Assembly (NCBI RefSeq): GCF_900207575.1
Contig: NZ_OAOQ01000002.1
Span: forward strand, 114,587 to 178,586
Direction: 5' to 3'
Source: Cereibacter ovatus
GTDB taxonomy: Bacteria > Pseudomonadota > Alphaproteobacteria > Rhodobacterales > Rhodobacteraceae
Length of the DNA: 64,000 nt
Below, piece after piece: positions 1-64,000 of the stretch. The stretch's first letter is position 1; every line of letters begins with the position of its first letter. Below the pieces are notes generated by a model. The model did no database searches. It was given only the letters and a program-made list of their open reading frames with translations, and was not told the DNA's origin. Both the position numbers and the translations under genes were made by a program.

Positions 1-1176
<1,176 letters not shown>

Positions 1177-1286
1177 TCCGGTTCGGATCGGCGGGGCAGG
1201 GCGCGTGGAGAGATCCGCGCGCCCTTGGCTTGTTCGGACCGGCCTGCGGCGGCGTATCGCATTCGCGCGAGGGCGTAAATTCGGGC

Positions 1287-1314
1287 TTGCATTCGCGCCG
1301 CTGCTGTCTTACCT
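1287..1314 (+). promoter_or_regulatory. Candidate promoter of tRNA-Trp-secE
   Basis: TTGCAT (1287-1292) and TTACCT (1309-1314) are separated by 16 bp and end 13 bp before the mature tRNA 5' end. That spacing suits a sigma70-type promoter for a tRNA gene. The -10 is far from consensus, so this is an inference from position and partial sequence match. Confidence 0.45.
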
Positions 1315-1327
1315 CGCGGGCAGGCTT

Positions 1328-1403
1328 AGGAGTTTAGCTCAGTTGGTAGAGCATCGGTCTCCAAAACCGAGGGTCGTGGGTTCGAGTCCCCCAACTCCTG
1401 CCA
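1328..1403 (+). tRNA. trnW: tRNA-Trp (anticodon CCA)
   Basis: A complete 76-nt cloverleaf. The acceptor stem AGGAGTT pairs with AACTCCT. The anticodon stem TCGGT/ACCGA (1354-1358 with 1366-1370) encloses the loop CTCCAAA with anticodon CCA at 1361-1363. The T arm contains GTTCGAGTCCC, the discriminator is G, and the 3' CCA is encoded. Its place between tuf and secE is a widespread bacterial arrangement. Confidence 0.98.
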
Positions 1404-1490
1404 AGCCTTTTCCGCGCGACATCGCCTGACGCCTTGAACTTTCGCCGCCGACGGCGTATCTGCCGCGCGACGCTTCCAGAGGACGAGACG

Positions 1491-1685
1491 ATGGCCAAGG
1501 CGAACCCGTTCCAGTTCATTTCGCAGGTGCGCAGCGAGGTCTCGAAGGTGACCTGGCCGGGGCGGCGCGAGGTGGTGCTGACCACCGTCATGGTTTTCGT
1601 GATGGCGGCGCTGACGGCGACCTTCTTCTCGCTGGTCGATTTCGGCATCCGTCAGGGCCTGAGCCTGCTGCTGACCTTCTTCTGA
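1491..1685 (+). CDS. secE: Preprotein translocase subunit SecE
   Basis: The small essential subunit of the SecYEG inner-membrane channel. The 64-residue product has the conserved SecE signature (SEVSKVTWPGRRE) ahead of one hydrophobic transmembrane stretch, the short single-span form common in bacteria. I chose the ATG at 1491 because AGAGGA lies 7 bp upstream and the upstream TTG extension is arginine-rich and unlike SecE. It sits between tRNA-Trp and nusG as usual. Confidence 0.96.
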   Translation: MAKANPFQFISQVRSEVSKVTWPGRREVVLTTVMVFVMAALTATFFSLVDFGIRQGLSLLLTFF

Positions 1686-1694
1686 CATTTGCGC

Positions 1695-1723
1695 TTGATT
1701 GACGGGGGGGCTGCCTGTAATCG
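1695..1723 (+). promoter_or_regulatory. Candidate nusG promoter
   Basis: TTGATT (1695-1700), then exactly 17 bp, then TAATCG (1718-1723), just after the secE stop. It resembles the other TTGnnn-N17-TAnnnn boxes in this window. A transcript started here would run straight into the hairpin at 1746-1778. Confidence 0.4.
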
Positions 1724-1745
1724 GGCGGTGACTTGGCAAGGGCCG

Positions 1746-1778
1746 GCGCGCAGCGATTCGGGTTGCGCGCTGTTTTTT
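1746..1778 (+). terminator. Terminator-like hairpin in the nusG leader
   Basis: GCGCGCA (1746-1752) pairs with TGCGCGC (1764-1770) around an 11-nt loop, and six T residues follow at 1773-1778. This is the form of an intrinsic terminator or attenuator, lying between secE and nusG with the nusG ATG 67 bp downstream. Confidence 0.55.
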
Positions 1779-1845
1779 GTTCTGGGGGCGGACGCAGGTT
1801 CGCCGGATGAGGCGGGAAATCCCCGCGCGAAGAGGTGGTCGAGGC

Positions 1846-2382
1846 ATGGCGAAACGTTGGTATTCGGTAAGCGTTCTCTCGAATTTCGAGAAGAAGGTTG
1901 CCGAGCAGATCCGGACGGCCGTGGCGGACGCCGGGTTGCAGGATGAGATCGACGAAGTGCTGGTCCCCACCGAAGAGGTGATCGAGGTCCGGCGCGGCAA
2001 GAAGGTCACGTCCGAGCGGCGCTTCATGCCGGGCTATGTGCTGGTTCACATGGAAATGTCGAACCGCGGCTATCACCTGATTTCCTCGATCAACCGGGTG
2101 ACGGGGTTCCTTGGGCCGCAGGGCAAGCCGATGCCGATGCGCGATTCGGAAGTGAACACCATTCTGAACCGGGTCGAGGAAGGCGAGGCGCAGCCGCGCA
2201 GCCTGATCCGCTATGATGTGGGTGAGACGGTGAAAGTGACCGATGGCCCGTTCGAAGGCTTTTCGGGCATGGTCGAGGATGTGGATGAGGATCATTCGCG
2301 TCTGAAGGTGACTGTCTCGATCTTTGGCCGGGCGACCCCGGTCGAGCTGGAATTCACGCAGGTTGCCAAGGGTGGCATCTGA
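1846..2382 (+). CDS. nusG: Transcription termination/antitermination factor NusG
   Basis: NusG binds RNA polymerase and modulates pausing, Rho-dependent termination and transcription-translation coupling. The 178-residue product starts MAKRWYSVSVLSNFEKK, typical of the NGN domain, and carries the MPGYVLVHM motif near residue 60. The C-terminal KOW domain holds GETVKVTDGPFEGFSG. The ATG at 1846 is chosen because it gives the canonical N terminus; upstream in-frame starts add about 23 atypical residues. It is followed by rplK. Confidence 0.98.
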   Translation: MAKRWYSVSVLSNFEKKVAEQIRTAVADAGLQDEIDEVLVPTEEVIEVRRGKKVTSERRFMPGYVLVHMEMSNRGYHLISSINRVTGFLGPQGKPMPMRDSEVNTILNRVEEGEAQPRSLIRYDVGETVKVTDGPFEGFSGMVEDVDEDHSRLKVTVSIFGRATPVELEFTQVAKGGI

Positions 2383-2430
2383 CGTGGCGATCGTGGGAGG
2401 CGAGCGCGCCCTGAGGGCGTGACGAACCGG

Positions 2431-2458
2431 ACCACTAAATTGCCCCTTCGGGGGTGGT
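2431..2458 (+). promoter_or_regulatory. Hairpin in the rplK leader
   Basis: CCCC (2443-2446), a TTCG tetraloop and GGGG (2451-2454), framed by ACCA/TGGT (2431-2434 with 2455-2458), lie just before the rplK ribosome-binding site. L1 feedback on the L11-L1 mRNA acts in this region in other bacteria. Whether this hairpin is an L1 target cannot be told from sequence alone. Confidence 0.35.
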
Positions 2459-2475
2459 GACAGAGGAGAGGCCAG

Positions 2476-2928
2476 ATGGCCAAGAAGATTATCGGCAGCC
2501 TCAAGCTGCAAGTGAAGGCGGGGCAAGCCAACCCGTCCCCGCCGGTCGGTCCGGCGCTGGGTCAGCGCGGCCTGAACATCATGGCCTTCGTGAAGGAATT
2601 CAACGCGAAGACCGCCGATCTGGAGCCGGGCACCCCGACCCCGGTCATCATCACCTATTACCAGGACAAGTCGTTCAGCCTCGAGCTGAAGACCGCTCCG
2701 GCCTCGTTCCTGCTGAAGAAGGCCGCGGGCCTTCCGCCGGTGGGCAAGCGCAACCGCGCCAAGGGTTCGGCCAAGCCGGGCCGCGACGTCGCGGGAACCG
2801 TGACCGTCGCGCAGATCCGCAAGATCGCTGAAGCGAAGATGAAGGATCTGAACGCCAACGACATCGAAGCGGCGATGCAGATCATCCTTGGCTCGGCCAA
2901 GTCCTGCGGCATCGAGGTCAAGGGGTAA
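2476..2928 (+). CDS. rplK: 50S ribosomal protein L11
   Basis: L11 forms the GTPase-associated stalk base on 23S rRNA and takes part in factor binding and the stringent response. The 150-residue product starts [30 protein letters not shown], with the conserved proline-rich N-terminal segment, and ends with the RNA-binding C-terminal domain. It is slightly longer than the E. coli protein. A strong purine-rich site (AGAGGAGAGG) precedes the ATG, and rplA begins 3 bp after its stop. Confidence 0.99.
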
Positions 2929-2931
2929 GTC

Positions 2932-3630
2932 ATGGCCAAGGTTGGAAAACGGACGCGCGCGGCGCGTGAAGCCTTTGTCGGCAAGGATCTGATCTCGGTC
3001 GAGGATGCGGTTGCGCTGATCAAGGGCGCGGCCTCGGCGAAGTTCGACGAGACGCTGGAAGTGGCGATGAACCTGGGTGTCGACCCGCGTCACGCTGACC
3101 AGATGGTGCGCGGTGTCGTCACTCTGCCGAACGGCACGGGCAAGACCGTGCGCGTGGCGGTGTTCGCCCGCGGTGCCAAGGCCGATGAGGCCAAGGCCGC
3201 CGGTGCCGACATCGTCGGCGCCGAAGACCTGATGGAAACCATCCAGTCCGGCAAGATCGAGTTCGATCGCTGCATTGCGACCCCGGACATGATGCCGCTC
3301 GTCGGCCGTCTGGGCAAGATCCTCGGTCCTCGCAACCTGATGCCGAACCCCAAGGTCGGCACGGTGACGATGGATGTGGCGGGTGCCGTCGGTAACGCCA
3401 AGGGCGGCGAGGTGCAGTTCAAGGTCGAGAAGGCGGGCGTGATCCATGCCGGCGTCGGCAAGATCTCGTTCGAGGCCGACAAGCTGGCCGAGAACGTCCG
3501 CGCCTTCGTGGAAGCCGTGACCCGCGCCAAGCCGGCGGGGGCGAAAGGCACCTATGTGAAGAAGGTGTCGCTGTCCTCGACCATGGGACCGGGCGTTTCG
3601 GTCGACCTGTCGTCGGCCGCCAGCCACTGA
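2932..3630 (+). CDS. rplA: 50S ribosomal protein L1
   Basis: L1 is the large L1-stalk protein that binds 23S rRNA and, in characterised bacteria, represses its own L11-L1 mRNA. The 232-residue product matches the family length. The conserved [21 protein letters not shown] segment near residue 125 is the L1 signature. It is almost contiguous with rplK, which implies translational coupling. Confidence 0.99.
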
Positions 3631-3651
3631 GGCTGGGCCACTGAAGAATTT

Positions 3652-3852
3652 CCGTGCTTTCGGGCACGGGATGGCGGGGCGGCGACGCCCCGTCCTGTCC
3701 GAGACGGCGGGTGGGGGTAACCCCTTAATCTCCTGCCTGAGATGGGGAACGAGACAGATTTCCGGGGCGACTCGCAGGATCTTGGCTCGGGACCACATCG
3801 CGGACCCGAACGCCCCGCTTGCGGGGCAGAAGTGAGCCGGGGGGAAACCCCC
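3652..3852 (+). promoter_or_regulatory. Structured rplJ leader (candidate L10 leader)
   Basis: The 239-bp rplA-rplJ spacer contains at least four hairpins: CCGTGC/GCACGG (3652-3669); GGGGCG-GCGA-CGCCCC with a GNRA loop (3676-3691); GCCCCG/CGGGGC (3812-3827); and GGGGG-AAA-CCCCC (3840-3852), directly before the GTG start. Repression by the L10-L7/L12 complex on such a leader is known in other bacteria. That this is the homologous element is inferred from position. Confidence 0.5.
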
Positions 3853-3869
3853 AAACTTGGAGTGAAACT

Positions 3870-4385
3870 GTGGATAGAGCCCAGAAAGAGAAAGTGGTCG
3901 AGGAACTCGGCCAGATCTTCGCAAGCTCTGGCGTGGTCGTGGTTGCGGCCTACGCAGGCGTCACGGTTGCTCAGATGCAGGACCTGCGCGCGCAGATGCG
4001 TGCCGTTGGCGGGTCCGTTCGCGTTGCCAAGAACAAGCTCGCCAAGATCGCCCTTGCTGGTCAACCCTGTGAAAACATGGCTGATCTGCTGACGGGCATG
4101 ACCGTGATGGCCTATTCCGAGGACCCCGTCGCTGCGGCGAAGGTTGCGGATGCCTATGCCAAGAAGAACGACAAGTTCGTGATTCTCGGCGGGGCAATGG
4201 GCGACACGATCCTGGACCAGGCCGGTGTGAAAACCGTGGCCGCCATGCCGTCGCGCGAAGAGCTTATCGCTCAGATCGTGTCGTGCATCGGTGCGCCCGC
4301 GTCGAGCATCGCCGGGGCCATTGGCGCACCTGCTTCTAACATCGCCGGCATCCTCTCCACCCTGGAGGAGCGGGAAGCCGCTTGA
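3870..4385 (+). CDS. rplJ: 50S ribosomal protein L10
   Basis: L10 anchors the L7/L12 dimers to the ribosome stalk. The 171-residue product begins (GTG)[16 protein letters not shown], the usual alphaproteobacterial N terminus. The GTG at 3870 is preferred because GGAG sits 7 bp upstream and an upstream in-frame ATG adds atypical residues. The Ala/Gly-rich C-terminal helix that binds L7/L12 is present. It is followed by rplL. Confidence 0.97.
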
Positions 4386-4454
4386 GCAATCTCGTCGACC
4401 TGCGTGGGTTGTCGCCCACCATGTTGGACCCCATCTTGAAGAACGGAACAGAAA

Positions 4455-4829
4455 ATGGCTGATCTGAACAAACTCGCCGAAGACATCGTTGGTCTGACCC
4501 TGCTCGAAGCCCAAGAGCTGAAGACCATCCTGAAAGACAAATACGGCATCGAGCCGGCCGCCGGTGGCGCCGTCATGATGGCCGGCCCGGCCGCGGCTGC
4601 CGCCCCGGCCGAAGAAGAAAAGACCGAGTTCGACGTCGTCCTGACCGACGCCGGCGCCAACAAGATCAACGTGATCAAGGAAGTGCGCGCGATCACCGGT
4701 CTTGGCCTGAAAGAAGCCAAGGATCTGGTGGAAGCCGGTGGCAAGGTGAAAGAGGCCGCTTCGAAGGCCGACGCCGAAGCCATGAAGAAAAAGCTGGAAG
4801 AAGCCGGCGCGAAAGTCGAGCTGAAGTAA
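4455..4829 (+). CDS. rplL: 50S ribosomal protein L7/L12
   Basis: The acidic stalk protein that recruits translational GTPases. The 124-residue product has the N-terminal dimerisation helix, an Ala/Pro/Gly-rich hinge (about residues 37-52) and the C-terminal domain with [24 protein letters not shown], which contacts EF-Tu and EF-G. The downstream 244-bp spacer with three hairpins separates it from rpoB. Confidence 0.99.
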
Positions 4830-4866
4830 TCCGGCGGATGCCTCGCGCATCCAGAGGTTGAAAACG

Positions 4867-4982
4867 GGCTGGGTCCGACGGATAGTCGGGCCCAGCCGAA
4901 CCTGTCTCGGAAGAGGCTTCGCTGCGAAGCCCCTTCCAAGGCGCGGTTCGAGGTTCGGGAGCCCGCCGGTGGGACGGCGGGC
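4867..4982 (+). promoter_or_regulatory. Three hairpins in the rplL-rpoB spacer
   Basis: Three GC-rich stem-loops follow one another. The first has a 13-bp arm starting GGCTGGGTCC (4867-4879 with 4885-4897). The second is GGCTTCG/CGAAGCC with outer GGAAG/CTTCC pairing (about 4910-4938). The third is GCCCGCCG/CGGCGGGC (4961-4968 with 4975-4982). None has a T tract. In E. coli this spacer holds an attenuator and an RNase III processing site, so a role in setting the RNAP to ribosomal-protein ratio is plausible. Confidence 0.55.
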
Positions 4983-5073
4983 GTGAATGGGACCTCACCC
5001 CCTGCTTCGCAAGCGGCGCATGCCCGTGGCCCGACGGTCCGTGCGCCCGCGAAAACGAAAGGTGACTTCGAGC

Positions 5074-13533
<8,460 letters not shown>

Positions 13534-13550
13534 TCGTCCGCGTCTGAGAC

Positions 13551-13589
13551 AAGGCCCCCGCACCGAAAGGCGCGGGGGCCTTATTCTTT
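13551..13589 (+). terminator. rpoC intrinsic terminator
   Basis: An 11-bp perfect stem, AAGGCCCCCGC (13551-13561) with GCGGGGGCCTT (13572-13582), has a 10-nt loop and is followed by a T-rich TTATTCTTT tract. It marks the end of the rplKAJL-rpoBC transcription unit. Confidence 0.85.
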
Positions 13590-13800
13590 GGCGGGGTCGG
13601 TTCCTACGCCTGTCGGGCCACGCCGACGGCAGGTCTGGTTGCTTGCCCCGGTTCGGGCCGGACGGTTGCCCCTGCGCGGCTTTGCGGTCGGCTTGGGTCC
13701 ATTCTTGCGGTTTGGGTCGGGACCACGCCGCCATTCGGGTGGTTCCGCCCTTTTCCCCGCCTTTTGTGCCGGATAGCCTTCCTGCACAGACGGAGGTTCC

Positions 13801-14727
13801 ATGCAGCTCTCGGACAATTTGCGCGGCGCTGTCGCCATGACGGTGGCGATGGCGGCCTTCACCGTGAACGACGCGCTGATGAAGGCCGTAACCCAGACCA
13901 TGCCGCTGTTTCAGGCCATCGCCTTGCGTGGTCTGATCACGCTGCCGCTGCTTTTGCTTTACGGTGGGGTGGTGGGCGGATTGCGGTGGCGACTGCCGGC
14001 GCCCGACCGCAAGCTGCTGTCGATCCGTGCGGGGGCGGATCTTCTGGCCACCATCACCTATCTGTCGGCGCTGATGGTGCTGCCGCTGGCCAATCTGGTG
14101 GCGATTCTGCAATCCCTGCCGTTGGCGGTGACCCTGGCCGCGGCCCTGTTCCTGCGCGAGCCGCTGGGATGGCGGCGGCTCACCGCGATTCTGATCGGTT
14201 TTTGTGGGGTTCTTCTGATCGTGCGGCCGGGGGCCGAAGGCTTCAGCGTCTGGTCGCTGCTGGGGTTGGCGTCTGTCGCCTGCGTGGTGGCGCGGGATCT
14301 GTCGACGCGGCGGCTTGGGGCGGGGGTGCCTTCGGCGACGGTCGCGCTGTGGACTTCGGCGGCGGTTACGGTTATGGGGCTTGCCGGCACGGCGGCGACC
14401 GGCTGGCTGCCGGTGACGGGCGCGCAAGGCGGGCTGATCCTGGGCGCGGCTGTGGCGCTGATCGTGGGCTATCTGTTCATCGTGGCGGCGATGCGCGGTG
14501 GGGACATCGCCTTTGTCTCGCCGTTCCGCTACACCGCGATGATCTGGGCCATCGGTCTGGGCTGGCTGATGTTTGCCAATCTGCCGGATGGGGCGACGCT
14601 TCTCGGCTCGGCCATCGTTGCCGCCACCGGCATCTTCACGCTGTGGCGCGAGGCAAGGGGGCAACGGGCGCGGAAGGAAGCATCTGTTGACATCCCCCGC
14701 GACTCCCCCTATACGCCGCCTACCTGA
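13801..14727 (+). CDS. DMT-superfamily (EamA-type) permease
   Basis: A 308-residue inner-membrane protein made of about ten hydrophobic segments in two repeated halves, the EamA/RhaT drug-metabolite transporter pattern. A basic tail of about 25 residues follows the last helix. GGAGG precedes the ATG. The substrate cannot be deduced. It sits alone between the rpoC terminator and the str operon, and a strong-looking promoter for rpsL lies inside its last codons, so the two are physically interlocked. Confidence 0.85.
   Translation: MQLSDNLRGAVAMTVAMAAFTVNDALMKAVTQTMPLFQAIALRGLITLPLLLLYGGVVGGLRWRLPAPDRKLLSIRAGADLLATITYLSALMVLPLANLVAILQSLPLAVTLAAALFLREPLGWRRLTAILIGFCGVLLIVRPGAEGFSVWSLLGLASVACVVARDLSTRRLGAGVPSATVALWTSAAVTVMGLAGTAATGWLPVTGAQGGLILGAAVALIVGYLFIVAAMRGGDIAFVSPFRYTAMIWAIGLGWLMFANLPDGATLLGSAIVAATGIFTLWREARGQRARKEASVDIPRDSPYTPPT
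14687..14715 (+). promoter_or_regulatory. str operon (rpsL) promoter
   Basis: TTGACA (14687-14692), exactly 17 bp, then TATACG (14710-14715). This is the closest match to a sigma70 consensus in the window. It lies wholly inside the 3' coding end of the permease gene. Start of transcription near 14722 would give a leader of about 220 nt before rpsL. Confidence 0.75.
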
Positions 14728-14939
14728 CCTGCGGTCTTCGCGGCCGCGGTCACGTCCAATGAACTGATGTGGTCATGATCCGGGCCCTGCGCCCCGATCC
14801 TCTGGAATTCCACCGCGTCGTCCCCGCCAAAGGGACGTCCGCGGTTTTGGTGTTTGTGATGAACAAATGCCGTGAACGGCGCCCCCCGACCGGATCCGGG
14901 CAGGCGTGAATGAAACGGGTTGCAACACGGGGAACGTGA

Positions 14940-15311
14940 ATGCCAACGATCCAACAGCTCATCCGCAAGCCGCGGGAGCCGAAACGAGTCCGCTCCAAGT
15001 CGCAGCACCTGGAGTCCTGCCCGCAGAAGCGTGGCGTCTGCACGCGCGTCTACACCACGACGCCGAAGAAGCCGAACTCCGCTATGCGTAAGGTCGCCAA
15101 GGTCCGCCTGACCAACGGCTTCGAGGTGATCTCCTACATCCCCGGCGAAAAGCACAACCTGCAAGAGCACTCCGTCGTGCTCATCCGCGGCGGCCGCGTG
15201 AAAGACCTTCCCGGCGTGCGTTACCACATCCTGCGCGGTGTCCTCGATACCCAGGGTGTCAAAGATCGTCGTCAACGCCGTTCGAAATACGGCGCGAAGC
15301 GTCCGAAATAA
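14940..15311 (+). CDS. rpsL: 30S ribosomal protein S12
   Basis: S12 lies at the decoding centre and controls accuracy. The 123-residue product has the conserved [13 protein letters not shown] loop with K43 and the [13 protein letters not shown] loop with K88. Both lysines are the classic streptomycin-resistance positions and both are wild type here. It opens the str operon, with rpsG 12 bp downstream. Confidence 0.99.
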
Positions 15312-15323
15312 GGAGATCCGGGT

Positions 15324-15794
15324 ATGTCCCGTCGTCACGCAGCCGAAAAGCGCGAAATCCTGCCCGACGCCAAGTTTGGCGATACGGTGCTGACCAAATT
15401 CATGAACAATCTGATGATCGACGGCAAGAAGTCGGTCGCGGAATCCATCGTGTACAACGCGCTCGACCGGGTTCAGACCCGTCTGAAGCGCGAGCCGCTG
15501 GAAGCCTTCCACGAGGCGCTCGACAACGTGAAGCCCTCGGTCGAAGTGCGCTCGCGCCGCGTCGGCGGGGCCACCTACCAGGTTCCGGTCGAAGTCCGCA
15601 CCGAGCGCCGTGAGGCCCTTGCGATCCGCTGGCTGATCACCGCCGCGCGCAAGCGCAACGAGAACACGATGGAAGAGCGTCTCGCCGCCGAACTGGCCGA
15701 TGCCTGCAACAACCGCGGGACGGCCGTGAAGAAGCGCGAAGACACTCACAAGATGGCCGACGCGAACAAGGCGTTCAGCCATTACCGCTGGTAA
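15324..15794 (+). CDS. rpsG: 30S ribosomal protein S7
   Basis: S7 nucleates assembly of the 30S head and contacts E-site tRNA. The 156-residue product starts [15 protein letters not shown] and holds the conserved [11 protein letters not shown] segment. AAGGAG precedes the ATG. It lies between rpsL and fusA, the standard str operon order, where S7 is the known autogenous repressor in E. coli. Confidence 0.99.
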
Positions 15795-15818
15795 CCCTTC
15801 AGCCTGAGGACCACCTGG

Positions 15819-17936
15819 ATGGCACGCGAATACCCCCTCGAGCTGTACCGCAACTTCGGGATCATGGCTCACATCGACGCCGGCAAGACGACGACGACCG
15901 AGCGGATCCTGTTCTACACCGGCAAGAACCACAAGATGGGCGAGACGCATGAGGGCGCCTCGACCATGGACTGGATGGAGCAGGAGCAGGAGCGGGGGAT
16001 CACCATCACCTCGGCCGCGACCACGACCTTCTGGGAGCGCACCGAGGATGGCAAGACCCCGCAGACCCCGAAGCACCGCTTCAACATCATCGACACCCCC
16101 GGCCACGTCGACTTCACCATTGAAGTCGAACGCTCGCTGGCGGTTCTCGACGGGGCCGTGTGCCTTCTGGACGCCAACGCCGGCGTCGAGCCGCAGACGG
16201 AAACCGTCTGGCGGCAGGCTGACCGCTACAAGGTTCCGCGGATCGTGTTCGTCAACAAGATGGACAAGATCGGCGCCGACTTCTTCAAATGCGTGAAGAT
16301 GATCAAGGACCGCACCGGCGCCACTCCGGCCCCGATCGCCCTGCCGATCGGCTCGGAAGACAAGCTGGAAGGCATCATCGACCTCGTGACGATGAAGGAG
16401 TGGGTCTATCTTGGCGAGGATCTCGGGGCCTCGTGGGAAATCCGCGACATCCGTGACTCGCTCAAGGCGGAAGCCGATGAGTGGCGCGGCAAGCTGATCG
16501 AGCTCGCCGTCGAGCAGGACGACGAGGCGATGGAAGCCTATCTCGAAGGCACCGAGCCCGACGTTCCGACCCTGCGGAAGCTGATCCGCAAGGGCTGCCT
16601 CAGCATGGCCTTCGTTCCGGTGACCGCGGGGTCCGCGTTCAAGAACAAGGGCGTGCAGCCGGTCCTGAACTCGGTGATCGACTACCTGCCGTCGCCGATG
16701 GACGTGCCGGCCTACATGGGCTTCCTGCCGGGCGACGAGACCGAGACGCGGAACATCCCGCGCTCGGCCGATGATGCGCAGCCCTTTGCCGCGCTGGCGT
16801 TCAAGATCATGAACGACCCCTTCGTGGGCTCGCTCACTTTCACCCGTCTCTATTCGGGCGTGCTCAAGAAGGGTGACCAGATGGTCAACTCGACGAAGGG
16901 CAAGCGCGAGCGTGTGGGCCGGATGATGATGATGCACGCCATCAACCGGGAAGAGATCGACGAAGCCTTCGCGGGCGACATCATCGCGCTGGCCGGCCTG
17001 AAAGAGACCACCACCGGCGACACCCTCTGCGACCCGAACCATCAGGTCGTCCTGGAAACCATGACCTTCCCCGAGCCGGTGATCGAGATCGCCGTCGAGC
17101 CGAAGACCAAGGCCGACCAGGAAAAGATGGGCATCGCCCTTGCGCGTCTGGCCGCTGAAGACCCGTCCTTCCGCGTCGAAACCGACTTCGAGTCGGGGCA
17201 GACGATCATGAAGGGCATGGGTGAACTTCACCTCGACATCCTCGTGGATCGCATGAAACGCGAGTTCAAGGTCGAGGCGAACATCGGTGCGCCGCAGGTG
17301 GCCTACCGCGAGACCATCTCGCGCGAAGCCGAGATCGACTATACGCACAAGAAACAGACCGGGGGCACCGGGCAGTTCGCGCGCGTGAAGCTTGTCATCA
17401 CCCCGACCGAGCCGGGCGAGGGCTACTCGTTCGAATCGAAGATCGTGGGCGGTTCGGTGCCGAAGGAATACATCCCCGGCGTCGAAAAGGGCATCAAGTC
17501 GGTCATGGACTCGGGCCCGCTGGCCGGCTTCCCGGTGATCGACTTCCGCGTGGCGCTGATCGACGGGGCCTTCCACGATGTCGACTCGTCGGTACTGGCG
17601 TTCGAGATCGCGGCGCGGGCCGGCATGCGTGAAGGCCTGAAGAAGGCCGGCGCGAAGCTGCTCGAGCCGATCATGAAGGTCGAAGTGGTGACCCCGGAAG
17701 AATACACCGGCGGCATCATCGGCGACCTGACCTCGCGTCGTGGCATGGTGCAGGGGCAGGACACGCGCGGCAACGCCAACGTGATCAACGCCTTCGTGCC
17801 GCTGGCCAACATGTTCGGCTACATCAACACGCTGCGCTCGATGTCGTCGGGCCGGGCCGTGTTCTCGATGTCGTTCGACCATTACGATGCGGTGCCGCAG
17901 AACATCTCGGACGAGATCCAGAAGAAATACGCATAA
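15819..17936 (+). CDS. fusA: Elongation factor G
   Basis: The GTPase that drives translocation. The 705-residue product shows the P-loop [13 protein letters not shown] from about residue 17, the DTPGHVDF switch II motif and the [10 protein letters not shown] specificity motif. Domains II to V follow, with GMGELHLDI in domain III. Full length with no gaps. A 74-bp spacer with overlapping hairpins separates it from the second tuf gene. Confidence 0.99.
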
Positions 17937-17940
17937 GCGC

Positions 17941-17977
17941 GGTGGGCGTTCAGCCCACCCTACCCACCCCGTAGGGT
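17941..17977 (+). promoter_or_regulatory. Overlapping hairpins in the fusA-tuf spacer
   Basis: Stem A is GGTGGGC (17941-17947) with GCCCACC (17953-17959). Stem B is ACCCTAC (17957-17963) with GTAGGGT (17971-17977). The arms share 17957-17959, so both stems cannot form fully at once. It may be a regulatory switch or a copy of a small dispersed repeat. No function can be assigned from sequence. Confidence 0.4.
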
Positions 17978-18010
17978 GCTCCCCACCCGCGAAAGTCTCA
18001 GGAGGCCATC

Positions 18011-19186
<1,176 letters not shown>

Positions 19187-19204
19187 TTGCAATTGGCAGA
19201 GGGG

Positions 19205-19230
19205 CGGGGGGACACCACGCCCCCCCGTTT
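19205..19230 (+). promoter_or_regulatory. Hairpin before rpsJ
   Basis: CGGGGGG (19205-19211) pairs with CCCCCCG (19221-19227) around a 9-nt loop, followed by TTT. It lies between tuf and rpsJ, so it could act as a weak terminator or attenuator at the str/S10 boundary. The T tract is short. Confidence 0.4.
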
Positions 19231-19254
19231 CCCGCCAAGCCCGAGGGCATTGAA

Positions 19255-19563
19255 ATGCAAGGTCAGACTATCCGCATCAGGCTGAAAGCCTTCGATTACC
19301 GGGTGCTGGATGCCAGCACCCAGGAAATCGTGAACACCGCCAAGCGGACCGGCGCGCAAGTGCGCGGCCCGATTCCGCTGCCGAACAAGATCGAGAAGTT
19401 CACCGTTCTCCGCGGTCCGCACATCGACAAGAAGTCGCGTGACCAGTGGGAAATCCGGACGCACAAGCGTCTTCTCGACATCGTCGATCCGACCCCGCAG
19501 ACCGTGGACGCGCTGATGAAGCTCGACCTCGCGGCCGGCGTGGACATTCAGATCAAGGTTTGA
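19255..19563 (+). CDS. rpsJ: 30S ribosomal protein S10
   Basis: S10 (NusE) serves both 30S head assembly and antitermination complexes with NusB. The 102-residue product starts [19 protein letters not shown] and contains the conserved [35 protein letters not shown] region. It is the first gene of the S10 operon and follows tuf by 68 bp. Confidence 0.99.
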
Positions 19564-19576
19564 GGGGTCCACGAAG

Positions 19577-20293
19577 ATGCGCTCTGGTGTTATCGCCAAG
19601 AAGCTGGGCATGACCCGGCTGTTCCTTGAGGACGGGAAACAGGTTCCCGTGACCGTCCTTCAACTCGATTCGCTTCAGGTCGTGGCGCAGCGCACGGCCG
19701 AGCGGGATGGCTACACCGCCGTCCAGCTCGGTGCGGGCACCGCCAAGGCCAAGCGGACCTCGGCCGGTATGCGCGGCCACTTCGCGAAAGCGAATGTGGA
19801 GCCCAAGCGCAAGATCGCCGAATTCCGCGTCACGCCGGACTGCCTGATCGACGTCGGTGCCGAGATCACTGCTGACCACTACTTTGCGGGTCAGTTCGTG
19901 GACATCGCCGGCACCTCGATCGGTAAGGGTTTTGCCGGCGCGATGAAGCGGCACAACTTCGGCGGTCTGCGCGCCTCGCACGGCGTGTCGATCAGCCACC
20001 GTTCGCACGGCTCGACCGGCCAGTGCCAGGACCCCGGCAAGGTGTTCAAGGGCAAGAAGATGGCCGGCCACATGGGCGCTGCCCGTGTGACCACGCAGAA
20101 CCTGCAAGTGGTGCGCACCGACAGCGACCGCGGCCTGATCATGGTGAAGGGCGCCGTTCCCGGTTCCAAGGGCGGCTGGGTCACTATCAAGGATGCCGTG
20201 AAGAAGCCGGTGCCGGAACAAGCGATCCGTCCGGCGGCGATCCGCACGGCGGTTCTGGAAACCTCCGTTGGAGGCGAAAGCAATGAAGGCTGA
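19577..20293 (+). CDS. rplC: 50S ribosomal protein L3
   Basis: L3 is an early assembly protein near the peptidyl-transferase centre. The 238-residue product starts [16 protein letters not shown], and the central loop [36 protein letters not shown] matches the family. It is somewhat longer than the E. coli protein, with a short C-terminal extension that overlaps rplD by 11 bp. Confidence 0.99.
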
Positions 20294-20903
20294 AGTCATC
20301 AAGCTGGACGCGAGCCCCGCGGGCTCGATTGAACTCGACGACGCGATCTTCGGCCTTGAGCCGCGCGCCGACATCCTGCACCGCGTCGTGCGCTGGCAGC
20401 GGGCGAAAGCCCAGGCCGGCACCCACTCGGTGCTGGGCAAGTCGGACGTGAGCTACTCGACCAAGAAGATCTATCGCCAGAAGGGCACCGGCGGCGCTCG
20501 CCACGGGTCCAAGAAGGCGCCGATCTTCCGTCACGGTGGCGTCTACAAGGGCCCGACACCGCGCAGCCACGCCCACGACCTGAACAAGAAGTTCCGGGCG
20601 CTGGGGCTGAAGCATGCGCTGTCGTCGAAAGCCACGACCGGCAACCTGATTGTGATCGAGGACATCGCTCTGACCGAAGCCAAGACCGCGCTGCTTGCCA
20701 AGGCGGTCAAGGAGCTTGGCTGGAAGCGTGTTCTGGTGATCGACGGTGCCGAGATCAACGAGAACTTCGCCAAGGCCGCGCGCAACCTGGAAGGCGTCGA
20801 TGTGCTGCCGTCGATCGGGGCGAACGTCTATGACATCCTGAAGCGTGACACGCTGGTGATCACGAAGGCGGGTGTCGAAGCTCTGGAGGCCCGGCTGAAA
20901 TGA
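20283..20903 (+). CDS. rplD: 50S ribosomal protein L4
   Basis: L4 binds domain I of 23S rRNA and lines the exit tunnel; in E. coli it represses the S10 operon. The 206-residue product contains the [22 protein letters not shown] loop that reaches the tunnel. The ATG at 20283 is preferred because GGAGG lies 8 bp upstream inside the end of rplC. Its stop overlaps the rplW start as ATGA. Confidence 0.98.
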
Positions 20904-21196
20904 CCGCGAAACCCGAACATTACGACGTGATCCGCAAGCCGGTGATCACCGAGAAGGCCACCATGACCTCTGAGGCCAATGGTGTTGTCTTCGCGGTGGC
21001 GATGGACGCGACCAAGCCGCAGATCAAGGAAGCGGTGGAATCGATCTTCGGCGTCAAGGTGAAGGCGGTGAACACCACCATCACCAAGGGCAAGACCAAG
21101 AAGTTCAAGGGCCGCCCCGGCGTGCGCTCGGACCGCAAGAAAGCCTATGTGACGCTTGAGGAAGGAAACACCATCGACGTCACGACGGGCCTCTGA
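20900..21196 (+). CDS. rplW: 50S ribosomal protein L23
   Basis: L23 sits at the tunnel exit and docks trigger factor and SRP. The 98-residue product starts [21 protein letters not shown] and has the conserved [28 protein letters not shown] loop. It overlaps rplD by 4 bp. A terminator-like hairpin lies just after it. Confidence 0.99.
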
Positions 21197-21215
21197 TAGA
21201 AGGCCCACGAATCTT

Positions 21216-21249
21216 GCGGCCCCGGGTTTTCCGGGGCCGCGGATTTTTA
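21216..21249 (+). terminator. Terminator-like hairpin between rplW and rplB
   Basis: A perfect 10-bp stem, GCGGCCCCGG (21216-21225) with CCGGGGCCGC (21231-21240), has a 5-nt loop and is followed by GGATTTTTAT. Found in the middle of the S10 operon, it should cause partial termination or define an mRNA 3' end. Confidence 0.6.
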
Positions 21250-21318
21250 TCATCTGGGGATCTTCGGAGCCCTGTACCGGACCCAACGTGGTCCTTTAGC
21301 TGACGGAAGACAGGAAGC

Positions 21319-22158
21319 ATGGCACTCAAGTCGTACAAACCGACGACGCCTGGCCAGCGTGGGCTGGTTCTGATCGACCGTTCGGAGCTGTGGAAAGGCC
21401 GCCCGGTCAAGACCCTCGTCGAGGGCCTTGTCAAGACCGGCGGACGGAACAACACCGGACGCGTCACGATGTGGCACAAGGGCGGCGGGGCGAAGCGGCT
21501 CTACCGCATCGTCGATTTCAAGCGTCGCAAGTTCGACATGCCGGCCGTGGTCGAGCGGATCGAATACGACCCCAACCGGACCGCGTTCATCGCGCTGGTG
21601 CGCTATGAGGATGGCGAACTGGCCTATATCCTCGCGCCGCAGCGTCTGGCCGTGGGCGACAGCGTGATCGCCGGCGAAAAGACCGACGTCAAGCCGGGCA
21701 ACGCGATGCCGTTCTCGGGGATGCCGATCGGCACGATCGTGCACAACGTTGAACTGAAGCCGGGCAAGGGCGGCCAGCTGGCCCGCGCCGCCGGCACCTA
21801 TGCGCAATTCGTCGGCCGTGACGGCGGCTATGCCCAGATCCGCCTGTCCTCGGGCGAACTGCGGATGGTCCGTCAGGAGTGCATGGCGACCGTTGGCGCG
21901 GTGTCGAACCCCGACAACTCGAACCAGAACTTCGGCAAGGCCGGCCGGATGCGTCACAAGGGCGTTCGCCCGACCGTCCGCGGCGTTGCGATGAACCCGA
22001 TCGACCACCCGCACGGCGGCGGCGAAGGCCGCACCTCGGGCGGCCGTCACCCGGTCACCCCGTGGGGCAAAGGCACCAAGGGCAACCGCACCCGCAAGAG
22101 CAAGGCTTCGGACAAGCTGATTGTCCGCTCGCGTCACGCGAAGAAGAAAGGGCGCTAA
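21319..22158 (+). CDS. rplB: 50S ribosomal protein L2
   Basis: L2 is needed for subunit association and peptidyl-transferase activity. The 279-residue product starts [15 protein letters not shown] and carries the conserved [26 protein letters not shown] segment near the C terminus, which includes the essential histidine region. CAGGAAG precedes the ATG. It follows rplW after 122 bp. Confidence 0.99.
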
Positions 22159-22161
22159 ACC

Positions 22162-22440
22162 ATGGCACGTTCTACCTGGAAAGGCCCCTTCGTCGACGGC
22201 TACCTGCTGAAGAAGGCAGAAAAGTCGCGCGAGTCGGGCAAGAACGAAGTGATCAAGATCTGGTCGCGTCGCTCCACCATCCTGCCGCAGTTCGTCGGTC
22301 TGACCTTCGGCGTCTACAACGGCAAGAAACACATCCCGGTCAACGTGACCGAGGAGATGATCGGCCAGAAGTTCGGTGAATATTCGCCGACCCGGACCTA
22401 TTACGGTCACGCCGCCGACAAGAAAGCGAAGAGGAAGTAA
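22162..22440 (+). CDS. rpsS: 30S ribosomal protein S19
   Basis: S19 forms part of the 30S head and contacts S13 and A-site elements. The 92-residue product starts [19 protein letters not shown] and holds the conserved [25 protein letters not shown] segment. It lies 3 bp after rplB and 3 bp before rplV. Confidence 0.99.
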
Positions 22441-22443
22441 TCC

Positions 22444-22824
22444 ATGGGCAAGGAAAAGAACCCGCGCCGCGTGGGCGAAAACGAGGCTTTCGCGAAGGCG
22501 AAGATGCTGCGCACCTCGCCGCAGAAGCTCAACCTCGTCGCCGCGCTGATCCGCGGCAAGAAGGTGGACAAGGCGATCGCCGACCTGACCTTCTCGAAGA
22601 AGCGCATCAGCCAGGACGTGCTGAAGTGCCTTCAGTCGGCCATCGCCAACGCCGAGAACAACCACGGCTTGGACGTGGACGAACTCGTGGTGACCGAAGC
22701 CTATTGCGGCAAGAACCTCGTGATGAAGCGCGGCCGTCCGCGCGCCCGCGGCCGGTTCGGCAAGATCATGAAACCGTTCAGCGAGCTCACGATCAAGGTG
22801 AAGCAAGTCGGGGAGACTGCGTAA
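22444..22824 (+). CDS. rplV: 50S ribosomal protein L22
   Basis: L22 spans the exit tunnel with its long beta-hairpin. The 126-residue product includes [23 protein letters not shown] and the hairpin region [20 protein letters not shown]. Its stop overlaps the rpsC start by one base (TAATG), which implies coupled translation. Confidence 0.99.
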
Positions 22825-23540
22825 TGGGTCAGAAGGTCAATCCGATCGGCATGCGCCTTCAGGTCAACCGCACCTGGGACAGCCGCTGGTTCGCCGAGTC
22901 GAAAGACTATGGCAACCTGCTGCTGGAAGACCTCAAGATGCGCGAGTTCATCCACGACTACGCCAAGCAGGCCGGCGTGTCGAAGGTGATCATCGAGCGT
23001 CCGCACAAGAAGTGCCGCGTGACGATCCACACCGCCCGTCCGGGCGTGATCATCGGCAAGAAGGGTGCGGACATCGAGACGCTGCGCAAGAAGCTGGCGG
23101 CCTTCACCAAGTCCGAGCTTCACCTGAACATCGTCGAGATCCGCAAGCCGGAACTGGACGCGCAACTGGTGGCCGAGTCGATCGCCCAGCAGATGGAGCG
23201 TCGGGTGTCCTTCCGTCGTGCGATGAAGCGCGGCGTGCAGAACGCCATGCGCATCGGTGCGCTCGGGATCCGGGTCAACGTCGCGGGCCGTCTCGGCGGC
23301 GCCGAGATCGCGCGGACCGAATGGTATCGTGAAGGTCGCGTGCCGCTGCACACGTTGCGCGCCGACATCGATTACGCGACCTCGGAAGCCACGACCCCTT
23401 ACGGGATCATCGGGGTGAAGGTCTGGATCTTCAAGGGTGAGATCCTGGAGCACGATCCGCAGGCGCATGATCGCCGGCATTCGGAAGCCCAGGAAGGCGC
23501 CGCGCCGCGGCCGCCGCGCCGCGACCGCGAACGCGCGTAA
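22824..23540 (+). CDS. rpsC: 30S ribosomal protein S3
   Basis: S3 contributes to the mRNA entry channel and helicase function. The 238-residue product starts [22 protein letters not shown] and contains the KH-domain [12 protein letters not shown] loop near residue 75. The C terminus is extended and rich in Arg and Pro, as in other alphaproteobacteria. The ATG at 22824 overlaps the rplV stop. Confidence 0.99.
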
Positions 23541-23552
23541 GGGAGCAATAAG

Positions 23553-23966
23553 ATGCTGCAACCGAAACGGACCAAGTTCCGCAAACAGCACAAGGGCCGC
23601 ATCCACGGCGAAGCGAAGGGCGGCTTTCTGCTGAACTTCGGCAGCTTCGGCCTGAAAGCCACCGAGCCCGAGCGCGTCACCGCGCGGCAGATCGAAGCGG
23701 CCCGCCGCGCGATCACCCGCCACATGAAGCGTCAGGGCCGGGTCTGGATTCGCGTGTTCCCGGATACCCCGGTCACGTCGAAGCCGACCGAGGTTCGGAT
23801 GGGTAAAGGCAAGGGGTCGGTCGACTTCTGGGCCGCCAAGGTGAAACCGGGCCGGATCATGTTCGAGATCGACGGCGTGTCCGAGATCATCGCCCGCGAG
23901 GCCCTGCGCCTTGGCGCGATGAAGCTGCCGGTCACCACCCGGGTCGTGGCGCGCGAAGACTGGTAA
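23553..23966 (+). CDS. rplP: 50S ribosomal protein L16
   Basis: L16 organises the A-site region of the large subunit. The 137-residue product starts [24 protein letters not shown] and contains the conserved [29 protein letters not shown] segment. GGGAGCAATAAG precedes the ATG. A strong terminator follows, which is unusual because rpmC normally comes next without a break. Confidence 0.99.
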
Positions 23967-23988
23967 GCGCCGCGCCGCGCACGAATCG

Positions 23989-24021
23989 GGCCCCCGTCGC
24001 AACCGCGGCGGGGGCCTTTTT
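23989..24021 (+). terminator. Strong terminator after rplP
   Basis: A 12-bp stem with one G-T wobble (23989-24000 with 24005-24016) carries a 4-nt AACC loop and five T residues at 24017-24021. It would end transcription of rpsJ-rplP before rpmC. Confidence 0.8.
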
Positions 24022-24051
24022 CTGCCGCGGGACCGGGACGCGATTCAGTGC

Positions 24052-24080
24052 TTGCTTCCGGGGACGTCCTCCTGTAGCAG
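24052..24080 (+). promoter_or_regulatory. Candidate promoter of the rpmC-rpmD unit
   Basis: TTGCTT (24052-24057), 17 bp, TAGCAG (24075-24080), directly after the rplP terminator. This is where a new promoter would be needed to transcribe rpmC onwards. The leader would be about 110 nt. Confidence 0.5.
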
Positions 24081-24198
24081 GCTGCATCCTGCGGATTCCT
24101 GGCGACCGGATTCGTGGATTTGTCATTGATCCACCAGACTCAAGGTGACCCTGCATCAAGGTCAGGGGCCCTCTGGTGATTGAGAAAGGAACGAGGCG

Positions 24199-24405
24199 AT
24201 GACCACCGCCCAGGAACTTCGGTCCAAGACGCCGGACCAGTTGCGCGACCAGCTTGTCGCGCTGAAGAAAGAAGCCTTCAACCTGCGCTTCCAGCAGGCG
24301 ACCGGCCAGCTCGAGAACACCGCCCGCATGCGTGTCGTCCGTCGCGACGTTGCCCGCATCAAGACGGTCCTGAACCAGATGGCCGCTTCGGCCGCGGCGA
24401 ACTGA
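24199..24405 (+). CDS. rpmC: 50S ribosomal protein L29
   Basis: L29 lies beside L23 at the tunnel exit. The 68-residue product, [20 protein letters not shown] onward, has the two-helix [24 protein letters not shown] pattern. AAAGGAACGAGG precedes the ATG. It starts a transcription block that is separated from rplP by a terminator and about 230 bp. Confidence 0.98.
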
Positions 24406-24419
24406 GAGGAGCTCGAGCC

Positions 24420-24662
24420 ATGCCCAAACGCATCCTGCAAGGCACCGTGACCAGCGACAAGAACGAACAAACCGTGACGGTTCTGGTCGAGCGTCGCTTC
24501 AAGCACCCGCTGCTGCAAAAGACGGTTCGCCAGTCGAAGAAATACCGGGCCCATGACCCGCTTAACCAATTCAAGGTCGGCGATGTGATCCGCATCGAGG
24601 AATGCGCGCCGATTTCGAAGACCAAGCGCTGGAGGGTCGTGACCGAAGCCGTCTCGGCCTGA
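24420..24662 (+). CDS. rpsQ: 30S ribosomal protein S17
   Basis: S17 is an OB-fold protein needed early in 30S assembly. The 80-residue product starts [31 protein letters not shown], matching the family, and ends with the [18 protein letters not shown] signature. The ATG at 24420 is preferred because GAGAGGAG precedes it. Confidence 0.98.
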
Positions 24663-24734
24663 AGTCCGTCCGTCCTGCAACGAAACCCTGGGGCCGCGGG
24701 ATAGAAGCGGTCCCCAAAGGTCGGGAGTAACCAA

Positions 24735-25103
24735 ATGATCCAGATGCAGACCAATCTGGATGTCGCTGACAACTCTGGCGCCCGCCGAGTTCAGTGCATC
24801 AAGGTTCTGGGTGGTTCCCACCGCCGCTACGCCAGCGTCGGCGACATCATCGTGGTGTCGGTCAAGGAAGCCATCCCGCGCGGTCGCGTGAAGAAGGGCG
24901 ACGTCCGCAAGGCCGTTGTCGTTCGCACCGCCAAAGAAGTCCGTCGTGAAGACGGCACCACCATCCGTTTCGACCGCAATGCCGCCGTCATCCTGAACAA
25001 CCAGGGCGAACCCGTCGGCACCCGTATCTTCGGGCCGGTCGTGCGCGAGCTGCGTGCCAAGAACTTCATGAAAATCATCTCGCTGGCTCCGGAGGTGCTC
25101 TGA
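24735..25103 (+). CDS. rplN: 50S ribosomal protein L14
   Basis: L14 forms intersubunit bridges with helix 44 of the 30S. The 122-residue product starts [28 protein letters not shown] and ends with [20 protein letters not shown] 72-bp leader contains an imperfect GC hairpin (24690-24715). Its stop overlaps rplX by one base (TGATG). Confidence 0.99.
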
Positions 25104-25408
25104 TGGCCGCCAAGCTGAAGAAGGGCGACAAGGTCGTCGTGCTCGCCGGCAAGGACAAGGGCAAGCAGGGTGAAATCACCACCGTCATGCCGAAGGCCAA
25201 CAAGGCCGTCGTCGAGGGCGTGAACCTTGCCATCCGCCACACCAAGCAGACCCCGACCTCGCAGGGCGGCCGGATCGCCAAGGCGATGCCGATCGACCTG
25301 TCGAACCTCGCGCTGATCGACGCCAACGGTAAGGCGACCCGCGTCGGCTTCCGCATGGAAGGCGAGCAGAAGGTCCGCTATGCCAAGACCACGGGGGACG
25401 TCATCTGA
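25103..25408 (+). CDS. rplX: 50S ribosomal protein L24
   Basis: L24 initiates 50S assembly and lies near the tunnel exit. The 101-residue product begins [25 protein letters not shown], the KOW motif. It overlaps its neighbours on both sides by one base, so translation of rplN, rplX and rplE is probably coupled. Confidence 0.99.
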
Positions 25409-25968
25409 TGCTCGACCAGACCAACTACACCCCGCGGCTGAAAGCGGCTTATGTGTCCACGGTTCGTGCGGCGCTGAAAGAGCAGTTCGGCTACAAGAAC
25501 GACATGCAGATCCCGCGTCTGGACAAGATCGTCCTGAACATGGGCGTCGGCGAGGCGGTCAAGGACACCAAGAAAGTCAAGACCGCTGCGGAAGAACTGT
25601 CGCTGATCGCCGGCCAGAAGGCCGTCGTGACCCACGCCAAGAAGTCGATCGCCGGCTTCCGCGTCCGCGAACAGATGCCGCTGGGCTGCAAGGTCACGCT
25701 GCGCGGCGACCGGATGTATGAATTCCTCGACCGTCTGATCACGATCGCGCTGCCGCGCGTCCGCGACTTCCGCGGCGTCAAGGGCAACTCGTTCGATGGC
25801 CGCGGCAACTACGCGATGGGCCTGAAAGAGCAGTTCGTGTTCCCCGAGATCAACTTCGACAAGGTCGACGAGGTTCTCGGCATGGACATCATCATCTGCA
25901 CCACCGCGAAGACCGACGCGGAAGCGAAGGCGCTGTTGAAGCAGTTCAACATGCCGTTCATCAGCTGA
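25408..25968 (+). CDS. rplE: 50S ribosomal protein L5
   Basis: L5 binds 5S rRNA and contacts P-site tRNA and S13. The 186-residue product contains the conserved [16 protein letters not shown] and [21 protein letters not shown] segments. It overlaps rplX by one base and precedes rpsN. Confidence 0.99.
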
Positions 25969-25985
25969 TCGCGGGAGAGAGAGAT

Positions 25986-26291
25986 ATGGCGAAAAAATCC
26001 ATGATCGAACGCGAGATCAAGCGCGCGAAGATGGTGCAGAAGTTTGCTGCCAAGCGCGCCTCGCTGAAAGAGATCACCACCAACGCGGACCTGCCGATGG
26101 AGCAGCGCTTCAAGGCGCAGCTGAAACTGGCCGGCCTGCCCCGCAACTCGTCGGCCACGCGGATTCATAACCGCTGCCAGCTGACGGGCCGCCCGCATGC
26201 GTTCTACCGCAAGCTGAAACTCTCGCGGATCATGCTGCGTGAACTGGCCTCGTTCGGTCAGATCCCCGGCATGGTGAAGTCGAGCTGGTAA
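25986..26291 (+). CDS. rpsN: 30S ribosomal protein S14 (zinc-independent type)
   Basis: S14 supports assembly of the 30S head. The 101-residue product is the long form and lacks the two CxxC pairs of the zinc-binding short form. The conserved [19 protein letters not shown] region is present. GGGAGAGAGA precedes the ATG. Confidence 0.98.
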
Positions 26292-26303
26292 GGAGATCGG
26301 GAT

Positions 26304-26702
26304 ATGTCGATGAACGATCCGCTCGGCGATATGCTGACCCGCATCCGCAACGCGCAACTGCGCGGCAAGTCCACCGTCTCGACGCCGGCTTCGAAGCTGC
26401 GCGCCTGGGTGCTGGATGTTCTGTCTGCCGAAGGCTACATCCGCGGCTACGAGAAGAAGGAAACCGAGAACGGCCAGGGCGAACTGGTCATCTCGCTGAA
26501 ATACTTCGAGGGCACTCCGGTCATTCGCGAACTCAAGCGCGTGTCCAAGCCCGGCCGCCGCGTCTACATGGCGACCAAGGATCTGCCCAGCGTCCGTAAC
26601 GGCCTGGGTGTGTCCATCATCTCCACGCCGAAAGGCGTCATGTCCGATGCAAGTGCTCGCTCTGCCAATGTTGGCGGCGAAGTGCTTTGCACCGTGTTCT
26701 GA
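26304..26702 (+). CDS. rpsH: 30S ribosomal protein S8
   Basis: S8 is a primary 16S rRNA binder and, in E. coli, the repressor of the spc operon. The 132-residue product starts [22 protein letters not shown] and ends with the conserved [30 protein letters not shown] precedes the ATG. Confidence 0.99.
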
Positions 26703-26712
26703 GGAGGGTCAA

Positions 26713-27246
26713 ATGTCTCGTATTGGCAAGAAACCCGTTCCGCTGCCGCAAGGTGTGACGGCCTCGGTCTCGGGTCAGTCGATCGAAGTGAAGGGCCCGA
26801 AAGGCACCCGCAACTTCCACGCGACCGACGATGTGACGATTGCCCTCGAAGAGGGTCAGGTCCGTGTGACGCCGCGCGGCACTTCGAAGCGCGCGCGTCA
26901 GCAGTGGGGCCTGGTCCGGTCTCAGGTCGAGAATCTGGTGATCGGTGTGACCACTGGCTTCAAGAAAGAGCTGGAAATCAGCGGCGTGGGTTACCGCGCG
27001 GCGATGGCCGGCAACGTCCTGAAGCTGTCGCTCGGCTACAGCCACGACGTCAACTTCGAGGTTCCGGCCGGCGTCACCGTCGCCACCCCGAAGCAGACCG
27101 AGATCACGATCGAGGGCATCGATCAGCAACTCGTCGGTCAGGTTGCGGCGAACATCCGCGATTGGCGTCGTCCCGAGCCCTACAAGGGTAAGGGCATCCG
27201 CTACAAGGACGAGTTCATCTTCCGCAAGGAAGGCAAGAAGAAGTAA
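26713..27246 (+). CDS. rplF: 50S ribosomal protein L6
   Basis: L6 lies near the sarcin-ricin loop. The 177-residue product starts [21 protein letters not shown] and includes the [25 protein letters not shown] terminus. The ATG at 26713 is preferred because GAGGAGGGTC precedes it and the N terminus is canonical. Confidence 0.99.
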
Positions 27247-27257
27247 GGGGCGCGACA

Positions 27258-27617
27258 ATGGCGAACACGAAAAGAGAGCTGTTCCTCAAGCGCCGCCTGC
27301 GCGTCCGGAACAAACTGAAGGCCTCGGCGAACGGGCGGCTTCGGCTGTCTGTCCATCGCTCGAGCAAGAACATCAGCGCACAGCTGATCGACGACGCGAA
27401 CGGCGTGACGCTGGCCGCGGCCTCGACCCTGGAAAAGGATCTGGGCTTCGTCGGCAAGAACAACGTCGAGGCGTCGGCGGCCATCGGCCGTGCGATCGCC
27501 GAGCGGGCGAAGGCAGCCGGGATCGAAGAATGCTACTTCGACCGCGGCGGTTTCCTCTTTCACGGGAAGATCAAGGCTTTGGCCGATGCTGCCCGTGAAG
27601 GCGGCCTGAAGTTCTGA
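27258..27617 (+). CDS. rplR: 50S ribosomal protein L18
   Basis: L18 binds 5S rRNA together with L5. The 119-residue product contains [29 protein letters not shown] and the [24 protein letters not shown] terminus typical of the family. It lies 11 bp after rplF. Confidence 0.98.
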
Positions 27618-27628
27618 GGAGTAAGACG

Positions 27629-28195
27629 ATGGCAGAGAGAGAGAACCGCCGGGAACGTCGCGACGACCGTGCGCCGCGCGACGAGAACCCGGAATTCGCC
27701 GATCGTCTGGTGGCGATCAACCGCGTGTCCAAGACCGTGAAGGGCGGCAAACGCTTCGGCTTTGCGGCGCTCGTGGTGGTGGGCGACCAGCGCGGTCGCG
27801 TCGGCTTCGGCAAGGGCAAGGCCAAGGAAGTGCCGGAAGCCATCCGCAAGGCGACCGAGCAGGCCAAGCGCCAGATGATCCGCGTTGCGCTGCGCGACGG
27901 CCGCACGCTGCACCATGACCAGGAAGGCCGCCATGGCGCCGGCAAGGTCGTGATGCGCGCTGCCGTCCCCGGCACCGGCATCATCGCGGGCGGCCCGATG
28001 CGCGCCGTGTTCGAGATGCTTGGCATCCAGGACGTGGTGGCGAAATCGCTGGGCTCGCAGAACCCCTACAACATGATCCGCGCCACGATGGATGGTCTGA
28101 AGCGGGAATCGAGCCCCCGGCAAGTCGCGCAGCGTCGCGGCAAGAAGGTGGCCGACATCCTGAAGAAGCCTGAAGCCGAAGTGGCGGAAGCGTAA
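27629..28195 (+). CDS. rpsE: 30S ribosomal protein S5
   Basis: S5 affects decoding accuracy and the mRNA entry site. The 188-residue product contains VNRVSK-like and [17 protein letters not shown] segments and the [20 protein letters not shown] loop in the double-stranded-RNA-binding fold. The N terminus is extended and Arg/Glu-rich. It lies between rplR and rpmD. Confidence 0.98.
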
Positions 28196-28207
28196 GGAGT
28201 CCGCAGC

Positions 28208-28396
28208 ATGGCGAAAACGATCATCGTGAAGCAGGTCCGGTCGGCGGCGCGCCGCCCGGCCGTGCAGACCGCGGTCCTGAAGGGACTCGGGCTGAACAAG
28301 ATGAACCGGACCCGGGAACTGGAAGACACGCCGTCGATCCGCGGCATGGTGGCCAAGATCCCGCATCTGGTTCAGATCATCGAAGAGCGCGGCTAA
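28208..28396 (+). CDS. rpmD: 50S ribosomal protein L30
   Basis: A small 62-residue large-subunit protein. [20 protein letters not shown] and the [30 protein letters not shown] segment match the family. GTAAGGAG precedes the ATG. A 183-bp spacer with a candidate promoter separates it from rplO. Confidence 0.97.
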
Positions 28397-28429
28397 GGCC
28401 GGGCTTTGACGATCAGGGGGCGCGCGGGC

Positions 28430-28458
28430 TTGCACCGGGCGCCCTTTCCACATAACAG
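28430..28458 (+). promoter_or_regulatory. Candidate rplO-secY-adk promoter
   Basis: TTGCAC (28430-28435), 17 bp, TAACAG (28453-28458), in the 183-bp spacer after rpmD. The -10 resembles that proposed for rpmC (TAGCAG). This is a sequence match only. Confidence 0.4.
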
Positions 28459-28579
28459 GCGCACGGATGGGTGACTCTTTGCGCCGATCCGGGGGGGCAT
28501 GTCCCCTTGCCATGAACAAGAAACGCCGTGTTCCCTTCTTCCGTCGCTGGCGGAGGGATTCCGGTCAGGAGATAGCGAC

Positions 28580-29062
28580 ATGAAACTGAACGAACTTCGC
28601 GACAACGAAGGCGCAGCCCGCAAGAAAAAGCGCGTGGCGCGCGGCCCGGGTTCGGGCAAGGGCAAGACTGCCGGCCGTGGTATCAAGGGCCAGAAATCGC
28701 GTTCGGGCGTGGCTCTGGGTGGTTATGAAGGCGGCCAGATGCCGCTTTATCGGCGTCTGCCGAAGCGCGGCTTCTCGAAGCCCAACCGCAAGGAATATGC
28801 GGTCGTCAACCTGGGCCTGATCCAGAAGTTCGTCGACGCCGGCAAGCTGGACGCCAGCCAGCCGATCGACGAAAACGCGATCGTCGCGGCGGGTGTGACC
28901 TCGCACAAGCGTGACGGCATCCGCGTGCTGGCCAAGGGTGAGATCACCGCGAAGCTGACCCTGACCGTTGCCGGCGCCTCGAAGGCGGCGGTGGAAGCCA
29001 TCGAGAAGGCCGGCGGATCGATCACGCTGACCGCTCCGGTCGCGGCGGACAGCGCAGAATAA
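28580..29062 (+). CDS. rplO: 50S ribosomal protein L15
   Basis: L15 is a late-assembly large-subunit protein. The 160-residue product starts [43 protein letters not shown], the basic Gly-rich family N terminus. The ATG at 28580 is chosen over an upstream in-frame start because CAGGAGATAG precedes it. It is followed by secY. Confidence 0.98.
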
Positions 29063-29109
29063 GGTTGTGGCGGCGCCTTCGGGCGCATACATCACCTGCG
29101 AGTTTTCCC

Positions 29110-29142
29110 GCGCCGCCGACCCGGAGAACGGATCGGCGGCGC
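29110..29142 (+). promoter_or_regulatory. Long hairpin before secY
   Basis: GCGCCGCCGA (29110-29119) pairs perfectly with TCGGCGGCGC (29133-29142) around a 13-nt loop, ending 19 bp before the secY ATG. There is no T tract. It may influence secY translation or mRNA processing. Confidence 0.45.
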
Positions 29143-29161
29143 CGTCATGAGAGAGACCGGC

Positions 29162-30520
29162 ATGGCATCTGCTGCAGAGCAAATGGCGGCGAACCTGAGT
29201 TGGGGCGCCCTCGGCAAGGCCACCGACCTTCGCCAACGCATCTTCTTCACCATCGGTCTGCTGATGGTCTACCGTCTTGGCACCTACATCCCGGTGCCGG
29301 GGATCGACGGCTCGGCGCTGCGCGAGTTCATGGACACGGCCACCGCCGGCATCGGTGGTATGTTGAACATGTTCACCGGCGGGGCGATCAGCCGGATGGG
29401 CATCTTTGCGCTTGGCATCATGCCCTATATTTCGGCCTCGATCATCGTCCAGCTCATGGCCTCGATGGTCCCGAAGCTGGAACAGCTGAAGAAAGAGGGC
29501 GAACAGGGCCGCAAGAAGATCAACCAGTATACCCGCTTCGGCACGGTGTTCCTGGCGACCTTCCAGGCCTGGGGTATCGCCATGAGCCTTGAAGCCGGCG
29601 ATCTGGTCACGGACCCCGGGATGTTCTTCCGTGCGGCCTGCGTCATCACGCTGGTCGGCGGAACGATGTTCCTGATGTGGCTGGGCGAGCAGATCACCGC
29701 CCGCGGCATCGGCAACGGCATCTCGCTGATCATCTTCGTCGGCATCGTGGCCGAGATCCCGGCCGCGCTGGCGCAGTTCTTCAGTCAGGGCCGCTCGGGC
29801 GCGATCAGCCCTGCGGTGATCGTCGGCGTGATCGTGATGGTGGTGGCGGTGATCGCCTTCGTCGTGTTCATGGAGCGCGCGCTGCGCAAGATCCACATCC
29901 AGTATCCGCGCCGTCAGGTCGGCATGAAGATCTATGACGGCGGATCGAGCCACCTGCCGGTCAAGGTCAACCCGGCGGGCGTGATCCCGGCGATCTTCGC
30001 CTCGTCGCTGCTCTTGCTGCCGGTGACGATCTCGACGTTCTCGGGCGCGCAGACCGGGCCGGTGATGTCGACGATCCTGGCCTATTTCGGCCCCGGTCAG
30101 CCGCTGTATCTGGTGTTCTTCGCCTCGATGATCGTGTTCTTCGCCTATTTTTACACCGCGAACGTCGCGTTCAAGGTGGATGACGTGGCCGAGAACCTGA
30201 AGAACCAGAACGGCTTCATTCCGGGCATCCGCCCCGGGAAGAAGACCGAGGAATATCTTGAATATGTGGTGAACCGGGTTCTCGTGCTGGGCTCGGCCTA
30301 TCTTGCGGCCGTCTGCCTTCTGCCCGAGGTTCTGCGCAACCAGTTGGGCATCCCCTTCTATTTCGGGGGGACGTCGGTTCTGATCGTGGTGTCGGTGACG
30401 ATGGACACGATCAATCAGGTTCAGTCGCATCTGCTTGCGCATCAGTATGAAGGTCTGATCGAGCGGTCGCAACTGCGGGGGAGGAAGCGGACCGGAGCGA
30501 AGGCTCCGACCCGCCGCTGA
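29162..30520 (+). CDS. secY: Preprotein translocase subunit SecY
   Basis: The channel-forming subunit of the Sec translocon. The 452-residue product has ten hydrophobic segments and conserved SecY motifs: [12 protein letters not shown] near residue 40, [12 protein letters not shown], and [23 protein letters not shown] near the C terminus. I prefer the ATG at 29162, which has AGAGAG upstream, over the ATG at 29147, which lacks a ribosome-binding site. It precedes adk, a common pairing. Confidence 0.97.
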
Positions 30521-30530
30521 GGGAACGGTT

Positions 30531-31181
30531 ATGGTGAATGTGATTCTTCTGGGGCCGCCCGGCGCGGGCAAGGGCACTCAGGCGAAGCGGCTTGAGGAAA
30601 GCCGCGGCATGGTGCAGCTGTCGACTGGCGACATGCTGCGAGAGGCCAAGACGAGCGGCTCGGAGATGGGCCGCCGCGCGGCCGAGGTGATGGACCGCGG
30701 CGAACTGGTCACCGACGATATCGTGATCGGGCTGATCCGCGAGAAGCTGGGAACGCCGGCGGCGGGCGGCTTCATCTTCGACGGGTTCCCGCGCACGCTT
30801 AAGCAGGCCGACGCGCTGGGGCAGCTTCTGGCCCAGATGGGGCAGGGGCTGGGTGCGGTGATCGAGATGCAGGTGGATGATGCGGCTCTGGTGGCCCGCA
30901 TCACCGGCCGGTATTCCTGCGGCGCCTGCGGTGCGGTCTATCACGATGAGACCCGCCCCACCGCCCAGGACGGGGTTTGTGATGTCTGCGGTGGGACCGA
31001 TCTGCGCCGCCGCGCCGACGACACCGAAGAGGCGCTTCAGAAGCGTCTGATGGAATATTACAAGAAAACCTCGCCGCTGATTGGCTACTACTATGCCAAG
31101 GGGCAGCTTTCGTCGGTCGACGGCCTGGCCGAGATGGACGAGGTTTCGGCTGCGATCTCGAAGGTGCTTGACAAGGCCTGA
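30531..31181 (+). CDS. adk: Adenylate kinase with four-cysteine LID
   Basis: Interconverts ATP + AMP and 2 ADP. The 216-residue product starts with the P-loop GPPGAGKGT (residues 8-16) and carries the DGFPRT motif near residue 84. The LID domain contains C130, C133, C150 and C153 in two CxxC pairs, the pattern of metal-binding adenylate kinases. Classic E. coli-type enzymes lack it. It lies between secY and rpsM, a frequent bacterial arrangement. Confidence 0.97.
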
Positions 31182-31198
31182 CGACTTTGCATCCGCCC

Positions 31199-31227
31199 TT
31201 GACGGGCGGGTGAAAACCCCATAGATC
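31199..31227 (+). promoter_or_regulatory. Alpha operon (rpsM) promoter
   Basis: TTGACG (31199-31204), 17 bp, TAGATC (31222-31227), just after the adk stop. The -35 is near consensus and the spacing ideal. Transcription from about 31234 would give a leader of about 130 nt. Confidence 0.65.
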
Positions 31228-31362
31228 ACGGCGTCCCGCAAGGGAATCGCCTTGCACGGGCCATTCGGGTCTGCGCAGCGAACAGTCCGGAGCGACTGCC
31301 GGCTCCGGTGGTTGTGAAAAAAGGTCCTGGAATTACGGGACCGCAACATAAGGAAGAAACGT

Positions 31363-31731
31363 TTGGCACGTATTGCTGGCGTCAACATCCCGACCGGGAA
31401 ACGCGTTCCCGTCGCGCTCACCTACATCACGGGCATCGGCCCCTTCACTGCCGCGCAGATCTGCGATGCCGTGGGCATCGATCAGGCCCGTCGCGTGAAT
31501 GACCTGTCCGACGCCGAAGTGCTGGCGATCCGTGAATACATCGACGCGAACTGCACCGTCGAGGGCGACCTGCGTCGCGAAACCTCGATGAACATCAAGC
31601 GTCTGATGGACCTTGGCTGCTACCGCGGCCTGCGTCACCGTCGCGGCCTGCCGGTTCGCGGCCAGCGCACCCATACCAACGCCCGCACCCGCAAGGGCCC
31701 GGCGAAAGCCATCGCTGGCAAGAAGAAATAA
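31363..31731 (+). CDS. rpsM: 30S ribosomal protein S13 (TTG start)
   Basis: S13 forms head-to-body bridges with the 50S. The 122-residue product starts [25 protein letters not shown] after a TTG initiation codon. TTG is supported by AAGGAAG 6 bp upstream and the canonical N terminus. The C terminus [27 protein letters not shown] is typical. It opens the alpha operon. Confidence 0.97.
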
Positions 31732-31744
31732 GGGGCGCTGAGAC

Positions 31745-32134
31745 ATGGCACGTGACAAGACCCGCATGAAGCGCAAGGAACGCAAGAACATCGCCGCTGG
31801 CGTTGCTCATGTGAACTCCTCGTTCAACAACACCAAGATCCTGATCTCCGACGTGCAGGGCAACGCGATCTCGTGGTCGTCGGCCGGCACGATGGGCTTC
31901 AAGGGCTCGCGCAAGTCGACCCCCTACGCCGCCCAGATGGCGGCCGAGGATGCGGCCAAGAAAGCCGCCGAGCACGGCATGAAGACCATCGAGGTCGAAG
32001 TGCAGGGTCCGGGTTCGGGCCGCGAATCGGCGCTGCGTGCGCTGGCCGCTGCCGGGCTGAACATCACCTCGATCCGCGACGTGACGCCGATGGCGCACAA
32101 CGGCTGCCGTCCGCCGAAGCGTCGCCGCGTCTGA
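31745..32134 (+). CDS. rpsK: 30S ribosomal protein S11
   Basis: S11 lines the mRNA exit channel of the platform. The 129-residue product contains [42 protein letters not shown] and ends with the conserved [15 protein letters not shown]. It lies 13 bp after rpsM. A terminator-like hairpin follows. Confidence 0.99.
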
Positions 32135-32147
32135 CGCGATTTTCATA

Positions 32148-32190
32148 GGATCGGGCCGTGCCTTGGGCGCGGCCCGATCCTCTTGTTCCG
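32148..32190 (+). terminator. Terminator-like hairpin between rpsK and rpoA
   Basis: An 11-bp perfect stem, GGATCGGGCCG (32148-32158) with CGGCCCGATCC (32170-32180), is followed by TCTTGTTCC. The T content is modest, so it probably acts as a partial terminator or mRNA-stabilising element. Confidence 0.5.
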
Positions 32191-32248
32191 ATCCTCGGGC
32201 GTTGCTGGCTTACGGACATGGGCTGGCGACAGGTATGGAGGCAAACGC

Positions 32249-33265
32249 ATGATCCACAAGAACTGGGCCGAGCTGATCAAGCCGACGCAGCTGGTCGTCA
32301 AGCCGGGCGCCGATCCGGCCCGCGTCGCCACCGTCATCGCCGAACCGCTTGAGCGCGGCTTCGGCCTCACCCTTGGCAACGCGCTGCGCCGGGTGCTGCT
32401 GTCGTCGCTGCAAGGCGCCGCCATCACGTCGGTGCAGATCGACAACGTGCTGCACGAATTCTCGAGCGTCGCCGGTGTCCGCGAGGATGTCACCGACATC
32501 GTGCTGAACCTCAAGGGCGTGTCGATCAAGATGGAAGTCGAAGGGCCGAAGCGCCTGTCGATTTCGGCCAAGGGTCCGGGCGTCGTGACCGCGGGCGACA
32601 TCTCGGATTCCAACGGGATCGAGATCCTGAACAAGGATCATGTGATCTGCCACCTCGACGAAGGCGCCGATGTGTTCATGGAACTGACCGTGAACACCGG
32701 CAAGGGTTATGTCGCCGCCGACAAGAACCGCCCCGAGGATGCGCCGATCGGCCTGATCCCGATCGATGCGATCTATTCGCCGGTCAAGAAGGTCAGCTAT
32801 GAAGTCACGCCCACCCGCGAGGGGCAGGTGCTGGACTATGACAAGCTGACCATGCGCGTCGAAACCGACGGCGGCCTGACCCCGGAAGACGCCGTGGCCT
32901 ATGCCGCGCGCATCCTTCAGGATCAACTGTCGATCTTCGTCAACTTCGAAGAGCCTGAGTCGGCCACCCGTCACGATGTGGAAGACGGATTGGAGTTCAA
33001 CCCGCTTCTGCTGAAGAAGGTGGACGAGCTGGAACTGTCCGTCCGTTCGGCCAACTGTCTGAAGAACGACAACATCGTCTACATCGGCGACCTGATCCAG
33101 AAGACCGAAGCCGAGATGCTGCGCACGCCGAACTTCGGCCGCAAATCGCTGAACGAGATCAAGGAAGTGCTTTCGGGCATGGGCCTTCACCTTGGCATGG
33201 ATGTCGAGGACTGGCCGCCGGAAAACATCGAAGACCTCGCCAAGCGTTTCGAGGACCAGTTCTGA
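32249..33265 (+). CDS. rpoA: RNA polymerase alpha subunit
   Basis: The 338-residue alpha subunit: N-terminal dimerisation domain with [23 protein letters not shown] near residue 40, a linker near residue 235, and a C-terminal domain ([26 protein letters not shown]...[12 protein letters not shown]) that contacts UP elements and activators. The ATG at 32249 gives the canonical [13 protein letters not shown] terminus; upstream in-frame starts add atypical residues. Confidence 0.99.
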
Positions 33266-33269
33266 AGGC

Positions 33270-33283
33270 GGGGCTTCGGCCCC
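33270..33283 (+). promoter_or_regulatory. UUCG hairpin after rpoA
   Basis: GGGGC-TTCG-GCCCC, a very stable tetraloop stem, followed by CCTTTCT. It lies between rpoA and rplQ and may be an mRNA stability element. Confidence 0.4.
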
Positions 33284-33371
33284 CTTTCTACCCCCCGGGC
33301 AATCCGCCCCAACGACGCCGTCCGCAACGCACGAACGGCCAGACAAAGCAAAATGTGACTAGGAGACCATC

Positions 33372-33791
33372 ATGCGTCACGCTCGCGGCTACCGCCGTCT
33401 GAACCGCACCCACGAACATCGCAAGGCGCTGTTCGCCAACATGTCCGGTTCGCTGATCGAACATGAGCAGATCAAGACCACTCTGCCCAAGGCCAAGGAA
33501 CTGCGTCCGATCATCGAAAAGCTGATCACGCTGGCCAAGCGCGGCGACCTGCACGCCCGCCGTCAGGCTGCGGCGCAGCTGAAAGAAGATCGCCACGTCG
33601 AGCGTCTGTTCGCGATCCTCGGCCCGCGTTATGCCAACCGCGCTGGCGGCTATGTCCGTGTGCTGAAGGCCGGCTTCCGCTATGGCGACATGGCGCCGAT
33701 GGCGATCATCGAATTCGTCGATCGCGACCCGAGCGCGAAAGGCGCCGCCGACAAGGCCCGCACCGCCGCGGAAGAGGCTGTCGAAGAATAA
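33372..33791 (+). CDS. rplQ: 50S ribosomal protein L17
   Basis: The 139-residue large-subunit protein, starting [24 protein letters not shown] with the conserved basic N-terminal motif. TAGGAG precedes the ATG. It is the last gene of the alpha operon and is followed by a clear terminator. Confidence 0.99.
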
Positions 33792-33816
33792 TTCCGGTCA
33801 CATCGCCGGTTGAAGT

Positions 33817-33843
33817 GCCCGCCTTTTCAAAGGCGGGCTTTTT
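33817..33843 (+). terminator. rplQ intrinsic terminator
   Basis: GCCCGCCTTT (33817-33826) pairs with AAAGGCGGGC (33829-33838), then TTTTT. It ends the alpha operon and marks the boundary of the ribosomal-protein region. Confidence 0.85.
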
Positions 33844-33941
33844 CATTTTGGGGCTTCGGATTTTCGCGTTTTGCGCCGAATGGATGGGTTTTCCCGTAAA
33901 GAGAGAGGGTCGGGCCTCGGATTCTCCATTGCAAAAACGCC

Positions 33942-33947
33942 TATAAT
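33942..33947 (+). promoter_or_regulatory. Consensus -10 box upstream of the LuxR-type gene
   Basis: A perfect TATAAT lies in an unusually AT-rich stretch (about 33930-33990) 110 bp upstream of the regulator gene. No good -35 is seen at 16-18 bp, so activity would need an activator or would be weak. Confidence 0.35.
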
Positions 33948-34056
33948 TTCGCATTATTGAATTTGAATAAATACGTCTCGTTCGGGTGATGTTTTCGTTA
34001 ATTCCCCGGCCGGCAGTTTCGGCGAAGCCGTCCCCATCCAGCGTGTTGTTTCTCGA

Positions 34057-34668
34057 ATGGCAATAAACTCGAAACTTGATCTTGAAATCGGGCAGGTGCA
34101 GCTGATCGCCCCTTCGGGGCATTTCATCGGGCTTCATATCCGGTTTGCGTCGCCGCTTGTCGTGTTGCATGGCTACTGTCAGGACTGGCTTGACTATTAC
34201 ACCGAGCAGGGGTTCGTCATTCACGATCCCACGGTGCTCTGGGGTTTTGCCAATACCGGGGTTCGCCGTTGGCGTGATTTCGTCGATTGCGACCCGCGTG
34301 GGGTATTTTCTGCCGCTGCGCAATTCGATCTGAGGTATGGTGTGACCTGCGCGTTCGGCCCAAGCCGGTCCCGCAGTCTGGGCAATTTCGCCCGGTCCGA
34401 TCGCGAATTCACCGATGGAGAGATGCAGCAACTGGATCATCTCATTCAAAGGTTGCATGCGGCGACCGAACCGGCCGAGGAATTGACTACAGCCCAGGTC
34501 GAGGCGTTGCGGTGTATCGCCAATGGCGATCGTCATGCCGCGGCGGCGCTGAAGCTTGGGATTTCGGAAAGCGCGCTGAAGGCGCGGCTGGTCAGCGCGC
34601 GGCAGCGCCTTGGCGCGCGCACCACGGCCGAGGCGATCCAGCGCGCCAAGGATTCGCGGCTGATCTAG
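34057..34668 (+). CDS. Solo LuxR-type regulator (autoinducer-binding + HTH)
   Basis: A cytoplasmic transcription regulator of 203 residues, shorter than the usual 240 or so. The N-terminal part matches the autoinducer-binding fold (W44, Y47/Y48, D57-P58 and W72 fit conserved LuxR positions). The C-terminal part, from about residue 142, is LuxR-type helix-turn-helix-like (LTTAQVEALRCIANG...ISESALKARLVSARQRLG), though the usual RE and H residues are replaced. No luxI-type synthase lies in the window. The start lacks a clear ribosome-binding site. Ligand and targets are unknown. Confidence 0.8.
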   Translation: MAINSKLDLEIGQVQLIAPSGHFIGLHIRFASPLVVLHGYCQDWLDYYTEQGFVIHDPTVLWGFANTGVRRWRDFVDCDPRGVFSAAAQFDLRYGVTCAFGPSRSRSLGNFARSDREFTDGEMQQLDHLIQRLHAATEPAEELTTAQVEALRCIANGDRHAAAALKLGISESALKARLVSARQRLGARTTAEAIQRAKDSRLI

Positions 34669-34725
34669 GCGCTTGCACCGGCGGCGCCGCGGCTTACATT
34701 CCGGCCGCGGGTTCTTGAGGTTCCG

Positions 34726-36114
34726 ATGCGCCACCGTTTCCTGTCCGTTGCCACTGCCATAGCCTTTGCCCTGCCGGTCGCAGTCCCGGCCGAGACGCGC
34801 GTCCCCGAATCGGCGGCGCAGATCTCGTTGAGTTTTGCGCCCGTGGTCCGGGCGGCTGCGCCGGCGGTGGTGAACATCTACGCCACGCGGGTGGTGGAAG
34901 AGCGTGTCAGCCCCTTCGCCGCCGATCCGTTCTTTGACCAGTTCTTTCGCGATTTCGGCCGGCGGCAGCCGCGGGTGCAGAACTCGCTGGGCTCGGGGGT
35001 GATCGTTTCGGGCGATGGGGTGGTGGTGTCGAACTTTCATGTCGTGGGGCAGGCGGATGCGATCCGCGTGGTGCTGAACGACCGCCGCGAATACGAGGCC
35101 GAGGTGATGCTGTCCGATCAGGACAGCGATCTGGCGATTCTGAAGCTGCGTGACGCCAGCGACCTGCCGCATCTGGCGCTGCGCGATTCGGATGGGATCG
35201 AGGTGGGCGAACTGGTGCTGGCGATCGGCAACCCGTTCGGGGTCGGGCAGACGGTTTCGCAGGGGATCGTGTCGGGGCTGGCGCGGTCCGGGCTGTCGAT
35301 CGACGGCGGGCGGGGCTATTTCATTCAGACCGATGCCGCGATCAATCCGGGAAATTCGGGCGGCGCGCTGGTGGATGTCGCCGGGCAGCTGGTGGGGATC
35401 AACACCGCGATCCTGACCCAGTCGGGCGGATCGAACGGGATCGGTTTTGCGATTCCGGCCAATCTGGTGCGCAGCTTTCTGGCGCAGGCCGAGGCGGGGG
35501 AAAGCCGGTTCCGCCGGCCCTGGGCCGGGGTGAACGGGCAGGCGGTCGATGCGGCCCTGGCCGCGGCGATGGGCATCGCGCGCCCAGAGGGCGTGATTCT
35601 GACCGAGTTGCACGAGGAAAGCCCGTTCCGCGCCGCCGGATTGCGCGCGGGCGACGTGGTCCTGTCCCTGGGCGGTCAGCGCACCGACAGCCCGCAAGAG
35701 GTGATGTTCCGCCTGTCTGCGATGGGTCTGGGCGGCGAGGCCACGGTGACCTTCCTGCGCGACGGCAAGCCCCGACAGGCGGTGGTGGCGCTGGTGGCCC
35801 CGCCCGACCGCCCGGACCGCGAGACGTTGACGCTGCGCGAATCGGTGCTGGCCGGGTTGACGGTCGAGCGGATCAATCCCGCGGTCTCGGCCGAGATGGG
35901 TCTGCCGTTTTCGGTCGCGGGGGTGGTGGTGCGCGCGGTGGATGGCCCTGCCGCCCGTGCCGGCCTGCGTCCCGGCGACATCCTGCGCGAGGTCAACGGC
36001 CGAGAGATCCAGCGCCCGCGCGATCTGTTGATCGCGGCGCGCGAACGGGTGCGCTGGTGGCAGGTGGATGTGCTGCGCGACGGCCAGTCGTTGCGCCTGC
36101 GCTTCCGGTTGTGA
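34726..36114 (+). CDS. Periplasmic Deg/HtrA-type serine protease
   Basis: A 462-residue export-targeted protease for envelope protein quality control. An N-terminal signal peptide (about residues 1-22, ending PAE) leads into a trypsin-like domain with triad H105 (SNFHVV), D135 (DSDLAIL) and S211 (NPGNSGGAL). Two PDZ domains follow, at about residues 265-355 and 370-460. The LA-loop region after residue 60 is short, closer to DegQ/DegS than to DegP. It lies downstream of the LuxR-type gene and 29 bp upstream of rarA. Confidence 0.93.
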   Translation: MRHRFLSVATAIAFALPVAVPAETRVPESAAQISLSFAPVVRAAAPAVVNIYATRVVEERVSPFAADPFFDQFFRDFGRRQPRVQNSLGSGVIVSGDGVVVSNFHVVGQADAIRVVLNDRREYEAEVMLSDQDSDLAILKLRDASDLPHLALRDSDGIEVGELVLAIGNPFGVGQTVSQGIVSGLARSGLSIDGGRGYFIQTDAAINPGNSGGALVDVAGQLVGINTAILTQSGGSNGIGFAIPANLVRSFLAQAEAGESRFRRPWAGVNGQAVDAALAAAMGIARPEGVILTELHEESPFRAAGLRAGDVVLSLGGQRTDSPQEVMFRLSAMGLGGEATVTFLRDGKPRQAVVALVAPPDRPDRETLTLRESVLAGLTVERINPAVSAEMGLPFSVAGVVVRAVDGPAARAGLRPGDILREVNGREIQRPRDLLIAARERVRWWQVDVLRDGQSLRLRFRL

Positions 36115-36143
36115 CCCTGCGCCGGCGGGCGTAGGTTGGGGCC

Positions 36144-37454
36144 ATGTCCGATCTGTTCGACAGCCCCGCCCAATCCGCCCCCGAGGCGCCCCGCCCGCTG
36201 GCCGACCGGCTGCGGCCCAAGGCGCTGGCCGAGGTGATCGGGCAGGACAAGGTGCTGTCAGCCGACGGCCCGCTGGGCGCGATGCTGGCATCGCGCAGCC
36301 TGTCCTCGTTGATCCTGTGGGGGCCGCCCGGTGTGGGCAAGACCACCATCGCGCGGCTGCTGGCAAAGGAAACCGATCTGGCCTTTGTGCAGATTTCCGC
36401 GATCTTCACCGGCGTGCCCGACTTGCGCAAAGTGTTCGAAGCTGCGCGGCTGCGGCGTCAGAACGGGCAGGGGACGCTGTTGTTCGTGGACGAGATCCAC
36501 CGTTTCAACAAGGCGCAGCAGGACGGGTTCCTGCCGCACATGGAAGACGGCACGATCCTTCTGGTCGGCGCCACCACCGAAAACCCCAGCTTCGAATTGA
36601 ACGCCGCGCTGATGTCGCGGGCGCAGGTGATCGTGCTGGAGCGGTTGACGCTGGCGGATCTGGAACGTCTTGCGCAACGGGCCGAGCATGACCTTGGCCG
36701 CGCCCTGCCGCTGGATGGCCCCGCGCGCGAGGCGCTGCTGGAAATGGCCGACGGCGACGGCCGGGCGCTGCTCAATCTGGTCGAGCAGGTGATGGCGTGG
36801 CGCGTGGCCGGTTCCCTGAGCCGCGATCAACTGGCCACCCGGCTGATGCGGCGCGCGGCCAAATACGACAAGTCCGGCGAGGAACATTACAACCTGATCT
36901 CGGCGCTGCACAAATCGGTGCGGGGATCGGACCCGGATGCCGCACTTTACTGGTTCGCCCGGATGCTCGAGGGCGGCGAAGACCCGCGCTTTCTGGCCCG
37001 GCGCATCACCCGGATGGCGGTCGAGGATATCGGCCTTGCCGATCCGCAGGCGCAGGGGATCTGCCTTGAGGCATGGCAGAGCTATGAACGTCTTGGCTCG
37101 CCCGAGGGCGAGTTGGCGCTGGCCGAGGCGCTGGTTTACCTTGCGCTCGCCCCGAAATCGAACGCGGTCTATGTGGCTTACAAGGCCGCGCGGGCGGCAG
37201 CGCGGCAGACCGGATCGGAACCGCCGCCGAAACATATCCTGAACGCGCCGACCAGGATGATGAAGGACATCGGCTATGGCGCGGGCTATGCCTATGACCA
37301 CGACGCCGAGGATGGCTTTTCCGGGCAGGACTACTTCCCCGAAGGCATGAAGCGCCCGGTCTGGTATCTGCCGCAGGAACGCGGCTTCGAACGCGAGTTG
37401 AAGAAGCGCGTGGACTATTTCGCAAAGCTGCGGGCACGGCGGCAGGGCGGTTGA
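36144..37454 (+). CDS. rarA: Replication-associated recombination ATPase RarA (MgsA)
   Basis: An AAA+ ATPase related to clamp loaders and RuvB that acts at stalled replication forks. The 436-residue product has Walker A GPPGVGKT (60-67), Walker [10 protein letters not shown] with D116 and E117, and the [12 protein letters not shown] sensor-1 region. The C-terminal tetramerisation domain is recognisable from [23 protein letters not shown]. Only a weak GG-rich site precedes the ATG. Confidence 0.96.
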
Positions 37455-37485
37455 CAACCAACCGGCAAGGGCACACAGAGACGCG

Positions 37486-37863
37486 ATGATGACCTCTCTT
37501 GTTCAAGTGGCGCTGGGCGGGGCGCTGGGCGCGTCGGCGCGCTACCTCGTCAATGTCGCCTCGATGCGGCTGTTCGGGGCTGGCTTTCCGGTGGGAACCA
37601 TGACGGTGAACATCCTTGGATCGTTCCTGATGGGGGTTCTGGTCCTGGTGCTGGCGATGAAGGGCGGCAACCGTTTCGCGCCGTTCCTGATGACCGGCAT
37701 CCTTGGCGGCTTCACCACCTTTTCGGCGTTTTCGCTGGATGCGGTCACGCTTTATGAACGTGGGCAGGTGGGGCTGGCTGCGGTCTATGTGGGCGGCTCG
37801 GTGGTGCTGTCATTGGTGGCAATGTTTGCGGGCATGGCCGCGATGAGGAGCGTTTTTGCATGA
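37486..37863 (+). CDS. crcB: Fluoride channel CrcB/Fluc
   Basis: A 125-residue inner-membrane protein with four hydrophobic segments that exports fluoride as an antiparallel dimer. It has the GGALGASARY motif, the NILGSFLMG segment and GGFTTFSAFSLD, all conserved in the family. An alternative ATG lies one codon downstream. The last base pairs overlap the next gene as ATGA, so the two are probably co-translated. No fluoride riboswitch fits in the 31-bp leader. Confidence 0.93.
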   Translation: MMTSLVQVALGGALGASARYLVNVASMRLFGAGFPVGTMTVNILGSFLMGVLVLVLAMKGGNRFAPFLMTGILGGFTTFSAFSLDAVTLYERGQVGLAAVYVGGSVVLSLVAMFAGMAAMRSVFA

Positions 37864-38897
37864 GCGTGCAACTTCTGAAGGTGACCGCCGATGAAGGCGA
37901 ACAGCGGCTGGACCGCTGGTTCAAGCGCCGCTTTCCGCATCTGACCCAAGGCGCGGTGGAAAAGATGTGCCGCACCGGGCAGGTCCGGGTGGATGGCGCG
38001 CGGGCCAAGGCGTCCGACCGGGTGGCCGAGGGGATGGAAATCCGCGTTCCGCCGCTGCCCGATCCTGACGCGCCGCGTCCCGATGCGCCGAGGATCACCA
38101 AGTCCGACGAGCAGATGATCCAGGACTGCGTGATCTATAAAGACAATGACATCATCGTGCTGAACAAGCCGGCGGGCCTGCCCTCGCAGGGCGGCTCGGG
38201 TCAGGGCGAGCGGCATGTGGATGGCCTGACCGAGGCGCTGAAGTTCGGCTACAAGGAACGCCCGAAGCTGGTTCACCGGCTGGACAAGGATACGTCCGGC
38301 GTGCTGGTTCTGGCGCGCACCGATCGGGTGGCGCGGGCCTTGTCGGAAAGCTTCCGGCACAGGAACACCCGCAAGATCTATTGGGCGCTGGTCGCCGGGG
38401 TGCCGACCCCCAAGCAGGGCTCGATCAAATATGCGCTGATGAAGGCGCCGGGGCACGGCCGCGGCGGCGAGGGCGAAAAGATGCTGTGCATCCACCCCGC
38501 CAAGGTCGCGGACTACCCCGAGGCGAAGCGGGCGCAGACCGATTTCTTCACGCTCTGGTTCCTTGGCACCCGTTGCGCATGGATGGCACTGTCGCCGATC
38601 ACCGGGCGCACGCATCAGTTGCGCGCCCACATGGCCGAACTGGGCCACCCGATCGTGGGCGACGGCAAATACGGCGGCTCGGGGCAAGAGAATCTGGGCG
38701 ATGGCTGGGGCGCCAATCTGGGAGGCGAGATCAGCCGCAAGTTGCATCTGCACGCCCGCAGCCTGACCGTGGAACATCCGATCCGCAAGGAACCCGTCAC
38801 CTTTACCGCGCCGCTGCCGCCGCACATGGTCAAGACTTGGAAGCTCTTGGACTGGAAGGAAGGCGATGTGCCGGAAGATCCGTTCGGGGGGCGCTGA
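37860..38897 (+). CDS. RluA-family 23S rRNA pseudouridine synthase (RluC-like)
   Basis: Converts specific uridines in rRNA to pseudouridine. The 345-residue product has an N-terminal S4 RNA-binding domain (about residues 15-65) and a catalytic domain with HRLDKDTSG (139-147), whose D142 is the expected catalytic aspartate. SPITGRTHQLRAHMAELGHPIVGDGKYGG is also conserved. The S4 domain argues for an RluC/RluD-like role; which uridines are modified cannot be settled here. It overlaps crcB by 4 bp and the next gene by 1 bp. Confidence 0.92.
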   Translation: MSVQLLKVTADEGEQRLDRWFKRRFPHLTQGAVEKMCRTGQVRVDGARAKASDRVAEGMEIRVPPLPDPDAPRPDAPRITKSDEQMIQDCVIYKDNDIIVLNKPAGLPSQGGSGQGERHVDGLTEALKFGYKERPKLVHRLDKDTSGVLVLARTDRVARALSESFRHRNTRKIYWALVAGVPTPKQGSIKYALMKAPGHGRGGEGEKMLCIHPAKVADYPEAKRAQTDFFTLWFLGTRCAWMALSPITGRTHQLRAHMAELGHPIVGDGKYGGSGQENLGDGWGANLGGEISRKLHLHARSLTVEHPIRKEPVTFTAPLPPHMVKTWKLLDWKEGDVPEDPFGGR

Positions 38898-39604
38898 TGG
38901 CGGGCTGGACGGCAAAACGCTTCTGGCAACAGGCTGTGGTCGTGCCCGAGGGCGCAGGTTTTCGCGTCACCCTTGACGGGCGCCCGGTCCGAACCCCGGC
39001 CAAGACGCCGCTGATCCTGCCGTCGCGCCCGCTGGCCGAGGCGATTGCCGCGGAATGGCAGGCGCAAGACGGCACGGTGCGCCCCGAAACCATGCCCTTC
39101 ACCCGGTCGGCCAATTCCGCACTGGACAAGGTGGCGGTGCAGTTCGACGAGGTGGCCGAGATGCTGGCCGCCTATGGCGAAACCGATCTGCTGTGTTATC
39201 GCGCCGCCGCGCCCGCGGCGCTGACCCAGCGGCAGGCGGATGCCTGGGATCCGCTGCTGGACTGGGCGGCCCGGGCGCTGTCGGCGCCGCTTCATGCGAC
39301 GGTGGGGGTGATCCCGCAGGCGCAGCCCGGCGAAAGCCTGTCGCGTCTGGCGGCGCGGGTTCATGCGTTGTCGCCGTTCCAGTTGGCGGCGTTTCACGAT
39401 CTTGTGGCGATCTCGGGGTCTCTGGTGATCGCGCTGGCGGTGATCGACGGCCGGCTGACCGCCGAGGACGGCTGGGCCGTCTCGCGCGTTGACGAAAGCT
39501 GGCAAAGCGAACAATGGGGCGAGGATGACGAGGCCGCCGAGGTCGAAGCCTGCCGTCGCGAGGCGTTCCTGCATGCTGCGCGATTCTTTGCATTGTGCGG
39601 GTGA
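38897..39604 (+). CDS. ATP12-family F1-ATPase assembly chaperone
   Basis: A 235-residue protein of the ATP12 family, the chaperone for the F1 alpha subunit known from mitochondria and common in alphaproteobacteria. Family features are the N-terminal KRFWQQAVV...GFRVTLDGRPVRTPAKTPL and the MPFTRSANSALDKV segment, plus the acidic RVDESWQSEQWGEDDEA near the C terminus. The ATG at 38897 shares a base with the preceding stop (TGATG), so translation is coupled. Confidence 0.93.
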   Translation: MAGWTAKRFWQQAVVVPEGAGFRVTLDGRPVRTPAKTPLILPSRPLAEAIAAEWQAQDGTVRPETMPFTRSANSALDKVAVQFDEVAEMLAAYGETDLLCYRAAAPAALTQRQADAWDPLLDWAARALSAPLHATVGVIPQAQPGESLSRLAARVHALSPFQLAAFHDLVAISGSLVIALAVIDGRLTAEDGWAVSRVDESWQSEQWGEDDEAAEVEACRREAFLHAARFFALCG

Positions 39605-39668
39605 CACCCCCCGCCGTTCCGCCATGCCCGCGTCGCAAACGCGCATAAGCGATTCGCAATCGGGTTAA

Positions 39669-39679
39669 TTTGCTGCAAA
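39669..39679 (+). promoter_or_regulatory. Palindrome upstream of aapJ
   Basis: TTTGC-T-GCAAA, a perfect 11-bp palindrome, 24 bp before a TTGACTTGACG double -35-like sequence (39698-39708). It could be an operator for nitrogen or amino-acid control. No regulator is assigned. Confidence 0.3.
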
Positions 39680-39743
39680 ATCCGGCAGATTTCCGGTTTG
39701 ACTTGACGTTTCAAACGCCTTCGGTCGACACTGACGGCTACCG

Positions 39744-39760
39744 CGAGGATGGTATCCTCG
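39744..39760 (+). promoter_or_regulatory. Hairpin in the aapJ leader
   Basis: CGAGGAT (39744-39750) pairs perfectly with ATCCTCG (39754-39760) around GGT, 78 bp before the aapJ ATG. With no T tract it is not a terminator. It may stabilise the mRNA or serve as a binding site. Confidence 0.35.
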
Positions 39761-39838
39761 GCAAAATGCGTCTCCGTAACATCGGGGATGAGCAAGGATC
39801 CGCCTGTGAATCCGGGCGGCAATCAGGAAGAGGTACGT

Positions 39839-40855
39839 ATGAAACAATCCGTCTTTCTTGGCACGCTGACCGCGGCGGGCCTTGCTGCTGGCGTTGCGTC
39901 GGCGGCGACGCTCGATGATGTAAAGGCACGGGGCGAGCTGAACTGCGGTGTCTCCACCGGCCTGACGGGCTTTTCTCTCCCCGATGCCAACGGCAACTGG
40001 ACCGGCTTCGACGTCTCGTTCTGCCGGGCGGTCGCCGCGGCGGTGCTGGGAGACGGCAGCAAGGTCAAGTTCGTGCCGACGACCGGGCAGACCCGCTTTA
40101 CCGCGCTTGCCTCGGGCGAGGTGGACGTGCTGGCCCGCAACTCGACCTGGACCTTTTCGCGCGACACAGACCTGAAGCTCGATTTCATCGGTGTGAACTA
40201 CTATGACGGTCAGGGCTTCATGGTGCGCAAGGATCTGGGCGTGACCTCGGCCAAGGAACTGGATGGCGCCACCGTCTGCATCCAGACCGGCACCACGACC
40301 GAACTGAACCTTGCCGACTGGTTCAAGATCAACAACCTCAGCTATACCCCGGTCGCGATCGAGACCAACGCCGAGGGCGAACAGCAATATGCCGCCGGCG
40401 CCTGCGACGCCTATACCACCGACGCCTCGGGGCTTGCCTCGACCCGCGCGGCCTTTGCCGATCCGGAAAACCACATCATCCTGCCCGAGATCATCTCGAA
40501 AGAGCCGCTTGGGCCGGCCACGCGCCACGGCGACAACGAATGGACCGACATCGTTCGCTGGACGCTGAATGCGCTGATCGCCGCCGAGGAATACGGGGTG
40601 ACTTCGGCCAACATGGACGAACTGGCGGCGTCTTCGCCGAACCCGGAAATCCGTCGCCTGCTGGGCGTCGAGGGCGATCTGGGGCCGATGATCCGGCTGG
40701 ACAAGGGCTGGGCCAAGCGCGCCATCGCGGTGGGCGGCAACTATGGCGAGATCTTTGCCGCCACCATCGGCGAGGCCACCCCGATCGGTCTGGCCCGCGG
40801 CCTGAACGCGCAATGGACGCAGGGCGGCCTGCTTTACGCGCCGCCGTTCCGTTGA
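39839..40855 (+). CDS. aapJ: General L-amino-acid ABC transporter, substrate-binding protein
   Basis: Periplasmic binding protein of the AapJQMP uptake system. The 338-residue precursor has a signal peptide cleaved after about residue 22 (VASA), then the PBP-bac-3 fold: VKARGELNCGVSTGLTGFSLPDANGNWTGFDVSFCRAVAAAVLGD and the VCIQTGTTTELNLADWF lobe. AGGAAGAGG precedes the ATG. A terminator-like hairpin follows, which usually keeps binding-protein mRNA in excess over the permease genes. Confidence 0.93.
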   Translation: MKQSVFLGTLTAAGLAAGVASAATLDDVKARGELNCGVSTGLTGFSLPDANGNWTGFDVSFCRAVAAAVLGDGSKVKFVPTTGQTRFTALASGEVDVLARNSTWTFSRDTDLKLDFIGVNYYDGQGFMVRKDLGVTSAKELDGATVCIQTGTTTELNLADWFKINNLSYTPVAIETNAEGEQQYAAGACDAYTTDASGLASTRAAFADPENHIILPEIISKEPLGPATRHGDNEWTDIVRWTLNALIAAEEYGVTSANMDELAASSPNPEIRRLLGVEGDLGPMIRLDKGWAKRAIAVGGNYGEIFAATIGEATPIGLARGLNAQWTQGGLLYAPPFR

Positions 40856-40864
40856 TCTGACACG

Positions 40865-40889
40865 GGGCGCCCTCAGGGGCGCCCTTTTT
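40865..40889 (+). terminator. Terminator/attenuator after aapJ
   Basis: GGGCGCC (40865-40871) pairs with GGCGCCC (40878-40884) around a 6-nt loop, followed by TTTTT. It probably ends most aapJ transcripts while some read through to aapQMP. Confidence 0.75.
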
Positions 40890-41003
40890 CGTCGCGCGCC
40901 GCATCAAGGGGGCGGCGCGGATGCAACGACAGGACGCGAGGGGCGCAACGACGCCAACCCGCCGGCTTGACCGGCCCCGCGATCCAATCAATGGGGAATT
41001 CCG

Positions 41004-42266
41004 ATGGCCAACGTCCCGGACGCGCCGAAAGAGTCCTTTCGGCTCAGTATGTTGCTATACGATACGCGGTATCGTTCGCTGACCATTCAGGTCTTCGTCT
41101 TCATGCTGTTCATGGCCGGCGCCGCCTGGCTGGTGGACAACACGATCCGCAACCTTGCGGCTCTCGGCAAGGATTTCAACTTCGGCTTCCTGTGGAACCG
41201 GGCGGGGTATGACATCAGCCAGCGGCTGGTCGAATACACCAACGACAGCAGCCATGGCCGGGCCATGCTGGTGGGGCTGCTGAACACGCTTCTGGTGGCG
41301 TTTCTCGGGTGTCTAGCCGCCACGGTGATCGGGGTTCTGGTCGGCGTCTTGCGGTTGTCGAAGAACTGGCTGGTCGGGCGGCTGATGACCGCCTATGTCG
41401 AACTGTTCCGCAACATTCCGCTGCTGCTGTGGATCATCCTGATCTACGCCGTCTTTACCGAGGCGACGCCGGCGCCCAACGCCTTCCGCCCCAACCCCGA
41501 AACCGGGATCGCCAGCCAGTCGATGTTTCTGGACGCGATCGCGGTAACCAACCGCTATACCGCGGTGCCCAACCCGGTCTTCAGCCGCGAGTTGGGCTGG
41601 CTGAATCTGGGCCTGTTTTACGTCAACCTTGACGTGATCGCGGTGATTGCGGCGGCCGTGCTGGGCTGGTGGCTGAACCGGATGGTGAAGGCCCGCGCCA
41701 CCCGCATCCAGAACGCCACCGGCATCCGGCCGGCCACATGGTGGTCGTCGCTGCTGCTGTTGGTGGGGCTGCCGGTGGCGGTGCTGCTGGGCCTTGGGTT
41801 CCATCTGGAATATCCCGGGCTGAAAGGCTTCAACTTCGTCGGCGGCATCAACGTTTCAAACTCGTTCATGGCCTTGTGGCTGGCGCTGTCGCTGTATACC
41901 GGCGCCTTCATTGCCGAAATCGTGCGTGCCGGGATCATGGCGATCTCGCGCGGGCAGTCCGAAGCGGCCTTTGCGCTGGGCCTGCGCCCGGGGCGGACCA
42001 TGAGCCTTGTGATCTTGCCGCAGGCGCTTCGGGTCATCATCCCGCCGCTGATCTCGCAGTATCTGAACCTGACCAAGAACTCGTCGCTGGCCATCGCCGT
42101 GGGTTATCTTGACCTGCGCGGCACGCTGGGCGGCATCACGCTGAACCAGACCGGACGAGAGCTGGAATGTGTGCTGCTGATGATGCTGATCTATCTGACG
42201 ATCAGCCTGCTGATCTCGGGGGCGATGAACGTCTACAACGCCTCGGTCAAGCTGAAGGAGCGGTGA
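41004..42266 (+). CDS. aapQ: General amino-acid ABC transporter permease
   Basis: A 420-residue inner-membrane permease of the HisMQ family, larger than single-domain members, as is typical for AapQ. Several transmembrane segments are visible, and the ATPase-docking EAA loop (GQSEAAFALGLRPGRTMSLVILPQALRVIIPPL) lies near residue 315. It is followed by aapM after 1 bp, so the two are coupled. Confidence 0.93.
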   Translation: MANVPDAPKESFRLSMLLYDTRYRSLTIQVFVFMLFMAGAAWLVDNTIRNLAALGKDFNFGFLWNRAGYDISQRLVEYTNDSSHGRAMLVGLLNTLLVAFLGCLAATVIGVLVGVLRLSKNWLVGRLMTAYVELFRNIPLLLWIILIYAVFTEATPAPNAFRPNPETGIASQSMFLDAIAVTNRYTAVPNPVFSRELGWLNLGLFYVNLDVIAVIAAAVLGWWLNRMVKARATRIQNATGIRPATWWSSLLLLVGLPVAVLLGLGFHLEYPGLKGFNFVGGINVSNSFMALWLALSLYTGAFIAEIVRAGIMAISRGQSEAAFALGLRPGRTMSLVILPQALRVIIPPLISQYLNLTKNSSLAIAVGYLDLRGTLGGITLNQTGRELECVLLMMLIYLTISLLISGAMNVYNASVKLKER

Positions 42267-42267
42267 G

Positions 42268-43602
42268 ATGAGCGACACCCCCGCCCAGACCGTGCCCTTC
42301 GTGCGCGACACGATGCTGCCGCCCGCGCCGCCCCCGGCAAGTCAGGCCGGCGCCCTGCGCTGGCTGCGCGAGAACCTGCTCTCGGGGCCGCTGAACATTG
42401 CGCTGACGCTGCTGGGGATCGGGGCGGTCTGGTATCTGTTGCAGGGAATCGTGCCGTGGCTGGCCCATTCGGTCTGGTCTGCCGACAACCTGACCCAGTG
42501 CCGCCAGATCATCACCGACCGCTGGGGCGAGGGCGCCACCGGCGCCTGCTGGGCCGTGATCCGCGAACGCTGGACGCAGTTCCTGTTCGGTTTCTATCCG
42601 CAGCACCTTTACTGGCGGCCGACGCTGGCCTTTGCGCTGCTGTTCGTGGCGCTGGCGCCGGTGCTGTTCGCCCGCGTGCCGAAAAAACTGTTGTGGTTCA
42701 GCGTGGCCTATCCCTTCGTGGCGTTCTGGCTGCTGTGGGGCGGGTCGCTGTTCCTGCCGCTGACGGTGGCGGCGGGCTTCGGGCTGGGCTGGGCTGCCTT
42801 TGCGCTGCTGCACCGCTTTGGCACCATTCCGGCGGTCGCTGCGGCGGTTCTGCTGCCGGTGTTGTGGTGGCTGCTCTTTGCGGGCGATCTGTCGCGCGAT
42901 CTGACGGGCCTTGTCGGCCGCGAGGTGCCGTTCTGGCTGGAGCAGGTCCGGTCCGACAAGTTTGGCGGCTTCGTGCTGGCCATCACCATCGGCGTTGCCG
43001 GGATCGCGCTGTCGCTGCCGCTTGGGATCATGCTGGCCTTGGGCCGGCAGTCGGACATGTTCCTGATCAAGACGCTGGCGGTCTCGTTCATCGAGTTCAT
43101 CCGCGGCGTGCCGCTGATCACGCTGCTGTTCACGGCCTCGCTCTTGCTGAACTACTTTCTGCCGCCGGGGACGACCTTCGACATCATCCTGCGCGTCATC
43201 ATCATGGTGACGCTGTTCGCCGCGGCCTATATCGCCGAGGTGATCCGCGGCGGTCTGGCAGCCCTTCCCCGCGGCCAGTACGAGGCCGCCGACGCGCTGG
43301 GGCTGGACTACTGGAAGGCGCAGCGCCTGATCATCCTGCCACAGGCGCTGAAGATCTCGATCCCCGGCATCGTCTCGACCTTCATCGGCATGTTCAAGGA
43401 CACGACGCTGGTGGTGTTCGTGGGGCTTCTTGACCCGCTGAAGGGCATCACCGACGCCGTGCGCGCCTCGACCGACTGGAAGGGGATCTACTGGGAGCCT
43501 TACATCTTCGTCGGCGCCATCTTCTTCATCTTCAACTTCGCCATGTCGCGCTATTCGATGCATCTCGAACGCCGGCTGAAGACCGACCACCGCCAGGAGT
43601 AG
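42268..43602 (+). CDS. aapM: General amino-acid ABC transporter permease
   Basis: The 444-residue partner permease. A Pro/Ala-rich cytoplasmic N terminus precedes several hydrophobic helices, and the EAA loop (GQYEAADALGLDYWKAQRLIILPQALKISIPGI) lies near residue 340. It follows aapQ with a 1-bp gap and precedes the ATPase gene by 3 bp, a tight operon. Confidence 0.93.
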   Translation: MSDTPAQTVPFVRDTMLPPAPPPASQAGALRWLRENLLSGPLNIALTLLGIGAVWYLLQGIVPWLAHSVWSADNLTQCRQIITDRWGEGATGACWAVIRERWTQFLFGFYPQHLYWRPTLAFALLFVALAPVLFARVPKKLLWFSVAYPFVAFWLLWGGSLFLPLTVAAGFGLGWAAFALLHRFGTIPAVAAAVLLPVLWWLLFAGDLSRDLTGLVGREVPFWLEQVRSDKFGGFVLAITIGVAGIALSLPLGIMLALGRQSDMFLIKTLAVSFIEFIRGVPLITLLFTASLLLNYFLPPGTTFDIILRVIIMVTLFAAAYIAEVIRGGLAALPRGQYEAADALGLDYWKAQRLIILPQALKISIPGIVSTFIGMFKDTTLVVFVGLLDPLKGITDAVRASTDWKGIYWEPYIFVGAIFFIFNFAMSRYSMHLERRLKTDHRQE

Positions 43603-43605
43603 CCC

Positions 43606-44394
43606 ATGTCCGAAGTCATCGACCGCAGGATCGACCGCAGCCATATGCAGGTCAGCGATGAGGTCGCGATCCAGATCAGCCGGATGAACAAGTGGTATGG
43701 CAGCTTTCACGTCCTGCGCGACATCGACATGACCGTCCACAAGGGCGAGCGGATCGTGATCTGCGGCCCGTCGGGGTCCGGCAAGTCCACGCTGATCCGC
43801 TGTATCAACCGGCTGGAGGAACACCAGTCCGGCAAGATCGTGGTGGACGGGATCGAACTGACATCCGACCTGAAGAACATCAACAAGGTCCGGTCCGAAG
43901 TCGGGATGGTGTTCCAGCACTTCAACCTGTTCCCGCATCTGACGATTCTGGAAAACTGCACGCTGGCGCCGATCTGGGTCCGCAAGACGCCGAAGCGCGA
44001 GGCCGACGAAGTGGCGATGCACTTCCTGAAAAAGGTGAAGATCCCGGAACAGGCGCATAAATACCCCGGCCAGTTGTCAGGCGGCCAGCAGCAGCGGGTG
44101 GCCATCGCGCGGTCGCTGTGCATGAAGCCGCGGATCATGCTGTTTGACGAACCCACCTCGGCGCTTGATCCCGAGATGATCAAAGAGGTTCTCGACACCA
44201 TGATCGAACTGGCCGAAGAAGGCATGACCATGCTGTGCGTCACGCATGAGATGGGCTTTGCGCAGGCGGTAGCGAACCGGGTGATCTTCATGGATCAGGG
44301 CCAGATCGTCGAACAGAACGAACCGGCCGAGTTCTTCCGCAACCCGCGCAGCGATCGGACCAAGCTGTTCCTGAGTCAAATCCTCGGTCACTGA
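43606..44394 (+). CDS. aapP: General amino-acid ABC transporter ATPase
   Basis: The 262-residue ATP-binding subunit. Walker [10 protein letters not shown] (54-62), signature LSGGQQQR, Walker [14 protein letters not shown] and the switch histidine in CVTHEMGF are all present. An N-terminal extension of about 20 residues precedes the first strand, as in other AapP proteins. It is the last gene of the transporter operon. Confidence 0.96.
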
Positions 44395-44603
44395 CTGCCG
44401 CAAGATTGGGCGCCGTGCCGGGGGATCGCGCCCGTTTCGGCAGTTTGCCCTGAAAACCGGCAGATACCGGCTGTTGCCCGCTGTGGTGCCTGCGACGGCG
44501 GCCGGGGGCGGCATGTGCGTCCGCGCTTGCTATCGTTCCGTCACGGAGGAGCCTCGCCCGCTCCGCAGGGAGGCGGACGGGCGGCCACAGAGGGACGCGT
44601 CAC

Positions 44604-44972
44604 ATGGCAAACATCACCTTTTCGTCGCCGATCATGCACGAGCAGAAGACGGTCTATGCCGTCGCCGGCGACACCAAGACGATCCTCGCGCTTGCCGAGG
44701 AACACCGGATCCCGATCCCCTTCGATTGCAAGGACGGCAACTGCGCCTCTTGCCTGATCGAGGTGACCTATGCAGAGCCTTCGGTGAAGAAGGGTATCCA
44801 CCTGACCGAGAAGGAAAAGGCGAAACTGCGGGAACTGGGCAAGATCACCGCCGCCGAAATCGAGGATGCCGAGGTGCGCGACATGCCACCGCGCTATCGT
44901 CTGGCCTGCCAGTTCATCGCCCGCGACGAGGATGTGACGGTCAGCTTCACTGGCGAACCCGGCGGCGCCTGA
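44604..44972 (+). CDS. [2Fe-2S] ferredoxin (plant type)
   Basis: A 122-residue electron carrier. The cluster ligands C42, C47 and C50 (FDCKDGNCASC) and C102 (YRLACQF) follow the plant-type CX5CX2C...C pattern. An unusually long charged insertion (about residues 62-92) lies between the ligand loop and the last cysteine. The redox partner is unknown; no oxidoreductase gene adjoins it. It is separated from aapP by 209 bp and from the creatinase by a structured spacer. Confidence 0.9.
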   Translation: MANITFSSPIMHEQKTVYAVAGDTKTILALAEEHRIPIPFDCKDGNCASCLIEVTYAEPSVKKGIHLTEKEKAKLRELGKITAAEIEDAEVRDMPPRYRLACQFIARDEDVTVSFTGEPGGA

Positions 44973-44988
44973 TCCGTGCCGAAGGCGC

Positions 44989-45018
44989 TTGACAGGACGC
45001 AGGCGCCTGCGGGATGAA
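44989..45018 (+). promoter_or_regulatory. Candidate promoter upstream of the stem-loop array
   Basis: A perfect TTGACA (44989-44994), then GATGAA (45013-45018) at 18 bp. The -10 is poor. If active it would start a leader of about 275 nt that carries the whole hairpin series into the creatinase gene. Confidence 0.35.
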
Positions 45019-45027
45019 AGATCAACT

Positions 45028-45232
45028 CTTGCGTCCCACAAGGGCAAGGCGTCGTCTTCCATTCCCTGACGGGAAAAAGACATGCCTTGCACGCCCGTAG
45101 GGGCAAACCTTCGTCTTGCGCCCCCGCCGGGGCGCGGGCAGCCCTTCGGGGCAGGAGCAGCGCACACGCGGCGATGGCGTCGCCGCGAGGAAGGGGCAGC
45201 CCTTCCGGTGCTTGCGGGGGGGGCATACCCCC
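45028..45232 (+). repeat. Serial stem-loop array between ferredoxin and creatinase genes
   Basis: Units beginning CTTGC or CTTCC recur at 45028, 45056, 45086 and 45115, with a further CTTCG at 45144, giving spacings of 28, 30, 29 and 29 bp. The first four each fold into a hairpin with a short C arm, a 4-nt loop and a G arm: loops ACAA, TGAC, GTAG and CGCC. More stems follow: GCCC-TTCG-GGGC (45141-45152), GGCGA/TCGCC (45170-45184), GGAAGGG-GCAG-CCCTTCC (45189-45206) and GGGGG/CCCCC (to 45232). The 326-bp spacer has no convincing gene. Confidence 0.6.
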
Positions 45233-45298
45233 GTATCCGTCCTGTACGCCGGGACTCTTTCAGGGTCCGGCATCGGGCCCTTTGTGATGAGGTCCGAA

Positions 45299-46504
45299 AT
45301 GGAACGCCCCGAAAACTATCGCTTTCACAATGGCGCCAAGGCCGCGCTGCCCTTCGCCCCCGAAGAATATCAGGCCCGTCTGGAAGGTCTGCGCGACCTG
45401 ATGGAGATGCACTCGCTGGATGCGGTGGTGCTGACCTCGATGCATAACGTGGCCTATTACTCGGGCTTTCTGTATTGCTCGTTCGGGCGGCCCTATGCCT
45501 GTGTGGTGACGCCCACCGATTGCGTGACCGTCAGCGCGGGGATCGACGCGGGCCAGCCGTGGCGCCGCAGCGTGGCCGACAACATCACCTACACCGACTG
45601 GCAACGCGACAATTTCTGGCGCACGGTGGCGCAGGTGACGGGCACCGGCCGCGCCATCGGCTGCGAGGCCGACCACCTGACCATGGTGCAGGCGGAAAAG
45701 CTGAACGCCTTTCTGAAGCCGGTTCGCGGCATGGACATCGCCCCCGGAACCATGGCGCAGCGCATGGTCAAATCCCCGGCCGAGATCGCGCTGATCCGCC
45801 ATGGCGCGCAGGTGGCCGATGTGGGCGGCCATGCCATCCGCGACGCGGTGAAGGTGGGCGCGACCGAGCTTGAGATCGCCATGGCAGGGCGCGACGCGAT
45901 GGAATCCGAGATCGCCCGCCGCTTCCCGGATGCCGAATACCGCGACACATGGGTGTGGTTCCAGTCGGGGTTGAACACCGACGGCGCGCACAACCCGGTG
46001 ACGAACCGGGCGCTTCAGCGCGGCGATATCCTGTCGCTGAACTGCTTTCCGATGATTTCGGGCTATTACACTGCGCTGGAACGGACGATGTTCGTGGCCG
46101 ACTGCGATCCCGCCAGCCTGAAGATCTGGCAGGCCAATGTCGCAGCCCACGAATACGGCATGAGCCTGCTGAAACCGGGCGCCAACTGCGCCGGGATCAC
46201 CGCGCAGATCAACGCCTTTTTGGCCGAGCGCGACCTGCTGCGCTATCGCACCTTCGGCTACGGCCACTCGTTCGGGGTGTTGTCGCATTACTATGGCCGC
46301 GAAGCCGGGCTGGAACTGCGCGAGGATATCGACACGGTGCTGGAACCCGGCATGGTGATCTCGATGGAGCCGATGCTGACCATCGCCGACGGCCAACCCG
46401 GTGCCGGCGGCTACCGCGAGCATGACATCCTTGTCATCACCGAGGATGGCGCCGAGAACATCACCGGCTATCCCTACGGCCCCGATTTCAACATCGTCGG
46501 CTGA
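45299..46504 (+). CDS. Creatinase (creatine amidinohydrolase)
   Basis: Hydrolyses creatine to sarcosine and urea. The 401-residue product has the M24 pita-bread fold without the metal ligands of aminopeptidases and matches bacterial creatinases along its length: SFGRPYA, YTDWQRDN, FQSGLNTDGAHNPVT, GYGHSFGVLSHYYGREAG and GAGGYREHDI. H231, E261 and E357 correspond to the known active-site residues H232, E262 and E358 of Pseudomonas creatinase. I chose the ATG at 45299 because GAGG lies 6 bp upstream. No sarcosine oxidase gene is near. Relaxed substrate choice remains possible. Confidence 0.88.
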   Translation: MERPENYRFHNGAKAALPFAPEEYQARLEGLRDLMEMHSLDAVVLTSMHNVAYYSGFLYCSFGRPYACVVTPTDCVTVSAGIDAGQPWRRSVADNITYTDWQRDNFWRTVAQVTGTGRAIGCEADHLTMVQAEKLNAFLKPVRGMDIAPGTMAQRMVKSPAEIALIRHGAQVADVGGHAIRDAVKVGATELEIAMAGRDAMESEIARRFPDAEYRDTWVWFQSGLNTDGAHNPVTNRALQRGDILSLNCFPMISGYYTALERTMFVADCDPASLKIWQANVAAHEYGMSLLKPGANCAGITAQINAFLAERDLLRYRTFGYGHSFGVLSHYYGREAGLELREDIDTVLEPGMVISMEPMLTIADGQPGAGGYREHDILVITEDGAENITGYPYGPDFNIVG

Positions 46505-46736
46505 TCCCGGCGTCGGATTTCGCCGGGGTCGCGGCCGGGGGGGCGGGCACTTCCCCCCGGGCGTTTCGGTGACCGCAGCGGTGTGCCGCGCCCCGGCTGT
46601 CGCGGGGGCGGCGATCCTCCGGTCACTGCTGTCGTCCCTGCGGGCGGCAGCGGGCAAGGTGGCGCGGCAAGGACACGCCCGGGTTCTTTCCGTCCGCCGG
46701 GCCTTGACGGGGGCGGCGGGGCGTGGCGGATCTGAC

Positions 46737-47504
46737 ATGCAGATTTCCAGAACAGGGTTGACCGTGACCGGCCGCATTCTCTCCCTCGTGCTTTTCGCCC
46801 TTCTTCCGTTCCTTGCCGCCTGTGGGCAGGCGCCGAGCGTGACGGGGCGGCATCATCCGCTGTATCCCGGCATCCAGGACGGCGAGTTCTTCATCGAGCC
46901 GGTCGCGGCGAAATATCTGACCGAACAGAACATCCGGACCGAGGTCGACTATGCCGGCCCCGAGGCGCCCGGCACCATCGTCGTCGATACCTTCGCGCGC
47001 CGGCTGTATCATGTGATGGAGAACGGCCGCGCGATGCGCTATGCCATTGCGGTGGGCAAAGAGGGGCTGGCCTTCCGCGGCAGTGCCAAGGTTGGCGCCA
47101 AGCGCGAATGGCCGTCGTGGCAGCCCACCGCCAACATGCTGCGCACCCAGCCCGAGATGTATGGCGACTATGCCGCGGGCCTGCCGGGCGGGCTGGACAA
47201 TCCGCTGGGCGCGCGGGCGCTGTATCTGTACCGCGGCGGCAAGGACACCCGCTTTCGCATCCATGGCACGGTGCAGAACGCCTCGATCGGTCATGCCACC
47301 TCGGCGGGTTGCATCCGGTTGTTCAATCAGGATGCCATCGACCTTTACGACCGGGTAGAGGTCGGCGCCGCCGTCAAGGTCCGCACAGAATCCGAGTCGC
47401 TGGAACTGGAAGGCCCGTTCCACGAGGACGAATACGGCCGCATCGTTCAGGGCCCCGCGCCCGAGACCCCCGCCGATGAGATCGTGATGGCTGCCGCCAA
47501 CTGA
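46737..47504 (+). CDS. L,D-transpeptidase (YkuD domain) lipoprotein
   Basis: A 255-residue envelope enzyme expected to form 3-3 peptidoglycan cross-links or attach proteins to peptidoglycan. The N terminus is a lipoprotein signal with a lipobox (LAAC, C29). The YkuD domain spans about residues 78-222 and carries H176, then S189-x-G-C192 with catalytic C192 ([11 protein letters not shown]). A 30-residue acidic tail follows. It sits alone between the creatinase gene and panB. Confidence 0.88.
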
Positions 47505-47598
47505 CGGCGGCGGCGGCGGTTGGCAAGGATCTGCTGGCTTCTTCGGCACTTGGCCGCTATATGCCTCGCAATGTTGCTCTGGGGGGAGACAAGAAGCG

Positions 47599-48432
47599 AT
47601 GAGCGCGAACAGCCCTGTCCGCCCGGTGATGGCGGCCGACATCCGTGCCCGCAAGGGCGGCGCACCCCTTGTCTGCCTGACCGCCTATACCACGCCGATG
47701 GCGCGGCTGGTGGATCAGCATTGCGACATCACGCTGGTCGGGGACAGTCTGGGGATGGTGGTCCATGGCCTGCCATCGACCCTTGGTGTCACGCTTGAGA
47801 TGATGATCCTGCACGGGCAGGCGGTGGCGCGCGGCACCTCGCGCGCGATGCTGGTCATCGACATGCCCTTTGGCAGCTATGAGGAAAGCCCCGCGCAGGC
47901 CTTTGCCAATGCCCGTCGCCTGATGGCCGAAACCGGCTGCGCCGCGGTGAAGCTGGAAGGCGGGCGGCACATGGCCGAGACGATCCGCTTTCTGGTCGAT
48001 CGTGGCATCCCGGTGATGGCCCATGTCGGGCTGACCCCGCAGGCGGTGAATGCGCTGGGCGGCTACAAGGTGCAGGGCCGTGGTGCGGATGCCGACCGGG
48101 TGATGGCCGATGCGCAGGCGGTCGAGGCGGCGGGGGCGTTCTCGGTCGTGCTGGAAAAGGTGCCGGACGGGTTGTCGCGCCGCATCACCAGCGCGCTGGA
48201 GATCCCGACCATCGGCATCGGCGCCTCGGCCGGCTGCGATGGGCAGGTGCTGGTGCTGGACGACATGCTGGGCCTGTTCACCGACTTCCGTCCGAAGTTC
48301 GTGAAACGCTACGCCGAGCTTGGCCATGCCGCCGACGAGGCCATCGCCGCCTATGCCGCCGAGGTCCGCGCCCGCCGCTTCCCCGGCCCCGAACATGTGT
48401 TTCCTGACGAATTGAAGGGCGAAAAGCCGTGA
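47599..48432 (+). CDS. panB: 3-methyl-2-oxobutanoate hydroxymethyltransferase
   Basis: The first committed step of pantothenate synthesis: methylene-tetrahydrofolate + 2-oxoisovalerate to ketopantoate. The 277-residue product shows the family segments [54 protein letters not shown] and [22 protein letters not shown]. It is followed by panC after 55 bp. Confidence 0.97.
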
Positions 48433-48487
48433 TGTCCGACATGGTTCCGATCCGCGTATGGCCTTGCCCCCCCATGATGGGGCGCGC

Positions 48488-49336
48488 ATGGTGACCCCGC
48501 CGCCGATCCTGCGCACGGTTGCCGAGCTGCGCGCCCTCGTCGGTCTGTGGAAGCGCGCGGGCCAAACCGTTGGCGTCGTGCCCACCATGGGCGCCCTGCA
48601 CGAAGGCCACCTGAGCCTTGCCCGTCTGGCCCGTGCCGACAGCGACCGGGTGATCGTCACGATTTTCGTGAACCCGCGGCAGTTCAACAACCCTTCGGAC
48701 CTTGAGAAATACCCCCGGACCGAGGATCGCGATGCCGCCATGCTGGCGGGGCTTGGCGTGGACGCGGTCTTTGCGCCTGCCCCAGATGAGGTCTATCCGC
48801 CGGGCTTTGCCTCGACGGTGTCGGTTGCCGGGGTCAGCGAACCGCTGGAAGGCGCACACCGGCCCGGGCATTTCGACGGTGTGGCGACGGTCGTGGCCAA
48901 ACTGTTTGGCATGACCATGGCCGACCGCGCCTTCTTTGGTGAAAAGGACTGGCAGCAACTGATGGTGGTCAGGCGGCTGGTGGCCGATCTGAACATCCCC
49001 GTCGCCATCGTCGGCTGCCCCACCGTGCGCGAGGCGGACGGGCTGGCGATGTCGTCGCGCAATGTCCGGCTGTCGCCTGCGGCCCGCGCCCGCGCGCCCG
49101 CGCTCTATCGCGCGCTGGACGTTGCCGCCGTGGCGCTGCGTGCCGGAACCCCGATCCCCGAGGCGCTGGTGGCCGCCCGTGCCGCCGTTCTGGCCGCGGG
49201 CTACGATTCGGTTGATTACCTCGACCTGCGCTCGGCCGAGGGGTTGATGCCGGTGGATCGGCTGGATGGCGCGGCCCGGCTTCTGGTCGCAGCCACGCTG
49301 GACGGCGTGCGTCTGATCGACAATATCGCGGTCTGA
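48488..49336 (+). CDS. panC: Pantothenate synthetase
   Basis: Joins pantoate and beta-alanine with ATP, completing pantothenate. The 282-residue product carries the HIGH-type signature MGALHEGH (H38, H41) and the MSSRN motif, and matches the usual length of about 280. An upstream in-frame ATG at 48458 would add ten residues; the ATG at 48488 gives the standard N terminus. It is paired with panB. Confidence 0.96.
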
Positions 49337-49440
49337 TCCGACGGCGGCCGCGCGCGTCACCGGCGCGGCCATCTGCCCGATGCCGGGGCGATGTGCCCCG
49401 CGCTACAATGCGCAGGCTTCGCCGCGGAAGGAGGATGGCC

Positions 49441-49710
49441 ATGATCCTGGGGTTCCTGCGCCTTGCCTTGCTGGGCCTTGTGGTGCAGACCGCAATTTTC
49501 CTGCTGCTTCTGGTCTATCTTCGTTCGCTCCGTCGCGAGGCGTTGGAGAAGGAATACGACGCGGGGGATGGTGAAGGCCGCCGCGAGGACTATATCGAAG
49601 CCGGCATGAACGATTACGGGCCGCGCCTGCGGATCAGGCTTGCGCTTGTCGTCTATCTCGTGCCGCAGGTTTTGTTTGTGGTTCTGTTCTGGATCCACAA
49701 TTTCTCGTGA
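49441..49710 (+). CDS. Small two-helix membrane protein
   Basis: An 89-residue protein with hydrophobic segments at about residues 4-27 and 66-85 and a charged middle (RREALEKEYDAGDGEGRREDYIEAGMNDYGPR). AGGAGG lies 6 bp before the ATG at 49441; the ATG at 49435 abuts that site and is less likely. I recognise no family with confidence. It runs 7 bp before the DUF1523 gene, so the two are probably co-transcribed and may work together. Confidence 0.8.
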   Translation: MILGFLRLALLGLVVQTAIFLLLLVYLRSLRREALEKEYDAGDGEGRREDYIEAGMNDYGPRLRIRLALVVYLVPQVLFVVLFWIHNFS

Positions 49711-49717
49711 GGTTGTG

Positions 49718-50374
49718 ATGCGTTACCTGAAGTGGACACTCCCGGCGCTTGTCGCGCTTTTGGTCGGGGCCTTCCTGCACTACACCCTGCCGCAGACCGA
49801 CATCGTGCGCATTGTCGGCACCAACACCCAGCGCATGGATCTGGGCGAGAACAGCTGGTTCTTTGCCTCGCCCGATGCCGGGACCAATGCGGCCTCGTCC
49901 AGCAGTCGGGATGTGAAGTTCATTCAGGCGATCTTCCCCGACGGCAAGACCATGGTCTACCGCAACGAGGATACCGGATGGGGCTGGCCGCCCTATTTCA
50001 AGGTCAACAGCTTTGACGTTCAGGCGATGGCCACTGACCTGACCTCGACCGGGGCAGATCCGCGCTGGGTTGCGGTCACGCATTATGGCTGGCGCAACCA
50101 GTTGTTCACCATCTTCCCCAACGCGGTGAAGCTGGAACAGGTGGACGGGCCGGATGCGACGGTGATGCCGTGGTTCAACATCCTGTTCTTCCTGACCCTG
50201 GGGCTTCTGGTCTGGCTTGGCTACAAGATGTGGGCGCAGTTCCGGGAACGCACGATCGATCCGGCGCTTGAGGATTTGGGCGACGCCTGGGATGCGCAAA
50301 GCGATCTGGCGCGCAAGCGGGCGCGCACCAGCATGGGCCGGTTCAAGGCTTGGGTGCGATCGTTGCGGAACTGA
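49718..50374 (+). CDS. DUF1523-family membrane protein
   Basis: A 218-residue protein of unknown function whose N terminus MRYLKWTLPALVALLVGAFLHYTLPQ and DIVRIVGTN segment resemble the DUF1523 family of Rhodobacterales. Hydrophobic segments at about residues 5-22 and 152-169 flank a periplasmic domain of about 130 residues; a basic cytoplasmic tail follows. Translation starts 7 bp after the upstream small-protein gene. Confidence 0.75.
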   Translation: MRYLKWTLPALVALLVGAFLHYTLPQTDIVRIVGTNTQRMDLGENSWFFASPDAGTNAASSSSRDVKFIQAIFPDGKTMVYRNEDTGWGWPPYFKVNSFDVQAMATDLTSTGADPRWVAVTHYGWRNQLFTIFPNAVKLEQVDGPDATVMPWFNILFFLTLGLLVWLGYKMWAQFRERTIDPALEDLGDAWDAQSDLARKRARTSMGRFKAWVRSLRN

Positions 50375-50419
50375 CCCGCGACCCCGCCCGCGTCAGGGGA
50401 TCGTTCGGGACATGCGGAC

Positions 50420-50453
50420 AAAGGCCGGGGAGGGGATGCCTTCCCCGGCCTTT
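50420..50453. terminator. Bidirectional terminator
   Basis: AAAGGCCGGGGA (50420-50431) pairs with TCCCCGGCCTTT (50442-50453), 12 bp. It has A residues on one side and T on the other, so it can serve both the DUF1523 gene and the convergent pheT. Confidence 0.75.
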
Positions 50454-50458
50454 GTCTG

Positions 50459-52876
50459 TCAGCCGCGCAGCGTGGCGCCGGTGGCCTTGGCGACCTTTTC
50501 GATGATTTTGGCCGAAACCGCCTCGATATCCTTGTCGGTCAGGGTCTTGTCGGTCGGTTGCAGCCGGACCGAGATCGCCAGCGATTTCTTGCCCGGGCCC
50601 ATCTGCGCTTCGGCCTTGTCGCCGGTGAACTGGTCGAACACCCGCACGCTGTCGATCAGCGTTTTGTCGGCGCCCTGCGCGGCATTGACCAGCGCCAGCG
50701 CCTCGACGCCCTGATCCACAACAAAGGCGAAATCGCGCTCGACCGCCTGAAGATCGGCCTGCCGCAGCGCGGGCCGCGTCGGCGTCTTGATCTTGGGCAG
50801 GGGGACATTGGCGACAAGGATGGTGAAGGCCACCGCAGGCCCCTTCACATCCATCTCGCGCAGGATCTTCGGGTGAAGCTCGCCAAAGGTGGCCAGCACA
50901 TTCGGCCCCAGACCGATCACGCCGGACCGCCCCGGATGCCACCAGCCGGCCACTTTGCGGGTGATCTGCATCTTTGCCGGTGCCCCGATGGCGGCCAGAA
51001 CCGCCTCGGCATCGGCCTTGGCGTCATAGACATCCACCGGACGGCGCGAGCCGAACGGATCGCGCGGCGCCGAGGCCCCGACCAGAAGGCCCGTCGCTTG
51101 CAGATGCTGCTCGCCCGGTTCGCCGCCGTGGAAGGCGGGGCCGATCTCGCACAGCGCCAGATCCATGAAGCCGCGCGCCTGATTGCGCGCCGCCGCCCGC
51201 AGCAGGCCCGGCAGCAGGTCGGGGCGCAGGTGGGTCATCTCGGACGAGATCGGATTCTCGACCCGCACCGCGTCAGAGCCGCCGCCGAAAAGCGTGGCCG
51301 CGCCTTCGTCGATGAAGCTGTAGGTCACACATTCATTGTAGCCCAGCGCCGCCAGCGTCCGCCGTGCCGCCTGTTCGCGCACCTGCACGGGGGTCAGGAT
51401 CGGCTTTGGCACACCCGCCTGCGCGCGGGGCAGGGGCTTGCCTTCCAGCTTGGTCAACGAGGCGACGCGGGCGATTTCCTCGACCAGATCGGCCTCGCCC
51501 TGCACATCGGGGCGCCAGCTGGGCGGGGTGACCATCTCGCCCGCCAGCGTGAAGCCAAGCGCCTCAAGCGTGGCGCGCTGTTCGGCTTCGGGGATGTCCA
51601 TGCCGACAAGGCTGACCACGCGCCTGGGATCGAACCGATAGGCGCGCGATGTGTCGGGCACCGCGCCATCCATCACCACCTCAGAGGGCTCGCCGCCGCA
51701 CAGATCCAGGATCATCCGCGTCGCCAGTTCCAGCCCCGGCAGGGTGAAGGCCGGGTCCACCCCGCGTTCAAACCGATAGCGGGCGTCGGAATTGATCTTC
51801 AGCGCGCGGCCGGTGGCGGCGATGGTGATCGGATCCCAGTAGGCGGATTCAAGGAACACCTCGGTCGTGTCCTCGGTGCAGCCCGACAGCTCGCCGCCCA
51901 TGATGCCGGCCAGCGATTCGGGCTGTTCGTCATCGGAAATCAGCATCTGGCCGGCGCGCAGCGTGTAGGTCTTGCCGTCCAGCGCCAGCAGTTCCTCGCC
52001 GCCCGTGGCGGCATGGATGCGCAAGCCCCCCCGGATCTTCGCCACATCGAACACATGCAGCGGCCGGTTCAGGCCGATGGTGAAGAAGTTGGTAATGTCC
52101 ACCAGCGCCGAGATCGGGCGCAGGCCGATCGCCTTCAGCCGGGTCTGAAGCCACTCGGGCGAGGGGCCGTTCTTCACGCCCCGGATGGTGCGGCCGGCGA
52201 ACAGGGGGCAACCGCGCGCCTTCAGTTCGTCGCTGATCGCCACGCCGACCGGCGAGGGGAACCGGCCGGCGACCGGCTCGATCGCCATCGGCTTCAGCCG
52301 GCCCAGACCGCGGGCCGCCAGATCGCGCGCAAGGCCGCGCACGCCAAGACCATCGGGGCGGTTCGGGGTGATCTTCACCTCGATCACCGGATCGTTCAGC
52401 CCGCGCCAGTCGATGAAACGGGCGCCCAGCGGGGCGTCCTCGGGCAGGTCGATGATGCCGTTGTGGTCGTCCGACAGCATCAGTTCGCGTTCCGAACACA
52501 GCATCCCGTTCGATTCGACACCGCGGATCACGCCCGGTTTCAGATCGACGCCGGTGCCGGGGACATGGGTGCCCACGGGTGCAAAGACGCCGATCAGGCC
52601 GGTGCGGGCGTTCGGCGCGCCGCAGACCACCTGCACCTCTTCCGAGGGCGCATCGGGGCCTTTGGGCCAGGTCTCGACCCGGCACAGGCGCAGACGGTCG
52701 GCGTTGGGATGGGGTTGGGCCTCGATCACGCGGCAGATGCGGAAGGCGCCCAGCGTGCGTGCGGGGTCGTCGATACCTTCGACCTCGTGACCCAGATCGG
52801 TCAGCGCGGTCGCGATCTCATCCAGCGGGGCCTCGGTTTCGAGGTGATCCTTCAGCCAGGACAGGGTGAATTTCAT
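50459..52876 (-). CDS. pheT: Phenylalanyl-tRNA synthetase beta subunit
   Basis: The 805-residue beta chain of the (alpha-beta)2 enzyme that charges tRNA-Phe. Visible domains are the N-terminal tRNA-binding OB domain (about 40-150), the B3/B4 editing domain, B5, a degenerate synthetase core (about 480-680), and the C-terminal ferredoxin-like anticodon-binding domain from about 710. It is transcribed from the pheS side, with a membrane-protein gene between. Confidence 0.97.
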   Translation of the reverse strand: MKFTLSWLKDHLETEAPLDEIATALTDLGHEVEGIDDPARTLGAFRICRVIEAQPHPNADRLRLCRVETWPKGPDAPSEEVQVVCGAPNARTGLIGVFAPVGTHVPGTGVDLKPGVIRGVESNGMLCSERELMLSDDHNGIIDLPEDAPLGARFIDWRGLNDPVIEVKITPNRPDGLGVRGLARDLAARGLGRLKPMAIEPVAGRFPSPVGVAISDELKARGCPLFAGRTIRGVKNGPSPEWLQTRLKAIGLRPISALVDITNFFTIGLNRPLHVFDVAKIRGGLRIHAATGGEELLALDGKTYTLRAGQMLISDDEQPESLAGIMGGELSGCTEDTTEVFLESAYWDPITIAATGRALKINSDARYRFERGVDPAFTLPGLELATRMILDLCGGEPSEVVMDGAVPDTSRAYRFDPRRVVSLVGMDIPEAEQRATLEALGFTLAGEMVTPPSWRPDVQGEADLVEEIARVASLTKLEGKPLPRAQAGVPKPILTPVQVREQAARRTLAALGYNECVTYSFIDEGAATLFGGGSDAVRVENPISSEMTHLRPDLLPGLLRAAARNQARGFMDLALCEIGPAFHGGEPGEQHLQATGLLVGASAPRDPFGSRRPVDVYDAKADAEAVLAAIGAPAKMQITRKVAGWWHPGRSGVIGLGPNVLATFGELHPKILREMDVKGPAVAFTILVANVPLPKIKTPTRPALRQADLQAVERDFAFVVDQGVEALALVNAAQGADKTLIDSVRVFDQFTGDKAEAQMGPGKKSLAISVRLQPTDKTLTDKDIEAVSAKIIEKVAKATGATLRG

Positions 52877-53184
52877 CGGCGCGCCCCTCGGAATTGTTGC
52901 GGCTCGGCCTTAGCGCAAACGGGCGGGAAGGGGAAGGCCGGGGTGCCGGAACGACGGCGGGCACTTCCGCGCGGGCATCAACCCTTTCGATAGATTCGCG
53001 CGGTAGACAGGGCCATGACCTGTTCACTGAAGCCCCCGAAGGACCGCGTGCCCACCAGCACCTTTCGTCTGTGCCTGCTGATGGCGCTGACGGGGCTTCT
53101 GTTGTTATACAGCCTGCCGCTCCGGACGGAACGGCAGGCTGAACGTCCTGCGGCATCCGGCGGTCAGGCCGCCGGACCGATGTC
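52877..53184. other. 308-bp spacer between pheT and the membrane-protein gene
   Basis: No convincing gene. It contains the pheT 5' region and, nearer the membrane-protein gene, a 9-bp inverted repeat AGCCTGCCG/CGGCAGGCT (about 53112-53142) and a CCGGCGG/CCGCCGG pair (about 53158-53175). These may terminate the upstream minus-strand transcript. A plus-strand open frame from 53015 with one hydrophobic stretch runs into the opposite gene and is not called. Confidence 0.5.
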
Positions 53185-53901
53185 TTACAGTTTGAAGGAG
53201 AAGCCCGACAGATCAGGCAGTTTCAGGTCAGGAACCGAAACCTTCGGCATCGTCAGATCGGGAAGCCAGGCGGCCACGGCGGCCCAGTCGATGTAGGTCG
53301 ACAGATAGCCCGCCGTCAGCAGCAGCAGAACCATCATCAGCACCCGGAAGCCCGAGGCCGAGAACCGGAACGCCAGTTCCTTGTTATACAGATCCTCGAT
53401 CAGCTGATCCTGAAGCCGGCGTGCCGCGGTGGCATCGTCGGCGGCATTGGTCAGAACCTTGTGTGCGGCGATCTGGTCGACCTGTGCGATCCCCAGCGCA
53501 AGGCGCAGAACGAAGGGGATGCAGGCCACGGCCAGCGCGATCAGCAGCAGACGGCCCGGCTGCCAGCTCGGCAGGGTGAAGGCGAGTGTCACCACCGCGC
53601 CGATCACGACGGCCCAAAGCGCGACCAGCGTGGCGCTGCGGATCTCGACCTTGCGCAGGAAGGCTTGCAGCACCTCTTGCGCCTCGGGGCTGCGGTCGGT
53701 GACATTGCCGGGCGCTGTGGCCTGAAGCTGGGCGTAAAGCTGGAAGCGTTTCCGCCACATCGGATAGCGCGAAGCGGCGGGATATTCGGGGTATCTGAAC
53801 TGGCGGCGCAGCTCCAGATAATAGACGGCGGCGAAATACCAGACGACAAGCGTCGCCGGGATGATGTTCTGAACGGTGACGATTTGTTGGACGGTGTACA
53901 T
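53185..53901 (-). CDS. Uncharacterised membrane protein between pheS and pheT
   Basis: A 238-residue protein with hydrophobic segments at about residues 13-29, 90-109, 117-137 and 185-204. The C-terminal tail is proline-rich with three PDL triplets (LPDLTMPKVSVPDLKLPDLSG). AAAGGG lies 7 bp before the ATG at 53901; a TTG six codons upstream is less likely. I do not recognise the family. Co-orientation with pheS (33 bp upstream) and pheT suggests it is transcribed with them. Confidence 0.85.
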   Translation of the reverse strand: MYTVQQIVTVQNIIPATLVVWYFAAVYYLELRRQFRYPEYPAASRYPMWRKRFQLYAQLQATAPGNVTDRSPEAQEVLQAFLRKVEIRSATLVALWAVVIGAVVTLAFTLPSWQPGRLLLIALAVACIPFVLRLALGIAQVDQIAAHKVLTNAADDATAARRLQDQLIEDLYNKELAFRFSASGFRVLMMVLLLLTAGYLSTYIDWAAVAAWLPDLTMPKVSVPDLKLPDLSGFSFKL

Positions 53902-53934
53902 GACCGGACCCTTTACCAAGATCCGGTCAGGGTA

Positions 53935-55017
53935 TCAGCGTGAAAGGCCACCTGCCAGATCAGGCATGTCCAAAGCGGCAAAGCCATAGTGACGCAGCCA
54001 GCGCAGGTCGCTTTCGAAAAAGGCGCGCAGATCGGGGATGCCGTATTTCAGCATGGCGATGCGGTCGATGCCCATGCCGAAGGCGAAACCTTGCCATTCG
54101 TCGGGGTTCACACCGGCCGCGGCCAGCACCTTGGGATGCACCATTCCCGATCCCAGGATTTCCAGCCAGCCGTCGCCTTCGCCGATCTTCAACTGGCCGC
54201 CTTCCCAGGAACAGCGGATGTCGACCTCGGCCGAGGGTTCGGTGAAGGGGAAATGCGAGGCGCGGAAGCGCAGCTCGACACTCGGCACCTCGAAGAAGGC
54301 GCGGCAGAATTCTTCCAGCACCCACTTGAGGTTGGCCATCGAGATGTCGCGGTCGATCGCCAGCCCCTCGACCTGATGGAACATCGGCGTGTGGGTCTGG
54401 TCCATGTCCATGCGGTAGACGCGGCCCGGCGCGATCACCCGGATCGGTGCGCCCTGCGCCTGCATGGCGCGGATCTGCACCGGCGAGGTATGGGTGCGCA
54501 GCACATGCGGCGGGCGGGCATCGCCCGGCGCCCGCGCCATGAAGAAGGTGTCATGCTCCTGCCGCGCCGGATGCTCGGGCGGGATGTTCAGCGCGTCAAA
54601 GTTGAACCAGTCGCTTTCAACCTGCGGCCCTTCGGCCACGGCGAAGCCCATGTCGGCGAAGATCGCCGTCAGTTCGGCCATCACCTGCGAAACGGGATGG
54701 ATCGTGCCCATCCGCCGCGGGCGGCCGGGCAGCGTCACATCCAGCCATTCGGTCTTCAGCCGCGCATCCAGCGCCGCATCGGCCAGCCCCGCCTTGCGGG
54801 CGCGCAGGCTGGCGTCCAACTCGTCGCGCAGTCGGTTCAGCGCCGCGCCGACGGTCTGGCGTTCCTCGGGCGACATCTGGCCCAGTTCGCGCATCTTCAG
54901 ACTGATCTCGCCCTTCTTGCCCAGCGCGGCAAGGCGCACGTCTTCCAGTGCGGCCTCATCGGCGGCGGCGGCGATGGCCTCGATATATTTGCCTCTGAGC
55001 GTGTCGAGCGCGGTCAT
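53935..55017 (-). CDS. pheS: Phenylalanyl-tRNA synthetase alpha subunit
   Basis: The 360-residue catalytic alpha chain. An N-terminal coiled-coil (about 1-85) precedes the class II core, which contains [36 protein letters not shown] and the motif 3 region [27 protein letters not shown] lies just before the ATG on the minus strand. In many bacteria it follows rplT closely; here about 1.16 kb separates them. Confidence 0.98.
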
Positions 55018-55044
55018 GGTCAGCCTCCGGTGCGGGTTGAGCGG

Positions 55045-55073
55045 GTGCTACCGAGACGGGGCCGGTTTGTCCA
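55045..55073 (-). promoter_or_regulatory. Candidate pheS promoter
   Basis: Read on the minus strand: TGGACA (55073-55068), 17 bp, TAGCAC (55050-55045). Transcription would start about 20 nt before the pheS ATG. The -10 resembles that proposed for rpmC. It supports pheS having its own promoter after separation from rplT. Confidence 0.5.
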
Positions 55074-55318
55074 GAGCAGCGCCGCGCATGAAAAATCCCC
55101 GCGCCTGAGGCTGGCCCATTCCGGAATCCGGGACATGACGGCCGAGCACGGTGAGGTTTGCGGTCGTCATCAAAGCCTGACGCAAAGAAAAGGGCGCTGC
55201 ATCCTTCGCGCACCATTCCGCCACAAGCGCCTGCGGTCACACAGGATCGCAGGTGCAAGCGTCTTCGTCCCTTTGGCGTCTCGCGTTGCGGAACCCGGAT
55301 CAGGCTTGGCGCTGTGCG

Positions 55319-55830
55319 TCAGGTGTCGCCAATGTCACCGATGCCTTCATCGACGGTCTCAAGGAAGCTGGCGAACTGCTGCAACTCCTTGCCGCGGCCG
55401 ACGTCCGCTTCAAGACACTCGGCGGCGCTTTCAGGCTTGCCACGACATCGTCGGTCATAGGGTCATTGCCCGAGAACTGGTCGTCGGCAACCAGCTTGCC
55501 AAACGCACCCCGCTCCGGGTTCTCGTCGGCAACCATATGGTCAAAAGCGGCTTTGCGCCGTTCTGTCCAGAAGCCTTCGACGGCATCCCTTGCCCCTTGG
55601 GTGGTCCTCAGGCCGGGCAGGTAGCTCGCGATGAGCTCTTCGATGAGTTCCCGATTGCTGCGCATCCGCGGATCGTTCGCCGGGATGTCGATGATGGTGC
55701 GTCGGCGGGCCGCCAGGTCGGCGGGGTTCTCTTTGCCGGCGGCGCCCTGGGCGTTGGCGATCAAGGCAAGCAGCGAGAGGATGTCGGCTCCTTCTGCGCC
55801 GGGTGATCCAGAAAGATCGAGACGCCGGCG
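55319..55830 (-). pseudogene. Degraded 3' remnant of a type I restriction subunit gene (hsdR-like)
   Basis: The minus strand encodes a run resembling the C-terminal part of HsdR: GADILSLLALIANAQG, then DPRMRSNRELIEELIASYLPG, FWTERRKAAFDHMVADENPE and MTDDVVASLKAPPSVLKR. After VLKR the family pattern (LEADVGRGKELQQFASFLETV...) continues only in another frame, ending at a TGA at 55321-55319, so a frameshift is likely. The helicase and nuclease parts, hsdM and hsdS are absent. By-eye family match, no search run. Confidence 0.55.
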
Positions 55831-56076
55831 CCGGCCTTGCCGTTGCAGGGCCGATGGATGATCCGAAAACCCGACGGCTTTGCCTTGCGACGGTTGCCGC
55901 CCGCCTCCGGTTTTTCATGCCTTCGGTTGAAGATGACCCCGTCGGGTCGCTCGGTATATCGGCCGTCTCGGACGGCGCGAAAGTCCCGCGGCGGTTATTC
56001 TGGTCAGTGTTGCGGCGGGGCAAAACTCCCGCCATCCGCATGCGATGAGCCGATGAATAGACCCATAAAATCAAAC
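55831..56076. other. Non-coding or decayed stretch between rplT and pheS
   Basis: Part of the roughly 1.15-kb gap 55018-56173. Open frames exist on both strands but none has a ribosome-binding site or a recognisable product. It is probably decayed DNA from the same acquired segment as the hsdR remnant. The stretch 55074-55318 likewise holds nothing I can name. Confidence 0.5.
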
Positions 56077-56102
56077 GGCTGCCGAGATATCTCTCGGCAG
56101 CC
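56077..56102 (-). terminator. rplT terminator
   Basis: GGCTGCCGAG (56077-56086) pairs perfectly with CTCGGCAGCC (56093-56102). On the minus strand the stem is followed by GTTTGATTTTATG, a broken T tract. It lies about 70 bp after the rplT stop. Confidence 0.6.
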
Positions 56103-56115
56103 GCGGCAGTTGTGC

Positions 56116-56158
56116 CCCAAAACCCGGAATGAGCCACAGGATGGCACGGGTTTTTGGG
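56116..56158. repeat. Inverted repeat at the rplT 3' end
   Basis: CCCAAAACCCG (56116-56126) and CGGGTTTTTGGG (56147-56158) form an inverted repeat with one extra T, separated by 20 bp. It ends 15 bp from the rplT stop. It may be a second terminator-like structure or a boundary scar of the inserted segment. Confidence 0.4.
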
Positions 56159-56173
56159 CAGTTCTGAAACGCC

Positions 56174-56536
56174 TTAGGCCAGCGCGGCTTTCGCCTGCGC
56201 GGCAATGGCGTTGAACGACTCGGGCTCGTTCACGGCCAGATCGGCCAGAACCTTACGGTCCACCTCGATCCCGGCTTTCGCCAGACCGTTGATGAAGCGC
56301 GAATAGGTCATTTCGATGTCGAACAGCCGGACGGCGGCGTTGATCCGCTGAATCCACAGCGCGCGGAAGTTGCGCTTGCGGGCCTTGCGGTCGCGGGTCG
56401 CATACTGGTTGGCCTTGTCGACGGCCTGGGTCGCGGTGCGGAAGTTGGTGGAGCGGGCGGCGTAGTAGCCCTTCGCTGCCTTGATGACCTTGCGGTGGCG
56501 GGCGTGCGTGACCTTGCCGGACTTGACGCGGGACAT
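56174..56536 (-). CDS. rplT: 50S ribosomal protein L20
   Basis: L20 is an early 50S assembly protein and, in E. coli, the repressor of rpmI-rplT. The 120-residue product starts [35 protein letters not shown] and contains [18 protein letters not shown]. It is 12 bp downstream of rpmI. Confidence 0.99.
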
Positions 56537-56548
56537 GTGAAGCTCTCC

Positions 56549-56749
56549 TTACCGGTCGTAGGGCATGTATTTCTTGACGATTTTCGCGTCGGAATCGCAC
56601 AGGACCATGGTCCCGGTGACGTCCCGGATGAATTTCGTCGAGCGTTTGATCATGCCGTGGCGCTTGCCGGCGGGGCCGGCCTTCACCTTGCCGGTGGCGG
56701 TGAAGCTGAACCGCTTCTTCGCCGCGGACTTGGTCTTCATCTTGGGCAT
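56549..56749 (-). CDS. rpmI: 50S ribosomal protein L35
   Basis: A 66-residue basic protein starting [33 protein letters not shown]. The ATG at 56749 is preferred because AGAGGAG sits 6 bp upstream; the ATG at 56755 abuts that site. It is followed by rplT. The usual infC neighbour is not present here. Confidence 0.97.
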
Positions 56750-56826
56750 TTCCATCTCCTCTTAACGAGTGGGTCAAGCACGACTCGGCATGCCACTTCG
56801 GCCGGCCGTGCGGGTGTGAGAGGCGG

Positions 56827-56855
56827 GCTATAGGCGGGCGCGGCCGGCTGTGCAA
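56827..56855 (-). promoter_or_regulatory. rpmI-rplT promoter
   Basis: On the minus strand: TTGCAC (56855-56850), exactly 17 bp, TATAGC (56832-56827). It lies just after the small membrane-protein gene and gives a leader of about 70 nt before rpmI. It is one of the best promoter matches in the window. Confidence 0.65.
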
Positions 56856-56861
56856 GCGGAT

Positions 56862-57086
56862 TCAGCGCAGATAAGGCCCGATCACGCGCGCAAAGACCTG
56901 TGGGATCTCTTCGATCTGATAGCCGCCGGGGCGCGAACGCAGCGCCAGCGCGACCAGCGTTCCCGCGATCAGGATGGCCACGGCGCCCGCGCGCGGCGGG
57001 CGCCCGTCGTTCCATGCCGACAGCAGCGAGGGGACGGCCACCGCCCCCATCACAAGGCCAAGGACCAGCAGAAGATCACCGTCCAT
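56862..57086 (-). CDS. Small membrane protein downstream of pyk
   Basis: A 74-residue protein with hydrophobic segments at about residues 4-24 and 32-49 and a short polar tail (RSRPGGYQIEEIPQVFARVIGPYLR). GGAGG lies 8 bp before the ATG on the minus strand. I recognise no family. It starts 34 bp after the pyk stop, so it is probably read through from pyk. Confidence 0.75.
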   Translation of the reverse strand: MDGDLLLVLGLVMGAVAVPSLLSAWNDGRPPRAGAVAILIAGTLVALALRSRPGGYQIEEIPQVFARVIGPYLR

Positions 57087-57120
57087 ACCCGCCCTCCGTG
57101 CCTTACGGAACGGGCGAAGC

Positions 57121-58566
57121 CTACTCCGGGTCGCCGCTGTAGATCAACCGCTCGTCGCAGGGCGCGATGCGCAGGATGTTGGTGGTGCCGCGGACGTTGA
57201 AGGGCACACCCGCAACCACCACGATCTGTTCGTCTTCCTGCGCAAAGCCATAGGACAGCGCGGCGCGGGCGGCGCAGATCACCGCCCCCTTGAAGCGTTC
57301 CTGCGGCTCGGTCACCACGCAATGGGTGCCCCATGTCAGCTTCAGCCGGCGGGCGGTTTCGACCAGCGGGGTCAGGGCCAGGATCGGCACCCGTGGCCGT
57401 TCGCGCGCCACCAGCGACACGGTGTTGCCGGTCTGGGTAAAGCAGCAGATCGCCTTGATCGGGGTGGTTTCCGCAATCTCGCGTGCGGCGGCCACGATGG
57501 CATCGGGCACCGAGGCGCGTTTGGCGGTGCGGCTGGCCTCGATGATATCGCGGTAGGTCGGGTCGCTTTCGACCGAGATGGCGGTGTTGTTCATGGTCGT
57601 CACCGCCTCGATCGGATAGGAACCGGCGGCGGATTCGGCCGACAGCATAACCGCATCGGCGCCTTCATAGATCGCGGTGGCCACGTCAGAGATTTCCGCC
57701 CGCGTTGGCATCGGCGAATCGATCATCGATTCAAGCATCTGCGTCGCCACGATCACGGGCTTGGCCGCCGCCCGCGCGCCACGCACAAGGCGTTTCTGGA
57801 TCGGCGGCACCGCCTGCACCGGCAGTTCCACCCCCAGATCGCCGCGCGCCACCATGATCCCGTCGGACACGGCAAGGATCGCGTCAAAGGATTTCACTGC
57901 CGAGGGTTTTTCGATCTTCGACAGGATCGCCGCCCGGCCGCGCGCCAGTTTGCGCGCTTCCTCGACATCCTCGGGGCGCTGCACGAAGGACAGCGCCAGC
58001 CAGTCCACGCCAAGTTCGCAGGCAAATTCCAGATCGCGGCGGTCCTTTTCCGACAGCGCGGCCAAGGGCAGCAGCACATCGGGTACGTTCACGCCCTTGC
58101 GGTTCGAGATCGTCCCCCCCACCGTCACGATGCAGTTGGCGTAATCCGGCCCGCAGTCCTTCACCTGAAGCCGGATCTTGCCATCGTTCACCAGAAGCGT
58201 GGCGCCGGGTTCGAGGGCTGCGAAAATCTCGGGGTGGGGCAGGTTCACGCGCTGGCCGTTGCCCGGCGTAGGGTCCAGATCCAGCCGGAACATCGCCCGA
58301 TCCTCAAGCTCGACCGAGCCGCTGGCGAAGGTGCCCACCCGCAGCTTCGGCCCCTGAAGGTCGGCCAGAATGCAGACCGGAGAGCCGGTGTCGGCCTCGA
58401 TCTGGCGCAGGATGGCATGGCGGGCGCGCAGCTCGTCATGCGTGCCATGGCTCATGTTCAGGCGGAACACATCCGCGCCGGCTTCGAACAGCGCGCGGAT
58501 GGTAGCGTAATCGTTGGAGGCCGGCCCAAGGGTGGCCACGATCTTTACATTGCGAAGGCGTCTCAT
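57121..58566 (-). CDS. pyk: Pyruvate kinase
   Basis: Converts phosphoenolpyruvate + ADP to pyruvate + ATP. The 481-residue product has the N-terminal TLGPAS and RLNMSHG motifs, LADLQGPKLRVG, the catalytic segment SKIEKPSAV with the active-site lysine, and MVARGDLGVELP and ATQMLESM. The C-terminal allosteric domain follows from about residue 345. The start codon lies 143 bp from the divergent amidohydrolase gene. Confidence 0.97.
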   Translation of the reverse strand: MRRLRNVKIVATLGPASNDYATIRALFEAGADVFRLNMSHGTHDELRARHAILRQIEADTGSPVCILADLQGPKLRVGTFASGSVELEDRAMFRLDLDPTPGNGQRVNLPHPEIFAALEPGATLLVNDGKIRLQVKDCGPDYANCIVTVGGTISNRKGVNVPDVLLPLAALSEKDRRDLEFACELGVDWLALSFVQRPEDVEEARKLARGRAAILSKIEKPSAVKSFDAILAVSDGIMVARGDLGVELPVQAVPPIQKRLVRGARAAAKPVIVATQMLESMIDSPMPTRAEISDVATAIYEGADAVMLSAESAAGSYPIEAVTTMNNTAISVESDPTYRDIIEASRTAKRASVPDAIVAAAREIAETTPIKAICCFTQTGNTVSLVARERPRVPILALTPLVETARRLKLTWGTHCVVTEPQERFKGAVICAARAALSYGFAQEDEQIVVVAGVPFNVRGTTNILRIAPCDERLIYSGDPE

Positions 58567-58617
58567 CCTGCCTCGTTTCCTTGTCTTTATTCGTCAATGT
58601 CGTGGTGGGCCATTCCT

Positions 58618-58646
58618 TCTATGGCCCAAACCCCGGGGCGCGGCAA
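58618..58646 (-). promoter_or_regulatory. Candidate pyk promoter
   Basis: On the minus strand: TTGCCG (58646-58641), 17 bp, CATAGA (58623-58618), in the divergent 143-bp spacer. The leader would be about 45 nt. The -10 is weak. Confidence 0.35.
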
Positions 58647-58709
58647 CTGGCGCTTTTTCCGATTGCGTTCTAAATCGAACCTCTGACAGCGACGTGACAG
58701 GAGACCCCG

Positions 58710-59447
58710 ATGAGCGCCTTCGAGATCGTGGGGGCCGACCGCCCCTCGCGCTGGCTGGTTACCTGCGATCATGCCTCGAACCGGGTGCCGGTGCAGGTTG
58801 CGGGCGGCGATCTGGGTCTGCCGGCGGCCGAGATGGGCCGCCACATCGCCTATGATCTGGGGGCGGCGGGCGTGGCGCGGGCGCTGGCGGCGCGGCTGGA
58901 CGGGCCGTGCATCCTGTCGACCTTTTCGCGGCTGGTGATCGATCCGAACCGGGGCGAGCTGGACCCGACGCTGGTCATGCGGCTTTACGATGGCACCATC
59001 ATTCCCGCGAACCGCCATGTCGACGCGGCCGAGGTGGCGCACCGGCTGGATCTGCTGCACCGGCCCTATCACGCGGCGTTGGCCCGGCTGGCGGCGCGGC
59101 GGGCCGATACGGTGATCGTGGCGATTCATTCCTTTACCCCGCGGCTGCAAGGGCGCGGCCCGCGGCCGTGGCACATCGGCATCCTGCATTCGCCGCGGGA
59201 CGACCGCTTCAGCCTTGCGCTGATCGACCGGCTTCGGGCCGAGCCCGACCTCTGCGTGGGCGACAACCAGCCCTATCTGGGCCATCTGCCCGGCGATTCC
59301 ATCGACCGGCACGCGCTGCAACGGGGCCGGCTGAACACGCTGATCGAATTGCGCCACGACCTGATCCGCACGGAAGACGAACAGATCGCATGGGCCGACC
59401 GGCTGGCCCCGATCCTGACCGAGGTTCTCGACACTCTCGCCGGGTAA
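58710..59447 (+). CDS. N-formylglutamate amidohydrolase-family protein
   Basis: A 245-residue hydrolase of the FGase family, which releases glutamate from N-formyl- or related N-acyl-glutamate. Conserved segments are TCDHASNRVP near residue 18, SRLVIDPNR near residue 73, IAIHSFTP-like VAIHSFTPRL and GDNQPYLG near residue 183. ACAGGAGA precedes the ATG. No hut genes adjoin it. The convergent neighbours handle glutamate or N-acyl-glutamate, so a role on those intermediates is plausible. Confidence 0.85.
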   Translation: MSAFEIVGADRPSRWLVTCDHASNRVPVQVAGGDLGLPAAEMGRHIAYDLGAAGVARALAARLDGPCILSTFSRLVIDPNRGELDPTLVMRLYDGTIIPANRHVDAAEVAHRLDLLHRPYHAALARLAARRADTVIVAIHSFTPRLQGRGPRPWHIGILHSPRDDRFSLALIDRLRAEPDLCVGDNQPYLGHLPGDSIDRHALQRGRLNTLIELRHDLIRTEDEQIAWADRLAPILTEVLDTLAG

Positions 59448-59467
59448 TCCGCGCCGGCCCGAATGCG

Positions 59468-59491
59468 AAGGGGCGGCCGAAGCCGCCCCTT
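59468..59491. terminator. Bidirectional terminator
   Basis: AAGGGGCGGC (59468-59477) pairs perfectly with GCCGCCCCTT (59482-59491) around CGAA. It lies between two convergent genes and probably serves both. Confidence 0.75.
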
Positions 59492-59515
59492 GTCGTGGGA
59501 TCGGACGGGGTCGGA

Positions 59516-60376
59516 TCAGACCGCGGCCTTGCGGCTTTCGTCCAGATAGATTTCGCGCAGGCGGGCGGCGACGGGGCCGGGGGTGCCGGTGCCCACGGCG
59601 GCGCCGTCGATCTCGACCACCGGCATCACGAAAGCCGAGGCCGAGGTGAAGAAGGCTTCGTCGGCGGCCTTGGCCTCGTCGATGGTGAAGGCGCGTTCCT
59701 CGACCTCCATCTGCGCTTCGCGGGCAAAGCGCAGCACCGCGGCGCGGGTGATGCCATGCAGGATGTCATTCGACAGGGCGCGGGTGACGATCTTGCCGCC
59801 CTTGACGATATAGACGTTGTTCGACGTGCCTTCGGTCACCATGCCATCCTCGACGAACCATGCGTCGTCGACATGGGCCTTTTTCGCCGCCATCTTTGCC
59901 ATCGACGGATACAGCAGCTGCACCGTCTTGATGTCGCGCCGGCCCCAGCGGATGTCAGGGATCGAGATCACCTTGATGCCGACCTTCGCCACCGGATTGT
60001 CGGCCAGACCCGGTTTCGACTGGGTGAACAGCACCACCGTCGGCTTGGTATCGGCGGGCGGGAAGGCGAAGTCGCGGTCGCCGGGGTTGCCGCGGGTGAT
60101 CTGAAGATAGACCATGCCTTCGTCGATCCCGTTCCGCGCCACCAGTTCGCGGTGGATCGCCAGCAATTCGTCCGCGGTCAGCGGGTTGGTCATTTCCAGT
60201 TCCGCCAGCGAACGGGCAAGCCGCGCGGCATGGCCCGGAAAGTCGATCAGCTTGCCGCCAAGGACCGACGTCACCTCATAGACGCCATCGGCCATCAGAA
60301 AGCCCCGGTCGAAGATCGAGACGGTGGCGTTTTCCTCGGGGAGATAGTCCCCGTTCACATAGACGGTGCGGCTCAT
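59516..60376 (-). CDS. Class IV aminotransferase (D-amino-acid aminotransferase-like)
   Basis: A 286-residue PLP enzyme of fold type IV, closest by eye to D-alanine/D-amino-acid aminotransferases: MSRTVYVNGDYLPEENATVSIFDRGFLMADGVYEV at the N terminus, K150 in RRDIKTVQLL as the likely PLP lysine, and EGTSNNVYIVKGG. The ATG at 60376 lies 2 bp after the dgcA stop; a TTG two codons upstream is less likely. Branched-chain or aminodeoxychorismate-type activity cannot be excluded. Confidence 0.87.
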   Translation of the reverse strand: MSRTVYVNGDYLPEENATVSIFDRGFLMADGVYEVTSVLGGKLIDFPGHAARLARSLAELEMTNPLTADELLAIHRELVARNGIDEGMVYLQITRGNPGDRDFAFPPADTKPTVVLFTQSKPGLADNPVAKVGIKVISIPDIRWGRRDIKTVQLLYPSMAKMAAKKAHVDDAWFVEDGMVTEGTSNNVYIVKGGKIVTRALSNDILHGITRAAVLRFAREAQMEVEERAFTIDEAKAADEAFFTSASAFVMPVVEIDGAAVGTGTPGPVAARLREIYLDESRKAAV

Positions 60377-60378
60377 GT

Positions 60379-61341
60379 TCAACCCCAGAGTGCGGCGGAT
60401 GGCGGGTGGATGCCGGCCTGATCGAAGACCAGCGGGTGATCGCGGTCTTCTGCCAGAAGCAGCGGGCCGTCAAGGTCGACATAAGCCGCACCCTGCGCCA
60501 CCAGCGTGGCCGGCGCCATCGCCAGCGAACTGCCGACCATGCAGCCCACCATCAGCCCGAAGCCTTCCGCCAGCGCGGCCTGTTTCAGCGCCAGCGCCTC
60601 GGTCAGGCCGCCGGTCTTGTCGAGCTTGATGTTCACCACGTCATACTTGCCCTTCAGGTCGGGCAGCGAGTGGCGGTCGTGGCAGCTTTCGTCGGCGCAG
60701 ACCGGAAGCGGGCGGGCGATCTCGGCCAGCATCCCGTCCTGCCCGGCGGGCAGCGGCTGTTCCACCAGCGCCACGCCCAGCCGGATCAGATGCGGGGCCA
60801 GAGCGGCATAGACCTCGGCGGTCCAGCCTTCGTTGGCATCGACGATGATCGTCGTGGCGGGCGCGCCGGCGCGCACGGCCTCTAGCCGGGGCATGTCGTC
60901 GGGGGTGCCCAGCTTGATCTTCAGAAGCGGCCGGTGCGCGTTCTTTGCCGCCGCGGCGCGCATCCGTTCGGGGGTGTCCAGCGACAGGGTGAAGGCGGTG
61001 ATCTGCGGTTGCGGGGCGGCCAGCGACAGCAGATCCCATACCCGCTTGCCCGTGGCCTTCGCCTCAAGATCCCACAGCGCGCAATCGACGGCGTTCCTTG
61101 CGGCCCCCGCAGGCAGCAGGCTTTGCAGATCGGCGCGGGTCAGGGTGTCGGGCAGGGTGGCGATCTGGGCCGCCACGCTGTCCAGCGTCTCGCCATAGCG
61201 GGCATAGGGCACACATTCGCCGCGCCCGGTGATGCCGCCAAGGCTGACCGTGACGGTCAGAACCCGCGCCTCGGTGCGCGACCCGCGCGAGATGGTGAAA
61301 ACCTCGGCCAGACGGAAGCTTTCGGGGGTGACGGTGATCAT
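60379..61341 (-). CDS. dgcA: Enolase-superfamily N-acetyl-D-glutamate racemase / dipeptide epimerase
   Basis: A 320-residue enzyme with the muconate-lactonizing subgroup layout: LKIKLG (KxK catalytic lysine), IVDANEGW and VEQPLP and CADES for the three metal ligands, and NIKLDKTGG for the opposite lysine. Dipeptide epimerase is the older family name. Pairing with a dgcN gene supports the N-acetyl-D-Glu racemase role described for DgcA in marine Proteobacteria. It follows dgcN after 72 bp. Confidence 0.82.
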   Translation of the reverse strand: MITVTPESFRLAEVFTISRGSRTEARVLTVTVSLGGITGRGECVPYARYGETLDSVAAQIATLPDTLTRADLQSLLPAGAARNAVDCALWDLEAKATGKRVWDLLSLAAPQPQITAFTLSLDTPERMRAAAAKNAHRPLLKIKLGTPDDMPRLEAVRAGAPATTIIVDANEGWTAEVYAALAPHLIRLGVALVEQPLPAGQDGMLAEIARPLPVCADESCHDRHSLPDLKGKYDVVNIKLDKTGGLTEALALKQAALAEGFGLMVGCMVGSSLAMAPATLVAQGAAYVDLDGPLLLAEDRDHPLVFDQAGIHPPSAALWG

Positions 61342-61375
61342 GGCGGCTCCTTCGCGCGGGCGGGCAGTGTCGCGG

Positions 61376-61404
61376 AAAAGCCCCGCAAGAGGATCGCGGG
61401 GCTT
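61376..61404 (-). terminator. Terminator-like hairpin between dgcN and dgcA
   Basis: On the minus strand, AAGCCCCGC (61404-61396) pairs with GCGGGGCTT (61386-61378), followed by TT from 61377-61376. The 9-bp perfect stem and short T tract suggest partial termination after dgcN. Confidence 0.55.
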
Positions 61405-61413
61405 CGGTGCAGG

Positions 61414-62415
61414 CTATACCGCCATCAGCGCATCGACCAGACGGCCCGCGCCATGGCGGAACGGATCGACGGTGGGCAGGCCGGTCCGGGCCTCGATCTC
61501 GGCGCAGCAGGCCAGCGCCTCGGCATCCGACAGCGCCTGCGTGTTCACCGCGCAGCCCACCGCGACACAGGCCGGGTTCGCCACCCGCGCCATTGCCAGC
61601 GCCGCGTCGCGCACCTGTTCGATGCTGGGCAGCCGGTAGTCGGGCAGGCCGCGCATGTGGGCGCGCGTCGGTTCGTGGCAGATGATCAGCGCGTCGGGCT
61701 GCCCGCCGTGGATCAGCGCCAGCGTGACGCCGGAATAGCTGACATGGAACAACGAGCCCTGACCCTCGATCAGATCCCAGTGGTCGGGATCGTTGTCGGG
61801 CGTCAGCCATTCCACCGCGCCGGCCATGAAATCGGCCACCACCGCATCCAGCGGCACGCCGTCGCCGGTGATCAGGATGCCGGTCTGCCCCGTGGCGCGG
61901 AAGGTGGCGTTCAGCCCGCGCGCCCGCATTTCCCTGTCGACACACAGCGCGGTATACATCTTGCCGATCGAGCAATCGGTGCCCACGGCCAGCATCCGCT
62001 TGCCGGTGCGCTTGCGGCCGTTGGCGATCGGGTAATCCACCTCGGGCACGCGCACATCATGCAGCGCGCGCCCGCAGGCACGGGCGACGGCGGCCAGATC
62101 CTCTTCGTCGCGCAGCAGGTTGTGCAGCCCCGAAGCCAGATCGAATCCGTCTTCAAGCGCGGCCACCAGCACCTTCTTCCAGCCGGGCGAAATCACGCCG
62201 CCCCGGTTCGCCACGCCGATCACCAGCGTCTTGCAGCCGGCGGCCTTCGCCTCGGCCAGCGTCATGTCCGGCAGGCCCATGTCGGCCTTGCAGCCTTCCA
62301 TCCGGTATTGCCCGACCGCAAATTCAGGGCGCCAGTCCTTGATGCCCTGCGCGACCTTGGCCGCAAGAGGGTCTGGCGCATCGCCAAGAAACAGCAGGTA
62401 GGGGGTCTGGATCAT
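61414..62415 (-). CDS. dgcN: DUF1611 P-loop protein, D-glutamate N-acetyltransferase DgcN-like
   Basis: A 333-residue protein of the DUF1611 family: an N-terminal Rossmann-like domain (MIQTPYLLFLGDA...KTLVIGVANRGG) and a C-terminal P-loop domain with GTDCSIGKM (145-153). DgcN proteins of this family acetylate D-Glu as the first step of a D-glutamate pathway; that role is inferred from family and neighbourhood. The ATG at 62415 has GGAGAG upstream, and the dgcA gene follows. Confidence 0.82.
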   Translation of the reverse strand: MIQTPYLLFLGDAPDPLAAKVAQGIKDWRPEFAVGQYRMEGCKADMGLPDMTLAEAKAAGCKTLVIGVANRGGVISPGWKKVLVAALEDGFDLASGLHNLLRDEEDLAAVARACGRALHDVRVPEVDYPIANGRKRTGKRMLAVGTDCSIGKMYTALCVDREMRARGLNATFRATGQTGILITGDGVPLDAVVADFMAGAVEWLTPDNDPDHWDLIEGQGSLFHVSYSGVTLALIHGGQPDALIICHEPTRAHMRGLPDYRLPSIEQVRDAALAMARVANPACVAVGCAVNTQALSDAEALACCAEIEARTGLPTVDPFRHGAGRLVDALMAV

Positions 62416-62489
62416 CTGGGTCTCTCCGGGGTTGGCTGGACAGGATGATGCGCGGCATTGCGGCGAATTGCATCGCGATCTCTGCGCTG

Positions 62490-62633
62490 CTTTGGCGCTT
62501 TGGCGCATTTTTCTTCGATGATTGATCGGTTTTTCGGGGAAAATGACGACGTTGCGGGCAATAAGCGCAAGCTTTGCTGCCGCAGCGGCATCGGTTCTGC
62601 GGATGCGAAAAGATCTTGCGAAGCGCCGCGCAA
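62490..62633. promoter_or_regulatory. dgcN-mcl1 divergent control region
   Basis: The 268-bp divergent spacer is less GC-rich than its surroundings. It holds a tandem 8-mer CTTTGGCG (62490-62497, 62498-62505), a GCAAGCTTTGC near-palindrome (about 62568-62578) and an inverted repeat TTGCG-N8-CGCAA (62616-62633). These are candidate operators. No clear -35/-10 pair was found on either strand. Confidence 0.35.
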
Positions 62634-62683
62634 TAATCTAACGAAATGCAACCATCCAAAGAAACATCATTGCCGAGAGACTG

Positions 62684-63640
62684 ATGAGCTTCCGTATCCA
62701 GCCCACGCCTCCTGCCCGTCCCAACCGTTGCCAGCTTTTCGGGCCCGGCTCGCGGCCGGCGCTGTTTGAGAAGATGGCGGCTTCGGCGGCCGATGTCATC
62801 AACCTTGATCTGGAAGATTCGGTGGCGCCCGACGACAAGGCGCAGGCCCGCGCCAATATCATCGAGGCGATCAACACGCTGGACTGGGGGAAGAAATACC
62901 TCTCGGTGCGGATCAACGGGCTGGACACGCCGTTCTGGTATCGCGACGTGGTGGATCTGCTGGAACAGGCCGGCGACCGGCTGGACCAGATCATGATCCC
63001 CAAGGTCGGCTGTGCGGCAGACGTCTATGCGGTGGACGCGCTGGTGACCGCGATCGAGCGGGCGAAGGGCCGGACTAAGCCGATCAGCTTCGAGGTCATC
63101 ATCGAATCGGCGGCCGGTATCGCGCATGTCGAGGAAATCGCCGCCTCGTCGCCGCGCTTGCAGGCCATGAGCCTTGGGGCCGCGGATTTTGCGGCCAGCA
63201 TGGGGATGCAGACGACCGGCATCGGCGGGACCCAGGAAAACTATTACATGCTGCACGAGGGCCACAGGCATTGGTCGGACCCGTGGCACTGGGCGCAGGC
63301 AGCCATCGTTGCGGCTTGCCGCACCCATGGCATCCTGCCTGTCGACGGCCCGTTCGGAGACTTTTCCGACGACGAGGGCTTCCGTGCGCAGGCCCGCCGT
63401 TCGGCCACGCTGGGCATGGTCGGCAAATGGGCGATCCATCCCAAGCAGGTGGCGCTGGCCAACGAGGTTTTCACCCCGTCGGAAAAGGCTGTGACCGAGG
63501 CGCGCGAAATTCTCGCCGCGATGGAGGCTGCCAAGGCCCGGGGCGAAGGCGCGACGGTCTACAAGGGAAGACTCGTTGACATCGCGTCGATCAAACAGGC
63601 AGAAGTGATCGTAAGACAGGCGGAAATGATCTCGGCCTGA
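62684..63640 (+). CDS. mcl1: L-malyl-CoA / beta-methylmalyl-CoA lyase
   Basis: Cleaves malyl-CoA and beta-methylmalyl-CoA to glyoxylate plus acetyl- or propionyl-CoA; in Rhodobacter this enzyme serves the ethylmalonyl-CoA pathway for acetate assimilation. The 318-residue product matches Rhodobacter Mcl1 along its length (ARPNRCQLFGPGSRPALFEKM, NLDLEDSVAPDDK, GAADFAASMGMQTTGIGG, GKWAIHPKQ). E and D residues in LDLEDSVAPDD fit the CitE/HpcH metal and substrate site. It diverges from dgcN. Confidence 0.95.
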   Translation: MSFRIQPTPPARPNRCQLFGPGSRPALFEKMAASAADVINLDLEDSVAPDDKAQARANIIEAINTLDWGKKYLSVRINGLDTPFWYRDVVDLLEQAGDRLDQIMIPKVGCAADVYAVDALVTAIERAKGRTKPISFEVIIESAAGIAHVEEIAASSPRLQAMSLGAADFAASMGMQTTGIGGTQENYYMLHEGHRHWSDPWHWAQAAIVAACRTHGILPVDGPFGDFSDDEGFRAQARRSATLGMVGKWAIHPKQVALANEVFTPSEKAVTEAREILAAMEAAKARGEGATVYKGRLVDIASIKQAEVIVRQAEMISA

Positions 63641-63711
63641 GAGAATACGCCAAGGGAATACCGGCGCTGCGAAGGGAAGGGAGGCCCGCCGCAGCAATTC
63701 GGGAGGACGCG

Positions 63712-63745
63712 CGCCCCGGGCCATGGTCCGGGGCGTTGCCGTTGT
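63712..63745 (+). terminator. Possible mcl1 terminator
   Basis: CGCCCCGG (63712-63719) pairs with CCGGGGCG (63728-63735), extended by inner pairs, then TTGCCGTTGTT. The T tract is interrupted, so it may be inefficient. Confidence 0.45.
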
Positions 63746-63784
63746 TGGCGGGGGGCGGCGCCCTGCGGGGCCGCCTTGCCATCC

Positions 63785-63812
63785 GTCGCTGTGGGCCCGG
63801 TCGCTGTGGGCC
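63785..63812. repeat. Short tandem direct repeat
   Basis: GTCGCTGTGGGCC occurs at 63785-63797 and again at 63800-63812, a 15-bp period, in the spacer between mcl1 and the convergent partial gene. It is probably a slippage product. Confidence 0.5.
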
Positions 63813-63856
63813 TGTCTGCTGCTGGGCCGAACACCCTGGCCCGGCTGTGGGGGGCG

Positions 63857-64000
63857 TTACAGCAGCGGCACGCAGATTTCCGTCACCAACTGGTCCGAAG
63901 GCGTGTCCATCGAGGCGTTGCGATAGATCTCGATCACCGGACCTTCGCCTTGCAGTTCGTGGTTCTGTGGCAGCCAGTTCGCGAAAAGGTAGCGGTAGGC
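63857..64000 (-). CDS. Partial GyrI-like / effector-binding-domain protein (C-terminal end)
   Basis: Only the last 47 residues are inside the window; the gene runs off the right edge. The fragment (YLFANWLPQNHELQGEGPVIEIYRN...DQLVTEICVPLL) resembles the C-terminal end of GyrI-like small-molecule-binding domains found alone or fused to AraC or MerR regulators. Which of these it belongs to cannot be told. Confidence 0.65.
   Translation of the reverse strand, partial: AYRYLFANWLPQNHELQGEGPVIEIYRNASMDTPSDQLVTEICVPLL

Follow-up and report, generated by a model that had tools for sequence, protein, structure and literature searches.

A conserved two-hairpin RNA in the creatinase leaders of Cereibacter ovatus and its relatives, a candidate riboswitch for creatine or guanidinoacetate

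In Cereibacter ovatus, the creatinase gene almost certainly has a conserved cis-regulatory RNA in its 5' leader, located at 45161–45255 of the window (the whole 64,000-nt stretch of DNA analysed). It consists of two hairpins, P1 (GGCGA-UGGCG-UCGCC) and P2 (GUCC-UGNACGCCG-GGAC), separated by a variable linker. As the best explanation, to which we give an even chance, the RNA would be a metabolite riboswitch with a guanidino compound of the creatine pathway as its ligand. At marginally less than an even chance, it would be the first class of natural riboswitch to sense creatine or guanidinoacetate, its kissing-loop aptamer of two hairpins coordinating the breakdown of creatine, amidino transfer, and export across marine proteobacteria.

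The creatinase of the window aligns over its full length with the Pseudomonas creatinase, and the motifs TDGAHNPV, ALERT, GHSFG, and SMEPM, which we take to contain the active-site residues, are all intact. The genes upstream (41004–44394, 44604–44972) encode polar amino-acid ABC transporter components and a 2Fe-2S ferredoxin-like protein, and similarity to the ferredoxin stretch beside creatinase was found in the same genus only. A promoter-like element begins 16 nt past the ferredoxin stop codon and reads CTTGACAG ... GGATGAAA/GAATGAAA in the same-genus genomes; its TTGACA had been noticed in the first-pass annotation just upstream of a train of small hairpins, and it is indeed kept in register (Table 1). 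Elsewhere, the window has two leaders known to Rfam: Rhodo-rpoB (RF03074) at 4952–5045 and the L2-Alphaproteobacteria ribosomal protein leader (RF03142) at 21256–21316.

Table 1. Positions of observed and predicted features of the creatinase leader and gene, in window coordinates
Feature	Position	Strand	Basis
Promoter-like element, TTGACA (44989–44994), 17 nt, GGATGA (45012–45017)	44989–45017	+	In register in four genomes of the genus
Hairpin train, lineage-specific 5' part of the leader	45028–45150	+	Above chance; not conserved in same-genus genomes
P1 hairpin, CGCGGCGA-UGGCG-UCGCCGCG	45167–45187	+	In 30/30 first homologues; stem covaries
P1 loop GGCG, predicted kissing partner of the P2 loop (45247–45250)	45176–45179	+	Complementarity
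P1b hairpin, GGAAGGG-GCAG-CCCUUCC, in the variable linker	45189–45206	+	Minimum-energy fold; length and sequence vary between genomes
Additional linker hairpin of the genus (G-run/C-run)	45214–45234	+	Minimum-energy fold; aligned in genus mates
P2 hairpin, GUCC-UGUACGCCG-GGAC, consensus CCUGNACGCC	45239–45255	+	Conserved, covarying
P2 loop CGCC, predicted kissing partner of 45176–45179	45247–45250	+	Complementarity
H1, GGACUC-UUUCA-GGGUCC, alternative hairpin reusing the P2 3' strand	45252–45268	+	Putative expression platform
H2, AGGGUCC/GGGCCCU, excludes H1	45262–45281	+	Putative, from complementarity
H3, GGGCC/GGUCC, covers the Shine-Dalgarno end	45275–45295	+	Putative, from complementarity
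Shine-Dalgarno-like GAGG, 6 nt ahead of the start codon	45289–45292	+	Sequence
Creatinase (creatine amidinohydrolase), 401 aa	45299–46504	+	PDB 1chm (E 6e-157); Pfam Creatinase_N and Peptidase_M24

The hairpin train, on which the first-pass annotation had centred, is real and exceeds chance. Its units start with CTTGC or CTTCC exactly where described, at 45028, 45056, 45086, and 45115 (spacings of 28, 30, and 29 nt). In the proposed comparison with shuffled sequence, the tract 45025–45150 folds better than its shuffles (−62.9 kcal/mol vs −47.9 ± 4.1; z −3.66; 0/200), and 45025–45160 holds four tetraloop stems with at least four Watson-Crick pairs, against 0.77 expected (P 0.01). The minimum-energy fold, however, does not consist of four separate small hairpins, as the first two units are joined there in a single long one. 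The train is out of register in 4/4 same-genus genomes compared, among which the stretch from promoter to P1 varies in length and sequence (35–89 nt in the piece compared), and a sequence search of its own genome returned no second copy; it is therefore a lineage-specific 5' part of the leader, an ornament. A dispersed DNA repeat family was rejected because the train has one match in its own genome, and the suggestion of a decaying repeat family fell on the same single match and on internal repeats that are two-copy only and 75% identical. CsrA sites require GGA; the loops named for a CsrA/RsmA decoy (ACAA, TGAC, GTAG, and CGCC) lack it and the train is not conserved, so that proposal was abandoned as well. 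The train's lack of conservation within the genus would fit a chance or decaying array without function, but as an account of the whole leader this has a negligible probability, since it covers just 45028–45150 and conservation of the adjacent segment extends over hundreds of genera. The homologous structured region that had been sought elsewhere was clearly found with the segment of about 45161–45298, and the later stems described up to the creatinase start (from the GCAG tetraloop at 45189–45206 onward) lie within this conserved part. The descriptions "structured leader" and "best candidate for something undescribed" thus hold for the segment just 3' of the train and not for the train itself: the leader was right and the segment wrong.

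In a DNA search with the creatinase region (101 relatives), similarity extends far beyond the genus from about 45150–45167, upstream of the start codon. All 30 creatinase upstream regions examined, from 27 genera, contain GATGGCGTC followed by CCTGNACGCC. Among 55 divergent sequences, 93.8% of the cells pair, two-sided changes occur in 7/15 pairs, and the covariation score is 0.175, compared with 0.072 for shuffled alignments, while slid partners do not exceed 0.077. In 234 distinct copies, a set that omits copies with fewer than 3/4 of the variable P1 pairs, pairing reaches 99% at the first three of these pairs, and GC, CG, AU, UA, GU, and UG were all seen; in one copy (L201), the closing A-U of P1 is swapped for G-C and the loop is kept. 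Covariation in both P1 and P2 indicates that the structure is real, and a covarying structure in a sense-strand 5' leader is among the features by which a riboswitch is recognised. The GGCG in the loop of P1 and the CGCC in that of P2 are complementary in all of the first 30 homologues, which were chosen without a loop-fixing pattern, and in 55/55 aligned sequences, whose selection by a pattern fixing the loops and inner stem makes the invariance there partly a matter of construction. From this complementarity, the two loops are predicted to form a kissing pseudoknot, and since the kissing pairs never vary, they draw no support from covariation. A further outer stem, P0 (GGGC/GCCC), which would create a three-way junction, is visible in many copies, but it exceeds shuffles only weakly (13.5 vs 11.8) and is not claimed.

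The same observations bear on two readings at the DNA and peptide levels. P1 and P2 are palindromic in DNA too and highly conserved, as would be expected of an operator in which two inverted repeats are bound by a transcription factor. However, the stem bases change in compensating pairs and the asymmetric loops stay fixed, the P1–P2 span (39–87 nt in the larger set) is unconstrained, and the element always precedes its gene on the sense strand, downstream of the promoter-like element, which makes an operator very improbable. The conserved ATGGCGTC gives ATG GCG TC(N) in every copy of the set and could start a leader peptide of a ribosome-mediated attenuator, but the P1–P2 span modulo 3 is even over the three frames (76/80/78), a Shine-Dalgarno sequence precedes the P1 ATG in 7/234 copies and is missing in 227/234, and the length of the upstream ORF is not conserved. 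With neither reading frame nor ribosome-binding site conserved across the 234 copies, the attenuator was rejected as extremely improbable.

A covariance model detected the RNA in 242/394 genomes of the host family and also in other alphaproteobacterial families, and pattern matching placed it in two Granulosicoccus-type gammaproteobacterial metagenome bins (L220 and L226). In the class sample, model matches up to E 9e-6 precede creatinase, and those at E ≥3e-5 (L091–L096, L166–L180) were set aside as chance; L216 was rejected as a copy, and L219 was neither accepted nor rejected. A pattern scan of 84,980 genomes gave at least 121 matches in at least 118 stretches. Among the matches listed, 114/121 are well formed, and all 114 stand before a target gene, which is creatinase in 98, an EamA transporter in 11, an L-arginine:glycine amidinotransferase (AGAT) in three, and a NylB-like hydrolase in two; two of the 98 creatinase calls (L294 and L317) rest on the first residues at the locus end. 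The other seven, including those in Streptomyces (L260) and Nitrospira (L290), lack both an intact P1 stem and a target gene, are regarded as chance, and are about as many as had been estimated for chance beforehand. The carriers are hundreds of mostly marine bacteria, in which the target genes degrade, make, or probably export creatine-type compounds.

Further targets, AGAT and EamA, were traced from second matches within one genome. The AGAT target is a 373-aa enzyme identified by comparison with solved structures (PDB 1jdw, E 2e-84), and it keeps the catalytic Asp/His/Cys positions. Creatinase and AGAT are adjacent in several genomes, each with its own RNA copy (L126, L127, L164, and L231). 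The EamA-type transporter targets are members of one family that are 52–67% identical. EamA copies in four genera (L122–L125) have near-identical surrounding DNA, which suggests recent horizontal transfer of the RNA together with the transporter. In two loci (L278:664-730, L325:1977-2041), the RNA precedes the NylB-like enzyme, a secreted, 6-aminohexanoate-dimer-hydrolase-like serine hydrolase with a META domain, and an EamA transporter with its own RNA copy follows 2.6–2.7 kb downstream of the hydrolase copy; in L193 (minus strand), an SDR (short-chain) dehydrogenase stands between the RNA and the same hydrolase. The substrate of this hydrolase might identify the natural source of the ligand. 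The same RNA is thus found before several genes of one metabolic theme, another feature by which riboswitches are recognised. In the class sample, it is present at 6/6 creatinases at least 65% identical to that of the window and at 0/16 of those at most 60% identical. Alphaproteobacterial creatinases of the latter kind (L344–L359) have no copy of the RNA, and their regulation must differ.

Comparison with Rfam 15, which includes the guanidine I–IV, glycine, and SAM classes, gave no match at the place of the conserved RNA at the gathering threshold, and a permissive search (E up to 10) returned only unrelated families far below gathering; seven homologue loci likewise matched no Rfam 15 family. 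Guanidine-II riboswitches (mini-ykkC, RF01068) have two ACGR tetraloops and regulate guanidine-related genes, including those for exporters. The conserved RNA resembles them in its two hairpins with interacting loops but differs in the loops themselves (UGGCG and UGNACGCCG), in giving no Rfam match, and in its gene set of creatinase, AGAT, and EamA. The SAM/SAH riboswitch (RF01727), a small translational pseudoknot, is restricted to Rhodobacterales and lies in front of a metabolic gene (PMC2864571). Our RNA appears to be of the same type and is likewise placed ahead of a metabolic gene, but it has another sequence and other genes than metK, no Rfam match, and a wider taxonomic range. The glycine riboswitch (RF00504) senses an amino acid of the same metabolic area, sarcosine and glycine being downstream of creatine, but has no sequence or structure match to the conserved RNA. 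HRC-8-4 and uORFC-8-2, motifs at cco operons and cysS in Rhodobacterales (PMC8632094), are also structured elements of the same order from comparative genomics, but neither is tied to creatinase. The motif-discovery and review papers covered contained no relevant creatinase or amidinotransferase motif, and the phrase "creatine riboswitch" had no match in the literature searched. The RNA is apparently undescribed so far, although an earlier report is possible. It most likely constitutes a new riboswitch class for a guanidino compound of the creatine pathway, and it would work in the manner of small translational pseudoknot riboswitches.

In the proposed mechanism, the creatinase mRNA leader would comprise an aptamer-like RNA (P1 and P2 with the loop-loop pseudoknot) followed by an expression platform. 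Binding of the metabolite would lead to docking of P1 and P2 and hold the P2 stem, keeping its 3' strand GGGAC from the downstream hairpin or hairpins by which the Shine-Dalgarno sequence finally becomes occluded; the latter would stay free and creatinase would be translated, a translational ON switch. The extra 5' hairpins may also have a role in this scheme. In long leaders such as that of the window, an exclusion chain of P2 > H1 > H2 > H3 can be read by eye, and in the short leaders L015 and L016 the partner of the P2 3' strand is the Shine-Dalgarno region itself (GACCUUUC...AAGGAGGGUC); in both layouts, P2 formation would leave the ribosome site free. Folding moderately supports the exclusion-chain platform, the P2 3' strand being re-paired downstream with a probability of 0.82 vs 0.65 in shuffles. 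It lends modest support to the ON direction: when P2 is formed, the predicted openness of the Shine-Dalgarno sequence rises in 48 creatinase leaders and falls in 19, and among the AGAT leaders it rises in five and falls in none. This support disappears where P2 and the start codon are more than 60 nt apart (five more open, seven less open) and in the transporter set, which has no trend (one more open, two less open). If the preceding steps hold, the ON direction is likely. The AGAT-type copies have a near-invariant downstream hairpin of their own, GGGACTTTCAATCGGGAGATTGAAGGCCCC, followed by a hairpin that hides the Shine-Dalgarno sequence (L111, L113–L116, L119–L121, L187, L205, L231, L274, and L313), and L317 has a version of this platform before creatinase.

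The short, strongly conserved loops could also serve as a site for a regulatory protein or small RNA acting on a structured leader in place of a metabolite. The occurrence of the same RNA before several unrelated enzyme and transporter genes of one metabolic theme, the variable linker between two fixed and mutually complementary loops, and the competing downstream pairings argue against this, and we consider it quite unlikely. Given a conserved cis-regulatory RNA, a metabolite riboswitch that binds a small molecule is instead probable.

For such a metabolite riboswitch, the identity of the genes makes creatine or its precursor guanidinoacetate the reasonably likely ligand: creatinase acts on creatine, AGAT yields the guanidinoacetate from which creatine is made, and either would suit an exporter. 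In the relatives, the same RNA would then control AGAT, the EamA-type exporter, and the NylB-like hydrolase. No AGAT was matched in the genome of the window, where the ligand evidence thus comes from creatinase alone. Another ligand, such as guanidine, urea, sarcosine/glycine, arginine/ornithine, or a guanidino compound released by the NylB-like hydrolase, might be sensed instead. The EamA transporter and the hydrolase are not creatine-specific, and exporters are also controlled by guanidine riboswitches (PMC7736828); but creatinase is by far the commonest target among the matches listed, AGAT is a creatine-pathway enzyme, and no Rfam family matched, known guanidine classes included, so we hold this to be rather unlikely. 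Two points weigh on the creatine or guanidinoacetate reading. AGAT, transporter, and hydrolase are minority targets (16/114 among the matches listed). Furthermore, induction of AGAT by a creatine ON switch would be odd unless AGAT runs backwards or the switch senses what AGAT itself consumes or produces. This is the weakest point of the reading, and it draws attention to guanidinoacetate or to reverse AGAT action. The candidate ligands are cheap, commercial compounds, so that the proposal is directly testable.

Creatine is usually regarded as an animal compound. If the proposal is true, creatine or guanidinoacetate would be a signal as well as a nutrient for many marine bacteria. The RNA would also aid functional assignment both of an EamA transporter family and of AGAT in bacteria, and as a small natural aptamer it may be of use as a creatine biosensor.
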